From the NCBI GenBank assembly GCA_007126095.1, contig SLBZ01000091.1, positions 19,347 to 83,346 of the forward strand: DNA of 64,000 nt, read 5' to 3'. The position numbers were made by a program, and so were the translations under genes. The notes beneath the pieces were generated by a model that worked only from the letters and a program-made list of their open reading frames with translations, searched no databases and was not told the DNA's origin. How positions within the stretch are numbered: the first letter of the stretch is position 1; each line of letters starts with the position of its first letter. Origin of the DNA: Aquisalimonas sp. Its GTDB lineage: Bacteria > Pseudomonadota > Gammaproteobacteria > Nitrococcales > Aquisalimonadaceae. This document shows positions 1 to 64,000 of the stretch, in pieces.

Positions 1-33
1 AGTCCGATGCTCTACCAACTGAGCTAACGACCC
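1..33 (-). tRNA. tRNA-Lys, 5' half only (window edge)
   Basis: Read on the minus strand, the first 33 bases give a tRNA 5' half: acceptor strand GGGTCGT, TA at positions 8-9, D arm GCTC-AGTTGGTA-GAGC, and the 5' side of the anticodon stem (TCGGA) followed by CT. The match to the conserved start of gammaproteobacterial tRNA-Lys is close. The window stops just before the anticodon, so the Lys call rests on the acceptor and D-arm sequence and not on a visible anticodon. Confidence 0.85.
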
Positions 34-92
34 AACCGCCGCGAATCATACCCAAACTAATCTGACTGTCAAACCTTGGGGCATGATCGCGT

Positions 93-791
93 TCACCGCG
101 CTTCGGCGTCGGGCCGGTAGCGTGTGGGGTCGGTGACGCCGGCTTCTCGGAAACCGGCGGCCCGCAGGCGGCAGGAGTCGCACACGCCGCAGGCACGGCC
201 CTGATCATCAGCCTGGTAGCACGAGACGGTGCGGCTGTAGTCGACACCCAGCGCCAGGCCGCGCCGAATGATTTCGGCCTTGCTCATGTCGCTCAGGGGC
301 GCGTGGATGCGGAAACGCTGATCGCTTTCGGTGCCGGCCCGGGTGGCCAGGTTGGCTGTGGTCTCGAACGCGCGGATGAAGTCCGGCCGGCAGTCGGGGT
401 ACCCGGAGTAGTCGACGGCGTTGACGCCGATGAACAGGTCGAATGCGCCGACCACTTCGGCGTAGCCCAGTGCCAGCGACAGAAACACGGTATTACGGGC
501 CGGCACGTAGGTGACCGGAATGCCATCGGCGGGCGTCTCGGGGACGTCGATGGCGCTGTCGGTGAGCGCGGAGCCGCCGATGGCCCCCAGATCCAGGGTG
601 ACGCGCCGGTGCTCGTGGGCGCCCCGGGCGGCGATGGCATCGCAGGCGGCGAGCTCAGAGCGGTGGCGCTGGCCGTAGTCGAAACTGATGGCGTGGCACC
701 GGTAGCCGAGGTCCGCAGCCATGGCGAGCACCGTGGCCGAGTCGAGCCCTCCGGAGAGCAGAATGATGGCGGGAGGCTGCGGGCTGCCCAT
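93..791 (-). CDS. queC: 7-cyano-7-deazaguanine synthase QueC
   Basis: QueC converts 7-carboxy-7-deazaguanine to preQ0 with ATP and ammonia in the cytoplasmic queuosine pathway. The 232-residue protein has the PP-loop SGGLDS at residues 13-18. Near the C-terminus are four zinc-ligand cysteines, about C191, C201, C204 and C207, spaced as in E. coli QueC. The open frame runs farther upstream (to 947) but only as antisense into queE. The ATG at 791 gives the family-typical start and lies 1 bp after the queE stop, so the two are probably translationally coupled. It is the last gene of the leftward tol-pal-cpoB-queE-queC run. Confidence 0.93.
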
Positions 792-792
792 G

Positions 793-1455
793 TCAGCGGC
801 CGGGGACGTCGCCCCAGAGCAGCTTGTGCAACTGGAGCTGGAATCGCACGGGCAGGGCGTCGGCAACCACCCAGTCGGCCAGGTCGCGACCGGAGAGCTG
901 GCCGAAGCTCGGCGAGAACAGCACCTCGCAACGATCCGCAAGCGCATGCTCGTCGAGCACCGCTCGCGCCCAGTCGTAGTCGGCGCGGTCGCAGATCACG
1001 AACTTGACCTGATCGTTCGGCTCCAGCAACTCGATGTTCGACCACAGGTTGCGTCCGGACTCCCCCGATGCCGGGGTTTTCAGGTCGACCACCCGGCTCA
1101 CGCGACTGTCGATGCCGCTGATGTCCATGGCGCCGGAGGTCTCGATCGACACCTCGTAATCGGCGTCCACCAGTGCCTGTAGCAGGGCGAGGCAGCCCTT
1201 GCGCTGGGCCAGCGGTTCGCCGCCGGTCACCGTGACGTGCCGGCTGCCGTAGCGCTGTACCTCGGCCATGATCTCGGGCAGTGATCGGTTGTCACCGCCG
1301 TGGAAGGCGTAGGCGGTGTCGCAGTAGTGGCAACGCAGCGGGCAGCCGGTGAGGCGCACGAACACGGTGGGCCAGCCCACACTGCGCGCCTCGCCCTGCA
1401 GGGAGTGGAAGATCTCGGTGATGCGCAGCCGCGCGGTGTCGCTTGTCTCGTTCAT
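793..1455 (-). CDS. queE: 7-carboxy-7-deazaguanine synthase QueE (radical SAM)
   Basis: QueE is a radical SAM enzyme that contracts 6-carboxytetrahydropterin to 7-carboxy-7-deazaguanine, the step before QueC. The 220-residue protein has the iron-sulfur cluster motif C38-x3-C42-x2-C45 (CPLRCHYC) and a downstream TVTGGEP glycine-rich SAM motif. It sits 9 bp after cpoB and 1 bp before queC on the same strand, an arrangement seen downstream of pal-cpoB in other gammaproteobacteria. QueD, which supplies the substrate, is not in this window. Confidence 0.93.
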
Positions 1456-1464
1456 GGTTGCCGC

Positions 1465-2283
1465 TCAGCGGCCTTCGTCGTCCATCTGTTCGAGGCGGTT
1501 GGCGGCCAGGTTGGCGACCGTGCTGTCGGGGTACTCGTCGCGTACCGACTGCAGCAGCTCGCGGGCCTCGCCCCATTCTTCCCGCTCGTAGTGTATGTAC
1601 CCGGCCTTGAGCATGGCATCGGCGTGTTTGCCGCTGTCCGGCGTGTCGATCAGGGTCCGGAAATGCTCCATGGCTTCATCGAACTCGCGCACCACGTAGT
1701 GCGTTTCGGCGAGCCAGTAGCGGGCATTGTCGGCGTAGTCGCCGTCGCCGTGGTCGTCCAGGATCTCCTGGAACCCTGCGCCGGCTTCCGCGTAATCGCC
1801 GTCGCGAAGCTTATCAAAAGCGCGGGAGTAGATCTCGGCCGCGGTGGATGTATCCCGTTCCGCTTCCGCAGCGGCCTCGTCGTCCATCAGGGCGTCGTCA
1901 TCGTCAACGGCGGCGTCCAGGGCTGGCGTATCGGCGACGTCTTCACCCGCTCCTCCGGCGACGCCCGACTGCTCCAGTTCCAGAACGCGATCGTCCAGAT
2001 CCTCGAAGAGGTTGCGTTGCTGCCGGTTGACCTCCTCGATCTGTCGCTCCAGGGACTCGATCTCGCCGATGAGCCGTGAGACCTCCCGCTGCAGTCGCTC
2101 CTGGCGGTTGCTGAGCTCGGCCAGCGCCCGGGAGTCCAGCACGCGCTCCAGCCGGTCCATGCGGCGTTCCAGATCGTCGTCGGCGCCGGCCGTGCCGGGA
2201 GCGGTCAGAGACACGGCCAGCAGCAGGCCCAGACAGGCCGCGGGGACGGATCGCTTGGTGGTGTTGTTCACAACGGGGATCAT
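1465..2283 (-). CDS. cpoB: Cell division coordinator CpoB (YbgF)
   Basis: CpoB is a periplasmic TPR protein that links the Tol-Pal machine to septal peptidoglycan synthesis (PBP1B in E. coli). The 272-residue protein has a signal peptide ending near residue 34. An N-terminal coiled coil follows (about 38-107, trimerisation in the family), then an acidic Ala/Asp linker, and TPR repeats from about residue 148 with the family pattern YWLAETHY and KAGYIHYE. It lies directly downstream of pal, its canonical place. Confidence 0.92.
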   Translation of the reverse strand: MIPVVNNTTKRSVPAACLGLLLAVSLTAPGTAGADDDLERRMDRLERVLDSRALAELSNRQERLQREVSRLIGEIESLERQIEEVNRQQRNLFEDLDDRVLELEQSGVAGGAGEDVADTPALDAAVDDDDALMDDEAAAEAERDTSTAAEIYSRAFDKLRDGDYAEAGAGFQEILDDHGDGDYADNARYWLAETHYVVREFDEAMEHFRTLIDTPDSGKHADAMLKAGYIHYEREEWGEARELLQSVRDEYPDSTVANLAANRLEQMDDEGR

Positions 2284-2342
2284 GGATCGTCACCTGTGAA
2301 AGCTGGCGACGATGACCGCGCGCCATCGCCGCTCAGGGATAT

Positions 2343-2361
2343 CCCGGGGCAGTGCCCCGGG
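2343..2361 (-). terminator. GC hairpin between pal and cpoB
   Basis: A perfect stem CCCGGGGC / GCCCCGGG with a three-base loop begins 8 bp after the pal stop codon. There is no T-run, so full termination is unlikely. It more probably stabilises the tol-pal mRNA end or lowers cpoB expression. Confidence 0.4.
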
Positions 2362-2369
2362 GTCAGTCC

Positions 2370-2942
2370 TCAGTAGACCAGCTCGGCCCGGCGGTTCTGC
2401 TGGTAGGCTTCCTCGTCGCTGCCGCTGGCAACCGGATTCTCTTCACCGTAGCTCACCACCTCGAGCTGGTCCTCGGAAGCGCCGCTCAGTACGAGAATGC
2501 GCTTGACCGATTCGGCACGGCGTTCGCCCAGGGCCAGGTTGTATTCCCGCGCACCACGCTCATCGGTATGGCCCTCGATGGTGACCTGCTGGTTCGGATG
2601 ATCCGACAGGAATTCACCGTGGGCTTCCAGTATCGCCATATCGTCGTCGCGGATGTCGCTGCTGTCAAAAGCGAAGTAGACGGTTCGCTCGGAGATCGGG
2701 CTGTCGGGGTCTTCCAGTGCCGCTTCCAGGGCTTCGCCTTCCAGAGCCCCCCGCTCGCGGGCCGCACGGGCCTCCGCAGCGCGCCGTTCCTCTTCGTCCA
2801 GGGCCGCCATTTCCTCTTCGGTCAGCTCATCGTCCTGGTCTTCCACCCGTTCTTCGTCTTCGCCCGGTGTGGCGCAACCGGCAAGGACCAGCGCGAAAGC
2901 GGCGGCGAGAAGCCAGGGGGCAAACCGTTTGCTATGCATCAT
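2370..2942 (-). CDS. pal: Peptidoglycan-associated lipoprotein Pal
   Basis: Pal is an outer-membrane lipoprotein that binds peptidoglycan and is mobilised by TolA/TolB during constriction. The 190-residue precursor has a lipobox LAGC with the lipidated Cys at 23. A very acidic linker (about 28-80) follows, then an OmpA-like domain (about 85-190) with the peptidoglycan-binding signature EGHTDERG...YNLALGERRA. The unusually Glu/Asp-rich linker fits a halophile-like proteome. Gene order tolB-pal-cpoB is canonical. Confidence 0.95.
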   Translation of the reverse strand: MMHSKRFAPWLLAAAFALVLAGCATPGEDEERVEDQDDELTEEEMAALDEEERRAAEARAARERGALEGEALEAALEDPDSPISERTVYFAFDSSDIRDDDMAILEAHGEFLSDHPNQQVTIEGHTDERGAREYNLALGERRAESVKRILVLSGASEDQLEVVSYGEENPVASGSDEEAYQQNRRAELVY

Positions 2943-2981
2943 CGTGTATACCTCTCACGTTCAATCATCGTTGTAATGGTT

Positions 2982-4271
2982 CTACTGCGGTGACCAGGCC
3001 GGTTCCCGCAGCGTGCGACCTTCCGTGGCCATAATGTGGCGCGCCTCGCCATACATGGAGGCCGTACCGAGAACGCCAACGCCATCCTGGCGAGTGGCGT
3101 AGACCAGCAACGCACCGTTGGGTGCAAAGCTCGGGCTTTCGTCGTGGGGCCCTTCGCTGACCACCCGGAACCGGTCGCGGTTGAGATCCTGCACCGCGAT
3201 GCGGAAGCCGTCGTCAGTGCGGTGGACCATGGCCAGTTGTTCGCCGTCCGGGGAGATGTCCGGAGAGGCGTTGTAGGTGCCTTCGTAGGTGATGCGCTCC
3301 ACGTTGCCGCCGTCGGCGTCGGCTCGGAATATATTCGGGTTGCCGGCGCGGTCGGAGGTGAAATAGATGCTTTCGCCGTCGGGGCTCCAGGCCGCTTCCG
3401 TGTCGATGCTGTAGTGGTTGGTGATCTGCGTTGTGGAGCCGGTCTCCACGTCCAGCGCGTAGATGTCGGTCTGGCCATCCTTGGACAGAGTCACCGCCAG
3501 CGTGTTGCCTTCCGGGGACCAGGCCGGCGCACTGTTCAGGCCCCGAAAGCTGGCGATGTTGTCACGCTCGCCGGTGCGGATGTTCTGCACGAAGATCTCC
3601 GAGCGGCGACCCTCGAAGGAGACGTAGGCCAGGCGTTCCCGGTCCGGCGCCCAGGCCGGGGAGAGCAGCGGTTCGGAGGAGGTCAGGATCGACTGTGGGT
3701 CGTGCCCGTCGGCGTCTGCGACGATCAGTTCGAATTCCCTTTCCTCCCCGCTTTCGTTGATCGCCACATAGGCCACCATGGTGTTGAAGGCGCCGGGGCG
3801 GTCCAGCAGCTCCTCGTGGATGCTGTCGCTGATGACGTGGGCCACCGCGCGCAGGGAGCCGGGCTGGACCCGGAAGGAGCGGCCAAGCATGCGGTCGCCG
3901 GTGAACACGTCCAGCAGCTCGAAGCGGACCTGGAAGTTGTCGCCGTCGCGCCGGGTTTCCCCCACCACCAGATTGTCGACCCCGAGGGCACGCCAGTTCT
4001 CGTAGCGCACGTCATCGCTGCGGGTCGGGTTGTCGATGAACTCCTCCTGGGGCAGCGGATCGAACTGGCCGCTGCGCAGCAGGTTGTTGCGGATGATGGT
4101 GGCGATGTCCTCAGGTGGCGCATCGCCATCGTCACCGAACTCGGCGACGGCGATGGGCAGCGCCGCTTCTGCGCCCTGGGTGATCTCCACTACGAGTTCC
4201 GCTTTTGCCAACCCGGGAAGAAACCCGAGGGTGAGCGCGGCGGCGGCCAGTGCTTTCAATCGTGGATGCAT
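2982..4271 (-). CDS. tolB: Tol-Pal system beta-propeller protein TolB
   Basis: TolB is a periplasmic protein that binds Pal and TolA. The 429-residue precursor has a signal peptide (about 1-24, ending AKA), an N-terminal alpha/beta domain (about 25-160), and a six-bladed WD40-like propeller. The propeller shows repeated SPAWAPDR, APAWSPEG, EAAWSPDG, SPDISPDG and SPSFAPNG blades. It starts 2 bp after the tolA stop. Length and architecture match the family. Confidence 0.96.
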   Translation of the reverse strand: MHPRLKALAAAALTLGFLPGLAKAELVVEITQGAEAALPIAVAEFGDDGDAPPEDIATIIRNNLLRSGQFDPLPQEEFIDNPTRSDDVRYENWRALGVDNLVVGETRRDGDNFQVRFELLDVFTGDRMLGRSFRVQPGSLRAVAHVISDSIHEELLDRPGAFNTMVAYVAINESGEEREFELIVADADGHDPQSILTSSEPLLSPAWAPDRERLAYVSFEGRRSEIFVQNIRTGERDNIASFRGLNSAPAWSPEGNTLAVTLSKDGQTDIYALDVETGSTTQITNHYSIDTEAAWSPDGESIYFTSDRAGNPNIFRADADGGNVERITYEGTYNASPDISPDGEQLAMVHRTDDGFRIAVQDLNRDRFRVVSEGPHDESPSFAPNGALLVYATRQDGVGVLGTASMYGEARHIMATEGRTLREPAWSPQ

Positions 4272-4273
4272 GA

Positions 4274-5263
4274 TTATCCGTCCGGGTTGAATCGGAAAAC
4301 GAAATGCTCGAGGCCAGCGCGCTGGAAGACCTCTTCATCGTCAGGGACCGTCAATGGCGAGGCGCGCCGGATAGCATTCTCGGCGGAGCGGTCGAAGGAC
4401 GAGCTGCCGCTGCTGCGCGCCACCTCGGTGCTGACCACTTCCCCGTTGGGCCGCAGGCGGACGCGCACGTCGGTCACCAGCCCCTCATCGGTGCCGGGTG
4501 GTCGTGACCAGGCGCTCTCCACCTCGCGCTGCCAGATGCTCTGCAAACGGGTGGTCTCACGTTCTGCACGGCGGGCAAGCTGCTCTTCCCGCGCCTGCCG
4601 CTGGAGCTCCTCCTCGCGCTCACGCTGCGCTTCTTCCTCGGCACGCTGACGTGCCTCTTCCTCTTCCTGGCGGCGGCGCTCCTCTTCCTCGGCCTGCCGC
4701 TGCCGTTCCGCCTCTTCTTCCTGTTCCTGACGCCGCTGCTCCTCTTCCTCCTGGCGGCGACGTTCTTCCTCGGCCTCCTGCCGGCGTCGTTCCTCCTCGG
4801 CTTCCTGGCGGCGGCGCTCTTCCTCTTCGGCCTGGCGCTGGGCTTCCTCTTCCGCCCGGCGCTGCTCCTCGGCCTCCTGGCGTTGCCGTTCGGCCTCGGC
4901 TTCCCGTGCTGCCTGCTCCTCGGCTTCCTGCTGTTGCCGCCGCTCTTCTTCCTGGCGTTGGCGCTCTTCCTCTTCGCGCTGGCGCTGCTCCTCTTCCTCG
5001 CGCTGCCGTTGTGCCTCGGCTTCTGCTTCCCGCTCCGCCTGCCGCTGAGCCTCCTCGGCGGCACGCTGGCGTTCGCGCATGGGCTCCAGCGCCGTGTCCT
5101 CGTCGATGGCGAGGGCGTTGATGACGTCCGGCGGCTCTTCGTGCTCCTGGGTCACCATCGGGCCGCTGAACTGGACGAGAAACAGGCCGAACAGCGCCGC
5201 GTGCGCCACGGTCGAATAGATCACGTAGCGTGCGGCGGACAGTTTCGCGAGCCAGTCTGCCAT
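4274..5263 (-). CDS. tolA: Tol-Pal energy-transducing protein TolA
   Basis: TolA spans the periplasm and carries proton-motive-force energy from TolQR to Pal/TolB. The 329-residue protein has one N-terminal membrane segment (about 13-35) and a long charged helix (about 63-228) built from Glu, Arg, Gln and Ala. The TolA C-terminal domain (about 235-329) contains the VRLRPNGEV strand. The helix is Glu/Arg/Gln-rich rather than the Ala/Lys-rich type of enterics. Its low complexity creates long spurious open frames on the other strand and in other frames. Confidence 0.93.
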   Translation of the reverse strand: MADWLAKLSAARYVIYSTVAHAALFGLFLVQFSGPMVTQEHEEPPDVINALAIDEDTALEPMRERQRAAEEAQRQAEREAEAEAQRQREEEEQRQREEEERQRQEEERRQQQEAEEQAAREAEAERQRQEAEEQRRAEEEAQRQAEEEERRRQEAEEERRRQEAEEERRRQEEEEQRRQEQEEEAERQRQAEEEERRRQEEEEARQRAEEEAQREREEELQRQAREEQLARRAERETTRLQSIWQREVESAWSRPPGTDEGLVTDVRVRLRPNGEVVSTEVARSSGSSSFDRSAENAIRRASPLTVPDDEEVFQRAGLEHFVFRFNPDG

Positions 5264-5269
5264 CGCTGA

Positions 5270-5701
5270 TCAGTCGTCCGATGGTGGTCGGGTCATGAGG
5301 CCCACCTGTGGCACGCCGGCCTGCTGCAGCATGGACATGGTATCGAGCACTCGCCCGTAGGGCACCTGTTCGTCGCCGCGCACGAGCACGGGTGTGTCCG
5401 GGCTGTTGCGCATGACCCGGCTCACCAGGTCGACGACGTCGCTGGCACCGACGGGCTCGTCCGGGTCCGTCCCGATACTGACCAGCAGTTCCCCGTCGCG
5501 GTTCACCGTGACGATCACGGGATCGTCCTCCTCCGGCGGCAGGGGCTCGGCTTCGATCCGGGGCAGATCCACGTCGACGCCCTGATAGAGCAGCGGCGCG
5601 GTCACCATGAAGATCACCAGCAGTACCAGCATCACGTCGATGTAGGGCACCACGTTGATCTCGGACATGGGTTTGCGTTTGGCGCGGTAGGCGCGGCGCA
5701 T
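5270..5701 (-). CDS. tolR: Tol-Pal proton channel subunit TolR
   Basis: TolR is an ExbD/TolR-family inner-membrane protein that forms the proton channel with TolQ. The 143-residue protein has one membrane segment (about 17-38) containing D22 in the PYIDVML motif, equivalent to the essential Asp of E. coli TolR. A periplasmic domain follows, ending in the MSMLQQAGVPQVGLMT region. It lies 3 bp after tolQ and 6 bp before tolA. Confidence 0.95.
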   Translation of the reverse strand: MRRAYRAKRKPMSEINVVPYIDVMLVLLVIFMVTAPLLYQGVDVDLPRIEAEPLPPEEDDPVIVTVNRDGELLVSIGTDPDEPVGASDVVDLVSRVMRNSPDTPVLVRGDEQVPYGRVLDTMSMLQQAGVPQVGLMTRPPSDD

Positions 5702-5704
5702 GGT

Positions 5705-6409
5705 TCAGTCCCGTTGTTCCTGAGGCGTCTGCGAAGCCTGGGCGTGTGCGTGACGCTGGAGAATGCTGATGAACTCCTCCATGAACGTCTCGTAGCGACC
5801 GCACAGGCGCTCCACCGAGCTGGCGTAGCGGTTGTAGCCGATCACTGCCGGAATGGCGGCGAACAGCCCCAGCGCCGTGGCGATCAATGCCTCCGCGATG
5901 CCGGGGGCGACCGTTGCCAGCGTGGCCTGTTGTTGGGTGCCCAGGGCGCGGAAGGAGTTCATGATGCCCCACACGGTACCGAACAGGCCGATGTACGGGC
6001 TGGTGGAGCCGACGGTGGCGAGAAAGGGCAGGTGAGACTCCAGCTCGTCCTCCTCGCGTGAGAGGCTGATGCGCATGGCCCGCTGGGACGCTTCCACCTG
6101 GGCCTCCGGAGAGGCGCCCTGCTTGCGCATGCGGGAGAACTCCCGGAAGCCGGCGCGGAACATCCGCTCCATGCCGCCGTTGGCTTCCTCGGAAGAGCCC
6201 ACCCGCGCATAGATCTCGGCCAGATTGCCGCCGGACCAGAAGTGGTCCTCGAACTCTTCGGCGGTCTCCACGGCGTCGTTGACCACGGCCCGCTTGCGGA
6301 ACATCAGTGCCCAGGATGCCACCGAGGCCAGTACCAGGATCAGCATCACCGCCTGAACCAGCAGACTGGCATCCAGTACCAGCTGGAGGATGGACATCTC
6401 ACCTTGCAT
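5705..6409 (-). CDS. tolQ: Tol-Pal proton channel subunit TolQ
   Basis: TolQ is a MotA/TolQ/ExbB proton-channel protein of the inner membrane. The 234-residue protein has a first membrane segment at about 12-33, a cytoplasmic loop, and two more membrane segments at about 130-160 and 170-195. The conserved YIGLFGTVWGIM and IAEALIATALGLFAAIPAV motifs are present. Its start overlaps the ybgC stop by 11 bp, indicating one transcript with translational coupling. Confidence 0.95.
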   Translation of the reverse strand: MQGEMSILQLVLDASLLVQAVMLILVLASVASWALMFRKRAVVNDAVETAEEFEDHFWSGGNLAEIYARVGSSEEANGGMERMFRAGFREFSRMRKQGASPEAQVEASQRAMRISLSREEDELESHLPFLATVGSTSPYIGLFGTVWGIMNSFRALGTQQQATLATVAPGIAEALIATALGLFAAIPAVIGYNRYASSVERLCGRYETFMEEFISILQRHAHAQASQTPQEQRD

Positions 6410-6815
6410 GCTGCATCTCCGCTCGAATCGTTTTCGGAATGGGTCGTGGCCGGAAGGCCCGGTCGTCGATGCACGCCACTGTCAGGCCGGCATCGCAGAG
6501 TCTTGTGTCCTGGTCTGCCGCCAGGATCTCCTGATGAAACGTCATGCTCGCACCGCGCGCTTGCCGGACGTCGCAGGTGACGATCAGCTGATCGTTGAAC
6601 CGCGCCGGCTGATGGAACCGCAGGGACATGTCATGGACCACGAACACCAGGCCGTGTTCATCACGGAGCTGATCCTGCTCGAAGCCCAGTGCACGAAGCC
6701 ATTCCGTGCGCGCCCGCTCGAAGAACTTGAGATAGTTGGCGTGGTAGACAACTCCGCCCGCGTCGGTGTCCTCATAGTAAACCCGTATGGGCCATCGAAA
6801 TTTGGTCACGTTCAC
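6399..6815 (-). CDS. ybgC: Tol-Pal-associated acyl-CoA thioesterase YbgC
   Basis: YbgC is a hotdog-fold acyl-CoA thioesterase encoded first in most tol-pal operons. The GTG at 6815 gives 138 residues and aligns exactly with the E. coli start (FRWPxRVYYEDTDAGG at the same position), with AGG five bases upstream; a GTG at 6809 is also possible. The catalytic Asp18 sits in the YEDTDAGGVVYH motif. The open frame continues to 7037 but that extension does not resemble the family. The last codons overlap tolQ. Confidence 0.92.
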   Translation of the reverse strand: MNVTKFRWPIRVYYEDTDAGGVVYHANYLKFFERARTEWLRALGFEQDQLRDEHGLVFVVHDMSLRFHQPARFNDQLIVTCDVRQARGASMTFHQEILAADQDTRLCDAGLTVACIDDRAFRPRPIPKTIRAEMQHAR

Positions 6816-6977
6816 ATTTACCTGCAAGGCCGGGGAATCTGGTCGTGAAGCAGCCGCCCAATTTAATGCCAACCCCACAGAGCGGCAACCTGCACCGGAC
6901 AGACGCAGTCTCAGAAGTGTGTCGCCTTGAGGCGACGCATTTGGGTGCTTGGCCCGGCAGAGCGCCGCGTGGAAGGG

Positions 6978-7040
6978 ACGGGTCTGTCTCCGGATGGCGA
7001 CAGACCCGTCAAGGCATGCGGCCCCCTGTGGCCGCATGCC
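6978..7040. repeat. Two tandem perfect 11-bp hairpins between glrR and ybgC
   Basis: Two inverted repeats lie side by side just after the glrR stop. One has arms 7013-7023 and 7030-7040 (GGCATGCGGCC, loop of 6). The other has arms 6978-6988 and 6999-7009 (ACGGGTCTGTC, loop of 10). Both stems are perfect. Neither is followed by a T-run in the leftward direction. They probably insulate glrR from the ybgC-tol operon. Confidence 0.55.
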
Positions 7041-7042
7041 GC

Positions 7043-8398
<1,356 letters not shown>

Positions 8399-8414
8399 TC
8401 GTTCGCCTCCTCGC

Positions 8415-8987
8415 TCAATCGCGGCCGCGCTCGATAATGCTGCGCTCAATGGCCTTGAGGGCCTCAAGCTGTTCCTCGAGTGCGGCATTGCGTGATCGCT
8501 GTTCATCGAGTTCTGCCTCCAGCTCCGTCATTCTCGAAGACGTGCCAGCCAGTTGCTCGTGAGCGTCATGCAATACAGATGCCAGGGCGGCGTTTGCCGG
8601 GTGAATGTCCGTGCCGTCCCGGCACGCCCGAAGTCCGGCCAGGGCCGCTTCGTCGAGATCGCCGTTCAGCTCCAGACGGCTTGAAACAAGGGCCAGGCGC
8701 ACGTGGTCGGGTGTACAGTCGGCGTCGCGAACCCGCCCGTTCAGGCGTTCACGCTCCGCCTGCAGCATGGTCGCATCCATCTCATTGACCATCAGCGCGT
8801 AGTCGATGAGGTCTTCATTGAGTTCTTGTCTGTCCCCGTTGGGCGACACTTCACAGTACTCCGCTGTCTTGCACCACTGCTCCGTCATCGACTGACAGCC
8901 GCCGAGGAGCAGGGGGATGATGATAATGCCGGCGAAGCGCCACCCGCGCATCTTGCTTGCGCTGGAATCGGTTGTCCTGGTGTTCAT
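8415..8987 (-). CDS. qseG: QseG-like outer-membrane lipoprotein
   Basis: This 190-residue predicted lipoprotein lies between the histidine kinase and GlrR, exactly where E. coli has qseG, whose product activates the kinase from the outer membrane. It has an N-terminal hydrophobic stretch and a lipobox LGGC with Cys31. Four further cysteines lie at about 39, 45, 96 and 122, and a C-terminal coiled coil covers about 136-186. Sequence similarity is weak, so the call leans on position and architecture. Its ATG overlaps the kinase stop (ATGA), supporting this start. Confidence 0.7.
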   Translation of the reverse strand: MNTRTTDSSASKMRGWRFAGIIIIPLLLGGCQSMTEQWCKTAEYCEVSPNGDRQELNEDLIDYALMVNEMDATMLQAERERLNGRVRDADCTPDHVRLALVSSRLELNGDLDEAALAGLRACRDGTDIHPANAALASVLHDAHEQLAGTSSRMTELEAELDEQRSRNAALEEQLEALKAIERSIIERGRD

Positions 8988-10429
8988 TGGTTTGTCGACT
9001 CTGCATTTAACGGCAGTTCCACCCTGATCCGGGTTCCCGCCTGTCCCGGTGATTCCAGATTGATCGAGCCGCCGTGGGCTTCCGCATAGTCCTTGGCAAT
9101 GGATAGGCCCAGGCCGGAGCCCTTGACATATCCTTCGGCTCGGATCCTCCCCTGGAAGAAGGCGTCGAAGACGGCGTCCTGCTCGTCCGCTTCGATGCCC
9201 GGCCCCTCGTCGGCCACCGTCAGCGCGACCCCGTCCCCGTCGCGCTCAAGTCCAACGCGGATGTGCCCGCCCGTGGGCGAGAACTTGACCGCGTTGGACA
9301 ACAGGTTGTCCACGATCGTGCGAATCTTCTCCGCATCCGCACGGATGTGGATGTCCTGCAGCTTCGTTTCGAGCTGCAGGTCCTTAGAAAGCATGGCAGG
9401 TTTGTGGTTTCGGGCCACCTCTTTGATAAGCGGCGCCAGCCGGGTGCGTCTGATGTCCATGGCCATGGCGGTATCGCGGGCCGTGCTGAAGTTGAGGAGG
9501 TCCTCGATCAGGTGCTGAAGCTGGTGGGTGTTGCTGGCAAGGATCCGGGCGATTTCTTGCTGCTCGGCGTTGAGCTGGCCCACGGAACTGTCTTCCAGCA
9601 GGTCTGCGCCTTCACGGATGGCTGTGAGCGGCGTCTTCAGTTCGTGGGAGACATGCCGTAGGAACCGGGTTTTCTGTTCTTCGAGATCCAGAAGCCGCTG
9701 CCGCAGCCAGTCCAGGCGTTCGCCGACGAATTGCAGGTCCTGGGGGCCGGCGACACTGATCGGTTGCTGGAAGTCGCCAGACCCCATGCGTCGGATGATA
9801 CGGTCCAGTTGCCGGATGGGGCGGGCGATGAGGGTCGTGAAGAAGCCTACCGAGAGAATGGTCAGCGGCCCCAGGGCAACGGCCAGCCAGAACAGCAGCT
9901 GCTGTGCGCGCGTGGCAGTCTCCTGCATGGTGCGAACCTCCCGGTCAACCATGCGGTTGCTGCCGGAGAGTACGTCCTGGCCGAGCTGGGTCAGCCCCAT
10001 GAACTCACGGGCAAGAGCGATCTGGTCGGTTTCGCCGCCGTCATAACCGGAGATCTGCTCGTAGATGCTCTGCTCGGCGTCGATGAGGTCGTCCACGCGT
10101 TCGCGGTGCGCATCATCGAGCGGGAGCCTGTGCAGGCGTTGTGCGGTCTCCTGGAACTCCTCGTGCGCGTCTTCCACATTCTCGAGGAACTCTGGTTCCT
10201 CGAGGATCAGGTACTGGCGCCCGCTGCGCTCCATTGTGGTGACCAGGTCGATGAGCTGCCGGCTGGCGGTGATGGCCTGCACGGCCTGGTAGACCGCGTG
10301 CTGACTCTGGTTGGCCAGACGGTCCACGTGCAGCCCGGCGTACCCCAGGGCGATGATCAGCGGCAGGCTGACGAAACCGAAGCCATAGAGAATCAGCTTC
10401 AGCGTGGATTTGGGCTGATAGAGGCTCAT
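8984..10429 (-). CDS. glrK: Sensor histidine kinase GlrK (QseE)
   Basis: GlrK is an inner-membrane sensor kinase of the GlrKR system. The 481-residue protein has TM1 at about 12-34, a helical periplasmic sensor (35-176), TM2 (177-202) and HAMP (203-255). The H box FLRHVSHELKTPLTAIREG contains phospho-acceptor H262. HATPase motifs follow: NLLSNAVKFSP (N box), DEGPGI (G1) and GSGLGLSI (G2). It begins 4 bp after the ruvB stop, so it may be read from the ruv promoter as well as its own. Confidence 0.92.
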   Translation of the reverse strand: MSLYQPKSTLKLILYGFGFVSLPLIIALGYAGLHVDRLANQSQHAVYQAVQAITASRQLIDLVTTMERSGRQYLILEEPEFLENVEDAHEEFQETAQRLHRLPLDDAHRERVDDLIDAEQSIYEQISGYDGGETDQIALAREFMGLTQLGQDVLSGSNRMVDREVRTMQETATRAQQLLFWLAVALGPLTILSVGFFTTLIARPIRQLDRIIRRMGSGDFQQPISVAGPQDLQFVGERLDWLRQRLLDLEEQKTRFLRHVSHELKTPLTAIREGADLLEDSSVGQLNAEQQEIARILASNTHQLQHLIEDLLNFSTARDTAMAMDIRRTRLAPLIKEVARNHKPAMLSKDLQLETKLQDIHIRADAEKIRTIVDNLLSNAVKFSPTGGHIRVGLERDGDGVALTVADEGPGIEADEQDAVFDAFFQGRIRAEGYVKGSGLGLSIAKDYAEAHGGSINLESPGQAGTRIRVELPLNAESTNQ

Positions 10430-10433
10430 GGTC

Positions 10434-11486
10434 TCAGGCGTCCACGCCGTCGGAGAAGAGGTCCCCGGACGGTGCGTCCGTTCGTGGTGGCGGTGCCAGG
10501 CCGAAATGGCGGTAAGCCGTGGCAGTCGCCGTGCGACCGCGCGGCGTGCGCATCATGAAGCCGCGCTGGATCAGAAACGGTTCCAGGACCTCTTCGATGG
10601 TGCCCCGTTCCTCGCCGATGGCCGCCGCCAGGTTATCCACGCCCACTGGGCCGCCGTCGAACTTCTCGATGATGGTCTGTAGCAGGCGCCGGTCCTGGTC
10701 ATCGAAACCGGAGTCGTCGACATTGAGCATGCGCAGCGCCTGATCGGCCACATCCACCGTTACGTGGCCCTGGGCGCGGACTTCGGCGTAATCGCGCACC
10801 CGCCGCAGCAGCCGGTTGGCGATCCGCGGCGTACCCCGCGACCGGCGGGCGATCTCGCGGGCGCCGTCCGGGTCCATCTCCAGGGCCAGCAGGCGGGCCG
10901 ATCGTGTGACGATACCGGCGAGGTCGTCTTCGCCGTAGTATTCCAGCCGCTGGGTGATTCCGAAGCGGGCCCGCAGCGGGGCGGTGAGAAGCCCGGCGCG
11001 GGTGGTGGCGCCCACCAGAGTGAACGGAGGCAGGTCGAGTTTGATCGAACGCGCCGTGGGGCCTTCGCCGATCATGATGTCGATCTTGTGATCCTCCATG
11101 GCCGGGTACAGGACCTCTTCTACCACCGCGCTGAGACGGTGGATCTCGTCGACGAACAGCACGTCGTGCGGTTCCAGGTTGGTCAGCAGTGCCGCCAGAT
11201 CACCCGCTTTCTCGAGCACCGGTCCGGAGGTCTGGCGCAGATTGACGCCCATTTCATTGGCGACGATGTGGGCGAGCGTGGTCTTGCCCAGGCCGGGCGG
11301 GCCGAAGATCAGCAGGTGGTCCAGGGCGTCGCCGCGGCGGCGGGCCGCCTCAATGAAGATCTCCAGCTGCTCGCGCACGGTCGGCTGGCCGACGTAGTCC
11401 GCTAGCTGCTTCGGCCGGATCGCGCGGTCCAGCGCTTCGTCCTCCGGTGAGGCGTTGGCGGTGACGACGCGGTCGGATTCGATCAT
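10434..11486 (-). CDS. ruvB: Holliday junction branch migration helicase RuvB
   Basis: RuvB is the AAA+ motor that drives branch migration with RuvA. The 350-residue protein has Walker A GPPGLGKT (62-69), Walker B VDEIHRLS (about 112-119), sensor and arginine-finger regions ([19 protein letters not shown]) and a C-terminal winged helix. Family length is 330-350. It lies 42 bp after ruvA in a ruvC-ruvA-ruvB order. Confidence 0.97.
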
Positions 11487-11528
11487 TGGGCCATCCTGTG
11501 CTCGGTGGGGGTTGGTCGCGTAAACCCC

Positions 11529-12131
11529 TTATTTTACTGATTTCTGAAGCGCTCTGCGTATCAGTTCCTCGCTGGCCACACCCGGCGCATCGACCTTGTC
11601 CACCAGCTTGCCGGCTTCCGCCGGTTTGTAGCCCAGGGCGACCAGCGCACTGACCGCATCGGAGGCGGCGTCGCCGGCCGCCGCTTGGGGCGCTGCGGCG
11701 CCTGGTTGTGTTGGTGTGCCGCCGGTCAGTGTCTTGACCCGGTCCTGCATCTCGATGACCAGGCGCTCGGCGGTCTTGCGGCCGACGCCGGGCGTACGGG
11801 TCAGGCGACTGACGTCCTGGTCGTGCAGGCACTGGATAAACTCGTCGACGCGCATGCCCGACAGCAGCGTGAGGCCGAGCTTCGGCCCGACCCCGCTGAC
11901 CTTGATCAGTGCCCGGAACAGCTCGCGCTCCCGTCCGCTGGCGAACCCATAGAGATTCTGGCCATCCTCGCGCACGGCCAGGTGCGTGTGCAGCGAGACG
12001 GTCCCGCCCACCGCCGGCAGGTCGTAGAAGGTGGTCATGGGGGCCTGGATCTCGTAGCCCACGCCGTGGACGTCCACCAGCAGGTTGGGTGGCTGCTTTT
12101 CGGCGAGTATGCCGGTAAGGCGACCGATCAT
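11529..12131 (-). CDS. ruvA: Holliday junction DNA-binding protein RuvA
   Basis: RuvA binds four-way junctions and loads RuvB. The 200-residue protein has an N-terminal OB fold (1-64), helix-hairpin-helix motifs ([16 protein letters not shown] and [16 protein letters not shown], about 70-140), an Ala/Pro linker and a C-terminal RuvB-contact domain (about 155-200). Its ATG overlaps the ruvC stop (ATGA at 12128-12131), so the two are translationally coupled. Confidence 0.97.
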
Positions 12132-12634
12132 GGCCGGCTCTCCTGAGTGTTGTGGATACGTTGTTGCAGGGGCGTCTGGTGGACATGGCAGAGCGCCACG
12201 GCGAGCGCGTCCGATGCGTCCTCGGCCAGCCGGGTGTCGATCCCCAGCAGCTGTCGCACCATGTGCGCGACCTGCGCCTTGTCGGCGCTGCCCGTGCCTA
12301 CCAGGGCTTGCTTGACCGCGCGCGGCGTGTATTCGGCCACATCCAGGCCGCTGGTGGCGCCGGCGCAGATGGCGGCACCGCGGGCATGGCCCAGTTTGAG
12401 CGCGGAGCTGACGTTCTTCTGCACAAAGACCTGCTCCACGGCCATGACCGCCGGCTGATGGCTGAGGATGAGCTGGCCGAGGTCCTCGAAAATGATCCGC
12501 AGCCGTTCCGGGAAGGGGGCCTCCAGGGTGCGGATGACGCCGCTGTCGACGTAGTGGTAGCGGCTGCCGTCGGCATCGACCACGCCAAAGCCGGTCAGGC
12601 GGGACCCCGGGTCGATGCCGAGAACCCGTGTCAT
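12128..12634 (-). CDS. ruvC: Crossover junction endodeoxyribonuclease RuvC
   Basis: RuvC resolves Holliday junctions. The 168-residue protein shows the RNase H-like catalytic acidic residues: D8 in [14 protein letters not shown]67 in AVEQVF, and the Asp pair in the [13 protein letters not shown] motif. It is 9 bp downstream of yebC and overlaps ruvA by 4 bp, giving the classic yebC-ruvCAB order. Confidence 0.97.
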
Positions 12635-12643
12635 GGGGCCGGC

Positions 12644-13387
12644 CTACGCCTGGGCGTAGGCATCCTCCTCGATCTCGGCATTGTGGTAAACCCGCTGGAC
12701 GTCATCCAGGTCCTCCAGCCGCTCCAGCAGCTTGACCATCTTCACGGCGTCATCGCCGGCGAGGCTGACGGTGGTGGCCGGGCGCATGGTGACCTCGTTA
12801 TCCGCCGGTTCCAGGCCGCCCTCCACCAGCGCGTCCCGGACCTGGATGTAGTCGTCCGGTGATGTCAGTACCTCGATGGAACCGTCGTCGTTGGTGATGA
12901 CGTCCTCGGCGCCGGCTTCCAGCGCCAGCTCCATGACCTGGTCCTCGTTGGTGCCGGGCTCGAACATGATGACGCCCGCATGGCTGAACAGGAACGCCAC
13001 GGAGCCGTCGGTACCCATGTTGCCGCCGTGTTTGCTGAACGCATGGCGCACCTCGGAGACGGTGCGATTGCGGTTATCGGTCATGGCCTCAACCATGACC
13101 GCCGCGCCGTTGGGGCCGTAGCCCTCGTAGCGCAGCTCCTCGTAGATGGCGTTGTCGTCCTGCCCGGCTGCCCGCTTGATGGCGCGCTCGATGTTGTCCT
13201 TGGGCATGTTCACGGCGAGCGCCCGGTCCACCGCCAGACGCAGGCGCGGGTTGGTGTCCGGGTCCGGTTCACCGAGGCGGGCCGCCACGGTGATCTCTCG
13301 GATCATCTTGGTGAATATCTTGCCCCGTTTCGCGTCCTCGGCCTTCTTCTTGTGCTTGATGTTGGCCCACTTGCTGTGACCTGCCAT
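12644..13387 (-). CDS. yebC: YebC/PmpR family regulator
   Basis: YebC-family proteins are DNA-binding regulators; some members also help translation of proline-rich stretches. The 247-residue protein starts [14 protein letters not shown], the nearly invariant family N-terminus. The ATG at 13387 has AGGA upstream, and the open-frame extension to 13435 is not conserved. Family motifs present include [23 protein letters not shown] and FSKHGGNMG. It is the first gene of the leftward ruv cluster. Confidence 0.95.
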
Positions 13388-13728
13388 GCCAAGTCCTCGT
13401 GCGTTCGTGCTGCGATGGAAGCGCGCATGCGCCAATGCGCTGAGAGCTTAGCACGGTGGCGCAGGGTGGTTCAGGTGGCGTCTCGTGGGCAGGGGGCTGT
13501 GTGGGCGCGCGCCGTGACGGGGACTTGTGCGCCGGGTCTTGCATCCGGGCCGGAGAGGGCATAGTCTTGGATGTGACGTCGGTGTCATGTTGCATGTTTT
13601 TCTTCCGCGGAAGTGGGGCGGAAAGTTCGGTGAAACAAGGCGATCGGCGCTACAGATAACTGAATCAGTGCTCACATTGCGGGGCACGACACAACAATGC
13701 TCACCTGGTGACCAGGGAGGAGAAAACC
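13388..13728. other. Divergent intergenic region, yebC / ABC importer
   Basis: This 341-bp gap must hold the promoters for yebC (leftward) and the importer operon (rightward). I see a 12-bp palindrome CTTCCGCGGAAG at 13602-13613 and a loose TGAC-N6-GTCA dyad near 13576. I see no convincing sigma-70 promoter, RNA gene or coding region. A GGGAGGAG Shine-Dalgarno lies directly before the importer gene. Confidence 0.5.
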
Positions 13729-14940
13729 ATGAAACGTATCCTGACTACTGCGGCAGTCGCCGCATCGGCGCTCACGGTTGGCCACGCCTCTGCCGATTCC
13801 GTGCGCATTGCTCACGTGACCGGGTTTTCCGGCGCCCTGGAGGCCTACGCGGAACAGACCGCGCGCGGGATGGAGATGGGGTTCGAGTATGCCACCGACG
13901 GCAGCATGGAAGTCGAGGGGCGCGCCATCGACATTATGCGCAAGGATGATCAGGGGGATCCCTCCCGGGCGCGGGCGCTGGCGGAGGAGGCCTACGCCGA
14001 GGACGACGCCCACGTCGTGGTTGGCTCCATCGCCTCCGGGGTTGCTCTGGCCATGCTGGACGTGGCCGAGGAGTGGGAGCGGATCATGATCCCCGAGGGT
14101 GTGGCTGACGGCATCACCGGCGAGCGCCACAACCGCTATGTGTTCCGGGTTGGTCGCAACTCCTCCCAGGATGCCGTCTCGAACGCCGTGGCGGTGGGTG
14201 GCGACGGCGTCTGCGTCTCCACCATCGCGCAGGACTACGCGTTCGGCCGTGACGGTGTGTCGGCCTACAAGGAAGCCATGGAATCCGAGGGCGGCGAGAT
14301 CGTCCACGAGGAGTACCTCCCCACGGACGCCACCGACTTCACCGCCGCGGCGGAGCGGCTGTTCGAGTCCCTGCGTGACCGGGATGACTGCAACGACAAG
14401 TATATCTTCGGCATCTGGGCCGGTCAGACCAACCCGTTCGGCCGCATCCAGGATCTCAACCCGGAGCGCTACGGCATTACTATGAGCACCGGAGGCAACA
14501 TCCTGCCGGCCATGGTCGGTTACTCGGACTTCGAGGGCATGGAAGGGGCCACCTTCTACTACTACGAACACACCGAGAACGACATGAACCAGTGGCTGGT
14601 GGATGAGCACTACGAGCGCCACGATGCGGCTCCTGACTTCTTCACCGCCCAGGGCTTCTCCCAGGCCATCGCCATCACCGAGGCCCTGCGAGCCACCGGT
14701 GGCTCCACCGATACCGAGGACCTGATCGATGCGCTCCGCGGGCTGGAGTTCGACACGCCCAAGGGCGCCATGCGCATCCGGCCCGAGGATCACCAGGCCA
14801 TGCAGTCCATGTTCCACTTCCAGATCGAGGCGCAGCAGCGCAGTGACTGGTTCACCGGTGACGACGAGCAGACCGTCGGTGTGCCGGTGCTGGAGCGCGA
14901 GATCCCCATGGACGAACTGGACATCCCGATCCGCAACTGA
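13729..14940 (+). CDS. ABC transporter substrate-binding protein, LivK family
   Basis: This is a periplasmic ligand-binding protein for a branched-chain-amino-acid-type (HAAT) importer. The 403-residue precursor has a signal peptide (about 1-22, ending HASA) and a type I periplasmic-binding fold with the typical RVGRNSSQDA and AFGRDG segments. It is strongly acidic. ATG at 13729 follows GGGAGGAG; an in-frame start at 13708 has no such site. It heads a five-gene operon. The family carries many ligands (Leu/Ile/Val, urea, amides, aromatic acids), so the substrate cannot be stated. Confidence 0.88.
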   Translation: MKRILTTAAVAASALTVGHASADSVRIAHVTGFSGALEAYAEQTARGMEMGFEYATDGSMEVEGRAIDIMRKDDQGDPSRARALAEEAYAEDDAHVVVGSIASGVALAMLDVAEEWERIMIPEGVADGITGERHNRYVFRVGRNSSQDAVSNAVAVGGDGVCVSTIAQDYAFGRDGVSAYKEAMESEGGEIVHEEYLPTDATDFTAAAERLFESLRDRDDCNDKYIFGIWAGQTNPFGRIQDLNPERYGITMSTGGNILPAMVGYSDFEGMEGATFYYYEHTENDMNQWLVDEHYERHDAAPDFFTAQGFSQAIAITEALRATGGSTDTEDLIDALRGLEFDTPKGAMRIRPEDHQAMQSMFHFQIEAQQRSDWFTGDDEQTVGVPVLEREIPMDELDIPIRN

Positions 14941-14971
14941 TCGGCGACGTCCGGCACGGCAATCAAGGAGC

Positions 14972-15032
14972 GCGGCCCGTCTCCCGGGCCGCAGGGAGCA
15001 CCGCCGGGGCCGCCCCGGCCACCGGCGGTGCT
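14972..15032 (+). repeat. Two GC hairpins between binding-protein gene and transporter genes
   Basis: Stem 1 is GCGGCCCG / CGGGCCGC with a 5-base loop (14972-14992). Stem 2 has perfect 11-bp arms AGCACCGCCGG / CCGGCGGTGCT at 14997-15007 and 15022-15032, with a small inner GGCC/GGCC stem. There is no T-run. Such hairpins after binding-protein genes commonly protect the upstream mRNA and limit read-through, giving more binding protein than membrane transporter. Confidence 0.6.
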
Positions 15033-15065
15033 GCCACCGACTTCGCCTCACGATCGAGAAGACTT

Positions 15066-15845
15066 ATGGCATCGGAAAATCCCGTTATCGAAACCCGGGA
15101 TCTGACCATCCAGTTCGGTGGTCATGTGGCCGTCAACCAGGTCTCCTGCGCGTTCTATCCGGGCACCCTGACGTCCATCGTCGGGCCCAATGGCGCGGGC
15201 AAGACCACCTGGTTCAACCTGATCTCGGGACAGCTCAGACCCACCAGCGGGCAGGTCCTGCTGCACGGTGAGGACATCTCCCGGCTGCCGGCGCCAACCC
15301 GGGCGGACAAGGGGCTGGGGCGTGCCTTTCAGCTCACCAACCTGTTCCCCAACCTGACGGTGCTGGAGAACACCCGCCTGGCCGTCGCGTCGCGCTACAA
15401 CATTGGCTACAACTTCTGGAACATGGCCGCCCGTCGCCAGGACATCACCGACAAGGCCATGCACTACCTCACCCAGGTCAAGCTCGCCCACCGCGCCGAC
15501 TACGTGGCCAACGGCCTGCCGCACGGTGACCAGCGCAAGCTGGAGGTCGGGCTTCTGCTCGCGCTGGAGCCGGAAGTGTTCATGTTCGACGAGCCCACCG
15601 CGGGCATGAGCGTGGATGAAGTGCCGATCATTCTGGACCTGATCGCAGACATCAAGGCGCGCGAGGACAAGGTCGTGCTGCTGGTCGAGCACAAGATGGA
15701 CGTGGTGCGCAGCCTGTCCGACCGTATCGTCGTGCTGCACAACGGTGAACTTGTCGCCGACGGCGAGCCGGCAGAGGTGATCGCCTCGCCGGTGGTCCAG
15801 GAGGCCTATCTCGGTGCCGCGCAGGACGAAACGGAACAGGCGTAA
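15066..15845 (+). CDS. ABC transporter ATPase, LivG type
   Basis: This is one of two ATPases energising the importer. The 259-residue protein has Walker A GPNGAGKT (40-47) and a Q loop at AFQLTNLFPNLTV. The ABC signature is in the LivG-like form LPHGDQRKLE, in place of LSGGQ. Walker B is EVFMFDEPTAG and the H loop is VEHKMD. Family motifs place it with LivG rather than LivF. It follows the hairpin-rich 125-bp spacer after the binding-protein gene. Confidence 0.9.
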   Translation: MASENPVIETRDLTIQFGGHVAVNQVSCAFYPGTLTSIVGPNGAGKTTWFNLISGQLRPTSGQVLLHGEDISRLPAPTRADKGLGRAFQLTNLFPNLTVLENTRLAVASRYNIGYNFWNMAARRQDITDKAMHYLTQVKLAHRADYVANGLPHGDQRKLEVGLLLALEPEVFMFDEPTAGMSVDEVPIILDLIADIKAREDKVVLLVEHKMDVVRSLSDRIVVLHNGELVADGEPAEVIASPVVQEAYLGAAQDETEQA

Positions 15846-15894
15846 CGCTCCGGTGACAGGGGTGTTGCCATCTTGACGGATGAGGGACGCGAAC

Positions 15895-16620
15895 ATGGCT
15901 GAGCCATTGATGAAACTGTCCGGTGTCCATGCGGACATCGGACAGTACCACATCCTCCACGGCGTCGATCTCGAACTGCCGAAGGGGGAGCTGACCGTAT
16001 TGCTGGGGCGCAATGGTGCCGGCAAGAGTACGACCCTGAGGACCATCATGGGGCTGACCGACGTGCCGCGCGGGCGCGTCGAGTTCAAGGGCGAGGACAT
16101 CACCGAATGGGCAACGCCGCGCATCGCCCGCAGCGGGATCGCCTTTGTGCCCGAGGACATGGGCATCTTCCAGCTGCTGTCGGTGCGCGAGAACCTGGAG
16201 TTGGCCGCCGCCAGCGGCCCCATCGACAAGCAGCGCCTGGAGTGGGTCTTCGGGCTGTTTCCGGCGCTGAAGAAATTCTGGCAGACCGATGCCGGCAATC
16301 TCTCGGGCGGGCAGAAGCAGATGCTCGCCATTGCCCGCGCAATCATCGAGCCGCGGGATCTGCTGCTGGTGGACGAGCCCACGAAGGGGCTGGCGCCCTC
16401 GATCATCAACGACCTGCGCGACGCCTTTCGCGAGCTCAAGGATCAGGAGGCGACCATCCTGCTCGTGGAACAGAACTTCAATTTCGCCCGTGCGCTGGGC
16501 CAGACCGTGGCGGTCATGGACGACGGCCGAGTCGTGCATGCCGGCAGCATGGCGGCTCTGGCCGAAGACGAGGCCCTGCAGCAGGAGCTGCTGGGGCTGA
16601 GTCTGGGCGCGCACCAGTAG
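15895..16620 (+). CDS. ABC transporter ATPase, LivF type
   Basis: This is the second ATPase of the importer. The 241-residue protein has Walker A GRNGAGKS (38-45), signature LSGGQ (136-140), Walker B LLLVDEPTKGLAP and H loop VEQN. ATG at 15895 is preceded by GAGGGA at a good distance; an in-frame ATG at 15880 lacks a site. The next gene starts 13 bp downstream. Confidence 0.9.
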   Translation: MAEPLMKLSGVHADIGQYHILHGVDLELPKGELTVLLGRNGAGKSTTLRTIMGLTDVPRGRVEFKGEDITEWATPRIARSGIAFVPEDMGIFQLLSVRENLELAAASGPIDKQRLEWVFGLFPALKKFWQTDAGNLSGGQKQMLAIARAIIEPRDLLLVDEPTKGLAPSIINDLRDAFRELKDQEATILLVEQNFNFARALGQTVAVMDDGRVVHAGSMAALAEDEALQQELLGLSLGAHQ

Positions 16621-16633
16621 GGGGAGTGGACCA

Positions 16634-17776
16634 ATGACCACAGAAACAAGCGTGTTGCAGGACACCCGGCCAACGCCGGGAGTGCGGCAGCGGCTGGCGG
16701 CGTTCCGCCAGGGGTACCCGCATTTCTTCCTGCTCGGACTTCTGGTGGGTGTCATGCTGATTCTGGCACTGGTGCCGTATCAGCTGGTTGCCGGGCCGTG
16801 GCTCCGCGCCGGCGAGGATGTGCCGTACCTGCTCCAGTATTTCCGCATGGGGACCACCACCTGGTTCGTGCTGACCGTCAGTGGCATGGCCATGGGGCTG
16901 CTGATCTTCATCATGTCCTCCGGCATGACGCTGACCTTCGGCCTCATGAGCGTGCTCAACCTCGGGCACGGCGGCTTCATCTCCTTTGGTGCTTTCTGCG
17001 GCGCTACGGTTGTCGTCTACTTCTCGGCCTGGGCAGCGAGCGGCAACCTGTTTCTCACCATCGCCGTCCTGATGATGGCGTGTTTCTACGCCATGCTGAT
17101 CACCGGCGCGCTGGGGGTGTTCTTCGAACGGGTGGTGATCAAGCCCGTCTACGGTGATCACCTCAAGCAGATTCTCGTGACCATCGGCGGCGCCATCATC
17201 CTGATGGAGCTCATCCACGTGATCTGGGGGGCCACCGACGTGCCGGTGCCCCGCCCGCAACTGCTGCGCGGCGCGGTCATCATCGATCAGGCGATTCCCT
17301 TCATCGGCGGGGCCGCCATCGAGATCTACCGGCTCATGGCCGTCATCGTAGGGCTCATTCTCTACGGGCTGATGCTGCTGGTCATCAACAAGACCAAGGT
17401 CGGAGTGCTCATTCGCGCCGGCGTGGAAAGCCGCGAGATGGTCGAGGTCCAGGGGTATCGCATCAACCTGCTGTTCCTGGCCGTCTTCGTCGCGGGCTCG
17501 GCGCTGGCCGGCCTGGGGGGCGCCATGTGGGGCATGTACGAGCAGATCGTCAACGCCCACATGGGTGAGCACCTCATGATCATGGTGGTTGTGGTCATCA
17601 TTCTCGGTGGCCTGGGTTCGATTACCGGCTGTTTCTACGGCGCCATTCTGGTCGGCCTGATCAATCTCTACGTGGGGTACCTGGAGCCGCGGCTGGCCGG
17701 TATCGCCACCGTGGGCTTGATGGTGGCCGTGCTCATGTGGCGGCCGCAGGGCCTGATTCCGGTGCTTCGGCACTGA
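16634..17776 (+). CDS. ABC transporter permease, LivH type
   Basis: This inner-membrane permease subunit has 380 residues. It has an N-terminal cytoplasmic extension of about 30 residues, then roughly nine hydrophobic segments, with the LivH-family motifs MTLTFGLMSVLNLGHGGF and GLGGAMWGM. It is longer than typical LivH (about 300) because of the N-terminal extension and a long first periplasmic loop. Confidence 0.88.
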   Translation: MTTETSVLQDTRPTPGVRQRLAAFRQGYPHFFLLGLLVGVMLILALVPYQLVAGPWLRAGEDVPYLLQYFRMGTTTWFVLTVSGMAMGLLIFIMSSGMTLTFGLMSVLNLGHGGFISFGAFCGATVVVYFSAWAASGNLFLTIAVLMMACFYAMLITGALGVFFERVVIKPVYGDHLKQILVTIGGAIILMELIHVIWGATDVPVPRPQLLRGAVIIDQAIPFIGGAAIEIYRLMAVIVGLILYGLMLLVINKTKVGVLIRAGVESREMVEVQGYRINLLFLAVFVAGSALAGLGGAMWGMYEQIVNAHMGEHLMIMVVVVIILGGLGSITGCFYGAILVGLINLYVGYLEPRLAGIATVGLMVAVLMWRPQGLIPVLRH

Positions 17777-17799
17777 CCTGATACGGGAGAAGAACAACC

Positions 17800-19017
17800 A
17801 TGATTCATTCACTGCTATCAGGCGACTATCCCCGCAGCCGGTTGCTCACCGTGCTGTTGATCGCAATCTTCATCGGGCTTGCCCTGGGGCCGTTTCTCTT
17901 CAGTGGCACCGTCGCGTTCCGGACCATGGGGCTGATTGTCGTCTTCATTCTCGTGGTCGCCGCCTACGACCTGATGCTCGGGTACACCCACGTGGTGTCG
18001 TTCGCGCACTTGATGTTCTTCGGCTTCGGCGCCTACGGCGTCGCTATGGCCCTGGATAGCATGGGCTCGAATTTCACCGCCATTGCCGTCGGCACCGGCG
18101 CCAGTCTGCTGGCCTCGATCGTGGTCGCGCTGCTGCTGGGGCTGCTCTCGCTGCGGGTGAAGGCGATCTTCTTCGCCCTGGTGACGCTGGCCATCGCTTT
18201 CTCGTTCATGGTGCTGGTCAACCAGCTCTACACCCTGACCGGCGGCGAGGACGGCATGCGCGTGGCGGTGCCACGGGAGCTGGGCCCGGCGTTCCGGCTT
18301 GACGAGCCGCTCACCGGCTTCAGTCTGCTGGGCTGGCTCTGGGGCGTGGTGACCAACCCCCTTGGCCTCGTCGAGGTGACCCGCGAGGCGTTCTTCGACG
18401 TGCGCGCGAACGGCCGGTTGCTGATGTACTACGTCTCGTTCGTGATCACGCTGGTGCTGTTCCTGGGCATGCTCCGGCTGGTGAACTCGCCCTTCGGCCG
18501 CGTGCTGCTGGCCATCCGCGAGAACGAGTTCCGTGCCGAGGCGCTGGGTTACCGCACGGTGTACTACCGCACGGCCGTCGTGGTTCTGGCGTCCGCGCTG
18601 GCAACGATCGGCGGCGTCATGTTCGCGCTGGTGACCCGTTACATCACGCCGGAGAGCACCCTGGATTTCGAACTTGCGGTGTTCGTGCTGCTGATGTGCG
18701 TCATCGGCGGCATGGGAACGCTCTACGGGGCGGTGATCGGGGCCACCGTCTTCCTGATCGCCCAGAACTACCTGCAGGATTTGCTCGGCGTGCTGTCGGG
18801 GTGGATGGAGCACGTGCCGGTGCTGGCCATGGCTGCACCGCTGTTCGGCTCGGACCGCTGGCTGCTTTGGTTCGGCGTGCTGTTCGTGCTCAGCGTCTAC
18901 TTCTTCCCCACCGGCATTGTTGGTCAGCTCCGCGAGTGGGCGGCCCGGCGGTCGCGCGCGGGTGAGGAGCTGGTAGAGGGCGAGAAAGTGGACGAGCCCG
19001 CCAGCCACGGGGCGTGA
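17800..19017 (+). CDS. ABC transporter permease, LivM type
   Basis: This is the second permease of the importer, 405 residues. It has about nine to ten hydrophobic segments, the LivM-family MLGYTHVVSFAHLMFFGFGAYG region, the loop AIRENEFRAEALGYRT and the FVLLMCVIGGMGTLYGAVIGA segment. The C-terminal tail is acidic and cytoplasmic. Its TGA abuts the stop of the convergent patatin gene with no gap. Confidence 0.9.
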   Translation: MIHSLLSGDYPRSRLLTVLLIAIFIGLALGPFLFSGTVAFRTMGLIVVFILVVAAYDLMLGYTHVVSFAHLMFFGFGAYGVAMALDSMGSNFTAIAVGTGASLLASIVVALLLGLLSLRVKAIFFALVTLAIAFSFMVLVNQLYTLTGGEDGMRVAVPRELGPAFRLDEPLTGFSLLGWLWGVVTNPLGLVEVTREAFFDVRANGRLLMYYVSFVITLVLFLGMLRLVNSPFGRVLLAIRENEFRAEALGYRTVYYRTAVVVLASALATIGGVMFALVTRYITPESTLDFELAVFVLLMCVIGGMGTLYGAVIGATVFLIAQNYLQDLLGVLSGWMEHVPVLAMAAPLFGSDRWLLWFGVLFVLSVYFFPTGIVGQLREWAARRSRAGEELVEGEKVDEPASHGA

Positions 19018-20058
19018 TCACGTCCCGGTCGTGAAGGAGCTGCGGCGGCCCAGGTGGCCGCCGCAGCGCTGCAGCCACTTCTCGGCCGCGGTGCGCCCCT
19101 CGTCTCGCAGGTGGCAAAGGAACTTCCAGTCCGCATTGATGCGGCTGTTGCGCCCCATGCCCTCGGTGACTGTGCCGGTGTCGAGGGCGTGCAGGCGGTG
19201 GGCGCGCCATGGCAGGCCGTGATGGACCGCCGCAATGCCCTTGCGCAGCATGCCGAGCACCTCCAGCTCTCGCATCAGATTGGCATTGAACGCGATTTCG
19301 TTCGCGCGATCGACGATCTCGGGGACGCTGGTGGGCAGATCGCGTCGCTCGGGGGGTGTCAACTGTATCAGCAGCAGGTCTTTTGCGCGGCACTCCAGTA
19401 CCAGCGGCCAGAGCGCCGGGTTGGCGGTATAGCCGCCATCCCAGTATGCCTCGCCATCGATTTCAATGGCGTGGAAGAGAAGCGGCAGGCAGGCCGAGGC
19501 GGCGACAGCTTTCGGTGAGAGTTCGCTGTTGCGGAACAGCGTGACGCCGCCCGTGCGGACTCGGGTGGCGGAGACGAACAACCGCAGCCGCGGGTCACGG
19601 CGCAGGCGCTCGAAGTCCACGGTGTCCGCGAGCACGCGCAGGAGCGGATTGTAGCCCGAGGGGTTCAGCTGATAGGGCGAGGCCATGCGGGTCAGGCTGT
19701 TCATCAGCAGAAAGCCGGGTGACCAGTCGCGGTTCCAGCCGTGCAGCAGATAGTCCAGTGGCGTCGCCTGCAGCGGGCCGAGCTGGGCCTGGTCGCTGAC
19801 GGTGCGCCAGAGCCGCTCGAGGCTGTTGCGCGCCCCCTCGCGGCCGCCTTCCAGGTAGCCGCTGGCAAACGCCACCGCGTTGATGGCGCCGGCACTGGCG
19901 CCGCTGAGGCCGTCGTAGCCGATGCGCCGTTCGTCCAGCAGCCGGTCGAGAACGCCCCAGGTGAACGCGCCGTGGCTGCCCCCGCCCTGCAGGGCCAGAT
20001 TCAGCCGCACCCGCGGCATGCCGATGAGCCGATCCCGTGCATGACTCAGCCAGCCCAT
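19018..20058 (-). CDS. Patatin-like phospholipase family protein
   Basis: This is a predicted serine lipase/acyl hydrolase. It shows the patatin features in order: oxyanion glycine loop QGGGSHGAF (24-32), nucleophile elbow GASAG with Ser55, and the catalytic dyad Asp207 in DGGYTANP. I chose ATG 20058 (346 residues) because GGAG lies 8 bases upstream. ATG 20076 and a TTG at 20148 are in frame and cannot be excluded. No signal peptide is evident. It is divergent from the HDOD gene at 20169. Confidence 0.82.
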   Translation of the reverse strand: MGWLSHARDRLIGMPRVRLNLALQGGGSHGAFTWGVLDRLLDERRIGYDGLSGASAGAINAVAFASGYLEGGREGARNSLERLWRTVSDQAQLGPLQATPLDYLLHGWNRDWSPGFLLMNSLTRMASPYQLNPSGYNPLLRVLADTVDFERLRRDPRLRLFVSATRVRTGGVTLFRNSELSPKAVAASACLPLLFHAIEIDGEAYWDGGYTANPALWPLVLECRAKDLLLIQLTPPERRDLPTSVPEIVDRANEIAFNANLMRELEVLGMLRKGIAAVHHGLPWRAHRLHALDTGTVTEGMGRNSRINADWKFLCHLRDEGRTAAEKWLQRCGGHLGRRSSFTTGT

Positions 20059-20168
20059 GACACGCTCCGGCCACATAAGGGCTGCCCTGGCTGTGAGCTG
20101 CGTCGCACTTGGCGGAGACCTCTCTGTGATAGCGTGCCCGGTACTCAAATCAACGATAACACGCGATC

Positions 20169-21410
20169 ATGGATTCGATTCGTCAACACGTTCTGGAAGA
20201 GCTGGTTCCCCTGATCGAGCTGCCTGAACACGCCCTGCGCCAACTCGCGGAGGAAGCGGAGATCGAGGATCACATCGCGCGCAGCGTGATTTTCCGCAAG
20301 GGCGGCGATGACGGCTGGCTGCGGTATGTGCTCTCCGGTGCCGTGGTGCTGGTGGATGATCAGGGGCACCGGCGCACGTTCACCGGTACGGGTGACGCCG
20401 GTGTCTATCCGGAGCCCCTTGCCGGTTGCCGGCCCTACCCCCATCACGCCGTTGCCAGCACCGATGTGCGCCTGATCAGAGTCCCCCGGGAGCGGGTGGA
20501 TGCCCTGCTCGACCTTGCCCGGCCTCCCGGCTACGCCGTGGACGAGCTGCAGCCCGACGCGGACGACCCGGGCGAGGGCCTGTTCTATCGTCTCATCGAC
20601 GATCTCATGAGCGATCGCCTGGACCTCCCGAGCATGCCCAATATGGCCCTGCGGGTGCGCCAGGCCGTGGAACAGGACGACGCCTCCGCGAGCGAAGTGG
20701 CGAAGATCATCCAGGCCGATCCGGCGCTGGCGGCGCGACTGATCCAGATCGCCAACAGCCCGGCCTACGGCGGGCAGGGCACCGTCGATTCTCTCACGGT
20801 GGCCATCACCCGGCTCGGGCTCAAGGCGACGCGCGAGATGGTGCTGGCCGTGACCCTGCGCTCACTGTTCAGCTCCGAGCATCCGCTGATTCACCAGCGC
20901 ATGACCGAATTGTGGATGCACAGCGCGCTGGTGGCGGCGATCTGTCAGGTCATGGCCAAGCGCCTGGACGGGTTCAACCCGCAGCGCGCGTTGCTGGCCG
21001 GCCTTGTTCACGATATCGGCATCATCCCGATGCTCGCCAACGCACACCGCTACCCGTCGCTGGTGGAGAACCCCGGGAAGCTGCAGGACACCGTGTCGGA
21101 GTATCGCGACCAGGTGGGTGCAATGATCCTGCGCCGCTGGAACTTCCCGGACGATATGGTGGACGTCCCTCTCGCCGCCGAGCAGTGGCACCGACGGGCC
21201 GTGGATGCGGATTACGCCGACCTGGTCCTGGTGGCGCAGCTGCGGGCGCTGGCGGGAGTGCCCGGCGATGACATTCCGGAACCTACCGACACATCAGCCT
21301 GGCGCCGGCTGCGTCGCGTCGGCAAGGATCTGGGGGAGGATGGCGACTCGATCCTCGCGGAGGCACGGGAGGAGATCGCCCAGGTGCAGCACCTGCTGCT
21401 GGTGCGGTGA
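20169..21410 (+). CDS. HDOD domain protein with cyclic-nucleotide-binding-like N-terminus
   Basis: This 413-residue cytoplasmic protein probably has a signalling role. Residues about 1-120 resemble a cNMP-binding-type beta barrel (RSVIFRKGGDDGWLRYVLSGAVVLVD). Residues about 150-360 form an HDOD domain (LPSMPNMALRVRQAVE, QADPALAARLIQIANSP, AGLVHDIGIIPML). HDOD proteins are HD-like but usually lack catalytic metal residues and act in regulation of motility, biofilm or stress. The exact role is unknown. Confidence 0.8.
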   Translation: MDSIRQHVLEELVPLIELPEHALRQLAEEAEIEDHIARSVIFRKGGDDGWLRYVLSGAVVLVDDQGHRRTFTGTGDAGVYPEPLAGCRPYPHHAVASTDVRLIRVPRERVDALLDLARPPGYAVDELQPDADDPGEGLFYRLIDDLMSDRLDLPSMPNMALRVRQAVEQDDASASEVAKIIQADPALAARLIQIANSPAYGGQGTVDSLTVAITRLGLKATREMVLAVTLRSLFSSEHPLIHQRMTELWMHSALVAAICQVMAKRLDGFNPQRALLAGLVHDIGIIPMLANAHRYPSLVENPGKLQDTVSEYRDQVGAMILRRWNFPDDMVDVPLAAEQWHRRAVDADYADLVLVAQLRALAGVPGDDIPEPTDTSAWRRLRRVGKDLGEDGDSILAEAREEIAQVQHLLLVR

Positions 21411-21443
21411 GCGGCGACGCCCCGTTTGCGGCGGGGCGCCGCC
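21411..21443. terminator. Hairpin between convergent HDOD and acyl-CoA ligase genes
   Basis: Core stem CGCCCCG / CGGGGCG (21418-21424 and 21432-21438) with a 7-base loop, flanked by further GC pairing. It sits in the 41-bp gap between two converging stops. It has no T-run, so its termination strength is uncertain. Confidence 0.4.
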
Positions 21444-21451
21444 AGTAGGCA

Positions 21452-23182
21452 TCAGTCGCCGCTGCTCAAGGCCTCGTTGCGCAGGTCCTTGCGCAGGATC
21501 TTGCCCACGGCCGTTTTCGGCAGGTCGTCGGCGAAGTGGACCTCCTTCGGCACCTTGTAGCCGGTGAGGTTCCTGCGGGCGAACTCGATCACGTCCTCCG
21601 CCTTGAGCGACTTGTTGCGCGTAACCACATAGGCGCGGACGATTTCACCACCGGCTTCGTCGTTGGGAATGCCGATGACCGCAGCTTCGTCGATGTCCGG
21701 GTGCTCGCTCAGGACCTCCTCGACCTCGTTCGGGTAGACGTTGAAGCCGCTGACGTCGATCATGTCCTTCTTGCGGTCCACGATACGGAAGAAACCGCCA
21801 TCTTCCATCCTGGCCATGTCTCCGGTGCGGAAGAAGCCGTCCTTGAGCACCGCGTCCGTCTCCTCGGGCTTGTTCCAGTAGCCCTGGAAGACCTGCGGGC
21901 CCTTGACCGCCAGCTCGCCCACTTCACCGGGCGGGACCGGGTTCCAGTCCTCGTCGATGATGCGCACGATGGTGTTCGGCACGGGCAGGCCAATGGTGCC
22001 CAGGCGGATTTCGCCACTGGGCTGGTTCACCGACACCACCGGGCTGGTCTCGGAAAGGCCGTAGCCCTCGACCGGCACGATACCGATGAGGTTCTTCCAT
22101 TCTTCCGCCACCGATCCGTGCAGCGCGGTGCCGCCGGAGACGGTCTGCCGCAGCGGCGGCGGGTTGTTCTTGAACCAGTCCTCGTTCGCCAGGGCGTGGA
22201 ACAGCACATTGACGCCGGCGAACTGCGTGATCCGGAACTTCTCGAACGCCTTGCGCAGGTTGCTCGGCGGCCGTGGCGAGGGGCACAGCACGTTGCGGCA
22301 GCCGTTGTAGTAGAAGCCCATGAGGTTATTGGTGAAGGCGAAGATGTGGTAGAGCGGCAGCGCCGTGAGCACGGTCTCCTCGCCCGGTGTGATCACCGGG
22401 GCGGAGACCGTCTGCGTCTGTGCCAGGTTCGCCAGCAGATTGCCGTGGGTGAGCATGGCGCCCTTGGCCGGGCCGGTGGTGCCGCCGGTGTACTGGAGCA
22501 CGGCCAGGTCCTCCGGCGCGCGCTTCACGGGTTTCTCCAGCTTGCCCACGTGCGCCTTCCCCGCCGCCAGCGCCTGGCTGATCGGCGTGCTGGCCGCCGT
22601 GGGCTCGGGGATCATCTTCTTCAGCTTCATCACCGTGTTGATGAGCAGCCGGCGCGGCGCCGGGAAGAACTCGGCGGCCCCGGCCATGATCACGTGCCGC
22701 ACGTCGGTGCCGTCGATGGCGTCCTTGACATTGTTGCCGAACAGGTTGAACACCAGCAGGGCCTTGGCGCCGCTGTCCTTGAGCTGGTGGTTGGTTTCCC
22801 GCGGGGTATACAGCGGGTTGACGTTCACCAGCACCAGACCGGCCTTGAAGATGCCGAATACCGCCACCGGGTAGGACAGGCAATTCGGCATCTGCACCGC
22901 GACCCGCTCGCCGGGCTCCAGGCCGAGCTCGTGGCGGAGGTACGCGGCGAACTGGTCGGAGTAGGTGTCGGTCTCGCGGAAGCTCAGGGAGCCGTGCAGG
23001 CCGTTGTCCAGGCAGGTGACAAAGGCGGTGCGGTCGCCGTTGTCGTCCGCAATGCGACGCGCCAGATCGGCGATGTTACGGTCCGGCAATGGGGTGATTT
23101 CCCTGTCCACACCTTTGCCGTAGGAGGCCAGCCAGGGCTGGTTGTCGTAGGCGGCCTTGGCGTCTTGCGTCGTCTCGTTCAT
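21452..23182 (-). CDS. fadD: Long-chain-fatty-acid--CoA ligase (FadD-like)
   Basis: This protein activates long-chain fatty acids with ATP and CoA at the inner membrane. The 576-residue protein has the adenylation P-loop YTGGTTGPAKGAM (231-243), the GYGLSETSP motif, FRTGDMARM, and the C-terminal lysine region LPKTAVGKILRKDLR. ATG 23182 has GGAG upstream; the frame is open for 200 more codons, but that sequence is antisense to pabB and not ligase-like. Length (about 560) and motifs match FadD. Confidence 0.9.
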   Translation of the reverse strand: MNETTQDAKAAYDNQPWLASYGKGVDREITPLPDRNIADLARRIADDNGDRTAFVTCLDNGLHGSLSFRETDTYSDQFAAYLRHELGLEPGERVAVQMPNCLSYPVAVFGIFKAGLVLVNVNPLYTPRETNHQLKDSGAKALLVFNLFGNNVKDAIDGTDVRHVIMAGAAEFFPAPRRLLINTVMKLKKMIPEPTAASTPISQALAAGKAHVGKLEKPVKRAPEDLAVLQYTGGTTGPAKGAMLTHGNLLANLAQTQTVSAPVITPGEETVLTALPLYHIFAFTNNLMGFYYNGCRNVLCPSPRPPSNLRKAFEKFRITQFAGVNVLFHALANEDWFKNNPPPLRQTVSGGTALHGSVAEEWKNLIGIVPVEGYGLSETSPVVSVNQPSGEIRLGTIGLPVPNTIVRIIDEDWNPVPPGEVGELAVKGPQVFQGYWNKPEETDAVLKDGFFRTGDMARMEDGGFFRIVDRKKDMIDVSGFNVYPNEVEEVLSEHPDIDEAAVIGIPNDEAGGEIVRAYVVTRNKSLKAEDVIEFARRNLTGYKVPKEVHFADDLPKTAVGKILRKDLRNEALSSGD

Positions 23183-23365
23183 GCTCTCCGTCCTCGCGTG
23201 TCTTGTTCTCGTACACAGGGTGCGCAACACGTCGCACCGTTCGTGCGCCAAGATACAGACCGGGCAGTCTTGTTGCCAGCCTGAAGCGGGGTTCAGCATG
23301 AAACATATTGGAGAACTGTACCAGGTGACAAGCGTCGACCGACCCGGTCGCGGGAGGCTTGTGCC

Positions 23366-24727
23366 GTGACCGGCACGCAGGTGGCGGAACTGCCCTATCC
23401 GGAGGATGCGGCGGACGCATTCGCGCGCCTGCGCCCGCTTGCCGGCGCCGCCTGGCTGGACAGCGGTGCGCCGCGTCATCAGGCGCGTTACGACATCATG
23501 GTCGCGCTGCCCGGGCGAGAGCTGTTGCGCCGGGAGGGTGTGTGCTGGCGTCGCGAGGGTGGCGACTGGATCCGCATCGAGGGCGACGTCTGGGCGCTGA
23601 TCGCGGACATGCTCGGGCCGCGCCGGGAGGCGGTGCCCGGTGTGCCGTTTTCGGGTGGCGCCCTGGGGTGCTTCGGCTACGACCTGGGGCAGGCGGACGT
23701 GCTGGCGCCCCGGGATGATCGGCCGGGTGACGGTTTGCCGGAGCTTTGGCTCGGTTTCTATGACGCGGCACTGATCCTGGATCACGAGACGCGCCGCGCG
23801 TTGCTGGTGCAGCGCCCCGGTGGTGAGCGGGCCGCCACCGGCATCCGCGAGCGGTTGCTGCAGCCGACGGCTCCGACGCCGGCCCCGTTTCGGGCGGGTG
23901 CATTGCAGGAAGAGCCGGGGCGGGACGGGTACGGTCGTGCGTTCCGGGCCGTACGCCGTTATCTGCGCGACGGCGACTGTTACCAGGTCAATCTAGCGCG
24001 CGCGTTCCGCTGCGGTTTCAGGGGTGACCCCTTCGATGCCTACACGCGGCTGCGCCGCTGGTCGCCGGTGCCCCACGGTGCCTGGATGACGCTGCCCGGA
24101 GGGCAGAGCGTGCTGAGTCTTTCCCCGGAGCGGTTTCTTGCGGTGACGGATGATCGCGTGGAGACCCGGCCGATCAAGGGAACCCGGCCGCGTGACAGAG
24201 ATGCGGCCCGGGATCGGGCGCTTGCGGAGGCGCTGGCCGGCAGCCCCAAGGACCGGGCTGAGAACGTCATGATCGTCGACCTGCTGCGCAACGATCTCGG
24301 CAAGGTGTGCCGCCCGGGCAGTGTGACCGTCAGTCAGTTGTTCGGGGTGGAGTCGTTCGCCAGCGTGCACCACATGGTGAGCGTCGTCGAGGGGCGGCTG
24401 ACGCCCGGCACCATGGCGACGGACCTGCTGCGCGCGAGCTTTCCCGGTGGCTCCATCACCGGAGCGCCGAAAAAGCGGGCCATGGAGATCATTGCCGAAC
24501 TGGAGCCGAGCCGCCGTGGCCTCTATTGTGGCGCCATCGGGTACATCGGCTACGACGGCACCATGGACACCAGCATCACCATCCGTACCGCCGTGTGCGC
24601 CGACGGCGTGATGACGTACCGGGCGGGCGGCGGCCTGGTCATGGATTCCGACGAGGCCGAGGAGTATCAGGAGACCCGGGACAAGGCCCACGCTTTCCTG
24701 AAACTGGCGGGTGAGGGCGGTGATTAG
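23366..24727 (+). CDS. pabB: Aminodeoxychorismate synthase component I PabB
   Basis: PabB converts chorismate to 4-amino-4-deoxychorismate for folate synthesis. The 453-residue protein carries the PIKGT motif with K271, the active-site Lys that distinguishes PabB from TrpE (PIAGT). It also has the conserved chorismate-binding blocks DLLRNDLGKV, PGGSITGAPKKRAMEII and the RAGGGLVMDSD end. The start is GTG with GGGAGG upstream. Its TAG overlaps the stop of the converging HDOD gene by 3 bp. The PabA partner is not in the window. Confidence 0.93.
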   Translation: MTGTQVAELPYPEDAADAFARLRPLAGAAWLDSGAPRHQARYDIMVALPGRELLRREGVCWRREGGDWIRIEGDVWALIADMLGPRREAVPGVPFSGGALGCFGYDLGQADVLAPRDDRPGDGLPELWLGFYDAALILDHETRRALLVQRPGGERAATGIRERLLQPTAPTPAPFRAGALQEEPGRDGYGRAFRAVRRYLRDGDCYQVNLARAFRCGFRGDPFDAYTRLRRWSPVPHGAWMTLPGGQSVLSLSPERFLAVTDDRVETRPIKGTRPRDRDAARDRALAEALAGSPKDRAENVMIVDLLRNDLGKVCRPGSVTVSQLFGVESFASVHHMVSVVEGRLTPGTMATDLLRASFPGGSITGAPKKRAMEIIAELEPSRRGLYCGAIGYIGYDGTMDTSITIRTAVCADGVMTYRAGGGLVMDSDEAEEYQETRDKAHAFLKLAGEGGD

Positions 24728-25542
24728 TCCGCGGCCAGCAGCCGCGCCATGGCCGTGGTTTCTTCCTGCTCCATGAGGCAGGCCCTGGCGACGGTGTCGA
24801 GCGTGGCCCCGCTGAGACCCCGATTGAGTAAAGCGGCGGGAATCTCCTCGAAATCGGTGCCGGCCCAGTCGGCGGCACAGCGCACCAGGCCGATCAGGCC
24901 GGGGTCGTCGTGAGCCGACGGGTTGCCGAAGCCCTCGACCACGGCGCACAGGGTGACCGGTAGCTCCCATTCCCTCAGCAGCATGGCGCCAGCCTCGTGA
25001 TGGTCCACTTCCAGCTGCTCGCGGATCAGCGCCGCCATGCTGGTGTGGGAATCGCGCTTGCGGGCGCTGAAGACCGTGGTCATCTCCGTGGGAAAGCTGT
25101 GCGCCAGCAGGAGTATGCCGATGGAGTGAAGCAGACCGCCCAGCTGCGCGGGCGCCGGGTCCAGGCCGGAGGCACGGGCCAGGCGCCCGGAGGCGTTCGC
25201 GCTGGCGATCGCATGCAGCCAGTAGCGGGCGGCCCGAAAGCCCGGGCAGCGGCCGCTGTCGAACTGATTGCGCAGCAGTATGGACGTGGCCAGAACCCGC
25301 AGGCGGTTCATTCCGAGCCGCATGATCGCCTCATCCAGGCTGCGCACGTCCCCCTGGCTCATGAAGAACGCGCTGTTGGCCGTGGAGACGATGCGGGCGG
25401 CCAGTGCGGGGTCGCGCCCGAGTTTGGGGGCGAGCACGTTGATGTCCGTCTCCTCGGTGTTCACCTCCAGAAGGATGTCGTGGCTGACGTAGGGCAGCGA
25501 CGGCAGTGATGCGCTGTCCAGCGCAGTCGATGTCTCTCGCAT
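24724..25542 (-). CDS. HDOD domain protein
   Basis: This 272-residue protein is essentially only an HDOD domain. It has LPSLPYVSHDILLEVN, GRDPALAARIVSTANSAFF, AIMRLGMNRLRVLA, and an HD-like LGGLLHSIGILLLAHSF in which the canonical HD pair is replaced by HS. That implies a non-catalytic signalling role. ATG 25542 follows GGGA. It is a second HDOD protein within 5 kb of the one at 20169 but has a different domain layout. Confidence 0.82.
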   Translation of the reverse strand: MRETSTALDSASLPSLPYVSHDILLEVNTEETDINVLAPKLGRDPALAARIVSTANSAFFMSQGDVRSLDEAIMRLGMNRLRVLATSILLRNQFDSGRCPGFRAARYWLHAIASANASGRLARASGLDPAPAQLGGLLHSIGILLLAHSFPTEMTTVFSARKRDSHTSMAALIREQLEVDHHEAGAMLLREWELPVTLCAVVEGFGNPSAHDDPGLIGLVRCAADWAGTDFEEIPAALLNRGLSGATLDTVARACLMEQEETTAMARLLAAD

Positions 25543-25670
25543 GGTTATCCCGCCATGTCTCGTGAACAAAAGTCCCGCTCCTGCGCGGGGATTATACTGT
25601 CATGACGACCAATCACCGAACTGTTCATGGACGTACAGACCATCGATGAAGCAGACCCTTGGAGGTTGTT

Positions 25671-26849
25671 ATGGAAGAGGTAGTCATTGTTGCAGCAGGT
25701 CGTAGCGCAGTCGGCGGCTTCGGCGGCTCGCTTTCATCCTTGACGGCGGTGGAACTCGGCACGCAGGTGATTCGCGGAACGCTGGAAAGGGCCGGAGTTT
25801 CCCCGGAACAGGTGGACGAAGTCATTCTGGGCCAGGTGCTGACGGCCGCCGCCGGTCAGAACCCGGCACGCCAGTCCTCCATCCATGCCGGCATTCCCGA
25901 CCGGGTACCGGCCATGACCATCAACAAGGTCTGTGGCAGCGGGTTGAAGGCCGTGGCCATGGCGACCCAGGCGATCCGGCTCGGTGATGCCGAGATCGTC
26001 ATCGCTGGCGGGCAAGAGAGCATGAGTCAGGCTCCGCACGCCCTGCCCAACTCCCGCAATGGGCAGCGCATGGGTGACTGGAAGCTGGACGACACCATGA
26101 TCCGTGACGGGCTCTGGGATGCGTTCAACCAGTATCACATGGGTGTGACCGCCGAGAACCTGGCCACCAAGTACAGCATTTCCCGGGAAGAGCAGGACGC
26201 CTTCGCGGCCCAGTCGCAGCAGCGGGCCACCGCCGCCATGGAGGCCGGGCGCTTCCGGGACGAGATCATTCCCGTTCAGGTGCCCCAGCGCAAGGGCGAC
26301 CCGGTGGTGGTGGATACTGACGAGCACCCGAAAGCCGGCACCACGGCCGAGAGCCTGTCGAAACTCCGTCCCGCGTTCAACAAGGAGGGCACGGTCACGG
26401 CGGGTAACGCCTCCGGGATCAATGACGGTGCCGCGGTGGTGCTGGTGATGTCTGCCAGCAAGGCGCAGGCCCTTGGCCTTGAGCCCATCGCCCGGGTCGA
26501 GGCGTACGCCAGTGCCGGGGTGGATCCGGCGGTCATGGGCTCGGGGCCGGTGCCGGCGACGCAGCGCTGCCTTGATCGCGCCGGCTGGAGCGTGTCCGAC
26601 CTGGAACTGATCGAGGCCAACGAGGCGTTCGCCGCCCAGGCGCTGGCCGTCAGTCGCGAACTCCAGTGGGACATGGAACGCGTCAACGTCAACGGCGGTG
26701 CCATTGCGCTGGGCCATCCCATCGGTGCGTCCGGGTGCCGGGTGCTGGTAACCTTGCTGCACGAAATGAAGCGCCGCGATGCGCGCAAGGGCCTGGCGAC
26801 ACTGTGTATCGGTGGTGGCCAGGGGGTGGCACTTGCCGTGGCCCGCTGA
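25671..26849 (+). CDS. phaA: Acetyl-CoA C-acetyltransferase (PHB beta-ketothiolase)
   Basis: This thiolase condenses two acetyl-CoA to acetoacetyl-CoA, the first step of polyhydroxybutyrate synthesis. The 392-residue protein has nucleophile C88 (NKVCGSG), H349 in GHPIGASG and C379 in CIGGGQG, matching the positions in Zoogloea thiolase. ATG 25671 lies just after GGAGG; the open frame begins at 25659 without a site. phaR and phaB follow on the same strand, which supports the PHB role over fatty-acid degradation. Confidence 0.93.
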
Positions 26850-26860
26850 TTGGCCGACCA

Positions 26861-26888
26861 TGGCCGCGGGGCGTGTTCCCCGCGGCCA
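26861..26888 (+). terminator. Perfect 11-bp hairpin between phaA and phaR
   Basis: Arms TGGCCGCGGGG and CCCCGCGGCCA (26861-26871 and 26878-26888) enclose CGTGTT. It starts 11 bp after the phaA stop and ends 21 bp before the phaR ATG. There is no T-run. It may act as a partial terminator or mRNA stabiliser, keeping the repressor below the thiolase level. Confidence 0.5.
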
Positions 26889-26909
26889 AGCCCGAGGTTG
26901 ATTCCGATA

Positions 26910-27449
26910 ATGACTAACGACGACGTTCGCATCATCAAAAAGTATCCGAACCGGCGTCTTTATGACACGGCTATCAGCAGCTACATCACTCTGGCCGACG
27001 TCAAGAGGCTGGTGCTCGATGGGGTGGAGTTCCAGGTAGTCGACGCCAAGACCCGGGATGACCTGACCCGGACGATCCTGCTCCAGATCATCAGCGAAGA
27101 AGAAGAGGGTGGTGAGCCCATTTTCAGCAGCGAACTGCTGGCCCAGATCATTCGCTCCTACGGCGGCAACATGCAGAATCTCCTGACCAACTACCTGGAG
27201 AAGAGCATGGATATGTGGTCGGACCAGCAACGGGCGCTGCGTGAGCAGACGCGCGATTTCATGGAAGCGAATCCCATGACCATGCTGACCCAGATGGCGG
27301 AGCGGAATCTGGCCATGTGGCGGCGCATGAGCGGTATGGACAGTGGCAAGGACGACCCGGCCGGCGACAGTGGTGATTCCTCTGATGAGTCGGCGGGGAG
27401 CAAAAGCCCGCGGTCGTCCGGCAAACAGGGGTCAGGTTCCCGCAACTGA
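26910..27449 (+). CDS. phaR: Polyhydroxyalkanoate synthesis repressor PhaR
   Basis: PhaR binds both DNA and PHB granules and represses phasin and other pha genes until polymer is present. The 179-residue protein begins with the diagnostic PHB/PHA accumulation-regulator DNA-binding domain (RIIKKYPNRRLYDTAISSYITL, residues about 7-28). The second conserved domain (IFSSELLAQIIRSYGG...LEKSMDMW) follows, with an Asp/Ser-rich tail. Candidate target dyads are noted at 44615-44625 and 28616-28626. Confidence 0.93.
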   Translation: MTNDDVRIIKKYPNRRLYDTAISSYITLADVKRLVLDGVEFQVVDAKTRDDLTRTILLQIISEEEEGGEPIFSSELLAQIIRSYGGNMQNLLTNYLEKSMDMWSDQQRALREQTRDFMEANPMTMLTQMAERNLAMWRRMSGMDSGKDDPAGDSGDSSDESAGSKSPRSSGKQGSGSRN

Positions 27450-27502
27450 GCTCGTCCCGTAACTCGGCTGGACCCCCGCCGGTGACTTCCGCTTCCCGGC
27501 GG

Positions 27503-27525
27503 GAAGCCCGCGCCATGCGGGCTTC
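27503..27525 (+). terminator. Hairpin downstream of phaR
   Basis: Stem GAAGCCCGC / GCGGGCTTC (9 bp, loop GCCAT) lies 53 bp after the phaR stop. A competing hairpin CTTCCC-GGC-GGGAAG (27492-27506) shares its GAAG. No clear T-run follows, so termination may be partial. Confidence 0.5.
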
Positions 27526-27568
27526 TCCGACGTCTGTCTGGAATGTGACGCACTCCTCATGTTTAAAG

Positions 27569-27597
27569 TTGACAGGTGATCCACCTGTCTCTATTCT
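27569..27597 (+). promoter_or_regulatory. phaB promoter with internal 19-bp operator-like dyad
   Basis: TTGACA (27569-27574), a 17-bp spacer and TATTCT (27592-27597) make a near-consensus sigma-70 promoter, giving a leader of about 140 nt before phaB. A perfect inverted repeat GACAGGTGATCCACCTGTC (27571-27589) overlaps the -35 box and fills the spacer, where a bound repressor would block RNA polymerase. Confidence 0.75.
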
Positions 27598-27742
27598 CGA
27601 GTTAAACGCATGACGCATTGCACAACGGGGCGTTTCGCGGGAGCGTACCCTGTGTGCGTGTCGCGCAACGGCTGACTGCTCCCGGTCGGCCACAATCCCC
27701 TAACCGGCGAGGCCGGTCGAACGACTTCACAAGAGGCATCCC

Positions 27743-28489
27743 ATGACGAATCGAGTAGCTCTGGTGACGGGCGGTAATGGTGGTATCGGCACTGAGGTGT
27801 GCAAGTATCTGGCGGCGCTCGGGTATCGCGTGGTCAGTACCTGCGTCAATGCCGAGAAGGAAAACATCCGCGGCTGGCAGGAAGATCTGCAGGCGGAGGG
27901 CCATGACGTTGCGTGGATCGAGTGCGATGTGTCCGATTATGATGCGTGCGGCGCCATGGCGGAGCAGATTCAGGCGGAGCACGGTAACGTGGATGTTCTG
28001 GTGAACCTGGCCGGGATCACGCGGGATGCCTTTATTCACAAGATGGGCAAGGGCGACTGGGACGCTGTGGTGAACGTCAATCTAAACAGCGCCTTCAACG
28101 TCACGCGTCATCTCATCGACGGCATGCGTGAGCGTGGCTTTGGCCGTGTGGTGAACATCTCGTCCGTGAACGGTCAGACGGGTCAGTTCGGCCAGACGAA
28201 CTACTCCGCCGCCAAGGCTGGTCTGCACGGCTTCACCATGGCGCTTGCGAAGGAGGGCGCCCGAAAGGGTATCACGGCCAATACTGTATCCCCCGGCTAC
28301 ATCGATACGTCCATGACGGCCGCCATCCCGCAGGAGGTGCGCGACCAGATCATCGCCCAGGTGCCGGCAGGCCGCATGGGGCGCCCGGATGAGATCGCAC
28401 GCGTGGTGGCTTTTCTGGCAGCCGATGACTCGGAGTACATCAACGGTGCGAATATTCCGGTCAACGGCGCGCTGTTCACCAGTTTCTGA
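27743..28489 (+). CDS. phaB: Acetoacetyl-CoA reductase
   Basis: PhaB reduces acetoacetyl-CoA to (R)-3-hydroxybutyryl-CoA with NADPH, the second step of PHB synthesis. The 248-residue short-chain dehydrogenase has the nucleotide motif GGNGGIG (10-16), VNLAG (88-91) where most SDRs have NNAG, and S140, Y154 and K158 in the catalytic triad (YSAAK). PhaB-type PGYIDTSM is present. A strong promoter of its own lies upstream. The PHB synthase (phaC/phaE) is not in the window. Confidence 0.93.
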   Translation: MTNRVALVTGGNGGIGTEVCKYLAALGYRVVSTCVNAEKENIRGWQEDLQAEGHDVAWIECDVSDYDACGAMAEQIQAEHGNVDVLVNLAGITRDAFIHKMGKGDWDAVVNVNLNSAFNVTRHLIDGMRERGFGRVVNISSVNGQTGQFGQTNYSAAKAGLHGFTMALAKEGARKGITANTVSPGYIDTSMTAAIPQEVRDQIIAQVPAGRMGRPDEIARVVAFLAADDSEYINGANIPVNGALFTSF

Positions 28490-28497
28490 TGGCAAGG

Positions 28498-28525
28498 CTG
28501 CGCCGGGGCTCATGTCTCGGTGCAG
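28498..28525 (+). terminator. Hairpin after phaB
   Basis: CTGCGCCGGG (28498-28507) can pair with CTCGGTGCAG (28516-28525) through eight Watson-Crick and two G-U pairs around an 8-base loop. It starts 9 bp after the phaB stop. There is no T-run, so it is a weak terminator at best. Confidence 0.35.
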
Positions 28526-28586
28526 CGACACCAGCCCGCCGTTTGCTTATTGGTAGGTAAGTTTCAGAGCCAGAGGTCAGAAGGTG

Positions 28587-28615
28587 TTGACAGACAGATT
28601 GGTCTTGGTTAAAAT
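28587..28615 (+). promoter_or_regulatory. Sigma-70 promoter of the intergenic small RNA
   Basis: TTGACA (28587-28592), exactly 17 bp, then TAAAAT (28610-28615): a full consensus -35 and five of six -10 bases. The predicted start is about 28622. A TGCTGCACAGCA dyad (28615-28626) spans the start and resembles the CTGC-N3-GCAG element reported for PhaR. Confidence 0.75.
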
Positions 28616-28662
28616 GCTGCACAGCAACATCGGGAGAGCAAAAAATTGGGAGCTCCCGAAAG

Positions 28663-28746
28663 ATGCTCCCAGATCTGCGCTCTTCTTGTTCTGATTTAAC
28701 GGGTTTTGTGGTTGTCAGGCCTCGCCAGCGAGACCGGAGCGCTTAA
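28663..28746 (+). CDS. Possible 27-codon small ORF inside the candidate small RNA
   Basis: ATG at 28663 has GGGAG ten bases upstream, and the frame runs 27 codons to TAA. The peptide is Arg/Ser-rich with no recognisable family. The Shine-Dalgarno lies in a stem that could hide it. A second ATG at 28614 overlaps the promoter -10 box and cannot be used from that promoter. Support is weak. Confidence 0.15.
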   Translation: MLPDLRSSCSDLTGFVVVRPRQRDRSA

Positions 28747-28764
28747 CCAGCTGAATTACCCGGT
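28698..28764 (-). pseudogene. tRNA-like remnant opposite the candidate small RNA
   Basis: Minus strand from 28764: ACCGGGTAATTCAGCTGG resembles a tRNA acceptor strand and D arm (compare GTAGCTCAGCTGGTTAGAGCG). The sequence near 28698-28704 can pair with the acceptor strand at six of seven positions. The D stem is broken, the anticodon loop is irregular and there is no T arm (no GTTCGA), so it cannot be a working tRNA. Chance resemblance is possible. Confidence 0.25.
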
Positions 28765-28789
28765 TCTAGGACCGGTCTGCTTCTCCTCC

Positions 28790-28841
28790 AGGCGACTCCC
28801 AAGTCGCCTTTTCCGCCCCCTCGCTCGAGGGGGTTTTTTTT
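28790..28841 (+). terminator. Tandem intrinsic terminators
   Basis: First: AGGCGACT-CCCA-AGTCGCCT followed by TTT (28790-28812). Second: CCCCCTC-GCTC-GAGGGGG directly followed by eight T (28816-28841). The second is the strongest rightward intrinsic terminator in the window. Nothing but the candidate small RNA, or read-through from phaB 300 bp upstream, could need it. Confidence 0.9.
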
Positions 28842-29008
28842 GTCCATAACCTGCTGAAGACTGATTCAGTCTTCTGGACTCGTTGGATCTCATTGTAGCG
28901 CGGCAGTGTTGTCTGGCAACCATTTTTGTTGGTGCGTCGCAACAGTGTGTCCGGATGGGAACAGGTTGTCCGCAGATCGTGCCGCCGGTCTGTGCTGTCG
29001 GCAAGACA

Positions 29009-30460
29009 CTACCGGCGCTCTCGCTCCAGTTCCCGCTGGATGTCCTGGCGCCGGGACACGGCGCGGGAGCGGTCATTGATGTCCGCGTCGCTGGCGTTGG
29101 CCACCCGGTCGAGCTGATCCAGTGCCAGCGGGAGGTTGCCGCTGAGGTAGTAGTGCTCGCCCATGGCCAGCATGGCTTCATGGTCCAGCCCCGCGGCGCT
29201 GGCGGCTTCGGCGTGGAGCCGGTGCAGGTGGGCATCGCCCCCCTGGCGCTGAATCTGTCTCCGAACCAGTTGCCGGGCGTCCATCGGGCGGTCCAGCCGC
29301 AGCAGCGTGCGGGCGGTGTGCAGACTCAGGGTGTAGCTGCCCGGGAAGAGATCGAGCCCGAGCTCCAGGCTCTCCAGGGCCGATTCCAGATTGCCCTGTT
29401 CCGAATGAATCCGCGCCAGCGCCACCAGGTAGGCGGTGCGCTCGCTGTCCTCAGCCATCAGCGTCTCCAGCGCCTCCCTCGCTTCGTCGAGCTGATCGTC
29501 CTCGATCTTCGCGAGCGCCAGGCCGAACCGTGTGGCGAAACGGCCGTTATCGCTCTCGGCGCCGTTGTCCAGCTCGGCCTCGAAGTGGCGAATGGCGTCC
29601 CGGGGTTCGTTGGCCCGCTGCACCAGAAGCCGGGCCCGGATCAGGCCGTATGTGGGGCTCTCGTCCGGTGACCCGTTACTGTAACTGCGTGCCCGCGAGC
29701 GCGACTCCGCGATGCGGGATTCGGTGACCGGGTGGGTGCTCAGAAACTCGGGCGGGCGCTGCTGATGCCGGGTAGCCTCGGCCAGACGTTCGAAAAACCG
29801 GGGCATGCCTTCCGGGTCCAGGCCCGCATCCGCAAGAATGCGAATGCCGATGTTGTCGGCCTCGCGCTCGTGTGCGCGGCTGTAGTTCAGCTGCTCCTGG
29901 ATGGATCCGGCCATGCCGCCGATGGCCGCCGCGCTGCCGAGGTCGGCATCCTGCGTCCCCATGAGAATGGCCGCGAGGATGATGCCGAGCGTCTGCAGGC
30001 CGCCGCCGCGGCTGTCGTCCAGCCGGCGCGCGATGTGCCGCTGGCTGACGTGCGCGATTTCGTGGGCCATGACCGCCGCCAGTTCGCTCTCCGACTGCGT
30101 CCGCTCGATCAGACCGCGATTGATGCCGATATACCCCCCGGGCATGGCAAAGGCGTTGATGGCGGGGCTGTCCACCACGAAGAACTCGTAGGCCATGTCC
30201 GGGGTGTTGGCGTGGGAGACGAGGCGCTGTCCCAGGTCCTGAATGTACTCCCGGAGCTCCGGATCGTCGGTCATGGGGACGCGCAATCGCACCTGCCGGA
30301 TCAGCTGCTGGCCCATGCGCTGCTCCTCGGCCACCGACAGCGTCTGGCTCGCGGGGCTGCCCAGGTCGGGCAGGCGCAGTGGGTCGTCCGCCACGGCCAT
30401 GGCGGTGGCAAAGGCCAGCAGAACGGCCAGCAGGAACGTCAGGACTCGGTGCAAGGGCAC
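29009..30460 (-). CDS. bepA: Periplasmic M48 metallopeptidase / TPR chaperone BepA
   Basis: BepA assists LptD and BamA assembly and degrades misfolded outer-membrane proteins. GTG 30460 gives 483 residues (E. coli has 487) with a clean signal peptide (about 1-24) and GGAG upstream; the frame stays open to 30568 with alternative GTG 30502. The zinc site is H133-E134-x2-H137 (HEIAH) with E198 in the EREAD segment. TPR repeats occupy about 285-470. Between it and the small RNA terminator is a GAAGACTG-ATT-CAGTCTTC hairpin (28856-28874). Confidence 0.9.
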   Translation of the reverse strand: MPLHRVLTFLLAVLLAFATAMAVADDPLRLPDLGSPASQTLSVAEEQRMGQQLIRQVRLRVPMTDDPELREYIQDLGQRLVSHANTPDMAYEFFVVDSPAINAFAMPGGYIGINRGLIERTQSESELAAVMAHEIAHVSQRHIARRLDDSRGGGLQTLGIILAAILMGTQDADLGSAAAIGGMAGSIQEQLNYSRAHEREADNIGIRILADAGLDPEGMPRFFERLAEATRHQQRPPEFLSTHPVTESRIAESRSRARSYSNGSPDESPTYGLIRARLLVQRANEPRDAIRHFEAELDNGAESDNGRFATRFGLALAKIEDDQLDEAREALETLMAEDSERTAYLVALARIHSEQGNLESALESLELGLDLFPGSYTLSLHTARTLLRLDRPMDARQLVRRQIQRQGGDAHLHRLHAEAASAAGLDHEAMLAMGEHYYLSGNLPLALDQLDRVANASDADINDRSRAVSRRQDIQRELERERR

Positions 30461-30708
30461 GCTCGGCTGCTCCGGGAAGCGGTGATGACCGGGACTCTCC
30501 ACGTATTGTGACTCTTGGACCCTGGCGGGCCAAACCCGTTCACCAACTTCGCACCAGCGGCGGGACACGCTATGATGCCGACACAGGCGGTAACCAGCGC
30601 GTTTCCGGCCCGCCCCGAAACGTCGCCTACCGCGTCAAAATGAACCCGCACCGGGAAGGATCACGCTCCGCGAGGGGCAGGTTCCGGGCGGCGCCCCGGG
30701 AGGCGTAG

Positions 30709-31797
30709 ATGGAGTTGATCCGGCAGTGGTTTCGCCGCCACTTCGACAATCCGCAGGTGCTTGGCCTGGCCGCCGTACTGCTGGCCGGGCTCGCTGCCAT
30801 TGTCTTCTTTGGCAGCATGCTTGCACCTGTGATTGCCAGCCTGATCCTGGCCTATCTGCTGGAGGGGGTCGTGCGCAAGCTGGAGCAGTTCGGCGTGCCA
30901 CGACTGCTCTCGGTAACGCTTGTTTTCGTGGTCTTCTTTGCGGGCCTGCTGCTCGTCTTCTTCGCGCTGCTGCCGGTGCTGGTGACCCAGATCACCCAGC
31001 TGGTGGACGAGCTGCCGAAGATTCTCAGCACCAGTCAGTCCCTGTTGATGCAGCTGCCGCAGCAGTATCCGCAGCTGTTCTCACAGCAGCAGATCTCCGA
31101 TCTCATCTTCGTCATTCGCCGGGAGGCGCTGGACTGGGGGCAGGCCGTGCTGACCCGGTTCTCATTCCAGTCCGTGGTGGTGGTGATTACGCTGCTGGTT
31201 TATCTGGTGCTGCTGCCGTTCCTGGTGTTCTTCTTCCTCAAGGACAAGGAGGCGCTGGTCCAGTGGGTGGCGCGCTACATGCCCCGGGACCGGGATCTGC
31301 TGGTGACCGTGTGGCGGGACGTGGACGCGCAGATCGGCAATTACGTCCGCGGCAAGTTCGTCGAGATCCTGATCGTTTGGGTGGTGACCTACGTCACGTT
31401 CTCGCTGTTCGGTCTCAGTTTCGCCATGCTGCTGTCGCTGATGGTAGGGCTGTCCGTCATCATCCCCTACATTGGCGCCGCCGTGGTGACCGTGCCAGTG
31501 GGTCTGATCGCCTACTTCCAGTTTGGTTTCGGTCCGGAGTTCGCGTGGGTCATGGTTGCCTACGGCATCATCCAGGCCCTGGACGGCAACGTGCTGGTGC
31601 CCGTGCTCTTCTCCGAGGTGGTCAACCTCCACCCCGTGGCGATCATCGTGGCGATTCTGTTCTTCGGCGGGGTCTGGGGCTTCTGGGGGATCTTCTTCGC
31701 CATCCCTCTGGCGACGGTGATTCAGGCGGTGCTGAAAGCCTGGCCGACCGTCGAGCCGCCCGACCACTCCGAGGAGGGGCGGCTGCCGCCGGCCTGA
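30709..31797 (+). CDS. AI-2E family transporter (PerM-like)
   Basis: This 362-residue inner-membrane protein has about seven to eight hydrophobic segments. The family pattern includes the long amphipathic region after TM3 and the MVAYGIIQALDGNVLVPVLFSEVVNLHPVAIIVAIL block. Family members include the quorum-signal exporter TqsA and proton-coupled antiporters, so the cargo is unknown. ATG 30709 follows GGGAGG. It converges on bcp with only 3 bp between stops. Confidence 0.85.
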   Translation: MELIRQWFRRHFDNPQVLGLAAVLLAGLAAIVFFGSMLAPVIASLILAYLLEGVVRKLEQFGVPRLLSVTLVFVVFFAGLLLVFFALLPVLVTQITQLVDELPKILSTSQSLLMQLPQQYPQLFSQQQISDLIFVIRREALDWGQAVLTRFSFQSVVVVITLLVYLVLLPFLVFFFLKDKEALVQWVARYMPRDRDLLVTVWRDVDAQIGNYVRGKFVEILIVWVVTYVTFSLFGLSFAMLLSLMVGLSVIIPYIGAAVVTVPVGLIAYFQFGFGPEFAWVMVAYGIIQALDGNVLVPVLFSEVVNLHPVAIIVAILFFGGVWGFWGIFFAIPLATVIQAVLKAWPTVEPPDHSEEGRLPPA

Positions 31798-31800
31798 TTG

Positions 31801-32277
31801 TTACCCCTTCTCAAGGGCGTGTACCGCGTCCAAGACCTCCTGTGCGTGGCCAGGCACCTTGACGCCCCGCCATTCACGCCGCAGAACGCCGTCGCGGTCG
31901 ATCAGGAATGTGCTGCGCTCGATGCCCACGGACGTGCGTCCGTACATGGTCTTCTCCTTGAGCACCCCGAACTGCTCGCAGAGCTGCTCGTCCTTGTCCG
32001 AGAGGAGCGGGAAGGTGAAGCCCTGCTTGTTGCGGAAGTTCTCCTGGGCCTTTACGCCGTCTCGGGACGCGCCAAGGATCTCCGCGCCCGCCTCTCGGAA
32101 CGCCGCGTGGAGCTCCGTAAACGCAAGCCCTTCGTTGGTGCAGCCCGGTGTGCTCGCCTTGGGGTAGAAGTAGAGCACCAGGTGGTGGCCGAGATAATCA
32201 CTCAACCGCACAGTCTCGCCGCCGGTCGCGGGGCGGCTGAAGTCGGCGACGGGTTTGCCGACGGTCACGCTGCTCAT
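31801..32277 (-). CDS. bcp: Thioredoxin-dependent peroxiredoxin Bcp
   Basis: Bcp reduces peroxides in the cytoplasm. The 158-residue protein has the peroxidatic site STPGCT with C46 and the usual PrxQ/Bcp fold motifs (FYPKASTPG, LLSDKDEQLCEQFGV). The resolving cysteine that E. coli Bcp has five residues later is replaced by Leu51. C100 (E. coli C99) is kept. It lies 14 bp after gcvR, as in E. coli (gcvR-bcp). Confidence 0.92.
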   Translation of the reverse strand: MSSVTVGKPVADFSRPATGGETVRLSDYLGHHLVLYFYPKASTPGCTNEGLAFTELHAAFREAGAEILGASRDGVKAQENFRNKQGFTFPLLSDKDEQLCEQFGVLKEKTMYGRTSVGIERSTFLIDRDGVLRREWRGVKVPGHAQEVLDAVHALEKG

Positions 32278-32291
32278 GCTGTGTCCTCCTG

Positions 32292-32822
32292 TCAGTGTTT
32301 AACTGGCTCGAACACGGCGTCCAGGTTCATCTGATCGCAGAAATCGAGGAATTCCTCCCGCATGACGGCGATCTGGGTGCTTCCCGGGATCTCCAGCAGC
32401 ATGTTCACCGCAAACATGGGCGTTCCCGTGTGGGCCGCCGGATAGCGCGACGTGGTGAGGTCGCGGATGTTGATCCCGCGCGCGGAAAAGAACTGCGCTA
32501 GCTGGTGCACGATGCCGGGGTGGTCCATGGCGACCACTTCGACGGCATAGGGCAGCAGATCAGCGGCTCGGGTGCGGTCCTGGGTGCGCTTCCAGTGGAT
32601 GTGCAGGTCCAGCTCCTCACCGATGCCCGGAAGCGCCGTCTCGAGCTTCGCCAGGGAATCCCACCGGCCGCCGACCATCTGGATGATGGCGAATTCCCCG
32701 CCCAGGACAGTCATGCGGCTGTCCACCACATTGCAACCCGCCTCCGAAACTGCGGCCGCCAGCCTGTTAATGATGCCGGGCCGGTCTTCGCCCAGCGCCG
32801 TTATGACCAGAAAGCTGTCCAT
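32292..32822 (-). CDS. gcvR: GcvR-type ACT-domain regulator
   Basis: GcvR-type proteins modulate the glycine-cleavage regulator GcvA by protein contact. The 176-residue protein has two ACT domains (about 1-75 and 90-170) with DRPGIINRLAAAV and DHPGIVHQLAQFF. It is encoded upstream of bcp and divergent from dapA, the same arrangement as in E. coli, which is the main reason for choosing GcvR over other ACT proteins. Confidence 0.85.
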   Translation of the reverse strand: MDSFLVITALGEDRPGIINRLAAAVSEAGCNVVDSRMTVLGGEFAIIQMVGGRWDSLAKLETALPGIGEELDLHIHWKRTQDRTRAADLLPYAVEVVAMDHPGIVHQLAQFFSARGINIRDLTTSRYPAAHTGTPMFAVNMLLEIPGSTQIAVMREEFLDFCDQMNLDAVFEPVKH

Positions 32823-33020
32823 CCATCCCCCTCGGTGGTGTGAGTCCGATATGCGGAACCTGTGCTGCTACCGTGTTGTCTCGCGTTCAGGAGTGTAGCG
32901 CACCGCCTTGTGGCATTGCTCCGCCAGCGCCCGCGAAAGTGTATCATGGCGGGGTCGCGGAGCCGCGTGGTTCGCGTCTTCGCGACAGGGTTCGTGAAGC
33001 GCTTCGCCGCCGGGCGTCAC

Positions 33021-33049
33021 TTGTCTGTCCGGGCGGGCGGACGTAGTAT
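33021..33049 (+). promoter_or_regulatory. Probable dapA promoter
   Basis: TTGTCT (33021-33026), 17-bp spacer, TAGTAT (33044-33049), giving a start near 33056 and a 25-nt leader before dapA. The spacer contains a small GTCCG/CGGAC dyad. The remainder of the 258-bp divergent gap with gcvR shows only a GAAGCGCTTC palindrome (32996-33005). Confidence 0.55.
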
Positions 33050-33080
33050 GCAATGTCCATTTTTCCGGGGGGCGAAAGCA

Positions 33081-33956
33081 ATGTTCCGTGGCAGCATGGT
33101 CGCGATGGTGACACCGATGCACGAGGATGGCTCCGTCGACGAGGAAGGCCTCAAGCGGCTGGTGGATTTCCACGTGGACAACGGTACCGATGCCATTGTT
33201 GCTGTTGGTACCACTGGCGAAGCCGCAACGCTGGACTATGACGAGCACTGCTATGTCATGCGGCTGACCGTCGAGGCGGCGCGCAGGCGTATCGCCGTCA
33301 TCGGCGGCAGTGGCGCGAACTCCACCTGGGAGGCGATCAAGCTCACGCGTTGCGCCATGGATGCGGGCTGTGATGCAGCGCTGCTGATCACACCCTATTA
33401 CAACAAGCCCACCCAGGAAGGGCTTTACCAGCACTTTCGCGCCGTCGCCGAGGCGGTGCCGATCCCGCAGATTCTCTACAACGTGCCCGGGCGCACCGCC
33501 TGCGACATGCTGCCGGAAACCGTGGAGCGGCTTGCGGACATCCCCAATATCGTCGCCGTCAAGGAAGCCCACGGGACCATCCAGCGCCCGCGGGAGATCC
33601 TTGAGCGGTGCGGTGACCGCCTGGACGTCTACAGCGGTGATGACGGCAACGCCCGGGAGATCATTCTCGCGGGTGGCAAGGGCTGCATCTCCGTGAGCGC
33701 CAACGTGGCACCGAAGCTCATGCACGACATGTGCATGGCCGCGCTGGAAGGCGACCTGGAGCGGGCCGAAGCGCTGGATGCCCAGCTTGCCGCCCTGCAC
33801 AAGGCGCTGTTCGTCGAGACCAGCCCCATTCCGGTGAAGTGGGCCGTCAGCGAGATGGGGCTCATGGGTCCAACCCTGCGGCTGCCCATGACGCCGCTTT
33901 CGGAATCCCACCACGAGACGGTGCGCCAGGCCATGAAACTGGCGGAGGTTGTCTAA
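33081..33956 (+). CDS. dapA: 4-hydroxy-tetrahydrodipicolinate synthase
   Basis: DapA condenses pyruvate and aspartate semialdehyde in the lysine/diaminopimelate pathway. The 291-residue protein has Schiff-base K161 (VAVKEAHG), Y133 (YNVPGR), R138 and the T44-T45 pair (GTTGEAAT), at the same numbers as E. coli. ATG 33081 is chosen by homology; the frame is open back to 32862. bamC follows after 3 bp, as in E. coli. Confidence 0.96.
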   Translation: MFRGSMVAMVTPMHEDGSVDEEGLKRLVDFHVDNGTDAIVAVGTTGEAATLDYDEHCYVMRLTVEAARRRIAVIGGSGANSTWEAIKLTRCAMDAGCDAALLITPYYNKPTQEGLYQHFRAVAEAVPIPQILYNVPGRTACDMLPETVERLADIPNIVAVKEAHGTIQRPREILERCGDRLDVYSGDDGNAREIILAGGKGCISVSANVAPKLMHDMCMAALEGDLERAEALDAQLAALHKALFVETSPIPVKWAVSEMGLMGPTLRLPMTPLSESHHETVRQAMKLAEVV

Positions 33957-33959
33957 TCC

Positions 33960-35030
33960 ATGTTGCTGCCTGCCCGTTTTGCCGCCGTCGTTCGTCCCGC
34001 ACTGGTGGCGACTCTTGCGCTGGCTCTGGCCGCCTGTGCGGGGAGGGGCGACGACGAGCCCGACCGTCAGGAACGGCTGGTTATGCCGCCGGATCTTTCC
34101 GGTGAGCGTATCGGGCAGGTGCCCGAGAGCCGCCGTGACCGGGGCGAGGCGGCCATGACTGCAGAGCAGCGCGAGGAGCAGGAGCGGGCCTCGCGCGGTG
34201 TCGCGCCGGAGCCGTTGGGGACGCGCATCCGTCAGCAGGGCGCGGAGCGTTGGCTGCAGGTGCAGGCCTCGCCGGAGCAGGTCTGGGAGGGCCTCAACCG
34301 CTGGCTTGAAGAGGAAGGTGTGCCAGTGGCGCGCAGCGAACAGGAACTGGGCGTTATCGAGACCGGCTGGATGGCGCGCCCCATGGGTCCCAGTGGCGGG
34401 GTTTTCCTGCCCCTGGAGCGCGACCCGGAAAGTGCCCCGCTGGTGGATCAGTACCTGATCCGCGTGGAAGCGGCTGAAGAGCAGGGCATGTCCGAGGTTT
34501 TCGTGGCGCATCGGCGCGTTGCCGCCGTCGACGACGGCTGGGTGCCGCGCACGGGCGAACGTGGCCTGGAGGGCGAAGTGCTGCGCGCCTTCATGCTCCA
34601 CCTCGGCGCCGACGAAGCATTCGCGGCCGAGCAGGTGGCTCAGCGCGAACAGCGGCTGACCCGGATGGATACCGATGAGGCCGGCGATCCGGTGCTCATC
34701 GTCCGCGAGGGTTACCTGCAGACGTTCCAGAGGGTGGGTCTGGCACTGGATCGCGCCGCCTTTACCGTGGAAGACCGCAATCGTGCCCAGGGTCGCTTCC
34801 TGGTGCGTTACGACCCCGCTGCCGACCAGGACGACGACGGCCCCGGCTTCTTCTCCCGCCTGGCATTCTGGCGTGAACGCGAGCCGGAGCTGGAGCGCGG
34901 CACCTACGCCATCGTGATCGGCAGCGCCGATGACGGGACGGCTGTCTCGGTCAGGAGCGAGGAGGGCGATCGGGTCTCCGAACGCCTGTCCGAACGGCTG
35001 CTGCTGCTGATCGACGATCAGTTGCGCTGA
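33960..35030 (+). CDS. bamC: Outer membrane assembly lipoprotein BamC
   Basis: BamC is a lipoprotein subunit of the BAM outer-membrane-protein insertion machine. The 356-residue precursor has a lipobox LAAC with Cys26. An extended N-terminal segment contains the family motif RLVMPPDLS (BamD contact), followed by two helix-grip domains (about 95-190 and 220-350). It is highly acidic. The dapA-bamC pairing supports the call although overall BamC sequences diverge strongly. Confidence 0.88.
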   Translation: MLLPARFAAVVRPALVATLALALAACAGRGDDEPDRQERLVMPPDLSGERIGQVPESRRDRGEAAMTAEQREEQERASRGVAPEPLGTRIRQQGAERWLQVQASPEQVWEGLNRWLEEEGVPVARSEQELGVIETGWMARPMGPSGGVFLPLERDPESAPLVDQYLIRVEAAEEQGMSEVFVAHRRVAAVDDGWVPRTGERGLEGEVLRAFMLHLGADEAFAAEQVAQREQRLTRMDTDEAGDPVLIVREGYLQTFQRVGLALDRAAFTVEDRNRAQGRFLVRYDPAADQDDDGPGFFSRLAFWREREPELERGTYAIVIGSADDGTAVSVRSEEGDRVSERLSERLLLLIDDQLR

Positions 35031-35100
35031 TGAGTGGCCCCCGGCCCACACGGTGGTCCGGCCGGGGGCAGCGCCCCACCGCCTTGTGTAACGGAACGAC

Positions 35101-38100
35101 ATGCTGCGTCTGACAGGAACTCCCGCTCTCTCCCCGTTTCGTCTCGCCAAGTTGCTGGCCGCCCTGCAGGAGCAGGTCCCCGCCGTCGACGGCCTCTCGG
35201 CGGATTTCGATCATTTCGTCCTGCTCGACCGGGATCTGACGCCGGACGAGCACGGGACGCTGCAGTCCCTGCTGCTGGAGGGGCGGGAGCCGGTGACGCG
35301 CGACGGAGGGGACGCCTTCTTCCTGGTTGTCCCGAGGCCCGGGACTATCTCGCCTTGGTCCACCAAGGCGACGGACATTGCCCACAATTGCGGGCTGGCA
35401 GCGGTGCGTCGCATCGAGCGGGGCGTGGCGTATCGCTTGCACCGCCGTGACGGCGTGTTCAGCAGCGATGAGCGTGAGCGTCTACAGCCGCTGCTGCACG
35501 ATCGCATGGTCGAGGTCGTGCTCGCCGATCCGGACGAGGCGCGCGCGCTGTTCCGGCAGCAGCCTCCCGGCCCGCTGCGTTCGGTGGACATTCTGGGCGG
35601 TGGCCGCGATGCGCTGGCGGAGGCGAACAGCGCCATGGGCTTCGCCCTCGCGGATGACGAAATCGACTACCTGGTGGAGCAGTACGTCGACCTCGGTCGC
35701 AACCCGACCGACGTGGAACTGATGATGTTCGCCCAGGCGAACTCCGAGCACTGCCGACACAAGATCTTCCGCGCCGACTGGATCATCGACGGCGAGCCCC
35801 AGCAGCGCTCGCTGTTCGACATGATCCGCAACACCCACGAACGCCGCCCCGAGGGGGTGCTGTCCGCGTACAGCGATAACGCCGCCGTGGCCCAGGGGCC
35901 CGAGGTCCAGCGGTTCTTTGCGGATCCCGCGGATCACGTCTACCGTCCGCACCAGGAGCCGGTGCACCTGGTGATGAAGGTCGAGACCCACAACCATCCC
36001 ACGGCGATTGCGCCGCACCCGGGGGCCGCCACCGGCGCCGGCGGCGAAATCCGTGACGAGGGCGCGACCGGCCTCGGGGCTCGGCCGAAGGCCGGGCTGA
36101 CCGGGTTCACCGTCTCCAACCTGCGCGTCCCGGATGCCGTCCGGCCCTGGGAAACCGAAGACAACGGTCGCCCCGGACGCATGGCCTCACCGCTGGACAT
36201 CATGATCGAAGGCCCGGTGGGTGCGGCGTCGTACAACAACGAATTCGGGCGTCCGAACCTGGGCGGCTACTTCCGCACCTTCGAGCAGCGCGTGCCCGGC
36301 GCCGATGGCGACGAGATCCGTGGCTACCACAAACCGATCATGATCGCCGGCGGCATGGGGGCGATCCGCGACCCGCATGTCCACAAGAAGGATGTGGCAG
36401 CCGATGCCCGGGTCGTGGTGCTCGGCGGCCCTGCCATGCTGATCGGGCTGGGTGGCGGCGCCGCCTCGTCCGTGAGCAGCGGAGCCAGCGACGAGGAACT
36501 GGATTTCGCGTCGGTTCAGCGCAGCAATCCGGAGATGCAGCGCCGGGCCCAGCAGGTCATCGACGCATGCTGGGCGCTGGGTGACGACAGCCCCGTGCTG
36601 TCCATCCACGATGTGGGCGCGGGCGGGTTGTCCAACGCCGTGCCGGAGATCCTCGATGACAGCGAACGGGGCGGTCACCTGGAGCTGCGGGACGTTCCCA
36701 GCGATGATCCCGGCATGTCGCCCATGGAGATCTGGAGCAACGAGGCGCAGGAGCGCTACGTGCTCGCCATCGGTGCCGAGGCCGAAGCGGCGTTCCGCCG
36801 GATCTGTGAACGGGAACGCTGCCCCTTCGCCATCATCGGGACCGCCACCGCCGACCGGCAGCTGCTGCTCACCGACCGTACCCTGGGTAACGATGCCGTC
36901 CACATCCCCATGGATCTGCTGTTCGGCAAACCGCCGAAGATGCAGCGGGATGTCACCCGCGCCGAGCCGCCGCGGCAGCCCCTCGGGCTGGAGCACGTCG
37001 CCATCGACGATGCCGCGGAGCGTGTCCTGCGACTGCCCGGCGTGGCGGCCAAGCACTTCCTGATTACCATTGGCGATCGCACCGTCACCGGGCTTGTCGC
37101 CCGGGACCAGATGGTGGGGCGGTGGCAGACGCCGGTTGCGGACGTGGCGGTCACCCTGGATGACTACACCGGCCACACCGGGGAAGCCATGGCCATGGGC
37201 GAGCGCTCTCCGGCAGCCTTGCTGGACGCGCCGGCATCCGGCCGCATGGCGGTGACGGAGGCGCTGACCAATCTCGCCGCCGCGGATGTGGGGGCGCTCG
37301 ACCGCGTCAACCTGTCCGCCAACTGGATGGCTCCGGCCGGCCACCCCGGCGAGGACGCCCGCCTGTACGACACGGTCCGTGCCGTGGGCATGGAGCTGTG
37401 CCCGGCGCTGGGCATCGCGATCCCGGTTGGCAAGGACTCACTGTCCATGAAAACGGTCTGGGACGATCAGGGCGAGACCCGCGCCGTGACGTCGCCGCTG
37501 TCGCTGGTGGTGTCCGCCTTTGCCACCGTGGATGATGCCCGCCGCACGCTGACGCCGGAGCTGCGCGGCAATGCCGGCGACACGCGGCTGCTGCTGGTGG
37601 ACCTTGGCCGCGGGCGCAACCGCCTGGGTGCGTCGGCGCTGGCGCAGGTGTACAGCCGCCTTGGCGATGCACCGGCGGACCTGGATCGGCCGGAGGACCT
37701 GCGAGCGTTTTTCAACACCGTGCAGGCGCTGAACCGGGAAGGCCTGTTGCTCGCGTACCACGACCGTAGCGACGGTGGGTTGTTTGCGACCCTCGCGGAG
37801 ATGGTGTTTGCAGCCCATATCGGCGTCACTGTCGATCTTGCATCCGTCGGAACTGCGCCGGTGTCGGCACTGTTCGCCGAGGAACCCGGCGCCGTGGTGC
37901 AGGTGGGCCGCGACGCGGTGGACACGGTGATGGAGCGGTTCGCCGAGGCCGGACTGGCGGGCTGCGTCCATGTGATCGGCGCGCCCAATGACGACGACCG
38001 CCTGGTGGTGCGGGACGGGGATGCCGCCGTGCTCGACCGGTCGCGTGTCGAGCTACAGCGCATCTGGCAGGAGACCAGCTGGCAGATCCAGCAGTTGCGT

Positions 38101-39000
38101 GACAACCCGGACTGCGCTGACGAGGAATACGACAGCCTCCTGAATACTGACGACATGGGGCTCCATGCCGCCCTCAGCTTCGACCCCGCCGACGATGTCG
38201 CCGCGCCGATGGTCGGTACCGGTGGCGCGCCCCGTGTCGCCATACTGCGGGAGCAGGGTGTCAACGGGCACGTGGAGATGGCCGCGGCGTTCCGCCTGGC
38301 GGGGTTCGAGGCGGTGGACGTGCACATGACCGACCTCCTCGAACGGCGTGCCGATCTCTCCGCTTTCCAGGGACTGGTGGCCTGCGGCGGGTTCTCTTAC
38401 GGCGACGTGCTCGGCGCCGGCGGTGGCTGGGCCAGGACGATTCTCTTCAATGACCTGCTGCGAGACCAGTTCGGCCGTTTCTTCCAGCGCGAGGATGCGT
38501 TCGCCCTGGGTGTGTGCAACGGTTGCCAGATGCTGTCGACGCTGCGGGAACTGATTCCCGGAGCCGAGCTGTGGCCACGGTTCGTGCGTAACCGTTCGGA
38601 ACAGTTCGAAGCACGGCTGTCGCAGGTCGAGGTGGTGGAGTCGCCGTCGCTGTTTCTCCGGGGGATGGAGGGCTCGCGCATGCCCATCGCGGTGGCGCAC
38701 GGCGAAGGGCGACTGGAGTGCCCCGAGGAGAGCGGCCCGCGCAAGCTCGCATCGGCCGGGCTGGTGAGTCTGCGGTACGTGGATGGCCGGGGGCAGCCCG
38801 CAGCGCATTACCCCGCCAATCCCAACGGTTCACCGGATGGCATCACCGGCCTCACCACACTGGATGGTCGCGTGACCATCATGATGCCTCACCCCGAGCG
38901 GGTCTTCCGCACGGTACAGAACAGCTGGCATCCTCAGGAGTGGGGCGAATACGGCCCCTGGATGCGCATGTTCCGCAACGCGCGCCGCTGGATCCAGTAG
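35101..39000 (+). CDS. purL: Phosphoribosylformylglycinamidine synthase
   Basis: PurL is the large single-chain enzyme that amidates FGAR to FGAM with glutamine and ATP in purine synthesis. The 1299-residue length matches E. coli (1295). In order there are an N-terminal PurS-like domain, FGAM synthetase halves ([32 protein letters not shown]), and a glutaminase domain with nucleophile C1139 (GVCNGCQ) and PHPERVFR near the end. It stands alone with its own 70-bp upstream gap. Confidence 0.97.
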
Positions 39001-39043
39001 CCGCGCCGCGGACCGACAACAAGACAATGAGAGGGAGACTGCC

Positions 39044-40588
39044 ATGCCTTACGCCGTGGACTGGCTGGATCGCCGTGCCCGGTTGAGCCCGGAGGCGACC
39101 GCCCTGGTGGATGCCGCCAGCGGGAAACGGATCAGCTATGCCGAGTGGAATGCAGCCGCCAACCGCACCGCCCACTACCTTGGCAATCGGCTCGGTGTCG
39201 CAAAGGGGGATCGGGTCGCCGTGCTTGCGGGCAACTCGGTGGCGTATCTGGACGTCTGGTTCGCCTGCAGCAAGACGGGCGCCATTCTGCAGAACCTCAA
39301 CTGGCGGCTGGCGGAAGCGGAGCTGGCTCAGCTCATCCAGGATGCGGCGCCCACCGTGCTCTTCTACGGCGCCGATTTCGTTGACGCCGTCACCCGCCTG
39401 CGCGACACCCCCGGGGTGGAATCCATCAGGCACTGGGTCGCACTTGACGGCGACAAGGTGACAGGTGACCCGTGTATCACCAAGCGCGATTCGGAGCCCG
39501 CCGACACCCCGGCGCTGCCGCCGCTCACCCATGATGATCCCTGGGTCATCTGCTACACCGGCGGGACCACGGGGTTGCCCAAGGGCGCCATACTCACCCA
39601 CGGCAACATCGCCTGGAATGCGATCAATACCCAGGCGAGCTGGGGGATCGGCGCCGATGATACCGCCATTCTCAACGCGCCGCTGTTCCACACGGGGGCG
39701 CTGAACGTATTCACCGCACCGCTGGTCCATGCCGGCGGCTGCAGCGTGGTCTGTTCCGGGTTCGACGCCAATCAGGTCTTCGATCTGATCGAGGGTGGCG
39801 ACGTCAGCCTGTTCTTCGGTGTGCCGACAATGTTCTCCCTGCTGCAGGAGCACCCTCGCTGGGAAACGGCCGACTTCTCGCCGCTGAAGCTGGTGATCAG
39901 CGGTGGTGCGCCGTGCCCCATGCCGGTGTTTGAGCGGTTCTGGGATCGTGGCGTCGATTTCAAGACGGGGTACGGGCTGACTGAGGCGGGTCCCAACACC
40001 TTCTGGCTGCCGCCGGAGCAGGTGCGGGAGAAACCCGGAGCGGTGGGATATCCGCTGTTCCATGTGGAGGTCAAGCTGCAGGACAGCCAGACGGGCGCAA
40101 CGGTCACCCGGCCGGGTGTTACTGGGGAGTTGCTCATCCGCGGCCCGCACCGCACGCCGGGGTACTGGAACCGGCCCGATGCCACTGCGGAGGCCATCGC
40201 CCCGGATGGCTGGCTCCATACCGGCGATCTGGCGCGCTTCGACGCCGACGGCGCCTACACCATTGTCGGCCGGCTCAAGGACATGTTCATCTCCGGTGGC
40301 GAGAACGTCTACCCGGCGGAGATCGAAAACGTGCTTCACGCCCATCCCGAGGTCGCTGATGCCGCCGTCTTCGGCGTGTCCGACCGGACCTGGGGGGAAG
40401 TGGGCTGTGCGGTGATCGTGCCCGTGGCCGGGGCGACCCTGCAGGCGCGCACCCTGCGGCCCTGGCTCAAGGAGCGTCTGGCGCGCTACAAGGTCCCGCG
40501 CCGAATCGAGTTTGTCGACGCCCTGCCTACCACCGGCGCCGGCAAGATCGACAAACGCACCCTCCAGGAGCGCTTCGAGGACGAGTAA
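39044..40588 (+). CDS. Acyl-CoA synthetase (AMP-forming), class I adenylate-forming
   Basis: This 514-residue ligase joins a carboxylic acid to CoA via an acyl-adenylate. It has the P-loop YTGGTTGLPKGAILTHGN, TGYGLTEAG, WLHTGDLARFDADG, GRLKDMFISGGENVYPAEIE and the C-terminal catalytic lysine in TGAGKIDKRTL. The pattern is nearest to medium/short-chain fatty acyl or feruloyl/cyclohexanecarboxyl-type ligases, so the acid is not determined. It is distinct from the FadD-like ligase at 21452. Confidence 0.88.
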   Translation: MPYAVDWLDRRARLSPEATALVDAASGKRISYAEWNAAANRTAHYLGNRLGVAKGDRVAVLAGNSVAYLDVWFACSKTGAILQNLNWRLAEAELAQLIQDAAPTVLFYGADFVDAVTRLRDTPGVESIRHWVALDGDKVTGDPCITKRDSEPADTPALPPLTHDDPWVICYTGGTTGLPKGAILTHGNIAWNAINTQASWGIGADDTAILNAPLFHTGALNVFTAPLVHAGGCSVVCSGFDANQVFDLIEGGDVSLFFGVPTMFSLLQEHPRWETADFSPLKLVISGGAPCPMPVFERFWDRGVDFKTGYGLTEAGPNTFWLPPEQVREKPGAVGYPLFHVEVKLQDSQTGATVTRPGVTGELLIRGPHRTPGYWNRPDATAEAIAPDGWLHTGDLARFDADGAYTIVGRLKDMFISGGENVYPAEIENVLHAHPEVADAAVFGVSDRTWGEVGCAVIVPVAGATLQARTLRPWLKERLARYKVPRRIEFVDALPTTGAGKIDKRTLQERFEDE

Positions 40589-40618
40589 TACCCGCCCTGG
40601 CCGCCGACCGTCGCGTAG

Positions 40619-40638
40619 GGTGGACCTTCAGGTCCACC
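40619..40638. repeat. REP-like hairpin between convergent genes
   Basis: GGTGGACCT-TC-AGGTCCACC is a perfect 9-bp stem preceded by GTAG. A GTAGGGTGGACC...GGTCCACC unit of this kind is common in intergenic gaps of several gammaproteobacteria. It lies between the converging acyl-CoA synthetase and DUF815 genes and could also help terminate both. I see only one copy in the window. Confidence 0.5.
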
Positions 40639-40652
40639 AAACCGACTTTGGG

Positions 40653-41519
40653 TCACTCCCCCAGCCCCCGTCGCCCGGCCCAGTCCCGGGCGAACTGCCA
40701 CGCCACGCGACCGCTGCGCGAGCCCCGCTCCAGGGCAAAGCGCAGCGCATCCTCGCGCACCGCGTCCAGCCCGTCGTCGATACCGAAGCGCTGCAGCCAG
40801 CCCTGCACGATCTCCAGGTACGCCTCCTGGCTGAACGGGTGGAAGGACACCCACAGCCCGAATCGCTCCGACAGGGAAATCTTCTCTTCCACTGCCTCGC
40901 CGTGATGGATCTCGCCGTCCACGTTGCGCGCCTCCTCGTTCTCCGCCATGTACTCGGGCACCAGGTGGCGGCGGTTGGAAGTGGCGTAGATGAGGAGGTT
41001 CTCGGGGGCGGCGCTCACCGATCCGTCCAGCATGGCCTTGAGCGCCTTGTAGCCGGGGTCGTCGCCCTCGAAGGAGAGGTCGTCGCAGAACACCACGAAG
41101 CGCTCCCCGCGCCCGCGCACCAGCCTGGCCACGTCGGACAGGTCCACAAGCTCGCTCTTGTCCATCTCGATCAGGCGCAGCCCGGCGCCGGCGTGCGCGT
41201 GCAGCAATGCCTTCACCAGGGACGACTTGCCCGTGCCGCGAGCCCCCCAAAGCAGCGCGTTGTTCGCGGGCAGTCCGCGGACGAACTGGCGGGTGTTGCG
41301 ATCCAGCAGCGCCTTCTGCCGCCCCACGTTGTGCAGCGCCTCCAGGGCCACCGCATGCGGGTCCGGCACCGCCTCCAGAAAGCCCGCTCCAAGCCGCCGC
41401 CGCCAACGGAACGCAGTGCTGGCCGCCCAGTCCGGCGCGGCGCTGGCGGGCGGCAGCAGGGGCTCCACGCGCTCCAGAAGTTGTTCGGCGCGTTGCAGAA
41501 AGGCTTCGAGCTGATCCAT
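40653..41519 (-). CDS. DUF815 family P-loop ATPase
   Basis: This 288-residue AAA-like ATPase of unknown function belongs to the DUF815 family. Walker A is WGARGTGKSS (91-100), Walker B FVVFCDDLSFE (about 140-150), with the family segment YATSNRRHLVPEYM and a sensor region LSERFGLWVSFHPFSQEAYLEIV. There is no signal or membrane segment. It is followed upstream on the same strand by the DUF2058 gene (8-bp gap), suggesting co-expression. Confidence 0.85.
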   Translation of the reverse strand: MDQLEAFLQRAEQLLERVEPLLPPASAAPDWAASTAFRWRRRLGAGFLEAVPDPHAVALEALHNVGRQKALLDRNTRQFVRGLPANNALLWGARGTGKSSLVKALLHAHAGAGLRLIEMDKSELVDLSDVARLVRGRGERFVVFCDDLSFEGDDPGYKALKAMLDGSVSAAPENLLIYATSNRRHLVPEYMAENEEARNVDGEIHHGEAVEEKISLSERFGLWVSFHPFSQEAYLEIVQGWLQRFGIDDGLDAVREDALRFALERGSRSGRVAWQFARDWAGRRGLGE

Positions 41520-41527
41520 CGCGTTGG

Positions 41528-42085
41528 TTACCAGTCCAGATCGTCCGGAATGGGGAACTCCCGGTAGAGGTCGTCGTCCTCGCTGCTGAGGTCTTCGGCG
41601 GTGACCATGGCAACGAACATGGTCGCGTCGCGTTCATGCAGCCGCGGCACCACGTCGGACGGCACCACGTGGAAACGCCCCTTGCGCTCGACGATCGCCA
41701 GCTCGCCTCGGCTCAGCCGTTTCTGTTGCTCGGCTGTGACCTCCAGCTTGCGTACCTTGCCGTCCCGGGTGAAATGAAACGGAACGCTGCCGTCCCGGGT
41801 AGAGAGGGCGTGCTCCCGGAGCAGATCCTCGATCTGGGCAGCCGCAGACTTCTGCTTCTTCTGCTGTTCCCGCTGCTGGTTCAGTGCGCGGTCGCGCTCG
41901 GCCTTCTCGGCGCGCGCCTGCTGGACCTGCGTCTGGCGCGCGGCCGCGTCGGGGTCCGGTGACTGCCCCTTGCGCCCGCCCTTGCTCTTCTTGCGCTGGG
42001 CGCGCTTTTCCTTGTCCGCCTGTCGGGCCTGCTTCTCGTCCACCAGCCCGGTTTTCATCAGTTGATCGCGTAGTGAGTTGCTCAT
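41528..42085 (-). CDS. DUF2058 domain protein (YaiL-like)
   Basis: This 185-residue cytoplasmic protein of unknown function starts MSNSLRDQLMKTGLVDEKQA, the typical DUF2058 N-terminus. A long Lys/Arg/Glu/Gln-rich coiled coil (about 20-85) and a compact C-terminal domain (about 85-185) follow. The family's charged coil suggests nucleic-acid or ribosome contact, but that is inference. It is probably co-transcribed with the DUF815 ATPase. Confidence 0.85.
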   Translation of the reverse strand: MSNSLRDQLMKTGLVDEKQARQADKEKRAQRKKSKGGRKGQSPDPDAAARQTQVQQARAEKAERDRALNQQREQQKKQKSAAAQIEDLLREHALSTRDGSVPFHFTRDGKVRKLEVTAEQQKRLSRGELAIVERKGRFHVVPSDVVPRLHERDATMFVAMVTAEDLSSEDDDLYREFPIPDDLDW

Positions 42086-42189
42086 TGTCTCAGTCCATCG
42101 GCGCTGGTCGGTGGCTTCTGGGGCGTCCGCAGACGCAGACTGTCATGCAAGTGTACGCATGCCCCGGGTTGTCCCGCCACGGGGCCGTA

Positions 42190-43938
42190 TCATTTTCCCT
42201 GAGGCCGCTCACCGGTCGTGCGGCCGATCTTGAGCCCCACCTGGGTGATGCGGCCGCCGTCCATGGCGCGGACTACGAACTCCATGTTGTTGAGCTTGAC
42301 CCGGTCGCCCACCACCGCACGCTGTTTGAAAAGCCGCAGCAGGTACTCGCCCACGGTCTCGTTCTCACGGGCCTGGTTCGGGATCTTCAGGCCGTAGGCG
42401 CTGGAGAGCGCCGCCAGCGGTGTGTCGCCGTTGAGGACGAAATCACCGAAGAACGCGTGCTCCTCAAGGCGTGCAGGGCCGTGTGAGGCGACGAACACAC
42501 GGTCCAGGTCGGGCAGGGACTGTGGCGTGGTGAGCACGTACAGGTAATCCCCTTCCCGCAGGATCTCGTCCTGGAAGTGCCGGATGAGTCGCCCGCCCCG
42601 GATCAGCGAGACGATCTGGCTGCTGCGCGGCAGCCGCAGCCGTTGCACCACTTTGTACAGTGCTGGGCTGTCGGCCTCCAGGTGGTACCCCACCATCTCA
42701 TACTCAACCTGGCCGGGCAGGTCCAATTCCAGCCGATGCACGACCCGGGAGCGGGGCGGTACGTCCAACTCGAGCCAGCGGGCGACGGGGGCCACGGTCC
42801 ACCCTTGCAGGACCAGTGACAGCAGCACCACGAAGAACGCGATGTTGAAATAGGTGCCGGCATCATCGACGCCGGCCAGCAACGGGAACAGCCCCAGCAG
42901 GATCGGCACCGCGCCGCGCAGCCCCACCCAGCCGATGAACGCCTGCTCCTTCAAGGGGAACCGGAACGGCAGCAGGGACAGCGCCACGGCCAGCGGCCGC
43001 GCCACGAACAGCAGCAGGCCGGCAACCACCAGGGCCTGGGGTGCCACCTCCAGCAGGTCCGACGGCATGATCAGCAGACCCAGCATCAGGAACATGACGA
43101 TCTGCGCGAGCCATGCCATGCCGTCGTGAAACCGCCGGATGTTCTGCGCGCTCTGCAGACGCCGGTTGCCCACGATGATGCCCGCCAGGTAGACCGCCAG
43201 AAACCCGCTGCCGCCAATGAACGCCGCCATGCCGAAAATCAGCAGGGCTCCCGAGAGAGCGAGCAAGGGGTATAGCCCGGGTGTCAGTGGAACACGGTTG
43301 ACCGCCCACCCTAGGGCGACCCCTCCGAGTACACCAATGATACCGCCGAGGCCCATCTGCTGGGCGAACTCCAGCACCAGCCCAAGGCCGACGCTCTCCT
43401 GTTGCCCGAGGATGATCTCGATGAGTGCAACAGTGAGAAAAATCGCCATGGGATCGTTGCTGCCGGATTCGATCTCCAGGGTGGCGCCGATGCGCTCCTT
43501 CAGCTCTAGACCGTGGGCGTGGAGCAGGTAGAACACGGCGGCCGCGTCGGTGGAGCCGACAATGGCACCGATCAACAGCCCCACCATGAGTGGCAGGTCG
43601 AAAATCCACGCCGTGAGGAGCCCGGTAATGGTCACGGTGAGCACGACCCCAACCGTAGCCAGTACCACGGCCGGGCGGAGGCCGACACGGAAGCTGGCGA
43701 CCCGGGTGCGCAGGCCGCCGTCAAAGAGAATGACCGCCAGTGCCAGGCTGCCGATCAGGTGGGCCGCCTGGAAGTCATCAAAGGCAACCCCTCCGGGGCC
43801 CTCTTCGCCCACCAGCATACCAATGACCAGGAAGACCAGCAGCAGGGGAGCGCCGATACGGCTGGAGATGACGCTGGCAAGAATGCTCGCCACGAACAGC
43901 AGCCCGCCGATCAGGATGATTTGGTTGGTCAGTTCCAA
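42190..43938 (-). CDS. Potassium/proton antiporter NhaP2 (CvrA) family
   Basis: This CPA1 cation/proton antiporter sits in the inner membrane. It has about 12 hydrophobic segments (1-390) with the family motifs GAIVGSTDAAAVF and ESGSNDPMAIFL, then a cytoplasmic TrkA-C (about 400-480) and CorC/HlyC-type domain (about 485-575). TTG 43938 gives 582 residues with GGGGG upstream and aligns with E. coli NhaP2 (578). A TTG at 43983 would add 15 residues. In a halophile it would serve K+/pH homeostasis. Confidence 0.87.
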   Translation of the reverse strand: MELTNQIILIGGLLFVASILASVISSRIGAPLLLVFLVIGMLVGEEGPGGVAFDDFQAAHLIGSLALAVILFDGGLRTRVASFRVGLRPAVVLATVGVVLTVTITGLLTAWIFDLPLMVGLLIGAIVGSTDAAAVFYLLHAHGLELKERIGATLEIESGSNDPMAIFLTVALIEIILGQQESVGLGLVLEFAQQMGLGGIIGVLGGVALGWAVNRVPLTPGLYPLLALSGALLIFGMAAFIGGSGFLAVYLAGIIVGNRRLQSAQNIRRFHDGMAWLAQIVMFLMLGLLIMPSDLLEVAPQALVVAGLLLFVARPLAVALSLLPFRFPLKEQAFIGWVGLRGAVPILLGLFPLLAGVDDAGTYFNIAFFVVLLSLVLQGWTVAPVARWLELDVPPRSRVVHRLELDLPGQVEYEMVGYHLEADSPALYKVVQRLRLPRSSQIVSLIRGGRLIRHFQDEILREGDYLYVLTTPQSLPDLDRVFVASHGPARLEEHAFFGDFVLNGDTPLAALSSAYGLKIPNQARENETVGEYLLRLFKQRAVVGDRVKLNNMEFVVRAMDGGRITQVGLKIGRTTGERPQGK

Positions 43939-44058
43939 ACGTGCCCCCGCATGGCGCAAGCTGCCCACACGGTCAGCTGGCAAGGGTGACCGGTAGGGCG
44001 GTTACGCGATAGAAACGCTGCGCATTATAGCGAACGCGGGGGCAGGCTGTCCGTGGAC

Positions 44059-44086
44059 AAAAAACGCCCGCGGGTGCGGGCGTTTT
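44059..44086. terminator. Intrinsic terminator after the phasin gene
   Basis: An 11-bp perfect stem AAAACGCCCGC-GGGT-GCGGGCGTTTT is followed on the minus strand by a run of six T. It lies 24 bp after the phasin stop and is the clear leftward terminator of that gene. The A/T flanks also allow weak function in the other direction. Confidence 0.9.
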
Positions 44087-44110
44087 ACGGCCGGTTATCC
44101 GGAGACCGAC

Positions 44111-44572
44111 TCAGGCATTCTTCTTGGCGCTGGAGCTGCTGGAACTCGAGCCGGTGCCCGCGTCCTTGCCGGCGCTGGCTGAGGCGTTCTCAACAGCGCT
44201 GACAGCCTGTTTGGTCTGCTGCTTGGCCTGCTCGGATGCCGCAGTGACGCCGTCCTGAGCCAGCTTCTGCAGCTGCTCGGCAAAGCCGCGGTTGATCTTG
44301 ACGAACTCGTTCATGTCCGCCGTCACTTTCTCGCCGAGGGACTTGGCGACCTCGGTCTGCTTCGTCACGTACGCCTGCAGACTCTGCGGGTCGTTGACGT
44401 CTTTCAGTGCGCGCAGGTTGTCGATGCCCAGCTCGGAATAGTGTTTCACCGCTTCCATCTGGAAATCGGTGATGCGGGCAACGTGGTCGAGCATGGTGCT
44501 CTGCGCCTTGCGCACGGGGTTCAGCATCTGCTCAAACTGTGTGTTGGTTTTCTCGAACATCTCGGTATACAT
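44111..44572 (-). CDS. Phasin family protein (PHB granule-associated)
   Basis: This phasin coats polyhydroxybutyrate granules. The 153-residue protein starts MYTEMFEKTNTQFEQMLNPV. Its helical phasin_2-type core runs from about 5 to 120 (ITDFQMEAVKHYSELGIDNLRALKDVNDPQ is typical), followed by an Ala/Gln-rich helix and a low-complexity Ser-rich tail. ATG 44572 has AGGAGG upstream; the open frame extends to 44635 without a site. A good promoter with a PhaR-type dyad lies upstream and a strong terminator downstream, so it is monocistronic. Confidence 0.9.
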   Translation of the reverse strand: MYTEMFEKTNTQFEQMLNPVRKAQSTMLDHVARITDFQMEAVKHYSELGIDNLRALKDVNDPQSLQAYVTKQTEVAKSLGEKVTADMNEFVKINRGFAEQLQKLAQDGVTAASEQAKQQTKQAVSAVENASASAGKDAGTGSSSSSSSAKKNA

Positions 44573-44614
44573 ACAAGGTGACCTCCTCTGTGATGAAAGA
44601 GCGTCCCACTCTTT

Positions 44615-44652
44615 CTGCACTGCAGCGTAGTTCACGGATTGGTGCGCTGCAA
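44615..44652 (-). promoter_or_regulatory. Phasin promoter with PhaR-type operator
   Basis: On the minus strand TTGCAG (44652-44647), 17 bp, TACGCT (44629-44624), with an A/T-rich UP-like stretch further upstream (about 44660-44680). CTGC-AGT-GCAG (44625-44615) overlaps the end of the -10 box and the expected start site. It matches the CTGC-N3/4-GCAG element reported for PhaR in Paracoccus and Rhodobacter, the ideal place for repression. Confidence 0.65.
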
Positions 44653-44808
44653 CGTCTAGTTTTTATTTTTTCGTCATAAGGTTATGCGTCCTGTTTATGG
44701 TGGCGTCACCGCTTGTGACAGGAATGGTGAAACGCTCCCTCTCGCTGTCGCCGACGCCTTCGGTATACTTGCCGTCGCTCGACCACGTCCACCGCTACGG
44801 GAGCAGTC

Positions 44809-45375
44809 ATGAGCAACAGTGATACCGCATCGATCCGTCCGGCGCTGCCGGATGACGCCCCCCGTCTTGCCGAACTCCAGGCGGCATACCTGCTCGGCGA
44901 CGGCGGGCAGGGGAAGGCCGACAGCCCCGCCGGGTTCCTCGTCTCCGGTTACGACGCGGACAGCTACCGGCATTTTGCGGACGTGGCGGATCACTTCTAT
45001 GTGGGTGAAGAGGATGGACGCGTCATTGCCTTCGTGCTGGCGATGAGCAGCGAGCGCATTCCGGAGGCTACCCCGAGCCACCAGGTCAATCACTGGCTGC
45101 TGGAGCAGCACCCGCAGCCGTTCACGCTGATCAGCCAGATCTGTGTGGCACCGGAGGCGGCGTCCGGCGGCTGGGGGCGCGAGTTGTACAACGTGGTCCG
45201 ACAGCTTGCTGCCGGGAGGCCGCAGTTCGCGGCCATCGTGCTCGATCCGCCCAACGGGCCGTCGGTGCGTTTCCACGAGCGCGTGGGCTTTCACAAGGCG
45301 TTCGAGACGGTGGGGCACGACGGGCGACCGCGTGGCATCTGGGGGCGCGACCTCGCCGGGCCGCCGCAATCATGA
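44809..45375 (+). CDS. GNAT family N-acetyltransferase
   Basis: This 188-residue GNAT-fold protein has an N-terminal strand SIRPALPDDAPRLAELQ, a central DHFYVGEEDGRVIAFVLAM, and ISQICVAPEAASGGWGRELY. That last segment takes the place of the acetyl-CoA-binding loop, which is a degenerate form of R/Q-x-x-G-x-G/A. PNGPSVRFHERVGFHKA follows. The substrate is unknown. Its TGA overlaps the ATG of the next gene (45372-45375), so the two are coupled. Confidence 0.8.
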   Translation: MSNSDTASIRPALPDDAPRLAELQAAYLLGDGGQGKADSPAGFLVSGYDADSYRHFADVADHFYVGEEDGRVIAFVLAMSSERIPEATPSHQVNHWLLEQHPQPFTLISQICVAPEAASGGWGRELYNVVRQLAAGRPQFAAIVLDPPNGPSVRFHERVGFHKAFETVGHDGRPRGIWGRDLAGPPQS

Positions 45376-45887
45376 GGCCGCAGGACCTGCCCGCCGGGCA
45401 TGAGGATGACGTGCCGGTGCAGGCGCACGTGCTGGTGAATCAGGAAGCGATTGCCGCGGAGCTCTACCGTCACGAAGACCTTCTCAACTGGCAGAAGCTC
45501 AACAACCTGCTTTACATCAATGTGGGTCTGGGAGCCGTGCTCGGGTTTACGCTGGATACGGGCAACGGCGCGGCGCTGGATGTGGCATCGCCGGTGGTGG
45601 TGAAAGCGCTGGCGGTGCTGGGCGTGATGGTCTGCATCGCGTTCGGTATAGCCATTTGGGCGGGAACCATCTATCTGCAGAACCGCAAACTGGCGCTGCG
45701 TCTCATCGAGCGGCGCCTGCGGCCGTTCGGTGGAGCCCCGATGGTGCATCTGCGCCGTTTTGCCACGACCCGCTCCAAACTGCAGCGATTCTCGCTGACC
45801 ATGATTATTCTGCGGGGTTTCCCGTTCGCTCTGGCCAGCGTGTGGTTCCTGATCGGGCTGCTCGCGTTCGGTGGGGCGATCGGCTGA
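45372..45887 (+). CDS. Unknown small membrane protein coupled to GNAT gene
   Basis: I do not recognise this 171-residue protein. It has an N-terminal soluble stretch (about 1-45), then hydrophobic segments near 46-62, 73-100 and 142-168. Between the last two is a basic, amphipathic loop (LALRLIERRLRPFGGAPMVHLRRFATTRSKLQ) likely to face the cytoplasm. The ATGA overlap with the GNAT gene argues for a shared function, possibly modification of or signalling at the membrane, but nothing proves it. Confidence 0.7.
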   Translation: MRPQDLPAGHEDDVPVQAHVLVNQEAIAAELYRHEDLLNWQKLNNLLYINVGLGAVLGFTLDTGNGAALDVASPVVVKALAVLGVMVCIAFGIAIWAGTIYLQNRKLALRLIERRLRPFGGAPMVHLRRFATTRSKLQRFSLTMIILRGFPFALASVWFLIGLLAFGGAIG

Positions 45888-45899
45888 TGCCCTTCCGCC

Positions 45900-46355
45900 T
45901 CAGGGAGTAACGGGCGCCATGGAGGCCAGCAGCAGGCTCGCTGCGGCCGCCGCCGTGAGGACCGCGCGCAAGACGCGAAACCAGGGCGCGAGCCGGATGC
46001 GCAGGTCCAGCACGAGCTGGGCAACCAGGCAAACGGTCAACAGGCTGAGTGCCAGGGTTGCGGGAAGCAGCAGAGCGGCCCACGCCAGCAGTGACGGAAT
46101 CACGCTGATCACGAACCCTCGCGGCGGCCCGGCGTGGAGCGCCAAGCCCCAGTGGATGCCGCCGAGAAAGGAGAGAATGACCGCCCCGTAAGCGATCACC
46201 GCACCCAGCGCCCACGCCGACTGCGTTTCGGGGATCAGCCAGACCGCGATGGCGAGGGCGACGAAGGGCAGTGCGCCGGCCAGACCCAGGGCAATGGCCG
46301 TATTGCGCGACCGCTGGTCGAGTCCGCGTCCGGCGGCGTCCGCCGAGTCAGTCAT
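45900..46355 (-). CDS. DUF3429 membrane protein
   Basis: This 151-residue integral membrane protein has about five hydrophobic segments and the family block GAVIAYGAVILSFLGGIHWGLAL. Its function is unknown. Its start overlaps the folX stop by 8 bp, placing it at the end of a folE-folX-DUF3429 run. Confidence 0.8.
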   Translation of the reverse strand: MTDSADAAGRGLDQRSRNTAIALGLAGALPFVALAIAVWLIPETQSAWALGAVIAYGAVILSFLGGIHWGLALHAGPPRGFVISVIPSLLAWAALLLPATLALSLLTVCLVAQLVLDLRIRLAPWFRVLRAVLTAAAAASLLLASMAPVTP

Positions 46356-46752
46356 CGCGCACGGCTGACATGGTCAGCGACACGGAGTCGGCAAAGCGCA
46401 GGGCGTGGGGCTTGTCCACTTCCACCTGAACGGTGTCGGCTGCCGGGTGCTCCATGACCAGCTGGATGATGTCGTGCACCAGCTTCTCCAGCAGCAGAAA
46501 GCGGTTCTCCTCCACCAGCTCGATCACCTGTTTGGTGATGGTGCGGTAATTCAGGGCGTGGTCGGGGGAGTCCGACGTGGCGGCGCGCATGGCGTCGTAA
46601 TCGATGGTGATGTTCACCACCACGTCCTGTCGCTTCTGCTGCTCTTCTTCGTTCAGTCCGACGAAAGTCCTCAGCCGCAGGTTCTTGACGCGGATCCTCG
46701 AGCTGTTCACCCGGGCCTTGCCCGGGGCGAGAGTCTGTTCGGCCACACTCAT
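46348..46752 (-). CDS. folX: Dihydroneopterin triphosphate 2'-epimerase FolX
   Basis: FolX epimerises dihydroneopterin triphosphate to the monapterin form, leading to tetrahydromonapterin. The 134-residue protein has RIRVKNLRLRTFVGLNEEEQQKRQD, ALNYRTITK and VEVDKPHALRFADSVSLT, all closer to E. coli FolX than to the aldolase FolB. It lies 37 bp after folE, which makes its substrate. Confidence 0.88.
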   Translation of the reverse strand: MSVAEQTLAPGKARVNSSRIRVKNLRLRTFVGLNEEEQQKRQDVVVNITIDYDAMRAATSDSPDHALNYRTITKQVIELVEENRFLLLEKLVHDIIQLVMEHPAADTVQVEVDKPHALRFADSVSLTMSAVRDD

Positions 46753-46789
46753 GGGTGCTCCCCTGCCTTGACCGGCTAAAGCCGCTGCC

Positions 46790-47347
46790 TCACCCGCGGA
46801 TGAGCTGCAGGAACTCGTTCCGGGTCGGTTGCGATTCGCGGAACGTCCCCAGCATCACCGACGTGCTCATGCTGGAGTTCTGTTTGCCGACGCCGCGCAT
46901 CATCATGCACAGGTGGTTGGCGGTAATATGCACGGCGACCCCCTTGGCGTCTGTGACGCTCATGACCGCGTCCGCGATCTCCTTGGTCATGTTCTCCTGA
47001 ATCTGGAACCGTCGTGCATACATATCGATGATTCGTGCGATTTTGGACAGACCGATCACTTTGCCGTTGGGGATGTAGGCCACGTTCGCACGGCCGATGA
47101 ACGGCAGCAGGTGGTGCTCACACAGCGAGTAGAACTCCACATCGCGCACGATGACCATCTCGTCGTTATCAGACGGAAAGATGGCGCCGTTGACCAGCTC
47201 CTGGAGATTCTGGTTGTAGCCCTCGGTGAGGAAGGCGAACGCCTGCGCCGCGCGCTCCGGCGTTTTCTCCAGACCGTTCCGTGTTACGTCTTCACCGACC
47301 GAACGGATGATCTGTTCGAACGATGCGGTCATGTCGTCAATGCTCAT
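46790..47347 (-). CDS. folE: GTP cyclohydrolase I FolE
   Basis: FolE converts GTP to dihydroneopterin triphosphate. The 185-residue protein has zinc ligands in [12 protein letters not shown] and [10 protein letters not shown], and the conserved [20 protein letters not shown] block. ATG 47347 follows GAGGA; the frame opens at 47359 without a site. Short A/T-rich repeats sit in its promoter region. Pairing with folX suggests it feeds tetrahydromonapterin synthesis in addition to, or in place of, folate. Confidence 0.95.
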
Positions 47348-47385
47348 GGTCGTCCTCAATCGGTCTGTCGCGCAGCGATACTGAG

Positions 47386-47414
47386 TTGTACATCATTTGT
47401 ACACTAATTGTAAA
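47386..47414 (-). promoter_or_regulatory. Three 11-bp-spaced TTGTACA repeats upstream of folE
   Basis: TTGTACA (47386-47392), TTGTACA (47397-47403) and TTGTAAA (47408-47414) recur exactly every 11 bp, one helical turn, 39-67 bp upstream of the folE ATG. On the minus strand they include TTTACA as a possible -35. The arrangement looks like a cooperative protein-binding array. TGTAAA/TTTACA half sites recall TyrR/PhhR boxes, but the spacing (N5) is not the TyrR N6. Confidence 0.5.
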
Positions 47415-47625
47415 TGGGCGGTCCGATGATTGCTCGTCCGCCCCACCGGGCTGCCTCGGCGCAGTATATAGAACGTGGCTGCGCTATTCAGCTTGGCTAT
47501 CCGTGCGGGTAAGGGCGCGGCGGTCGAGGGGTGCAACCCGGTATGTGTTCGCCAGCCCGTTCGGTATCCTCCCGATGCGTGTCCGGCACTATTGCTGTAA
47601 CGACTCTTGGGGCGGGAGGACTTTC

Positions 47626-50600
47626 ATGAGCACCGAACCGACCAGTGATCGCTGGCAGTTCTGGGTCGATCGCGGCGGCACGTTCACCGACGTGATCGCG
47701 CGGAAGCCCGACGGCAGCATGCTGACCCACAAGCTGCTTTCGGAGAATCCCGAGCGCTATCGGGACGCCGCCCTCCAGGGCATCCGCGAGCTGCTTGGTC
47801 TGGACACCGATGATCCTATCCCCGCGGCACAGCTCGACGCGGTCAAGATGGGGACGACGGTCGCCACCAACGCGCTGCTGGAACGCAAGGGCGAGCCCAC
47901 CGTGTTGGTGACCACCCGGGGTTTCGCCGACGCCCTGCGCATCGGCTACCAGACCCGCCCGGATATCCTCGCCCTGCATATCGAGCTGCCGGAGCAGCTC
48001 TACAGCCGGGTCGTGGAGGTGGACGAGCGGGTCGGGGCCGATGGCACCGTGCTGGCAAACCCGGACGAGGGCCGGGTGCGGGCGGATCTGCAGCAGGCCC
48101 TGGATGCCGGCTGCACCGCCTGTGCCATCGTGTTCATGCACGGCTACCGTTTCAGCGAACACGAGGAGCGGGTCGCCGCCATCGCCCGGGAGGTGGGTTT
48201 CGGGCAGGTGAGCATCTCCCACAGGGTCAGTCCGCTGATGAAACTCGTGGGGCGGGGCGATACCACCGTGGTGGACGCCTACCTCTCACCGATTCTGCGG
48301 CGCTACGCCGAGCAGGTGGCCTCGGAGCTGGGTGATACCCGGCTGCTGTTCATGAAAAGCGACGGCGGGCTCACGGACGCACGCTGGTTCGAGGGCAAGG
48401 ACGCCATTCTCTCCGGCCCGGCCGGCGGCATCGTCGGCTGCGTGCGCACGGCCCACATGGCGGGCTGCGGGCAAGTGATCGGCTTCGACATGGGTGGCAC
48501 CTCCACCGACGTGGCCCACTACGACGGCGAATTCGAGCGCAGCTTCGAGACCGTGATCGGCGGCGTGCGCATGCGCGTGCCCATGATGCGCATTCACACT
48601 GTGGCCGCGGGTGGCGGCTCCTGCCTCGGGTTCGACGGCAGCCGTTTCCGTGTCGGGCCGGCGTCCGCCGGTGCCGACCCGGGGCCGGCGTGCTACCGCC
48701 GCGGCGGGCCGCTTACGGTGACCGACTGCAACGTCATGCTCGGCCGCCTCCAGCCCGCCTTCTTCCCCAGGGTGTTCGGCCCCGGCGGTGATGAACCGCT
48801 GGATGTGGACGCCGTGCGCGACGCCTTCCGGGAGCTCACTGAACGGATCCGCCGGGAGACGGGTGACAGCCGCAGCGCCGAGGAGGTGGCGGAGGGGTAT
48901 CTGCGCATCGCCGTGGAGAACATGGCCAACGCCATCAAGCAGATCTCCGTGCAGCGCGGTCACGACGTGACCGGATATACCCTCAACTGCTTCGGCGGCG
49001 CCGGCGGCCAGCACGCCTGCCGGGTGGCCGAGGCACTGGGCATGTCGCGGGTGCTGGTTCACCCTTTTGCCGGCGTGCTGTCCGCCTACGGCATGGGGCT
49101 GGCCGACCTCACCACCATGCGGGAGCTGTCCGTGGATGCGCCGTTGGGCGCCGATACCCTTGAAGCGCTGGGTCCGCGGCTGAGCGCCGCCGACAGCGAG
49201 GGGCGGGACGAGCTCGTCGCCCAGGGCGCCCCGGTCGATGTCATCACCACGGTCTACAAGCTGCAGCTCCGCTACGCCGGCACCGACACCGCGCTGCTGG
49301 TGGATCACGGCGATGCCGCGGAGGTGCGCAGGGCCTTCGAGGCGGCGCACCTGACCCAGTTCGGCTTCACCATGCCGGAGAAGGCCGTCATCGTGGCCGC
49401 TGCCGTGGTGGAAGTCATTGGCGCCAGCGGTGCCTTGAGCGAGGAGCCGGTGCTGCCCCCGCGCGCCGACGGCACGTCGCCTGAACCGCTGGATCACGTC
49501 GCCATGTGGGTGGAGGGTCGCGCCGAGACCGTCCCCGTCCATGACCGCGAGGCCCTGGACCCGGACGACGCCGTGTCGGGGCCGGCCATCATCCGCGACC
49601 CGGTGTCCACCGTGGTGGTGGAGCCGGGGTGGACCCTCACCGTGAACGCCCACGGCCACCTGCTGCTGGAACGCGCCCGCGGGGCCGGGGGTGCCGCGGT
49701 GGGCACCGGCGTGGATCCCGTCATGCTGGAGGTGTTCAACAATCTGTTCATGAACGTGGCCGAGCAGATGGGCGTGACCCTGGAGAACACCGCCCAGTCC
49801 GCCAACATCAAGGAACGACTCGACTTCTCCTGCGCCGTGTTCGACGCCATCGGCGGGTTGGTGGCCAATGCGCCGCACGTGCCCGTGCATCTCGGCTCCA
49901 TGGGCGAGAGCGTGCGCGCCATCATCGCCGCCCGGGCGGGCACCATGCAGCCCGGCGATGTCTACATGCTCAACGACCCCTATCAGGGCGGCACTCACCT
50001 CCCGGACATCACGGTGATCACCCCGGTATTCGATGAGGCCGGCGAGGCAATCATCTTCTACGTCGCAAGCCGCGCCCACCATGCGGATGTGGGCGGGCTG
50101 ACGCCGGGGTCCATGCCGCCCCACAGCCGACACATCGATGAAGAGGGTGTGCTGATCAGCAATGTCCAGGTGGTGTCTGGGGGCACGTTCCGGGAGGCCG
50201 CACTGCGGGCGCTGTTCGGCAGCGGGCCCTGGCCGTCACGCAACGTGGACCAGAACCTCAGCGACCTGCGCGCCCAGATCGCCGCCAACAACCGCGGCGT
50301 GGGCGAGCTGCGGCGCATGGTGGAGCAGTACGGGCTAGATGTGGTCCAGGCGTACATGGGGCACGTGCAGGACAATGCCGCCGAACAGGTCCGCCGCGTA
50401 CTGGACGTGCTCGCCGACGGTGAGTGGGAGAAACCGATGGACAACGGCGCGACCGTTCGCGTCGCCATCCGCGTGAACCGGGAACAGCGCTGCGCCACCG
50501 TGGATTTCGCTGGCTCCAGTGCGCAGCAGGACAGCAACTTCAACGCGCCCAGGGCCGTGACTCGGGCGGCGGTGCTGTACGTGCTGCGGACGCTGGTGCA

Positions 50601-51243
50601 GGACAGCATTCCGCTGAACGACGGCTGCCTGGAGCCCATCGAGCTGGTGGTCCCTGAGGGCACCATGCTCAATCCGAAGCATCCGGCCGCCGTGGTGGCG
50701 GGCAATGTGGAAGTGAGCCAGGTGGTCACGGACGCCCTCTACGCTGCCCTGGGTGTGCTCGCCAACAGCCAGGGCACCATGAACAACGTCACCTTCGGCA
50801 ACGCCGAGCATCAGCACTACGAAACCCTGTGCGGCGGCGCCGGGGCCGGCGACGGCTACCACGGTGCCAGCGCCGTGCACGTCCACATGACCAACAGCCG
50901 CCTCACCGACCCCGAGGTGCTGGAGACCCGCTTCCCCGTCCGCCTGGATGGCTTCTCGGTGCGCAACGGTTCCGCGGGCGCCGGGCAGTGGCACGGCGGC
51001 GAGGGCGTGGAGCGCCGGCTGCGCTTTCTGGAGCCCATGACCGTGGCCGTGCTGGCCAACAGCCGCCTGGTGGCGCCGGCAGGCATCCGTGGTGGTGGCG
51101 ATGCCGGGGTGGGTGAGCAGTTCGTGGAGCGCCACACCGGCGAGCGCCTCCCGCTGACCGGCACGGACCGCGCCGACATGAACCCCGGCGATGTATTCGT
51201 GATCCGCACGCCCGGCGGCGGTGGTTACGGCGCCACCGACTGA
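47626..51243 (+). CDS. 5-oxoprolinase, fused HyuA-HyuB type
   Basis: This enzyme hydrolyses 5-oxoproline to glutamate with ATP (glutathione-cycle enzyme), or a related hydantoin. The 1205-residue protein carries the HyuA half (about 1-690; [53 protein letters not shown]). The HyuB half follows (about 695-1205; [22 protein letters not shown]-like [21 protein letters not shown]). Full fusion and the [10 protein letters not shown] start favour 5-oxoprolinase over split hydantoinases. ATG 47626 follows GGGAGGA; the open frame to 47323 is not family-like. Confidence 0.88.
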
Positions 51244-51368
51244 CTCCTGATTCCGGCCCGGGCACGCGATGCGCCTCTGCGTGAGGGTTGCCAGTCCGCG
51301 TATCCGGGTTGGACAATCGTTCTGGTCTCTTCCGTTTTGTTCAAGCGACCCCGCCTTCCCTTTATTAG

Positions 51369-51384
51369 TGTGAACCCCGTCACA
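51369..51384. promoter_or_regulatory. Perfect CRP/Vfr-type site upstream of fadL
   Basis: TGTGA-ACCCCG-TCACA, both half sites perfect, centred 86 bp before the fadL ATG in a 219-bp intergenic gap. E. coli fadL is known to be under catabolite (CRP) control, so a site here is biologically sensible. No crp gene is in the window. Confidence 0.6.
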
Positions 51385-51462
51385 TCAAGAGAACGCCGGC
51401 CAGAGAGCCGGAGGGGCGGCTGAAGCCGAACCCGAATAACGACACATGGAGGAGAACGTCTC

Positions 51463-53043
51463 ATGAATAGGGACAAATGCGCTCGTGCCCGGCTCGGTCG
51501 CGCCGGGATGGGCCTGGTGCTGCTGGGCGCCAGTTCGTCCGGGGCCTGGGCGGCGGGGTTTGAAGTCCCGCAGAAGGGAATCAAGGAGATGGGCGTCGCC
51601 TTCGGCGGTTCGGCCGCCCTGCTGCAGGATCCCTCGGCCGTGGCCAACAACCCCGCCGGCCTGGTCCGGCTGGAGGGGCAGAACGTCTCCGCCGGCCTGA
51701 CACGGATCCAGTCGGAATTCGACTACGACACCGACGTGCACCGTGAGCTCATCGAGGACGTCGGCGGCCAGGTCCCCGGGGAGGGCACCGGCACCATCGA
51801 CGGGGAGTCCGTCGTCCCGCACGTCTACTACAGCCAGCGCATCAGTGATGACGCCGCCTGGGGGCTCGGGGTATACGCTCCGTTCGGCTCCAACACCGAC
51901 TACCCCGAAGACTGGGCCGGCCGTTACAACGCCACCGAGACGGACATCATGGCCGTCAACCTGAATCCCGCCTTCTCGTGGCGCGCCACCGACACGCTGT
52001 CCGTGGGCTTCGGCGCCATCGTGCAGTACTTCGAGGGCACCTTCCGGAACGACATCGATGTCGGGTACCTGGTGGCCGAGCAGGTCATCGAACAGCTCGA
52101 AGACGAGCCGGTGGACGCCGATGGCGGTGACCAAACCGTGGTGGATGCCCTGGCGCACCAGCACGACGTGAGCAATGACATGCAGGTGGACGGCATCGCC
52201 TATGGCTTCAACTTCGGCTTGCTCTGGGAGCCCACCGATCACACCCGGATCGGGTTGAGTTATCACAGCCGCACCCGTCAGGTTGCTGAGGGGGAAGCTG
52301 ATCGTCCGGAGACCCGGGATTCGGATTATCAGCAGGGTCTGGAGGATGATATCGCCGGGATTCCCATTGACAGTAGCTTGGCATCGCTCATCGGCTGTTC
52401 GATATCGAACCCGACGCTGGGCGACTGCGACTCCGATGCCGCCCCCGAGGGTGCCGCCCGCGCGGTGGGCCCCCTGGGCGCGGCCGGTGGCGACATCCAG
52501 CTGATCGTCGACATGCCCGAAATCGCCACCCTGAGCTTCTACCACGAACTGACCGAGCGCTGGGCAGTCACCGGTGGCGCGACCTTCACGCGTTGGAGCA
52601 ATGTCGAGGAGCTGCGCTTCACCTACGAAGACGAGAGCGACCGCGGCGGCGAGGACTACACTGGCAGTGGCGACGACGTCCGCCGCCGTGACCTGGTGCA
52701 GCCGTTCGACTGGGAAGACACCTGGCGCTACGGGCTGGGGGTCATCTTCACCCCGACGGAGGCGTGGGCTTTCCGAGCCGGGGTGGCCTACGACGAGAGT
52801 CCGGTGCCGGGTGTGGAACGGCGCACCCCCCGCGGCCCGGACAGCGATCGCATCATCGGTGCCGTGGGCATGAGCTGGCAGCCCACCCGCAATCTGGGGA
52901 TCGATCTGGCCTACACCTATACCCACATGGAAGAGGCGGAGACCAACAACCGCGAGAACCCCGCAGGCTCCGAGCACCGCATCGAAGGCGATTACGACGG
53001 GCATCTGCACAGCACCGCCGTGCAGGTGAACTACGCCTTCTGA
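51463..53043 (+). CDS. FadL/TodX family outer membrane transporter
   Basis: This outer-membrane barrel takes up long-chain fatty acids or other hydrophobic compounds. The 526-residue precursor has a signal peptide (about 1-30, ending AWA), then the FadL hatch region GFEVPQKGIKEMGVAFGGSAALLQDPSAVANNPAGL. Alternating barrel strands follow, ending in aromatic NYAF. It is longer than E. coli FadL (446), mostly through acidic loops. The substrate is unproven. Confidence 0.88.
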   Translation: MNRDKCARARLGRAGMGLVLLGASSSGAWAAGFEVPQKGIKEMGVAFGGSAALLQDPSAVANNPAGLVRLEGQNVSAGLTRIQSEFDYDTDVHRELIEDVGGQVPGEGTGTIDGESVVPHVYYSQRISDDAAWGLGVYAPFGSNTDYPEDWAGRYNATETDIMAVNLNPAFSWRATDTLSVGFGAIVQYFEGTFRNDIDVGYLVAEQVIEQLEDEPVDADGGDQTVVDALAHQHDVSNDMQVDGIAYGFNFGLLWEPTDHTRIGLSYHSRTRQVAEGEADRPETRDSDYQQGLEDDIAGIPIDSSLASLIGCSISNPTLGDCDSDAAPEGAARAVGPLGAAGGDIQLIVDMPEIATLSFYHELTERWAVTGGATFTRWSNVEELRFTYEDESDRGGEDYTGSGDDVRRRDLVQPFDWEDTWRYGLGVIFTPTEAWAFRAGVAYDESPVPGVERRTPRGPDSDRIIGAVGMSWQPTRNLGIDLAYTYTHMEEAETNNRENPAGSEHRIEGDYDGHLHSTAVQVNYAF

Positions 53044-53186
53044 GCTGCATGCGTCACCGGGCCGACGCAGCGGCCCGTTTGCTCCGCCGACGCTGTCCCG
53101 ATACCATTCGATGTATCACTCATGTATAAATTCTGCTGCCGTTCCCCCAAGCAGGGGGCGGCGGCAGGGTTCCCGAGGCGCATCTT

Positions 53187-53723
53187 ATGGCTGCGGAAGC
53201 AATCGCCCGGAGCAGCGACGTCATGCAGGAAAACGCTGATCAGCGGGCACTCAAACGGACCCTGGGGCGCTACCCCACCGGTGTGGCCGTCGTCACGGCG
53301 CGCCGGAGCGACGGTGCGCCGGTGGGTCTGACCGTGAATTCCTTTACATCCGTTTCACTGGACCCGCCGCTGATTCTCTGGTGCCTGGCCAATGAATCAC
53401 CCAATCTGCCGGTATTCCGGGATGCCGGGCATTTCGGTGTCAGCGTGCTGGCGGCCGACCAGCAATGGATTTCCAACCGCTTCGCCTCCCCCGCGGAGGA
53501 GAAATTCTCCGGCATCGAGTGGTTCGAGGGCGAGGGTGGCGTTCCTTTGCTGCGCGGCAGCGTCGCCCACCTGCATTGTCGCCGTTACAGTCACCACCCC
53601 GGTGGTGACCACGTGATCCTGCTCGGGCGGGTGGCGCGTTTCGACAACACCGGCGGAGAGCCCCTGGTCTACCTGGGCGGTGACTACCACGTGGCCCAAC
53701 CCCCCGAGGAGCACGGCTCTTGA
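53187..53723 (+). CDS. Flavin reductase family protein (FMN-binding split barrel)
   Basis: This 178-residue protein uses or reduces FMN. It has the flavin-reductase-like domain: RTLGRYPTGVAVVTARRSDGAPVGLTVNSFTSVSLDPPLILWCL, HFGVSVLAADQQWISNRFAS, and HHPGGDHVILLGRVARF. Its stop overlaps the TTG start of the rubredoxin reductase gene (TTGA), so the two are coupled and probably act in one electron-transfer chain. It may also be the reductase partner of a flavin monooxygenase elsewhere. Confidence 0.85.
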   Translation: MAAEAIARSSDVMQENADQRALKRTLGRYPTGVAVVTARRSDGAPVGLTVNSFTSVSLDPPLILWCLANESPNLPVFRDAGHFGVSVLAADQQWISNRFASPAEEKFSGIEWFEGEGGVPLLRGSVAHLHCRRYSHHPGGDHVILLGRVARFDNTGGEPLVYLGGDYHVAQPPEEHGS

Positions 53724-54871
53724 GTATCGTGATCGTGGGCACGGGCCTGGCCGGCTACAACACCGCGAAGGCGTTCCGGAAGCTCGATACGCAAACGCCG
53801 CTGACAATCGTGTCGGCGGATTCCGGCCGCTCCTACTCCAAACCGATGCTGTCCACCGGTCTGCGCAAGGAGCAGACGCCGGCCGATCTGGTCCAGGCGA
53901 GCCCGGAGGACATGGCCGCGGAACTGGATGCGCGGGTGATTGCGGGCACCCGGGTGGTGGCCGTCGATCGCCGTGGGCAGAGCGTGCAGCTGGCCGGCGG
54001 CGAAACCATTGGCTACGACCGGCTGGTGCTCGCCACCGGTGCCGACCCGATCGCGCCACGCCTCGATGGCGATGCCGCCAACCGCGTCCTGCAGGTCAAC
54101 GATCTCGACCAGTACGAGGTGTTCCGTGAGGCCGTGGCCGGTGCCAGTCGGGTGCTGATCATGGGCGGCGGTCTGATCGGCTGCGAGTTCGCCAACGATC
54201 TGGCCGAAGCCGGTTACGGCGTGGATCTGGTGTTCCCGGAGGACGCGCCGCTGCCCCGGCTGCTGCCGGAGCGCCCGGCGCGGGCTCTGCAGGCGGCCCT
54301 GGAAGGGCTGGGCGTGCGGGTCCACACCGGCGTCACCCTGGATGCGGTCAATGGCGCCGACGGCGGCGTCGTGGCGCGGCTCTCCGGCGATCGTGAGCTC
54401 GCTGCCGACGTGGTCCTGGCGGCCATCGGCCTGAAGCCGCGCACGGCGCTGGCAGAGGAGGCCGGTCTCCGTGTCGGGCAGGGCATCAGCGTGGATCGCT
54501 ACCTGACCACGTCCGACCCCGCCATCCACGCCCTTGGTGACTGTGCAGAGGTGGAAGGGTACGTGCTGCCTTACGTGGCACCGCTCAACAACGCGGCGAA
54601 GGCCATCGGTGCCACGCTCGCCGGTGACGCCACCGCCGTGAACTATCCGGTCATGCCCGTGATGGTGAAGACGAGCTGCTGCCAGGTCGTTGCGTGGCCG
54701 CCACCGGAAGACGCCACCGGGGAGTGGCACGCCGATGGTGACGGGCGGGACCTGCGCGGTGAGTTCCGCGACGCCGACGGTACGCTGCGCGGTTTCTATC
54801 TTACCGGCAGCCGTATCAAGGAGCGCATGGCGGTCACCCGCGAGATGGCACCGCTGCTGGATGGTCAGTAA
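53720..54871 (+). CDS. Rubredoxin-NAD+ reductase-like FAD oxidoreductase
   Basis: This 383-residue flavoprotein moves electrons from NAD(P)H to rubredoxin or a similar carrier. It has FAD motif GTGLAG (7-12), NAD motif GGGLIG (about 152-157) with ANDLAEAGYGVDLV, and the FAD-binding ALGDCAEV. The C-terminal VMVKTSCCQVVAWPPP is typical of rubredoxin reductases. The start is TTG overlapping the previous stop. No rubredoxin gene is adjacent. Its stop overlaps that of converging pncB by a few bases. Confidence 0.85.
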   Translation: MSIVIVGTGLAGYNTAKAFRKLDTQTPLTIVSADSGRSYSKPMLSTGLRKEQTPADLVQASPEDMAAELDARVIAGTRVVAVDRRGQSVQLAGGETIGYDRLVLATGADPIAPRLDGDAANRVLQVNDLDQYEVFREAVAGASRVLIMGGGLIGCEFANDLAEAGYGVDLVFPEDAPLPRLLPERPARALQAALEGLGVRVHTGVTLDAVNGADGGVVARLSGDRELAADVVLAAIGLKPRTALAEEAGLRVGQGISVDRYLTTSDPAIHALGDCAEVEGYVLPYVAPLNNAAKAIGATLAGDATAVNYPVMPVMVKTSCCQVVAWPPPEDATGEWHADGDGRDLRGEFRDADGTLRGFYLTGSRIKERMAVTREMAPLLDGQ

Positions 54872-56274
54872 CCGAGTTTCGCAATCGTGTCCCTGCGTAA
54901 CCGTTGCAGGGCCTCGCTGAACTGCACCGGATACGGCGTGGGGGCAGGCTCCAGCTCGCGCATGAGCTCCGGAAAGCGGGCAATAGCCGCCCAGGCCCGA
55001 TCCCGGCCCGACGTGATGCCTGGTGGTTCTGCCAATGGGGCCCCGTCACGAATAATGGGCGTGAGCAGGGGGGTGCCATCCCGGTGCTCGCCGCGGCAGG
55101 TGATCTCGTCGTGACTGTAGCGCCCGTTTCCGTCACTGAACCGCCATACCTGTTTGGGGCCGGGGTGCAGTTGTTTGCCGGGCGCGTTCTTCAGGCGGGG
55201 CTCGCCATCGTACTCCGTGAGCTTGTAGGCCAGATCCAGGGATGGGGCATCCACGGATGTGCCCATTTCCGTACCGACGCCGAACCGGTCGATGGGGGCG
55301 CCGCCGACCAGCAGATCACGGATCGTCCATTCGTCGAGCCCGCCACTGGCGACGATCTGGATGTGCTCCAGCCCGGCGGCGTCGAGCAGGTCGCGGGCGT
55401 GGCGCGCCAGTGCGCCCAGGTCGCCGGAATCCAGCCGGATCGCGCCGATCTGCAGCCCTTCCTCGCGGACCAGGCGAATGACCTTCCTGACCGCCGCCAG
55501 AGTGTCGTAGGTGTCCACCAGCAGCGTCGTCCCGGGATAGAGCTGGCCATAGGTGCGGAATGCCTCCAGTTCATCGTGATGGGCCTGGATGAACGAGTGC
55601 GCCATGGTGCCGCTGGGGGGAAGGCCGTAGCGGAGGCTGCCGAGTACGTTGCTGGTGGCGCGGATGCCGCCAACGCTGTAGGCGCGGACCCCGCGCAACG
55701 CGGCGTCGGTGCCATGCATGCGGCGCATGCCGAAGTCCATCACCGGGCGGCCATCGGCCGCCAGGGTGATCCGTGCGGCCTTGGAGGCGAGCACGGTCTC
55801 GGTGGTGATCAGGTTCATGAGCACCGTCTCCAGCACCTGTGCCTCGGCCACCGGCGCGTGCACCTCCAGTATCGGTTCGTGCGGGAACACCGGGGTGCCT
55901 TCCGGCATGGCGAGGATTTCGCCGCTGAAGCGAAATCCTTCCAGCCACCTCAGGAACGGTTCTCGGAACAGGCCGACCGTCTCGAGCCGGTCGAGCTGTC
56001 GGCGCGGGAAATGCACTCGCGTTGCCAGCCGGGCGGCGTGTTCCTGGCCGCAGGCCAGCACGAAGTTGCGGTATGCGGGGGGGTTGCGGAAGAACAGGCT
56101 GAACACGGCCGATCCGTGCATGCCCTCGGCCCAGTAGGCCTGCAGCATGGTGAGTTCGTACAGGTCGGTGAACAGCCCCAGCTCGTCGTCGCTCAGGGTC
56201 AGGTCGGTCAACTGCGCCTCCGTTATCGTCGCGCGGCGCGTCCGTCCGGGAACGGCGGCGTTACCTCTCCCCAT
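54865..56274 (-). CDS. pncB: Nicotinate phosphoribosyltransferase
   Basis: PncB salvages nicotinate to nicotinate mononucleotide with PRPP and ATP for NAD synthesis. The 469-residue protein has LFTDLYELTMLQAYW near the N-terminus, the block DFGMRRMHG-DAALRGVRAYSVGGIRATSN, DTYDTL and IRLDSGDLGALA. This is the pattern of the longer bacterial/actinobacterial-like NaPRTase type rather than E. coli PncB (400 residues). It starts 4 bp after lpxR, at the end of a leftward DUF1614-SDR-lpxR-pncB run. The Shine-Dalgarno is weak. Confidence 0.9.
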   Translation of the reverse strand: MGRGNAAVPGRTRRATITEAQLTDLTLSDDELGLFTDLYELTMLQAYWAEGMHGSAVFSLFFRNPPAYRNFVLACGQEHAARLATRVHFPRRQLDRLETVGLFREPFLRWLEGFRFSGEILAMPEGTPVFPHEPILEVHAPVAEAQVLETVLMNLITTETVLASKAARITLAADGRPVMDFGMRRMHGTDAALRGVRAYSVGGIRATSNVLGSLRYGLPPSGTMAHSFIQAHHDELEAFRTYGQLYPGTTLLVDTYDTLAAVRKVIRLVREEGLQIGAIRLDSGDLGALARHARDLLDAAGLEHIQIVASGGLDEWTIRDLLVGGAPIDRFGVGTEMGTSVDAPSLDLAYKLTEYDGEPRLKNAPGKQLHPGPKQVWRFSDGNGRYSHDEITCRGEHRDGTPLLTPIIRDGAPLAEPPGITSGRDRAWAAIARFPELMRELEPAPTPYPVQFSEALQRLRRDTIAKLGY

Positions 56275-56278
56275 TCTG

Positions 56279-57268
56279 CTAGAAATGACCGGATACGGCG
56301 ATAGCGCCGAAGTCCTGGGTGCCTTCCTGGCCCCGGAACTCCCGTGTGGGGAAAACGTGAGTGTAGGTGATCCGCCAGCGACGCGAGATGTTCATGGCGC
56401 CACCGACCTGGGCCTCGCCCACGAAAGGCCGTTTATCCGCCCTGCGGGAGTCGCGGAAGGTGTTGCCGTCGAGAAAGACGTCCCGGGCGACGGCGCGGCC
56501 GTCGACGCCGGCGAACAGGTACCAGCCGAAGTCCGCCTGGGGGCGAAACACTTTTGATCCGGGGAGGCTCGGTTGGATCCGCGGCGGCCCCCAGTCCATG
56601 GGCAGATTGCGGCCGATGCGCGCGGTGGCTCCAATGTTCACCTGGGTGAATACGTTGCCAACGGCGCCACCCACATGGGGCGTCAGGTCAGCCTGCCAGC
56701 CGTCGACCCCGAAGACGGCCCAGGAGCGCCACTGCCGCTCGTAGCTGAGCATCAGCGTGGGCTCGTTGTCGAGCTGGGTGTCCCAGCCCTCCGGTTGCGG
56801 TGATCCGGTGAACCGGTGGATCTCCCTCTGCACCTTGTCCGCCAGCGATGCCGGCCCGATGACACCTGCGTTGAGTTGCAGACGGTCCACCCGTCGCGGG
56901 GTCTCGCTGGCGAGGCCCACGCCGACATTGAGCCAGCCGGCGTAAGGGCGGTCACCAGGCGGGGGGTCAGGATCCTCGATGTCTTCCGGCGTGTACATGT
57001 TCTGGCCCAGGGAGTAACTGAGCTTCAGCTCGCCCCGGGGCGAGAAGAACGGCACCAGGTCGGCACCGGTGCGGACCCAGCCCGGGATACGGCTGTCCGG
57101 CGACAGCCAGGTGGCCCTTACGCCACTGGTGTAGTAGCGGTCCTCGCCGGCGAACAGGTCGTTTTCATATTCCAGGGTCAGCGTACCCCGCTCGGGCAGA
57201 TCGCCGCTGGCGAGGAGCGGCCACACCAGAAGGAGGCCGGTTACGCAACGCGTGAACATGCGCTTCAT
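56279..57268 (-). CDS. Lipid A deacylase LpxR family protein
   Basis: LpxR removes the 3'-acyloxyacyl group from lipid A in the outer membrane. The 329-residue precursor has a signal peptide (about 1-22). The family motifs are YENDLFAGEDRYYTSGVR (conserved Asn/Asp near the active site and calcium site), PGDRPYAGWLN and GVIGPASLADKVQREIH, and the protein ends in aromatic GHF, typical of a barrel. Its ATG overlaps the SDR stop (ATGA). The actual substrate in this organism is unknown. Confidence 0.85.
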   Translation of the reverse strand: MKRMFTRCVTGLLLVWPLLASGDLPERGTLTLEYENDLFAGEDRYYTSGVRATWLSPDSRIPGWVRTGADLVPFFSPRGELKLSYSLGQNMYTPEDIEDPDPPPGDRPYAGWLNVGVGLASETPRRVDRLQLNAGVIGPASLADKVQREIHRFTGSPQPEGWDTQLDNEPTLMLSYERQWRSWAVFGVDGWQADLTPHVGGAVGNVFTQVNIGATARIGRNLPMDWGPPRIQPSLPGSKVFRPQADFGWYLFAGVDGRAVARDVFLDGNTFRDSRRADKRPFVGEAQVGGAMNISRRWRITYTHVFPTREFRGQEGTQDFGAIAVSGHF

Positions 57269-58143
57269 CGCGCGGCGCCGTCGGCTTCGTCGGGCGGTTG
57301 CCGCTCACCGCGGGTGGACGTGAGCAGCACCGTGTCCATGAGGCGCGTGGACAACCCGCGGCGCAGGATGCCGAACAGCCAGGTGGGCACGGTGACGTAG
57401 TAGCGCGGGCGTGGCCGGCGGCTCTCCAGGGCATGCCGGACTTTCCGCGTCACGGCGTCGGCATCCAGGGTGAAGCCGCCCACGCGGTCGGGCGCCGTCA
57501 GCCGGTGCTCCATGGCGCGATAGGCGCGGGCGTGTGCGCTGCGCTCGGCGTCGATGTTGGCGAGATAGCGCGCATAGGCATTGGCACGGAACCGGCTCAT
57601 GATCGGGCCCGGCTCCACCAGCGCCACGTGGATGCCGGTGCCGCGGAGTTCCATGCGCAGCGTGTCCACCAGTCCCTCCATGGCGAACTTCGAGGCGACG
57701 TAGGCGCCCCGGTAGGGCAGGGCCGCGAACCCGAGCACGGAGCTGTTGTAGACAATGCGCCCGTGGCCCTGGCGCCGCATGACCGGAAGCACCTGATTGG
57801 TGAGCTCCTGGGCACCGAAGAGATTGGTCTCGAACTGCGCCCGCAGGGCATCGCGAGTCAGATCCTCGACCGCCCCGGGCTGGCCGAATCCGGCGTTGTT
57901 GAACAGGGCATCCAGGTGGCCACCGGTGCTGGCGAGCGTGGTTTCCACGGCGGCGGTGATGCTCGCCGGCTCATCCACATCGAGCTGCACCGCTTCAAGC
58001 CCATCGTCCCGCAGGCGGCGGAGGTCGTCCTCCCGGCGGGCGCCGGCGAACACCCGCCAACCGCGTTGACGCAGTGCGACGGCAGTGGCGTAGCCGATTC
58101 CTGAGGAGCATCCGGAGATCAGAACCGAACGACTGAGGTGCAT
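57265..58143 (-). CDS. SDR family NAD(P)-dependent oxidoreductase
   Basis: This 292-residue classical short-chain dehydrogenase has a cofactor loop GCSSGIG (11-17), NNAG (82-85), and S135, Y148 and K152 as catalytic residues. The C-terminal extension includes a hydrophobic LFGILRRGL segment that may contact membrane. ATG 58143 follows GGGA. It overlaps lpxR by 4 bp, which hints at a lipid or envelope substrate, but that is inference. Confidence 0.85.
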   Translation of the reverse strand: MHLSRSVLISGCSSGIGYATAVALRQRGWRVFAGARREDDLRRLRDDGLEAVQLDVDEPASITAAVETTLASTGGHLDALFNNAGFGQPGAVEDLTRDALRAQFETNLFGAQELTNQVLPVMRRQGHGRIVYNSSVLGFAALPYRGAYVASKFAMEGLVDTLRMELRGTGIHVALVEPGPIMSRFRANAYARYLANIDAERSAHARAYRAMEHRLTAPDRVGGFTLDADAVTRKVRHALESRRPRPRYYVTVPTWLFGILRRGLSTRLMDTVLLTSTRGERQPPDEADGAAR

Positions 58144-58221
58144 GATTTCGTCCCTGACAATAGATGGGGGCCGCACCGTGCCACGGCAGGGCTACCCTAT
58201 CGCAACTTGGGGTGCAGGACA

Positions 58222-58875
58222 CTAGGCCAGCAGCACGGCGACGATACCGGTGATGAAAACGCCATCGAAGGTGCCTGCACCGCCAATGGAGGCCACCGGT
58301 ACGCCCAACTCGCGGATGTTGTTCACGCGCAGAAGGTCGGCGCCGATCAGCACGCCGAGCGTCCCGGCGATATAGGCCAGCGGGGCAGACAGGTCACCAC
58401 CCAGCATCACTGCCAGTACGGCCGCGGTGATCGGTGCCACCAGTACCGGCATGGCGATACCCAAGCCGGGGATGGGGCGGCTGAACAGGTAGCACACGGC
58501 GCTCTGGCCCGCCACGGCCAGGACCACCGGTGCCAGAGGCAGCGGCTGTGTGGCCAGCAGATAAAGACTGAACGCCACCGGGATGATCGCCCCGCCGAGG
58601 TTGATGGCAACCACCGTGCGGCCGTTGAACGGATGCTGCATGCGCTGCAGCCAGGGCATGGCGGCGGGCGGCCGGTCCGGGCGCACGTCGGTGTCCGCCT
58701 GCATCTGGAACAGCGGCATGTTGATCAGGCTGCCGGCCACACAGCTGAACAGCAGCAGCATCCCCGATCCGGCGGTGAGCCCGAGCTTGTCGAAGGCGAT
58801 ACTGACCGCACCGATCTGGATCAGGGCGAACAGGAAAACCAGCGCAATGATGCCGATGAACAGAGGGATGACAAT
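58222..58875 (-). CDS. DUF1614 membrane protein, start codon uncertain
   Basis: This DUF1614-family integral membrane protein of unknown function has about seven hydrophobic segments and the family end GADLLRVNNIRELGVPVASIGGAGTFDGVFITGIVAVLLA. The recognisable sequence begins near SIVIPLFIGIIALVF. Between the divergent fmdB promoter region and that point, the frame has no ATG, GTG or TTG. I placed the start at the ATT at 58875 (217 residues); CTG at 58896 or 58863 are other options. Confidence 0.7.
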   Translation of the reverse strand: MVIPLFIGIIALVFLFALIQIGAVSIAFDKLGLTAGSGMLLLFSCVAGSLINMPLFQMQADTDVRPDRPPAAMPWLQRMQHPFNGRTVVAINLGGAIIPVAFSLYLLATQPLPLAPVVLAVAGQSAVCYLFSRPIPGLGIAMPVLVAPITAAVLAVMLGGDLSAPLAYIAGTLGVLIGADLLRVNNIRELGVPVASIGGAGTFDGVFITGIVAVLLA

Positions 58876-58962
58876 GCTCCGAGGTTGCCGCTGCAGGCTC
58901 GTGGTGATTGTCGCGCACCCGCGGGGCCGTGCCCAGCCCCGCGGCGTGACGCAACACTTGTG

Positions 58963-58990
58963 TTGACAAGCGCCTGGCCTTATATAGATT
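58963..58990 (+). promoter_or_regulatory. Probable fmdB-aspS promoter
   Basis: TTGACA (58963-58968), 16-bp spacer, TAGATT (58985-58990) inside an A/T-rich TATATAGATT. The expected start is near 58997, 20 nt before the fmdB ATG. The same gap serves the leftward DUF1614 gene. Confidence 0.5.
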
Positions 58991-59016
58991 GCGTCGATTT
59001 CCGGAGGACACAACCC

Positions 59017-59337
59017 ATGCCGATTTACGAGTACCTGTGTGATGGATGCGGGCACGAGCAGGAAGCGATCCAGAAATTCAGCGACGCGCCGCTCACCGAC
59101 TGCGACGAATGCGGCGAGCCGCGCCTGCGCAAGAAGATCTCCGCGGCGGGGTTCCGCCTGAAGGGGGGGGGCTGGTACGAAACGGACTTCAAGTCGTCGA
59201 ACCAGCGCAACGTGGCCGGTGACAGTACGTCGGGGGGCAGCTCCGGAGGCGGTGGCGACAGTGGTGGCTCGTCCTCCGGCGGATCCGAAGGCAGCAAGAG
59301 CGGGAGCACCGACTCCAAGGCGGCCGCAAACTCCTGA
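59017..59337 (+). CDS. FmdB-type zinc ribbon protein
   Basis: This 106-residue protein has an N-terminal FmdB zinc ribbon: MPIYEYLCDGCGHEQE with CxxC, and TDCDECGEPRL with the second CxxC, followed by KKISAAGFRLKGGGWYETDFK. The C-terminal third (about 72-106) is a Gly/Ser low-complexity tail. The family is regulator-like and of unknown function. It precedes aspS in many proteobacteria, as here. CCGGAGG lies upstream. Confidence 0.88.
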   Translation: MPIYEYLCDGCGHEQEAIQKFSDAPLTDCDECGEPRLRKKISAAGFRLKGGGWYETDFKSSNQRNVAGDSTSGGSSGGGGDSGGSSSGGSEGSKSGSTDSKAAANS

Positions 59338-59367
59338 AACCGCGGGTCAGTCGCTTGCGCCGCCCCG

Positions 59368-59423
59368 GGTGAGACCGTAACATTGCCGCCCTGCTCAGGC
59401 GGGTTCAGGGCCCGCGTCTCACC
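59368..59423 (+). promoter_or_regulatory. Structured aspS leader
   Basis: Arms GGTGAGAC (59368-59375) and GTCTCACC (59416-59423) form a perfect 8-bp outer stem. Inside it, CCGCC (59386-59390) pairs with GGCGG (59398-59402) around a 7-base loop. The structure ends 24 bp before the aspS ATG and could control aspS or simply end the fmdB message. Confidence 0.4.
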
Positions 59424-59447
59424 ACGAACATCCAGGGCATAGTTGTC

Positions 59448-61232
59448 ATGCGCAGCCATTATTGCGGCCAGGTAACCGAAGACCTTCTCGACACGGACGT
59501 GGAACTCTGCGGCTGGGTGCACAGGCGCCGCGACCACGGCGGTGTGATTTTCATCGACCTGCGGGACCGTGACGGTCTCGTCCAGGTGGTGTTTGATCCG
59601 GATCGTGCGGCGTCTTTCGCCACGGCCGAGAGTGTCCGCGGCGAATACGTGCTGCGCGTGCGCGGCCGTGTGCGGCGGCGCCCGGAAGGCACCGAGAACA
59701 GCAGCCTGAACAGTGGGCAGGTGGAGGTGCTCGGCCACGAGCTGGAGGTGCTCAACACCGCGAAAACGCCACCGTTTCAGCTGGATGACGAGGACGTGGG
59801 CGAGGATGTCCGCCTGCGCCACCGCTACGTGGACCTGCGCCGGCCCGAGATGCTGGAGAAGCTGCGGACCCGTGCCCGGATCACCAGTGAGCTGCGCCGT
59901 TACCTGGACGACAACGGCTTTCTCGATATCGAAACCCCCATGCTGACCCGGGCGACCCCGGAGGGCGCGCGCGATTACCTGGTGCCGAGCCGTGTGCACC
60001 CGGGTGAGTTCTATGCGCTGCCCCAGTCGCCGCAGCTGTTCAAGCAGCTGCTGATGATGTCCGGCATGGACCGCTACTACCAGATTACCCGCTGCTTTCG
60101 CGACGAGGACCTGCGCGCGGACCGCCAGCCGGAGTTCACCCAACTCGACATCGAGACCTCGTTCATGGATGAGGACGCCATCATGGACATGATGGAGGGC
60201 ATGATTGCCGGGTTGTTCAGCTCCGTACTGGGGCAGGAGTTGCCGCGGCCGTTCCCGCGGATGACTTACGCCGAGGCCGTGCATCGCTTCGGCATCGACC
60301 GCCCGGACCTGCGTATCCCGCTGGAGCTGGTGGAGGTGGCGGACCTGCTCACCGACGTGGAGTTCAAGGTGTTCTCCGCGCCGGCGAACGACCCCAAGGG
60401 CCGGGTCGCCGCCCTGCGCCTGCCGGGTGGCGGCGATCTCACCCGCAAGGAGATCGACGGCTACACCGACTATGTGGGCCGTTACGGCGCCAAGGGGCTT
60501 GCCTACATCAAGGTCAACGACCCGAGCCAGGGCAAGGACGGCCTCCAGTCGCCGATCATCAAGTTCATGCCGGATGAGGCGGTGGCCGGCATTCTGGAGC
60601 GCACCGGCGCCCAGGCGGGCGATCTCATCTTCTTCGGCGCCGACAAGGCCAAGGTGGTCAACGACGCTCTGGGGGTGCTGCGCGTCAAACTCGGCCATGA
60701 CCGCGGTCTGGTGGAGACGGGCTGGCGGCCCATGTGGGTGGTGGATTTCCCCATGTTCGAGTACGACGAACAGGACAAGCGCCTCTACGCCCTGCATCAT
60801 CCGTTTACCGCGCCCACCGTCGAGAGCGTGGACGAACTCAAGAGCGCCGACGCCGAGCAGCTCCAGTCCCGCGCCTACGACATGGTGCTCAACGGAACCG
60901 AGGTCGGTGGCGGCTCCATCCGTATTCACCGCCCCGACATGCAGCGCGCCGTGCTGGGCCTGCTGGGCATCGGCGAAGAAGAGGCCCGGGAGAAGTTCGG
61001 CTTTCTGCTGGATGCCCTCGAGTATGGCGCGCCGCCCCACGGCGGTATCGCCTTCGGGCTGGATCGCCTGGTGATGCTCATGACCGACTCCGGTTCCATT
61101 CGCGATGTCATGGCCTTCCCGAAGACGCAGACGGCGAGCTGCCTGCTAACCGAGGCGCCGGCGCCTGTGGGCGAGGCGCAGCTGAAGGAGCTTGGCTTGC
61201 GTTTGCGCAAGACCGTGGCCGCGCAGGGGTGA
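59448..61232 (+). CDS. aspS: Aspartate-tRNA ligase, probably non-discriminating (Asp/Asn)
   Basis: AspRS charges tRNA-Asp. The 594-residue bacterial-type protein has an OB-fold anticodon domain (1-105), motif 2 [25 protein letters not shown], the GAD insertion (about 290-420), and motif 3 [13 protein letters not shown]30 (RRRDHGG; Leu30 in E. coli) and G81 (PEGTEN; Lys in E. coli) match H31 and G82 of Pseudomonas aeruginosa AspRS, which also aspartylates tRNA-Asn. So it probably works with GatCAB to make Asn-tRNA. Confidence 0.95.
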
Positions 61233-61245
61233 CGACCATCCGGTT

Positions 61246-62040
61246 CTAGGTACGGAGGGGTTGCTGGTGGATGGTCTCACCACCGTCCGCGCTCCGAACC
61301 GCGATTGTCAGGGGCTGGCCCCGGCTCACCCCGGTATCGAGATTGACGTGGCCGAAGCCACGTAACGGTAGGCCGTGGCAGTCCGCCGCCGGCATGTGGC
61401 CGCAGTAAGTGGTCGACAGGCCGGTCGGTGCCGTCTGGCCGCCCCACTCGGCTTGCAGTCGCTGCAGTGCGAGCCCCAGGTCCCGTTGCCATATCAGGGT
61501 CCGGGAGCAGCCCGGGGCGCCGACATCGATGTCGGCGTCTGTGACATCCTTCGAAAACCCCGCATGGACAACGTGATATCGGTACTCCTGATTCCCCACG
61601 ACCAGTACGTGGGGGAGCTGCCTGACCCGTTCGATCAGGGCGGTCAGAGACGCGTCGGCTGGCCAGTTCGCCAGCAGCCATTCGCCGCCATTATTCTGGT
61701 GGACGGCAAAGCGCGCGTCGGTCCCGCCCTCCGTGCTCAATTGTCTGACTGCGCCGATCAGCAGATCCTCATGATTACCCATGACAGCGTGAAACCATGG
61801 TGTCTCCAGCAGGCGCAGGCAGCCGCGCGAGTCCGGGCCCCGGTCCACCAGGTCCCCCACGGAGATGACCCGGTCCCGGGACGGGTCGAACCGCAGCGCC
61901 TCAAGGGCCGCTTCCAGCGTCGCGCGATGGCCGTGCAGATCGCCGATCACCAGGTCGCGGCCATGCTCGTTTGCGGGCAGGCGGTGAACGCGTGCGTCGC
62001 TGGTTCGCCGCCGTGGCCACCCCAGAGCCTTCAGGAGCAT
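61246..62040 (-). CDS. Metallophosphoesterase, PrpA/Ser-Thr phosphatase-like
   Basis: This 264-residue calcineurin-like phosphatase has metal motifs GDLHGH (33-38), GDLVDRGPDS (62-71) and GNHEDL (about 88-93), later His in VVHAGFS and YCGHMP. The set and size resemble bacterial PrpA/PrpB or lambda-type phosphatases. The substrate is unknown. It lies 7 bp after the protease gene on the minus strand, so they are likely co-transcribed. Confidence 0.85.
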   Translation of the reverse strand: MLLKALGWPRRRTSDARVHRLPANEHGRDLVIGDLHGHRATLEAALEALRFDPSRDRVISVGDLVDRGPDSRGCLRLLETPWFHAVMGNHEDLLIGAVRQLSTEGGTDARFAVHQNNGGEWLLANWPADASLTALIERVRQLPHVLVVGNQEYRYHVVHAGFSKDVTDADIDVGAPGCSRTLIWQRDLGLALQRLQAEWGGQTAPTGLSTTYCGHMPAADCHGLPLRGFGHVNLDTGVSRGQPLTIAVRSADGGETIHQQPLRT

Positions 62041-62047
62041 CTTGGTA

Positions 62048-62863
62048 TCACTTCAGGCCAGCCTCCTCCAGGAGCGTGTCCAGCAAGCCCACGGGCACCG
62101 CGTAGGTGATGCCGCTTGGCTCGGAGATCACGCGCTCGCGCGACTGCTGCACAAAGACGCGGTTGATGACCCCGACGACGTTGCCCGAGTCGGGTTCGTA
62201 AAGCGGACTGCCACTGTTGCCCGGGTAAGCGGTCGCGTCCAGCTGGAACACCCCTGGGGGCTGGTTGCGCAACTGGCGCAGCGTTGCCGGGTCCAGGTCG
62301 CCGCTGCGTGCCGCAGGGGCGGCCAGTGGCGTAATGGCCGCGACGATACCCCGGTGGGTTGCCGGATAGAGCCCCAGGACCATGCCGATCGGATACCCGG
62401 TGAAGGCGAGCAGCTGGCCTTCCCGGACCGCCTCTGAATCCCCCAGCGTCAGTGCCGGTAGGGGGGCACCGTCGAAGCGCAGGATGGCAAGGTCCACGGA
62501 TTCATCCACCGCAACGGTCTCGGCCCGGCGGGCTTCGCCATCCCTGCCACTGCCCACGAACACGCTCAGACGCTCGCCTCTGTCGTTGTCCACGGATTGC
62601 GGAATGGCGTGGGCGTTGGTGACCACATGCCGGCCGTCGGCGATGACGAACCCGGTCGCCTCCAGGTGTACCGACGGGGTTCGTGTCCGCTGATACGTGC
62701 CAATGCCCACGACAGATGGCCGCACGGACTCGATGGTATCCGGCAGTGCGGTGATGGGGTTGCCTGTGACGGTGAGCGACCATGCCAGAGCCAGCGTGCC
62801 GATCATGGAGCACAGCGCAAGGATGCTCAAGCGCGGTTGCCGTTCGGTAGTCGTTGTGCGCAC
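62048..62863 (-). CDS. Trypsin-like serine protease (S1C-like), membrane-anchored
   Basis: This 271-residue protease has one N-terminal hydrophobic anchor (about 12-32) and a trypsin-fold domain. Catalytic H85 is in TNAHA, D124 in ESVDLAILRF and S217 in YPGNSGSP. There is no PDZ domain, unlike DegP/DegS, so it is a short Deg-like or orphan enzyme acting in the periplasm. It is divergent from the exopolysaccharide gene at 63142. Confidence 0.85.
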   Translation of the reverse strand: MRTTTTERQPRLSILALCSMIGTLALAWSLTVTGNPITALPDTIESVRPSVVGIGTYQRTRTPSVHLEATGFVIADGRHVVTNAHAIPQSVDNDRGERLSVFVGSGRDGEARRAETVAVDESVDLAILRFDGAPLPALTLGDSEAVREGQLLAFTGYPIGMVLGLYPATHRGIVAAITPLAAPAARSGDLDPATLRQLRNQPPGVFQLDATAYPGNSGSPLYEPDSGNVVGVINRVFVQQSRERVISEPSGITYAVPVGLLDTLLEEAGLK

Positions 62864-62970
62864 CCGGTTTCTCCCGTGACTGCCGCGCTGCCGGGGCTGC
62901 GCAGGCCATGGTCCATGGACGCCCTCATGGGCCGGTCTGATAGAGCCATCATGTCATTCGTGAGCTATGC

Positions 62971-62986
62971 TGTGAACTAGTTCACA
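62971..62986. promoter_or_regulatory. Perfect CRP/Vfr-type palindrome upstream of the EPS gene
   Basis: TGTGAACTAGTTCACA is a perfect 16-bp palindrome and exactly TGTGA-N6-TCACA. It lies in the 278-bp divergent gap between the protease and the sugar transferase, 156 bp before the latter's ATG. A run of eight T or more follows at about 62999-63006 and a weak TATCCT (-10-like) at 63016-63021. It could also act on the leftward protease gene. Confidence 0.6.
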
Positions 62987-63141
62987 AAAGTGTCGATCTT
63001 TTTTTTAACTGCGACTATCCTTTCGTTCAGGACGAGATGGAACCCGGAGAGGATCTGCCTGTGCGGGGCAGTGGGTTGCATCTGTCGGGGCGAGGGGGAT
63101 ACGGGTCTGGCGGGCGATTCGAGAATAAGAAGGACGCGGGC

Positions 63142-64000
63142 ATGATCAGGTTGTTCAGCCATTACGTGCCCAGAAACACGTTATTCGTCGTGCTTCTGGA
63201 GGCGTTGATCCTTGCGGTCTGTGTGTATGGCGTGGCGTTGATCTGGAAAGGGCCCGGGCAGGCGGCGGACACGGAACGCCTGGCGGTCGAATCACTGATG
63301 CTCGCCTCGGCCATGCTGACGGCAATGGTCCTGCTGGGTGTCTACGGCCGGGCGTCCATTGAAGGGTGGGGCTCCACCCTGCTGCGGCTGCTGGTGGCAG
63401 CCGCCATGGGTTTTGGTGTGGTCAGCCTCGCTTCCAGCAACTTCGACGACACTCTTGCCATCCTGGGAGCTCCCGGACTTGCAGGTATCGCCGCCGCGTT
63501 CGTTCTGATCTCGGTGGAGCGGCTGATCGTATTCCGCTGGAGTGGTGCGAACGCCCTGCGGCCGCGAGTGCTGGTTCTGGGGGCCGGAAGCCGCGCGGGA
63601 CGTGTGGATGAACTGGTTCGGTCTCACTCCACCGCCAGGCGTATGGATGTCGTTGGCTTTCTGCCCGCCAACGAAGGGCAGCCCGCGGTCGGGGAAGCGC
63701 GGCGGATCGAGCGCGAAGGCGACGAGCGGCTGTGGGACCTGGTGCGGCGGCTGGGGGTGAACGAGATTGTGGTGGGCGTGCGCGACCGGCGCAATGGCGG
63801 ACTACCCGTGGGCGAGTTGCTGGAGTGTCGTCTTCGGGGGGTGCGGGTCACCAATCTGACCGATTTCTTCGAGCGCGAAACCGGCCAGATCCGGGTGGAC
63901 TCGCTCAACAGCAGCTGGCTGATTTTCAGCGAGGGCTTTCGCCGCAATACCCTGCGCCGCGTGGTCAAGCGGACATTCGATATCGTCGCCAGCAGTGCCC
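63142..64000 (+). CDS. Sugar transferase of exosortase/PEP-CTERM-associated EPS system (N-terminal part)
   Basis: The frame is open to the window edge (286 codons). It begins MIRLFSHYVPRNTLFVVLLE, the characteristic start of the PEP-CTERM-system polyprenyl glycosylphosphotransferase group, followed by about four membrane segments (to about 130). A nucleotide-binding-like domain (RPRVLVLGAGSRA) comes next, then VTNLTDFFERETGQIRVDSLNSSWLIF, entering the transferase domain at RRVVKRTFDIVAS. AAGGA precedes ATG 63142. An in-frame ATG at 63037 would add 35 non-conserved residues. It probably starts an EPS operon. Confidence 0.85.
   Translation, partial: MIRLFSHYVPRNTLFVVLLEALILAVCVYGVALIWKGPGQAADTERLAVESLMLASAMLTAMVLLGVYGRASIEGWGSTLLRLLVAAAMGFGVVSLASSNFDDTLAILGAPGLAGIAAAFVLISVERLIVFRWSGANALRPRVLVLGAGSRAGRVDELVRSHSTARRMDVVGFLPANEGQPAVGEARRIEREGDERLWDLVRRLGVNEIVVGVRDRRNGGLPVGELLECRLRGVRVTNLTDFFERETGQIRVDSLNSSWLIFSEGFRRNTLRRVVKRTFDIVASSA

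Follow-up and report, generated by a model that had tools for sequence, protein, structure and literature searches.

MmgR, a small RNA that is controlled by PhaR and tunes PHB, belongs to the alphaproteobacterial alphaR8 family (PMC12559287; PMC12542648). According to the available excerpts of these two papers, mmgR is repressed by PhaR, which in S. meliloti binds its promoter (PMC12542648), the family shares a conserved 10-mer, UUUCCUCCCU (PMC12559287), and CrfA, a sponge RNA rich in G and A, counteracts the siblings found in Caulobacter (PMC12559287; PMC12542648). For Ralstonia, the excerpted text of PMC12849132 gives YTKNTGCRNYGCANMAR as the PhaR consensus, with up to three mismatches allowed, and places the PhaR sites of phaP1 directly upstream of the -35 element and around the start site.

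Here we describe a locus from a gammaproteobacterial order which we read, with a probability of about 60%, as encoding a PHB-responsive riboregulator that would consist of a PhaR-controlled sense RNA and an antisense partner. The window (the whole stretch of DNA that was analysed, 64,000 nt) is part of contig C21 of a 3.3-Mb draft genome and carries, in this order, phaA, phaR, phaB, the candidate RNA and, on the opposite strand, an M48 peptidase gene. The PHB-responsive repressor is encoded by phaR (26850..27449, plus strand; PHB_acc_N and PHB_acc, Pfam PF07879, 1.1e-29, and PF05233, 1.4e-15), the true start of which probably lies inside this open reading frame; phaB (27743..28489, plus strand), an acetoacetyl-CoA reductase of the short-chain dehydrogenase type (Pfam adh_short, 9.9e-59), was named from its place in the pha cluster, and the phaR-phaB order recurs in relatives. 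Upstream of phaB there is a second promoter-like site, TTGACA-17-TATTCT (27569-27597), overlapping a palindrome, GACAGGTGATCCACCTGTC, that is not a PhaR-type box. The flank downstream of the candidate (28842-29009) is M48 peptidase in the window's genome and differs in loci of several other genera (L008, L014, L016), where a gene ends which we take, by eye, to be phaC-like (PGGHLG motif).

The predicted small RNA after phaB

The initial annotation had placed a small RNA directly after phaB, framed by a sigma-70 promoter and two tandem terminators. The promoter (TTGACA-17-TAAAAT; 28587..28615, plus strand, with the -35 at 28587-28592 and the -10 at 28610-28615) is borne out: it matches the consensus at 11 of 12 positions and its spacing is conserved, the -35 lying 25-29 bp before the operator box1 (see below) in 28 of the 37 loci that bear this box, and promoter-like sites in 2.8 kb numbered three against a mean of 0.4 in shuffles. 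Of the two terminators the last was retained, a hairpin (28815-28834) with eight T up to 28841 (28815..28841, plus strand); the sense terminator rule is passed by all 13 f1 loci with the element and by 10 of 12 f5 loci. Because the same scan yielded three terminator-like sites where 1.9 were expected, this terminator by itself is not beyond chance. The other supposed terminator, a hairpin at 28790-28809 with three further T, is missing from the list of the scan and is better described as a conserved, covarying hairpin. Between the promoter and the T8 there are indeed about 220 nt devoid of a convincing gene: a small protein was judged unlikely by eye, the distance from box1 to the seed (see below) varying from ~40 to 180 nt, and gaps in the alignment are not multiples of three. 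The sense RNA is predicted to span 28621..28841 (plus strand, ~220 nt), with its start placed from the position of the -10, on the combined ground of promoter, terminator, conservation and covariation.

The fold of 28622-28841 reaches -84.8 kcal/mol (z -2.57). An alignment of 11 sequences from f1 loci has four helices, with pairing in 97.3% of their cells. A long-range helix (28677..28742, plus strand) joins GCGCTC (28677-28682) with GAGCGC (28737-28742), two of its pairs changing from G-C to A-U in one sequence each, and in the hairpin AGGCGACU-CCCA-AGUCGCCU (28790..28809, plus strand) one pair changes from A-U to G-C in 3 of the 11 sequences and one from A-U to U-A in 4. Double changes occupy 9 cells, where shuffles give 2.5 (none of 500 comes as high) and slid controls at most one, numbers that are not fully independent evidence, since the tested structure was derived from the same alignment and the sequences are related; the count of further pair types (9 against 9.5 in shuffles) is not above chance. 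The hairpin follows a CU-rich anti-Shine-Dalgarno stretch, the putative seed CUUCUCCUCC (28780..28789, plus strand), which is predicted to be exposed: over 22 loci its accessibility has a mean percentile of 0.91 among 8-mers, against 0.76 in the window itself, where the seed is 0.56 unpaired.

Of 40 genomes searched at the DNA level, 16 gave matches, the own genome among them. With a covariance model of the 3' module, built from 23 sequences of 16 genomes, 30 of the 54 genomes of the order were matched, namely the 16 training genomes and 14 others, and one of the latter matches (G017, L104) lies elsewhere and is unlike the element. The region after phaB was read in 42 genomes, and a table was compiled of 44 loci from 44 of the 54 genomes, which includes G004 and a partial locus truncated by a contig end (G002) and enters G036, G043 and G044 by their relocated loci in place of their empty phaB sites. 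Features of the element are present in 41 of the 44 tabulated loci, directly after phaB in 36 and elsewhere in the three relocated ones; it is absent from G016 and G046 despite sequence after phaB, and in the third miss (G009) the contig ends within the promoter. The G004 element (L048, G004:C148) comes after phaR, with phaB found neither between them nor nearby. The table rules find no sense promoter in 11 loci (G014 of f2; G015, G017 and G023 of f3; G018, G028, G030, G032, G038, G042 and G051 of f4), so that these may not transcribe the sense RNA on its own; in G006 (f1) the TTGACA is kept and box1 is absent. The initial annotation had staked its proposal on conservation of promoter and terminators, with covariation, in relatives, and with the element in 41 of 44 loci and 9 double changes against 2.5 this part of it stands. 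As a prediction, a plus-strand small RNA after phaB is well supported by promoter and terminator conservation, covariation and synteny.

A strict pattern, run against a named genome collection from which close relations of the window may be absent, hit six records, namely Methylonatrum kenyense, which has the 3' module, and five MAGs of the Ectothiorhodospiraceae. Among 369 sampled genomes of the class, model R1 picked out 21 at 1e-4, namely the own genome and 20 others whose matches are weak (best 5.8e-7). Eleven loci outside the order were inspected (L157-L167; the slices of L160, L163 and L166 missed the match) and none was accepted as a homologue; L161 and L162 have phaR and phaB nearby but follow another open reading frame and carry no box. 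Three of the inspected loci, from other families of the class (L157, L158, L165), show a short segment led by TTGACA that contains CU-rich sequence (TCTCCTCC in the L157/L165 type, TCTCCCCCC in L158), a hairpin and a T8 terminator, and neither a PhaR-type box nor phaB in the 3-kb locus.

The opposite strand

A convergent promoter, TTGCCA-16-TACAAT (28892..28919, minus strand), came out of the promoter scan and reads into the small RNA. Its -10 lies exactly 38 bp from box2, the second PhaR-type operator, in 23 of 31 box2 loci, and no other offset between 20 and 60 is found in more than three loci; under a looser rule, three more f4 loci have a weaker minus-strand -10 at 39 bp. A putative intrinsic terminator on the same strand (28640..28670, minus strand) was read by eye, being absent from the terminator scan list, and consists of a GGGAGC hairpin (28670-28648), AA and six T (28645-28640). 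The pairing of GGGAGC (28648-28653) with GCTCCC (28665-28670), with A6 ahead, is kept in relatives, and an A-run of at least five, 24-25 nt after box1, is present in 21 of the 22 loci with box1 and a minus promoter (at 38 or 39 bp) and in only 5 of the 15 with box1 and no minus promoter. The GGGAG/CTCCC blocks from which the initial annotation had derived competing folds are present, but instead of competing folds they are best explained as the terminator of a putative antisense RNA. This RNA (28639..28885, minus strand, ~246 nt) is predicted from the convergent promoter and the opposite-strand terminator, both of its ends being inferred, and would overlap the sense RNA except for the first ~18 nt of the latter. 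The locus seems to carry an overlapping pair of predicted sense and antisense RNAs. A regulatory RNA beside phaB, as initially proposed, is thus supported as a prediction for the plus strand, but its convergent antisense half had been overlooked, along with the PhaR-type operators, the anti-Shine-Dalgarno stretch and the sibling copies.

Both promoters occur in 16 loci of the table (11 f1 loci and G020, G034, G036, G043 and G044), and in four of the five genomes of the window's genus, the fifth locus being cut by a contig end. Lineages outside this genus have mainly kept one promoter: in f5 the sense promoter is present at each of the 12 loci and, by the rules of the table, the minus promoter at none. 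On separate reading, G022 (f5) shows a minus-strand -10/-35 with an imperfect box, and in G014 (f2) a minus promoter lies at a distance of 38 bp from a box that is likewise imperfect, which fails the table rules.

This distribution bears on an alternative that we consider unlikely, namely that regulation rests mainly with the antisense RNA, to which the sense transcript was added later; where the sense promoter is missing, a box2-driven minus-strand RNA ending at the GGGAG hairpin would act on the 3' end of phaB or sponge other CU-rich small RNAs. Such a history could explain why the minus promoter and the terminator A-run are kept in f3 and f4 genomes that have no TTGACA before box1, why the A-run tracks the minus promoter, and why folding energy expresses no preference for the plus strand (36 loci; mean z -2.28 for plus and -2.41 for minus). 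It sits badly with the f5 loci, in which the sense promoter is universal and the sense terminator common, and with the sibling copies L049, L050 and L070, which keep the sense 3' module and have no box2 (L063 has a single loose TGC-N3-GCA downstream, not counted as box2). Wobble pairs also favour the plus strand in the hairpins beside the seed (100 G-U against 33 A-C) but not in the first hairpin (25 against 38), a count that is confounded by A/T runs and composition and to which the crude hairpin finder may contribute.

It is quite improbable that the element belongs to the 3'-UTR of a pha messenger, as a stability element or a small RNA processed from that 3'-UTR, rather than being a gene of its own: in three f4 genomes (G018, G030, G051) it does start at most ~25 nt from the phaB stop with no visible promoter, but 11 of 11 f1 loci with box1 and 12 of 12 f5 loci have a TTGACA-like -35 at 25-29 bp ahead of box1, and the whole element, promoter included, lies away from phaB in G036, G043 and G044.

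PhaR-type operators and sibling copies

Each of the two predicted promoters is accompanied by a palindrome of the form TGC-N3-GCA. Box1, ATGCTGCACAGCAACAT (28614..28630), overlaps the end of the -10 and the start site of the sense RNA, and box2, TTGGTGCGTCGCAACAG (28929..28945), lies just upstream of the antisense -35. They were scored with a matrix built from 49 phasin-promoter sites of the order, which contains zero sites from small RNA loci and includes the two phaP sites of the window. This phaP (44111..44572, minus strand; Pfam Phasin_2, 2.7e-15 on 44111-44635; start counted from the sequence) encodes a phasin, and its promoter, with two boxes of the PhaR-type motif (44612-44628 and 44639-44655), served as the yardstick for PhaR sites. 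Among all 17-mers of the window, box2 ranks first (score 21.0) and box1 second (18.2), followed in ranks 3 and 4 by the two phaP sites; in a background of 492,511 17-mers, small RNA sites included, the values are 8.3e-5 for box1 and 1.2e-5 for box2. Box1 was found in 37 of the 44 loci (matrix score >13) and box2 in 31 at a looser threshold (>9), five of the latter being f5 loci without minus promoter.

Within 320 nt upstream, TGC-N3-GCA is present in 28 of 30 phasin loci (one per genome, among the matches listed) and at least twice, commonly 27 bp apart, in 18 of the 30 (again among the matches listed), against 21% and 3.3%, respectively, of 20,000 random 320-nt windows; for the phasins of the genus, which are partly the same genes as in the 30-locus set, it lies within 260 nt in 17 of 20. 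Box2 agrees with YTKNTGCRNYGCANMAR at every position and box1 departs from it by three mismatches, one of them central (A for Y), so that both boxes, each near a promoter, stay within the three mismatches allowed for the PhaR regulon. Their positions, one on each strand, are those of the two phaP1 sites of Ralstonia. PhaR was found in 52 of the 54 genomes of the order. Box1 and box2 fit the published PhaR sites and are predicted operators, and the link of the predicted small RNA to PHB is more than one of position, in that both of its promoters have PhaR-type operators.

Further copies of the 3' module are present in the window's own genome (G000:C152, L063), in G003 (a tandem and a distant copy), in G004 (three) and in G022 (one, divergent); a weak match in the own genome (G000:C76) has little beyond the terminator and was not counted as a sibling. 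In G003 two tandem small RNA copies follow phaB (L046 7660-8055), each with its own promoter and box. At the start of the tandem copy stands TGCGGTGCA, a PhaR-type box of canonical form, and PhaR-type boxes are present in L049 and L050 too. L047, L051 and L063 have, across the -10 and start, a TGTACAA-N3-TTGTACA-type palindrome in place of the PhaR-type box, which suggests a different regulator for the same seed, and the siblings may therefore answer different signals; counted by eye, the box2 promoter of L047 and L051 still stands at 38 bp. According to the excerpts of PMC12559287 and PMC12542648, MmgR and SisA-D are likewise siblings whose promoters are unrelated. It is quite unlikely that box1 and box2 serve a regulator other than PhaR and that the RNA is not PHB-responsive. 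In favour of this are the central departure of box1 from the consensus and the different palindrome (of the above type or close to it) in three siblings, and against it stand the same motif in phasin promoters of the same genomes, the canonical box at the same place in the tandem copy of G003, and a PhaR that is encoded two genes away and is nearly universal in the order.

Proposed regulation and comparison with known RNA families

In the PHB-responsive riboregulator that we favour, PhaR would, when there is no PHB, occupy box1 at the sense start site and box2 beside the antisense promoter and repress both, as the position of the sites and the known behaviour of PhaR suggest. PHB granules would draw PhaR away by titration, in the way known from phasin genes, and both RNAs would then be made. 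The ~220-nt sense RNA would present UCUCCUCC, mostly unpaired, between one hairpin and two more, the last of which is the predicted terminator, and might repress mRNAs with strong Shine-Dalgarno sequences, probably with Hfq. Its antisense partner, as an exact complement that includes GGAGGAGAAG, would limit the sense RNA, acting as a cis-encoded sponge or by way of duplex decay or transcription interference. The players exist, since the genome encodes three copies of PhaC, all elsewhere, and one of Hfq. Start regions with GGAGGAGAAG before an ATG number 1 to 18 per genome of the genus. Phasin mRNAs were tested as preferred targets and found no support as such: with a crude choice of start codons in five species, the median for pairing of the start region with the seed was -10.75 kcal/mol for 20 phasins and -12.2 kcal/mol for 159 other genes (p 0.92). 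The phasin start regions of the genus (L168-L187) have a weaker median complementarity to the seed than other genes, and phasin genes of the genus might escape the RNA.

A more ambitious version of this scheme can be offered tentatively, as something possible rather than probable. The locus could be a self-contained switch under the storage polymer, in which PhaR is released from two operators bracketing ~300 bp and two convergent, almost fully overlapping RNAs, an anti-Shine-Dalgarno repressor and its cis sponge, are produced; the balance between the strands would set the feedback of PHB on translation, and lineages would have kept one or both strands.

Neither over the element nor over 20 relative loci did any Rfam model reach its gathering score, which speaks against a known housekeeping RNA, the case that would have refuted the initial annotation. 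As to its suggestion of novelty, no earlier description of the element was found in open-licence PMC papers, among the matches listed; in the available text of PMC8632094, which deals with structured RNAs of 26 genomes, the Spiribacter motif described is that of proX and differs from the element, and in that of a paper on a Spiribacter genome (PMC3832224) small RNAs come up for another organism only. At a relaxed threshold the nearest models were anti-hemB, the Betaproteobacteria toxic small RNA and mmgR, all well below their cut-offs. The best resemblance is to anti-hemB of Burkholderia (RF02837; 26.9 bits, E 0.00018, cut-off 49.5), with 8 matches in 7 of the 20 relative loci (26.0-28.7 bits) and 3 weaker ones, none above the cut-off. 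It shares the core GCUUCUCCUCC, followed by a hairpin and a T-rich terminator, but its model is without the long 5' part, the PhaR-type boxes and the antisense partner of the element. We know of no PhaR control for the Betaproteobacteria toxic small RNA (RF02278), the model of which gave 19.0 bits in the window and 25.6 in the best relative (cut-off 50). With its double hairpin and unpaired CU-rich stretch, as given in the excerpt of PMC5688073, it resembles the element.

The comparison with the alphaR8/MmgR family cuts both ways. The exposed anti-Shine-Dalgarno stretch UCUCCUCC of the predicted sense RNA is like that of MmgR of Sinorhizobium; the alphaR8 architecture, an unpaired CU-rich core after a hairpin and then an intrinsic terminator, recurs in the predicted structure, with an extra hairpin between core and terminator; and a PhaR-type box, a predicted operator, lies at the start site, where PhaR might repress the promoter as it does that of mmgR. 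Against membership, the alphaR8/MmgR model (RF00519, 'suhB') scored 18.8 bits in the window and at best 24.1 in the 20 relative loci (cut-off 41), the window has CUUCUCCUCC where the family has its conserved 10-mer, and the neighbours are phaB and an M48 peptidase gene, not the N-formylglutamate amidohydrolase gene beside which most one-copy species carry the RNA. MmgR is, moreover, 77 nt long in the excerpt of PMC8401924, against ~220 nt predicted here, and the complementary RNA is predicted from the opposite strand of the same DNA, unlike in the CrfA arrangement. The operators, start sites and seed given here are concrete, and of relevance to bioplastic production. If the reading is true, a separate PhaR-linked RNA in a gammaproteobacterial order would suggest more than one origin for the linkage between the PHB sensor and anti-Shine-Dalgarno RNAs; it would also suggest that a regulator and its sponge can be encoded by the two strands of one stretch of DNA, under a common repressor. 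On inference, the system would work like MmgR with its sponge, while standing outside the MmgR family by score, 10-mer and location.
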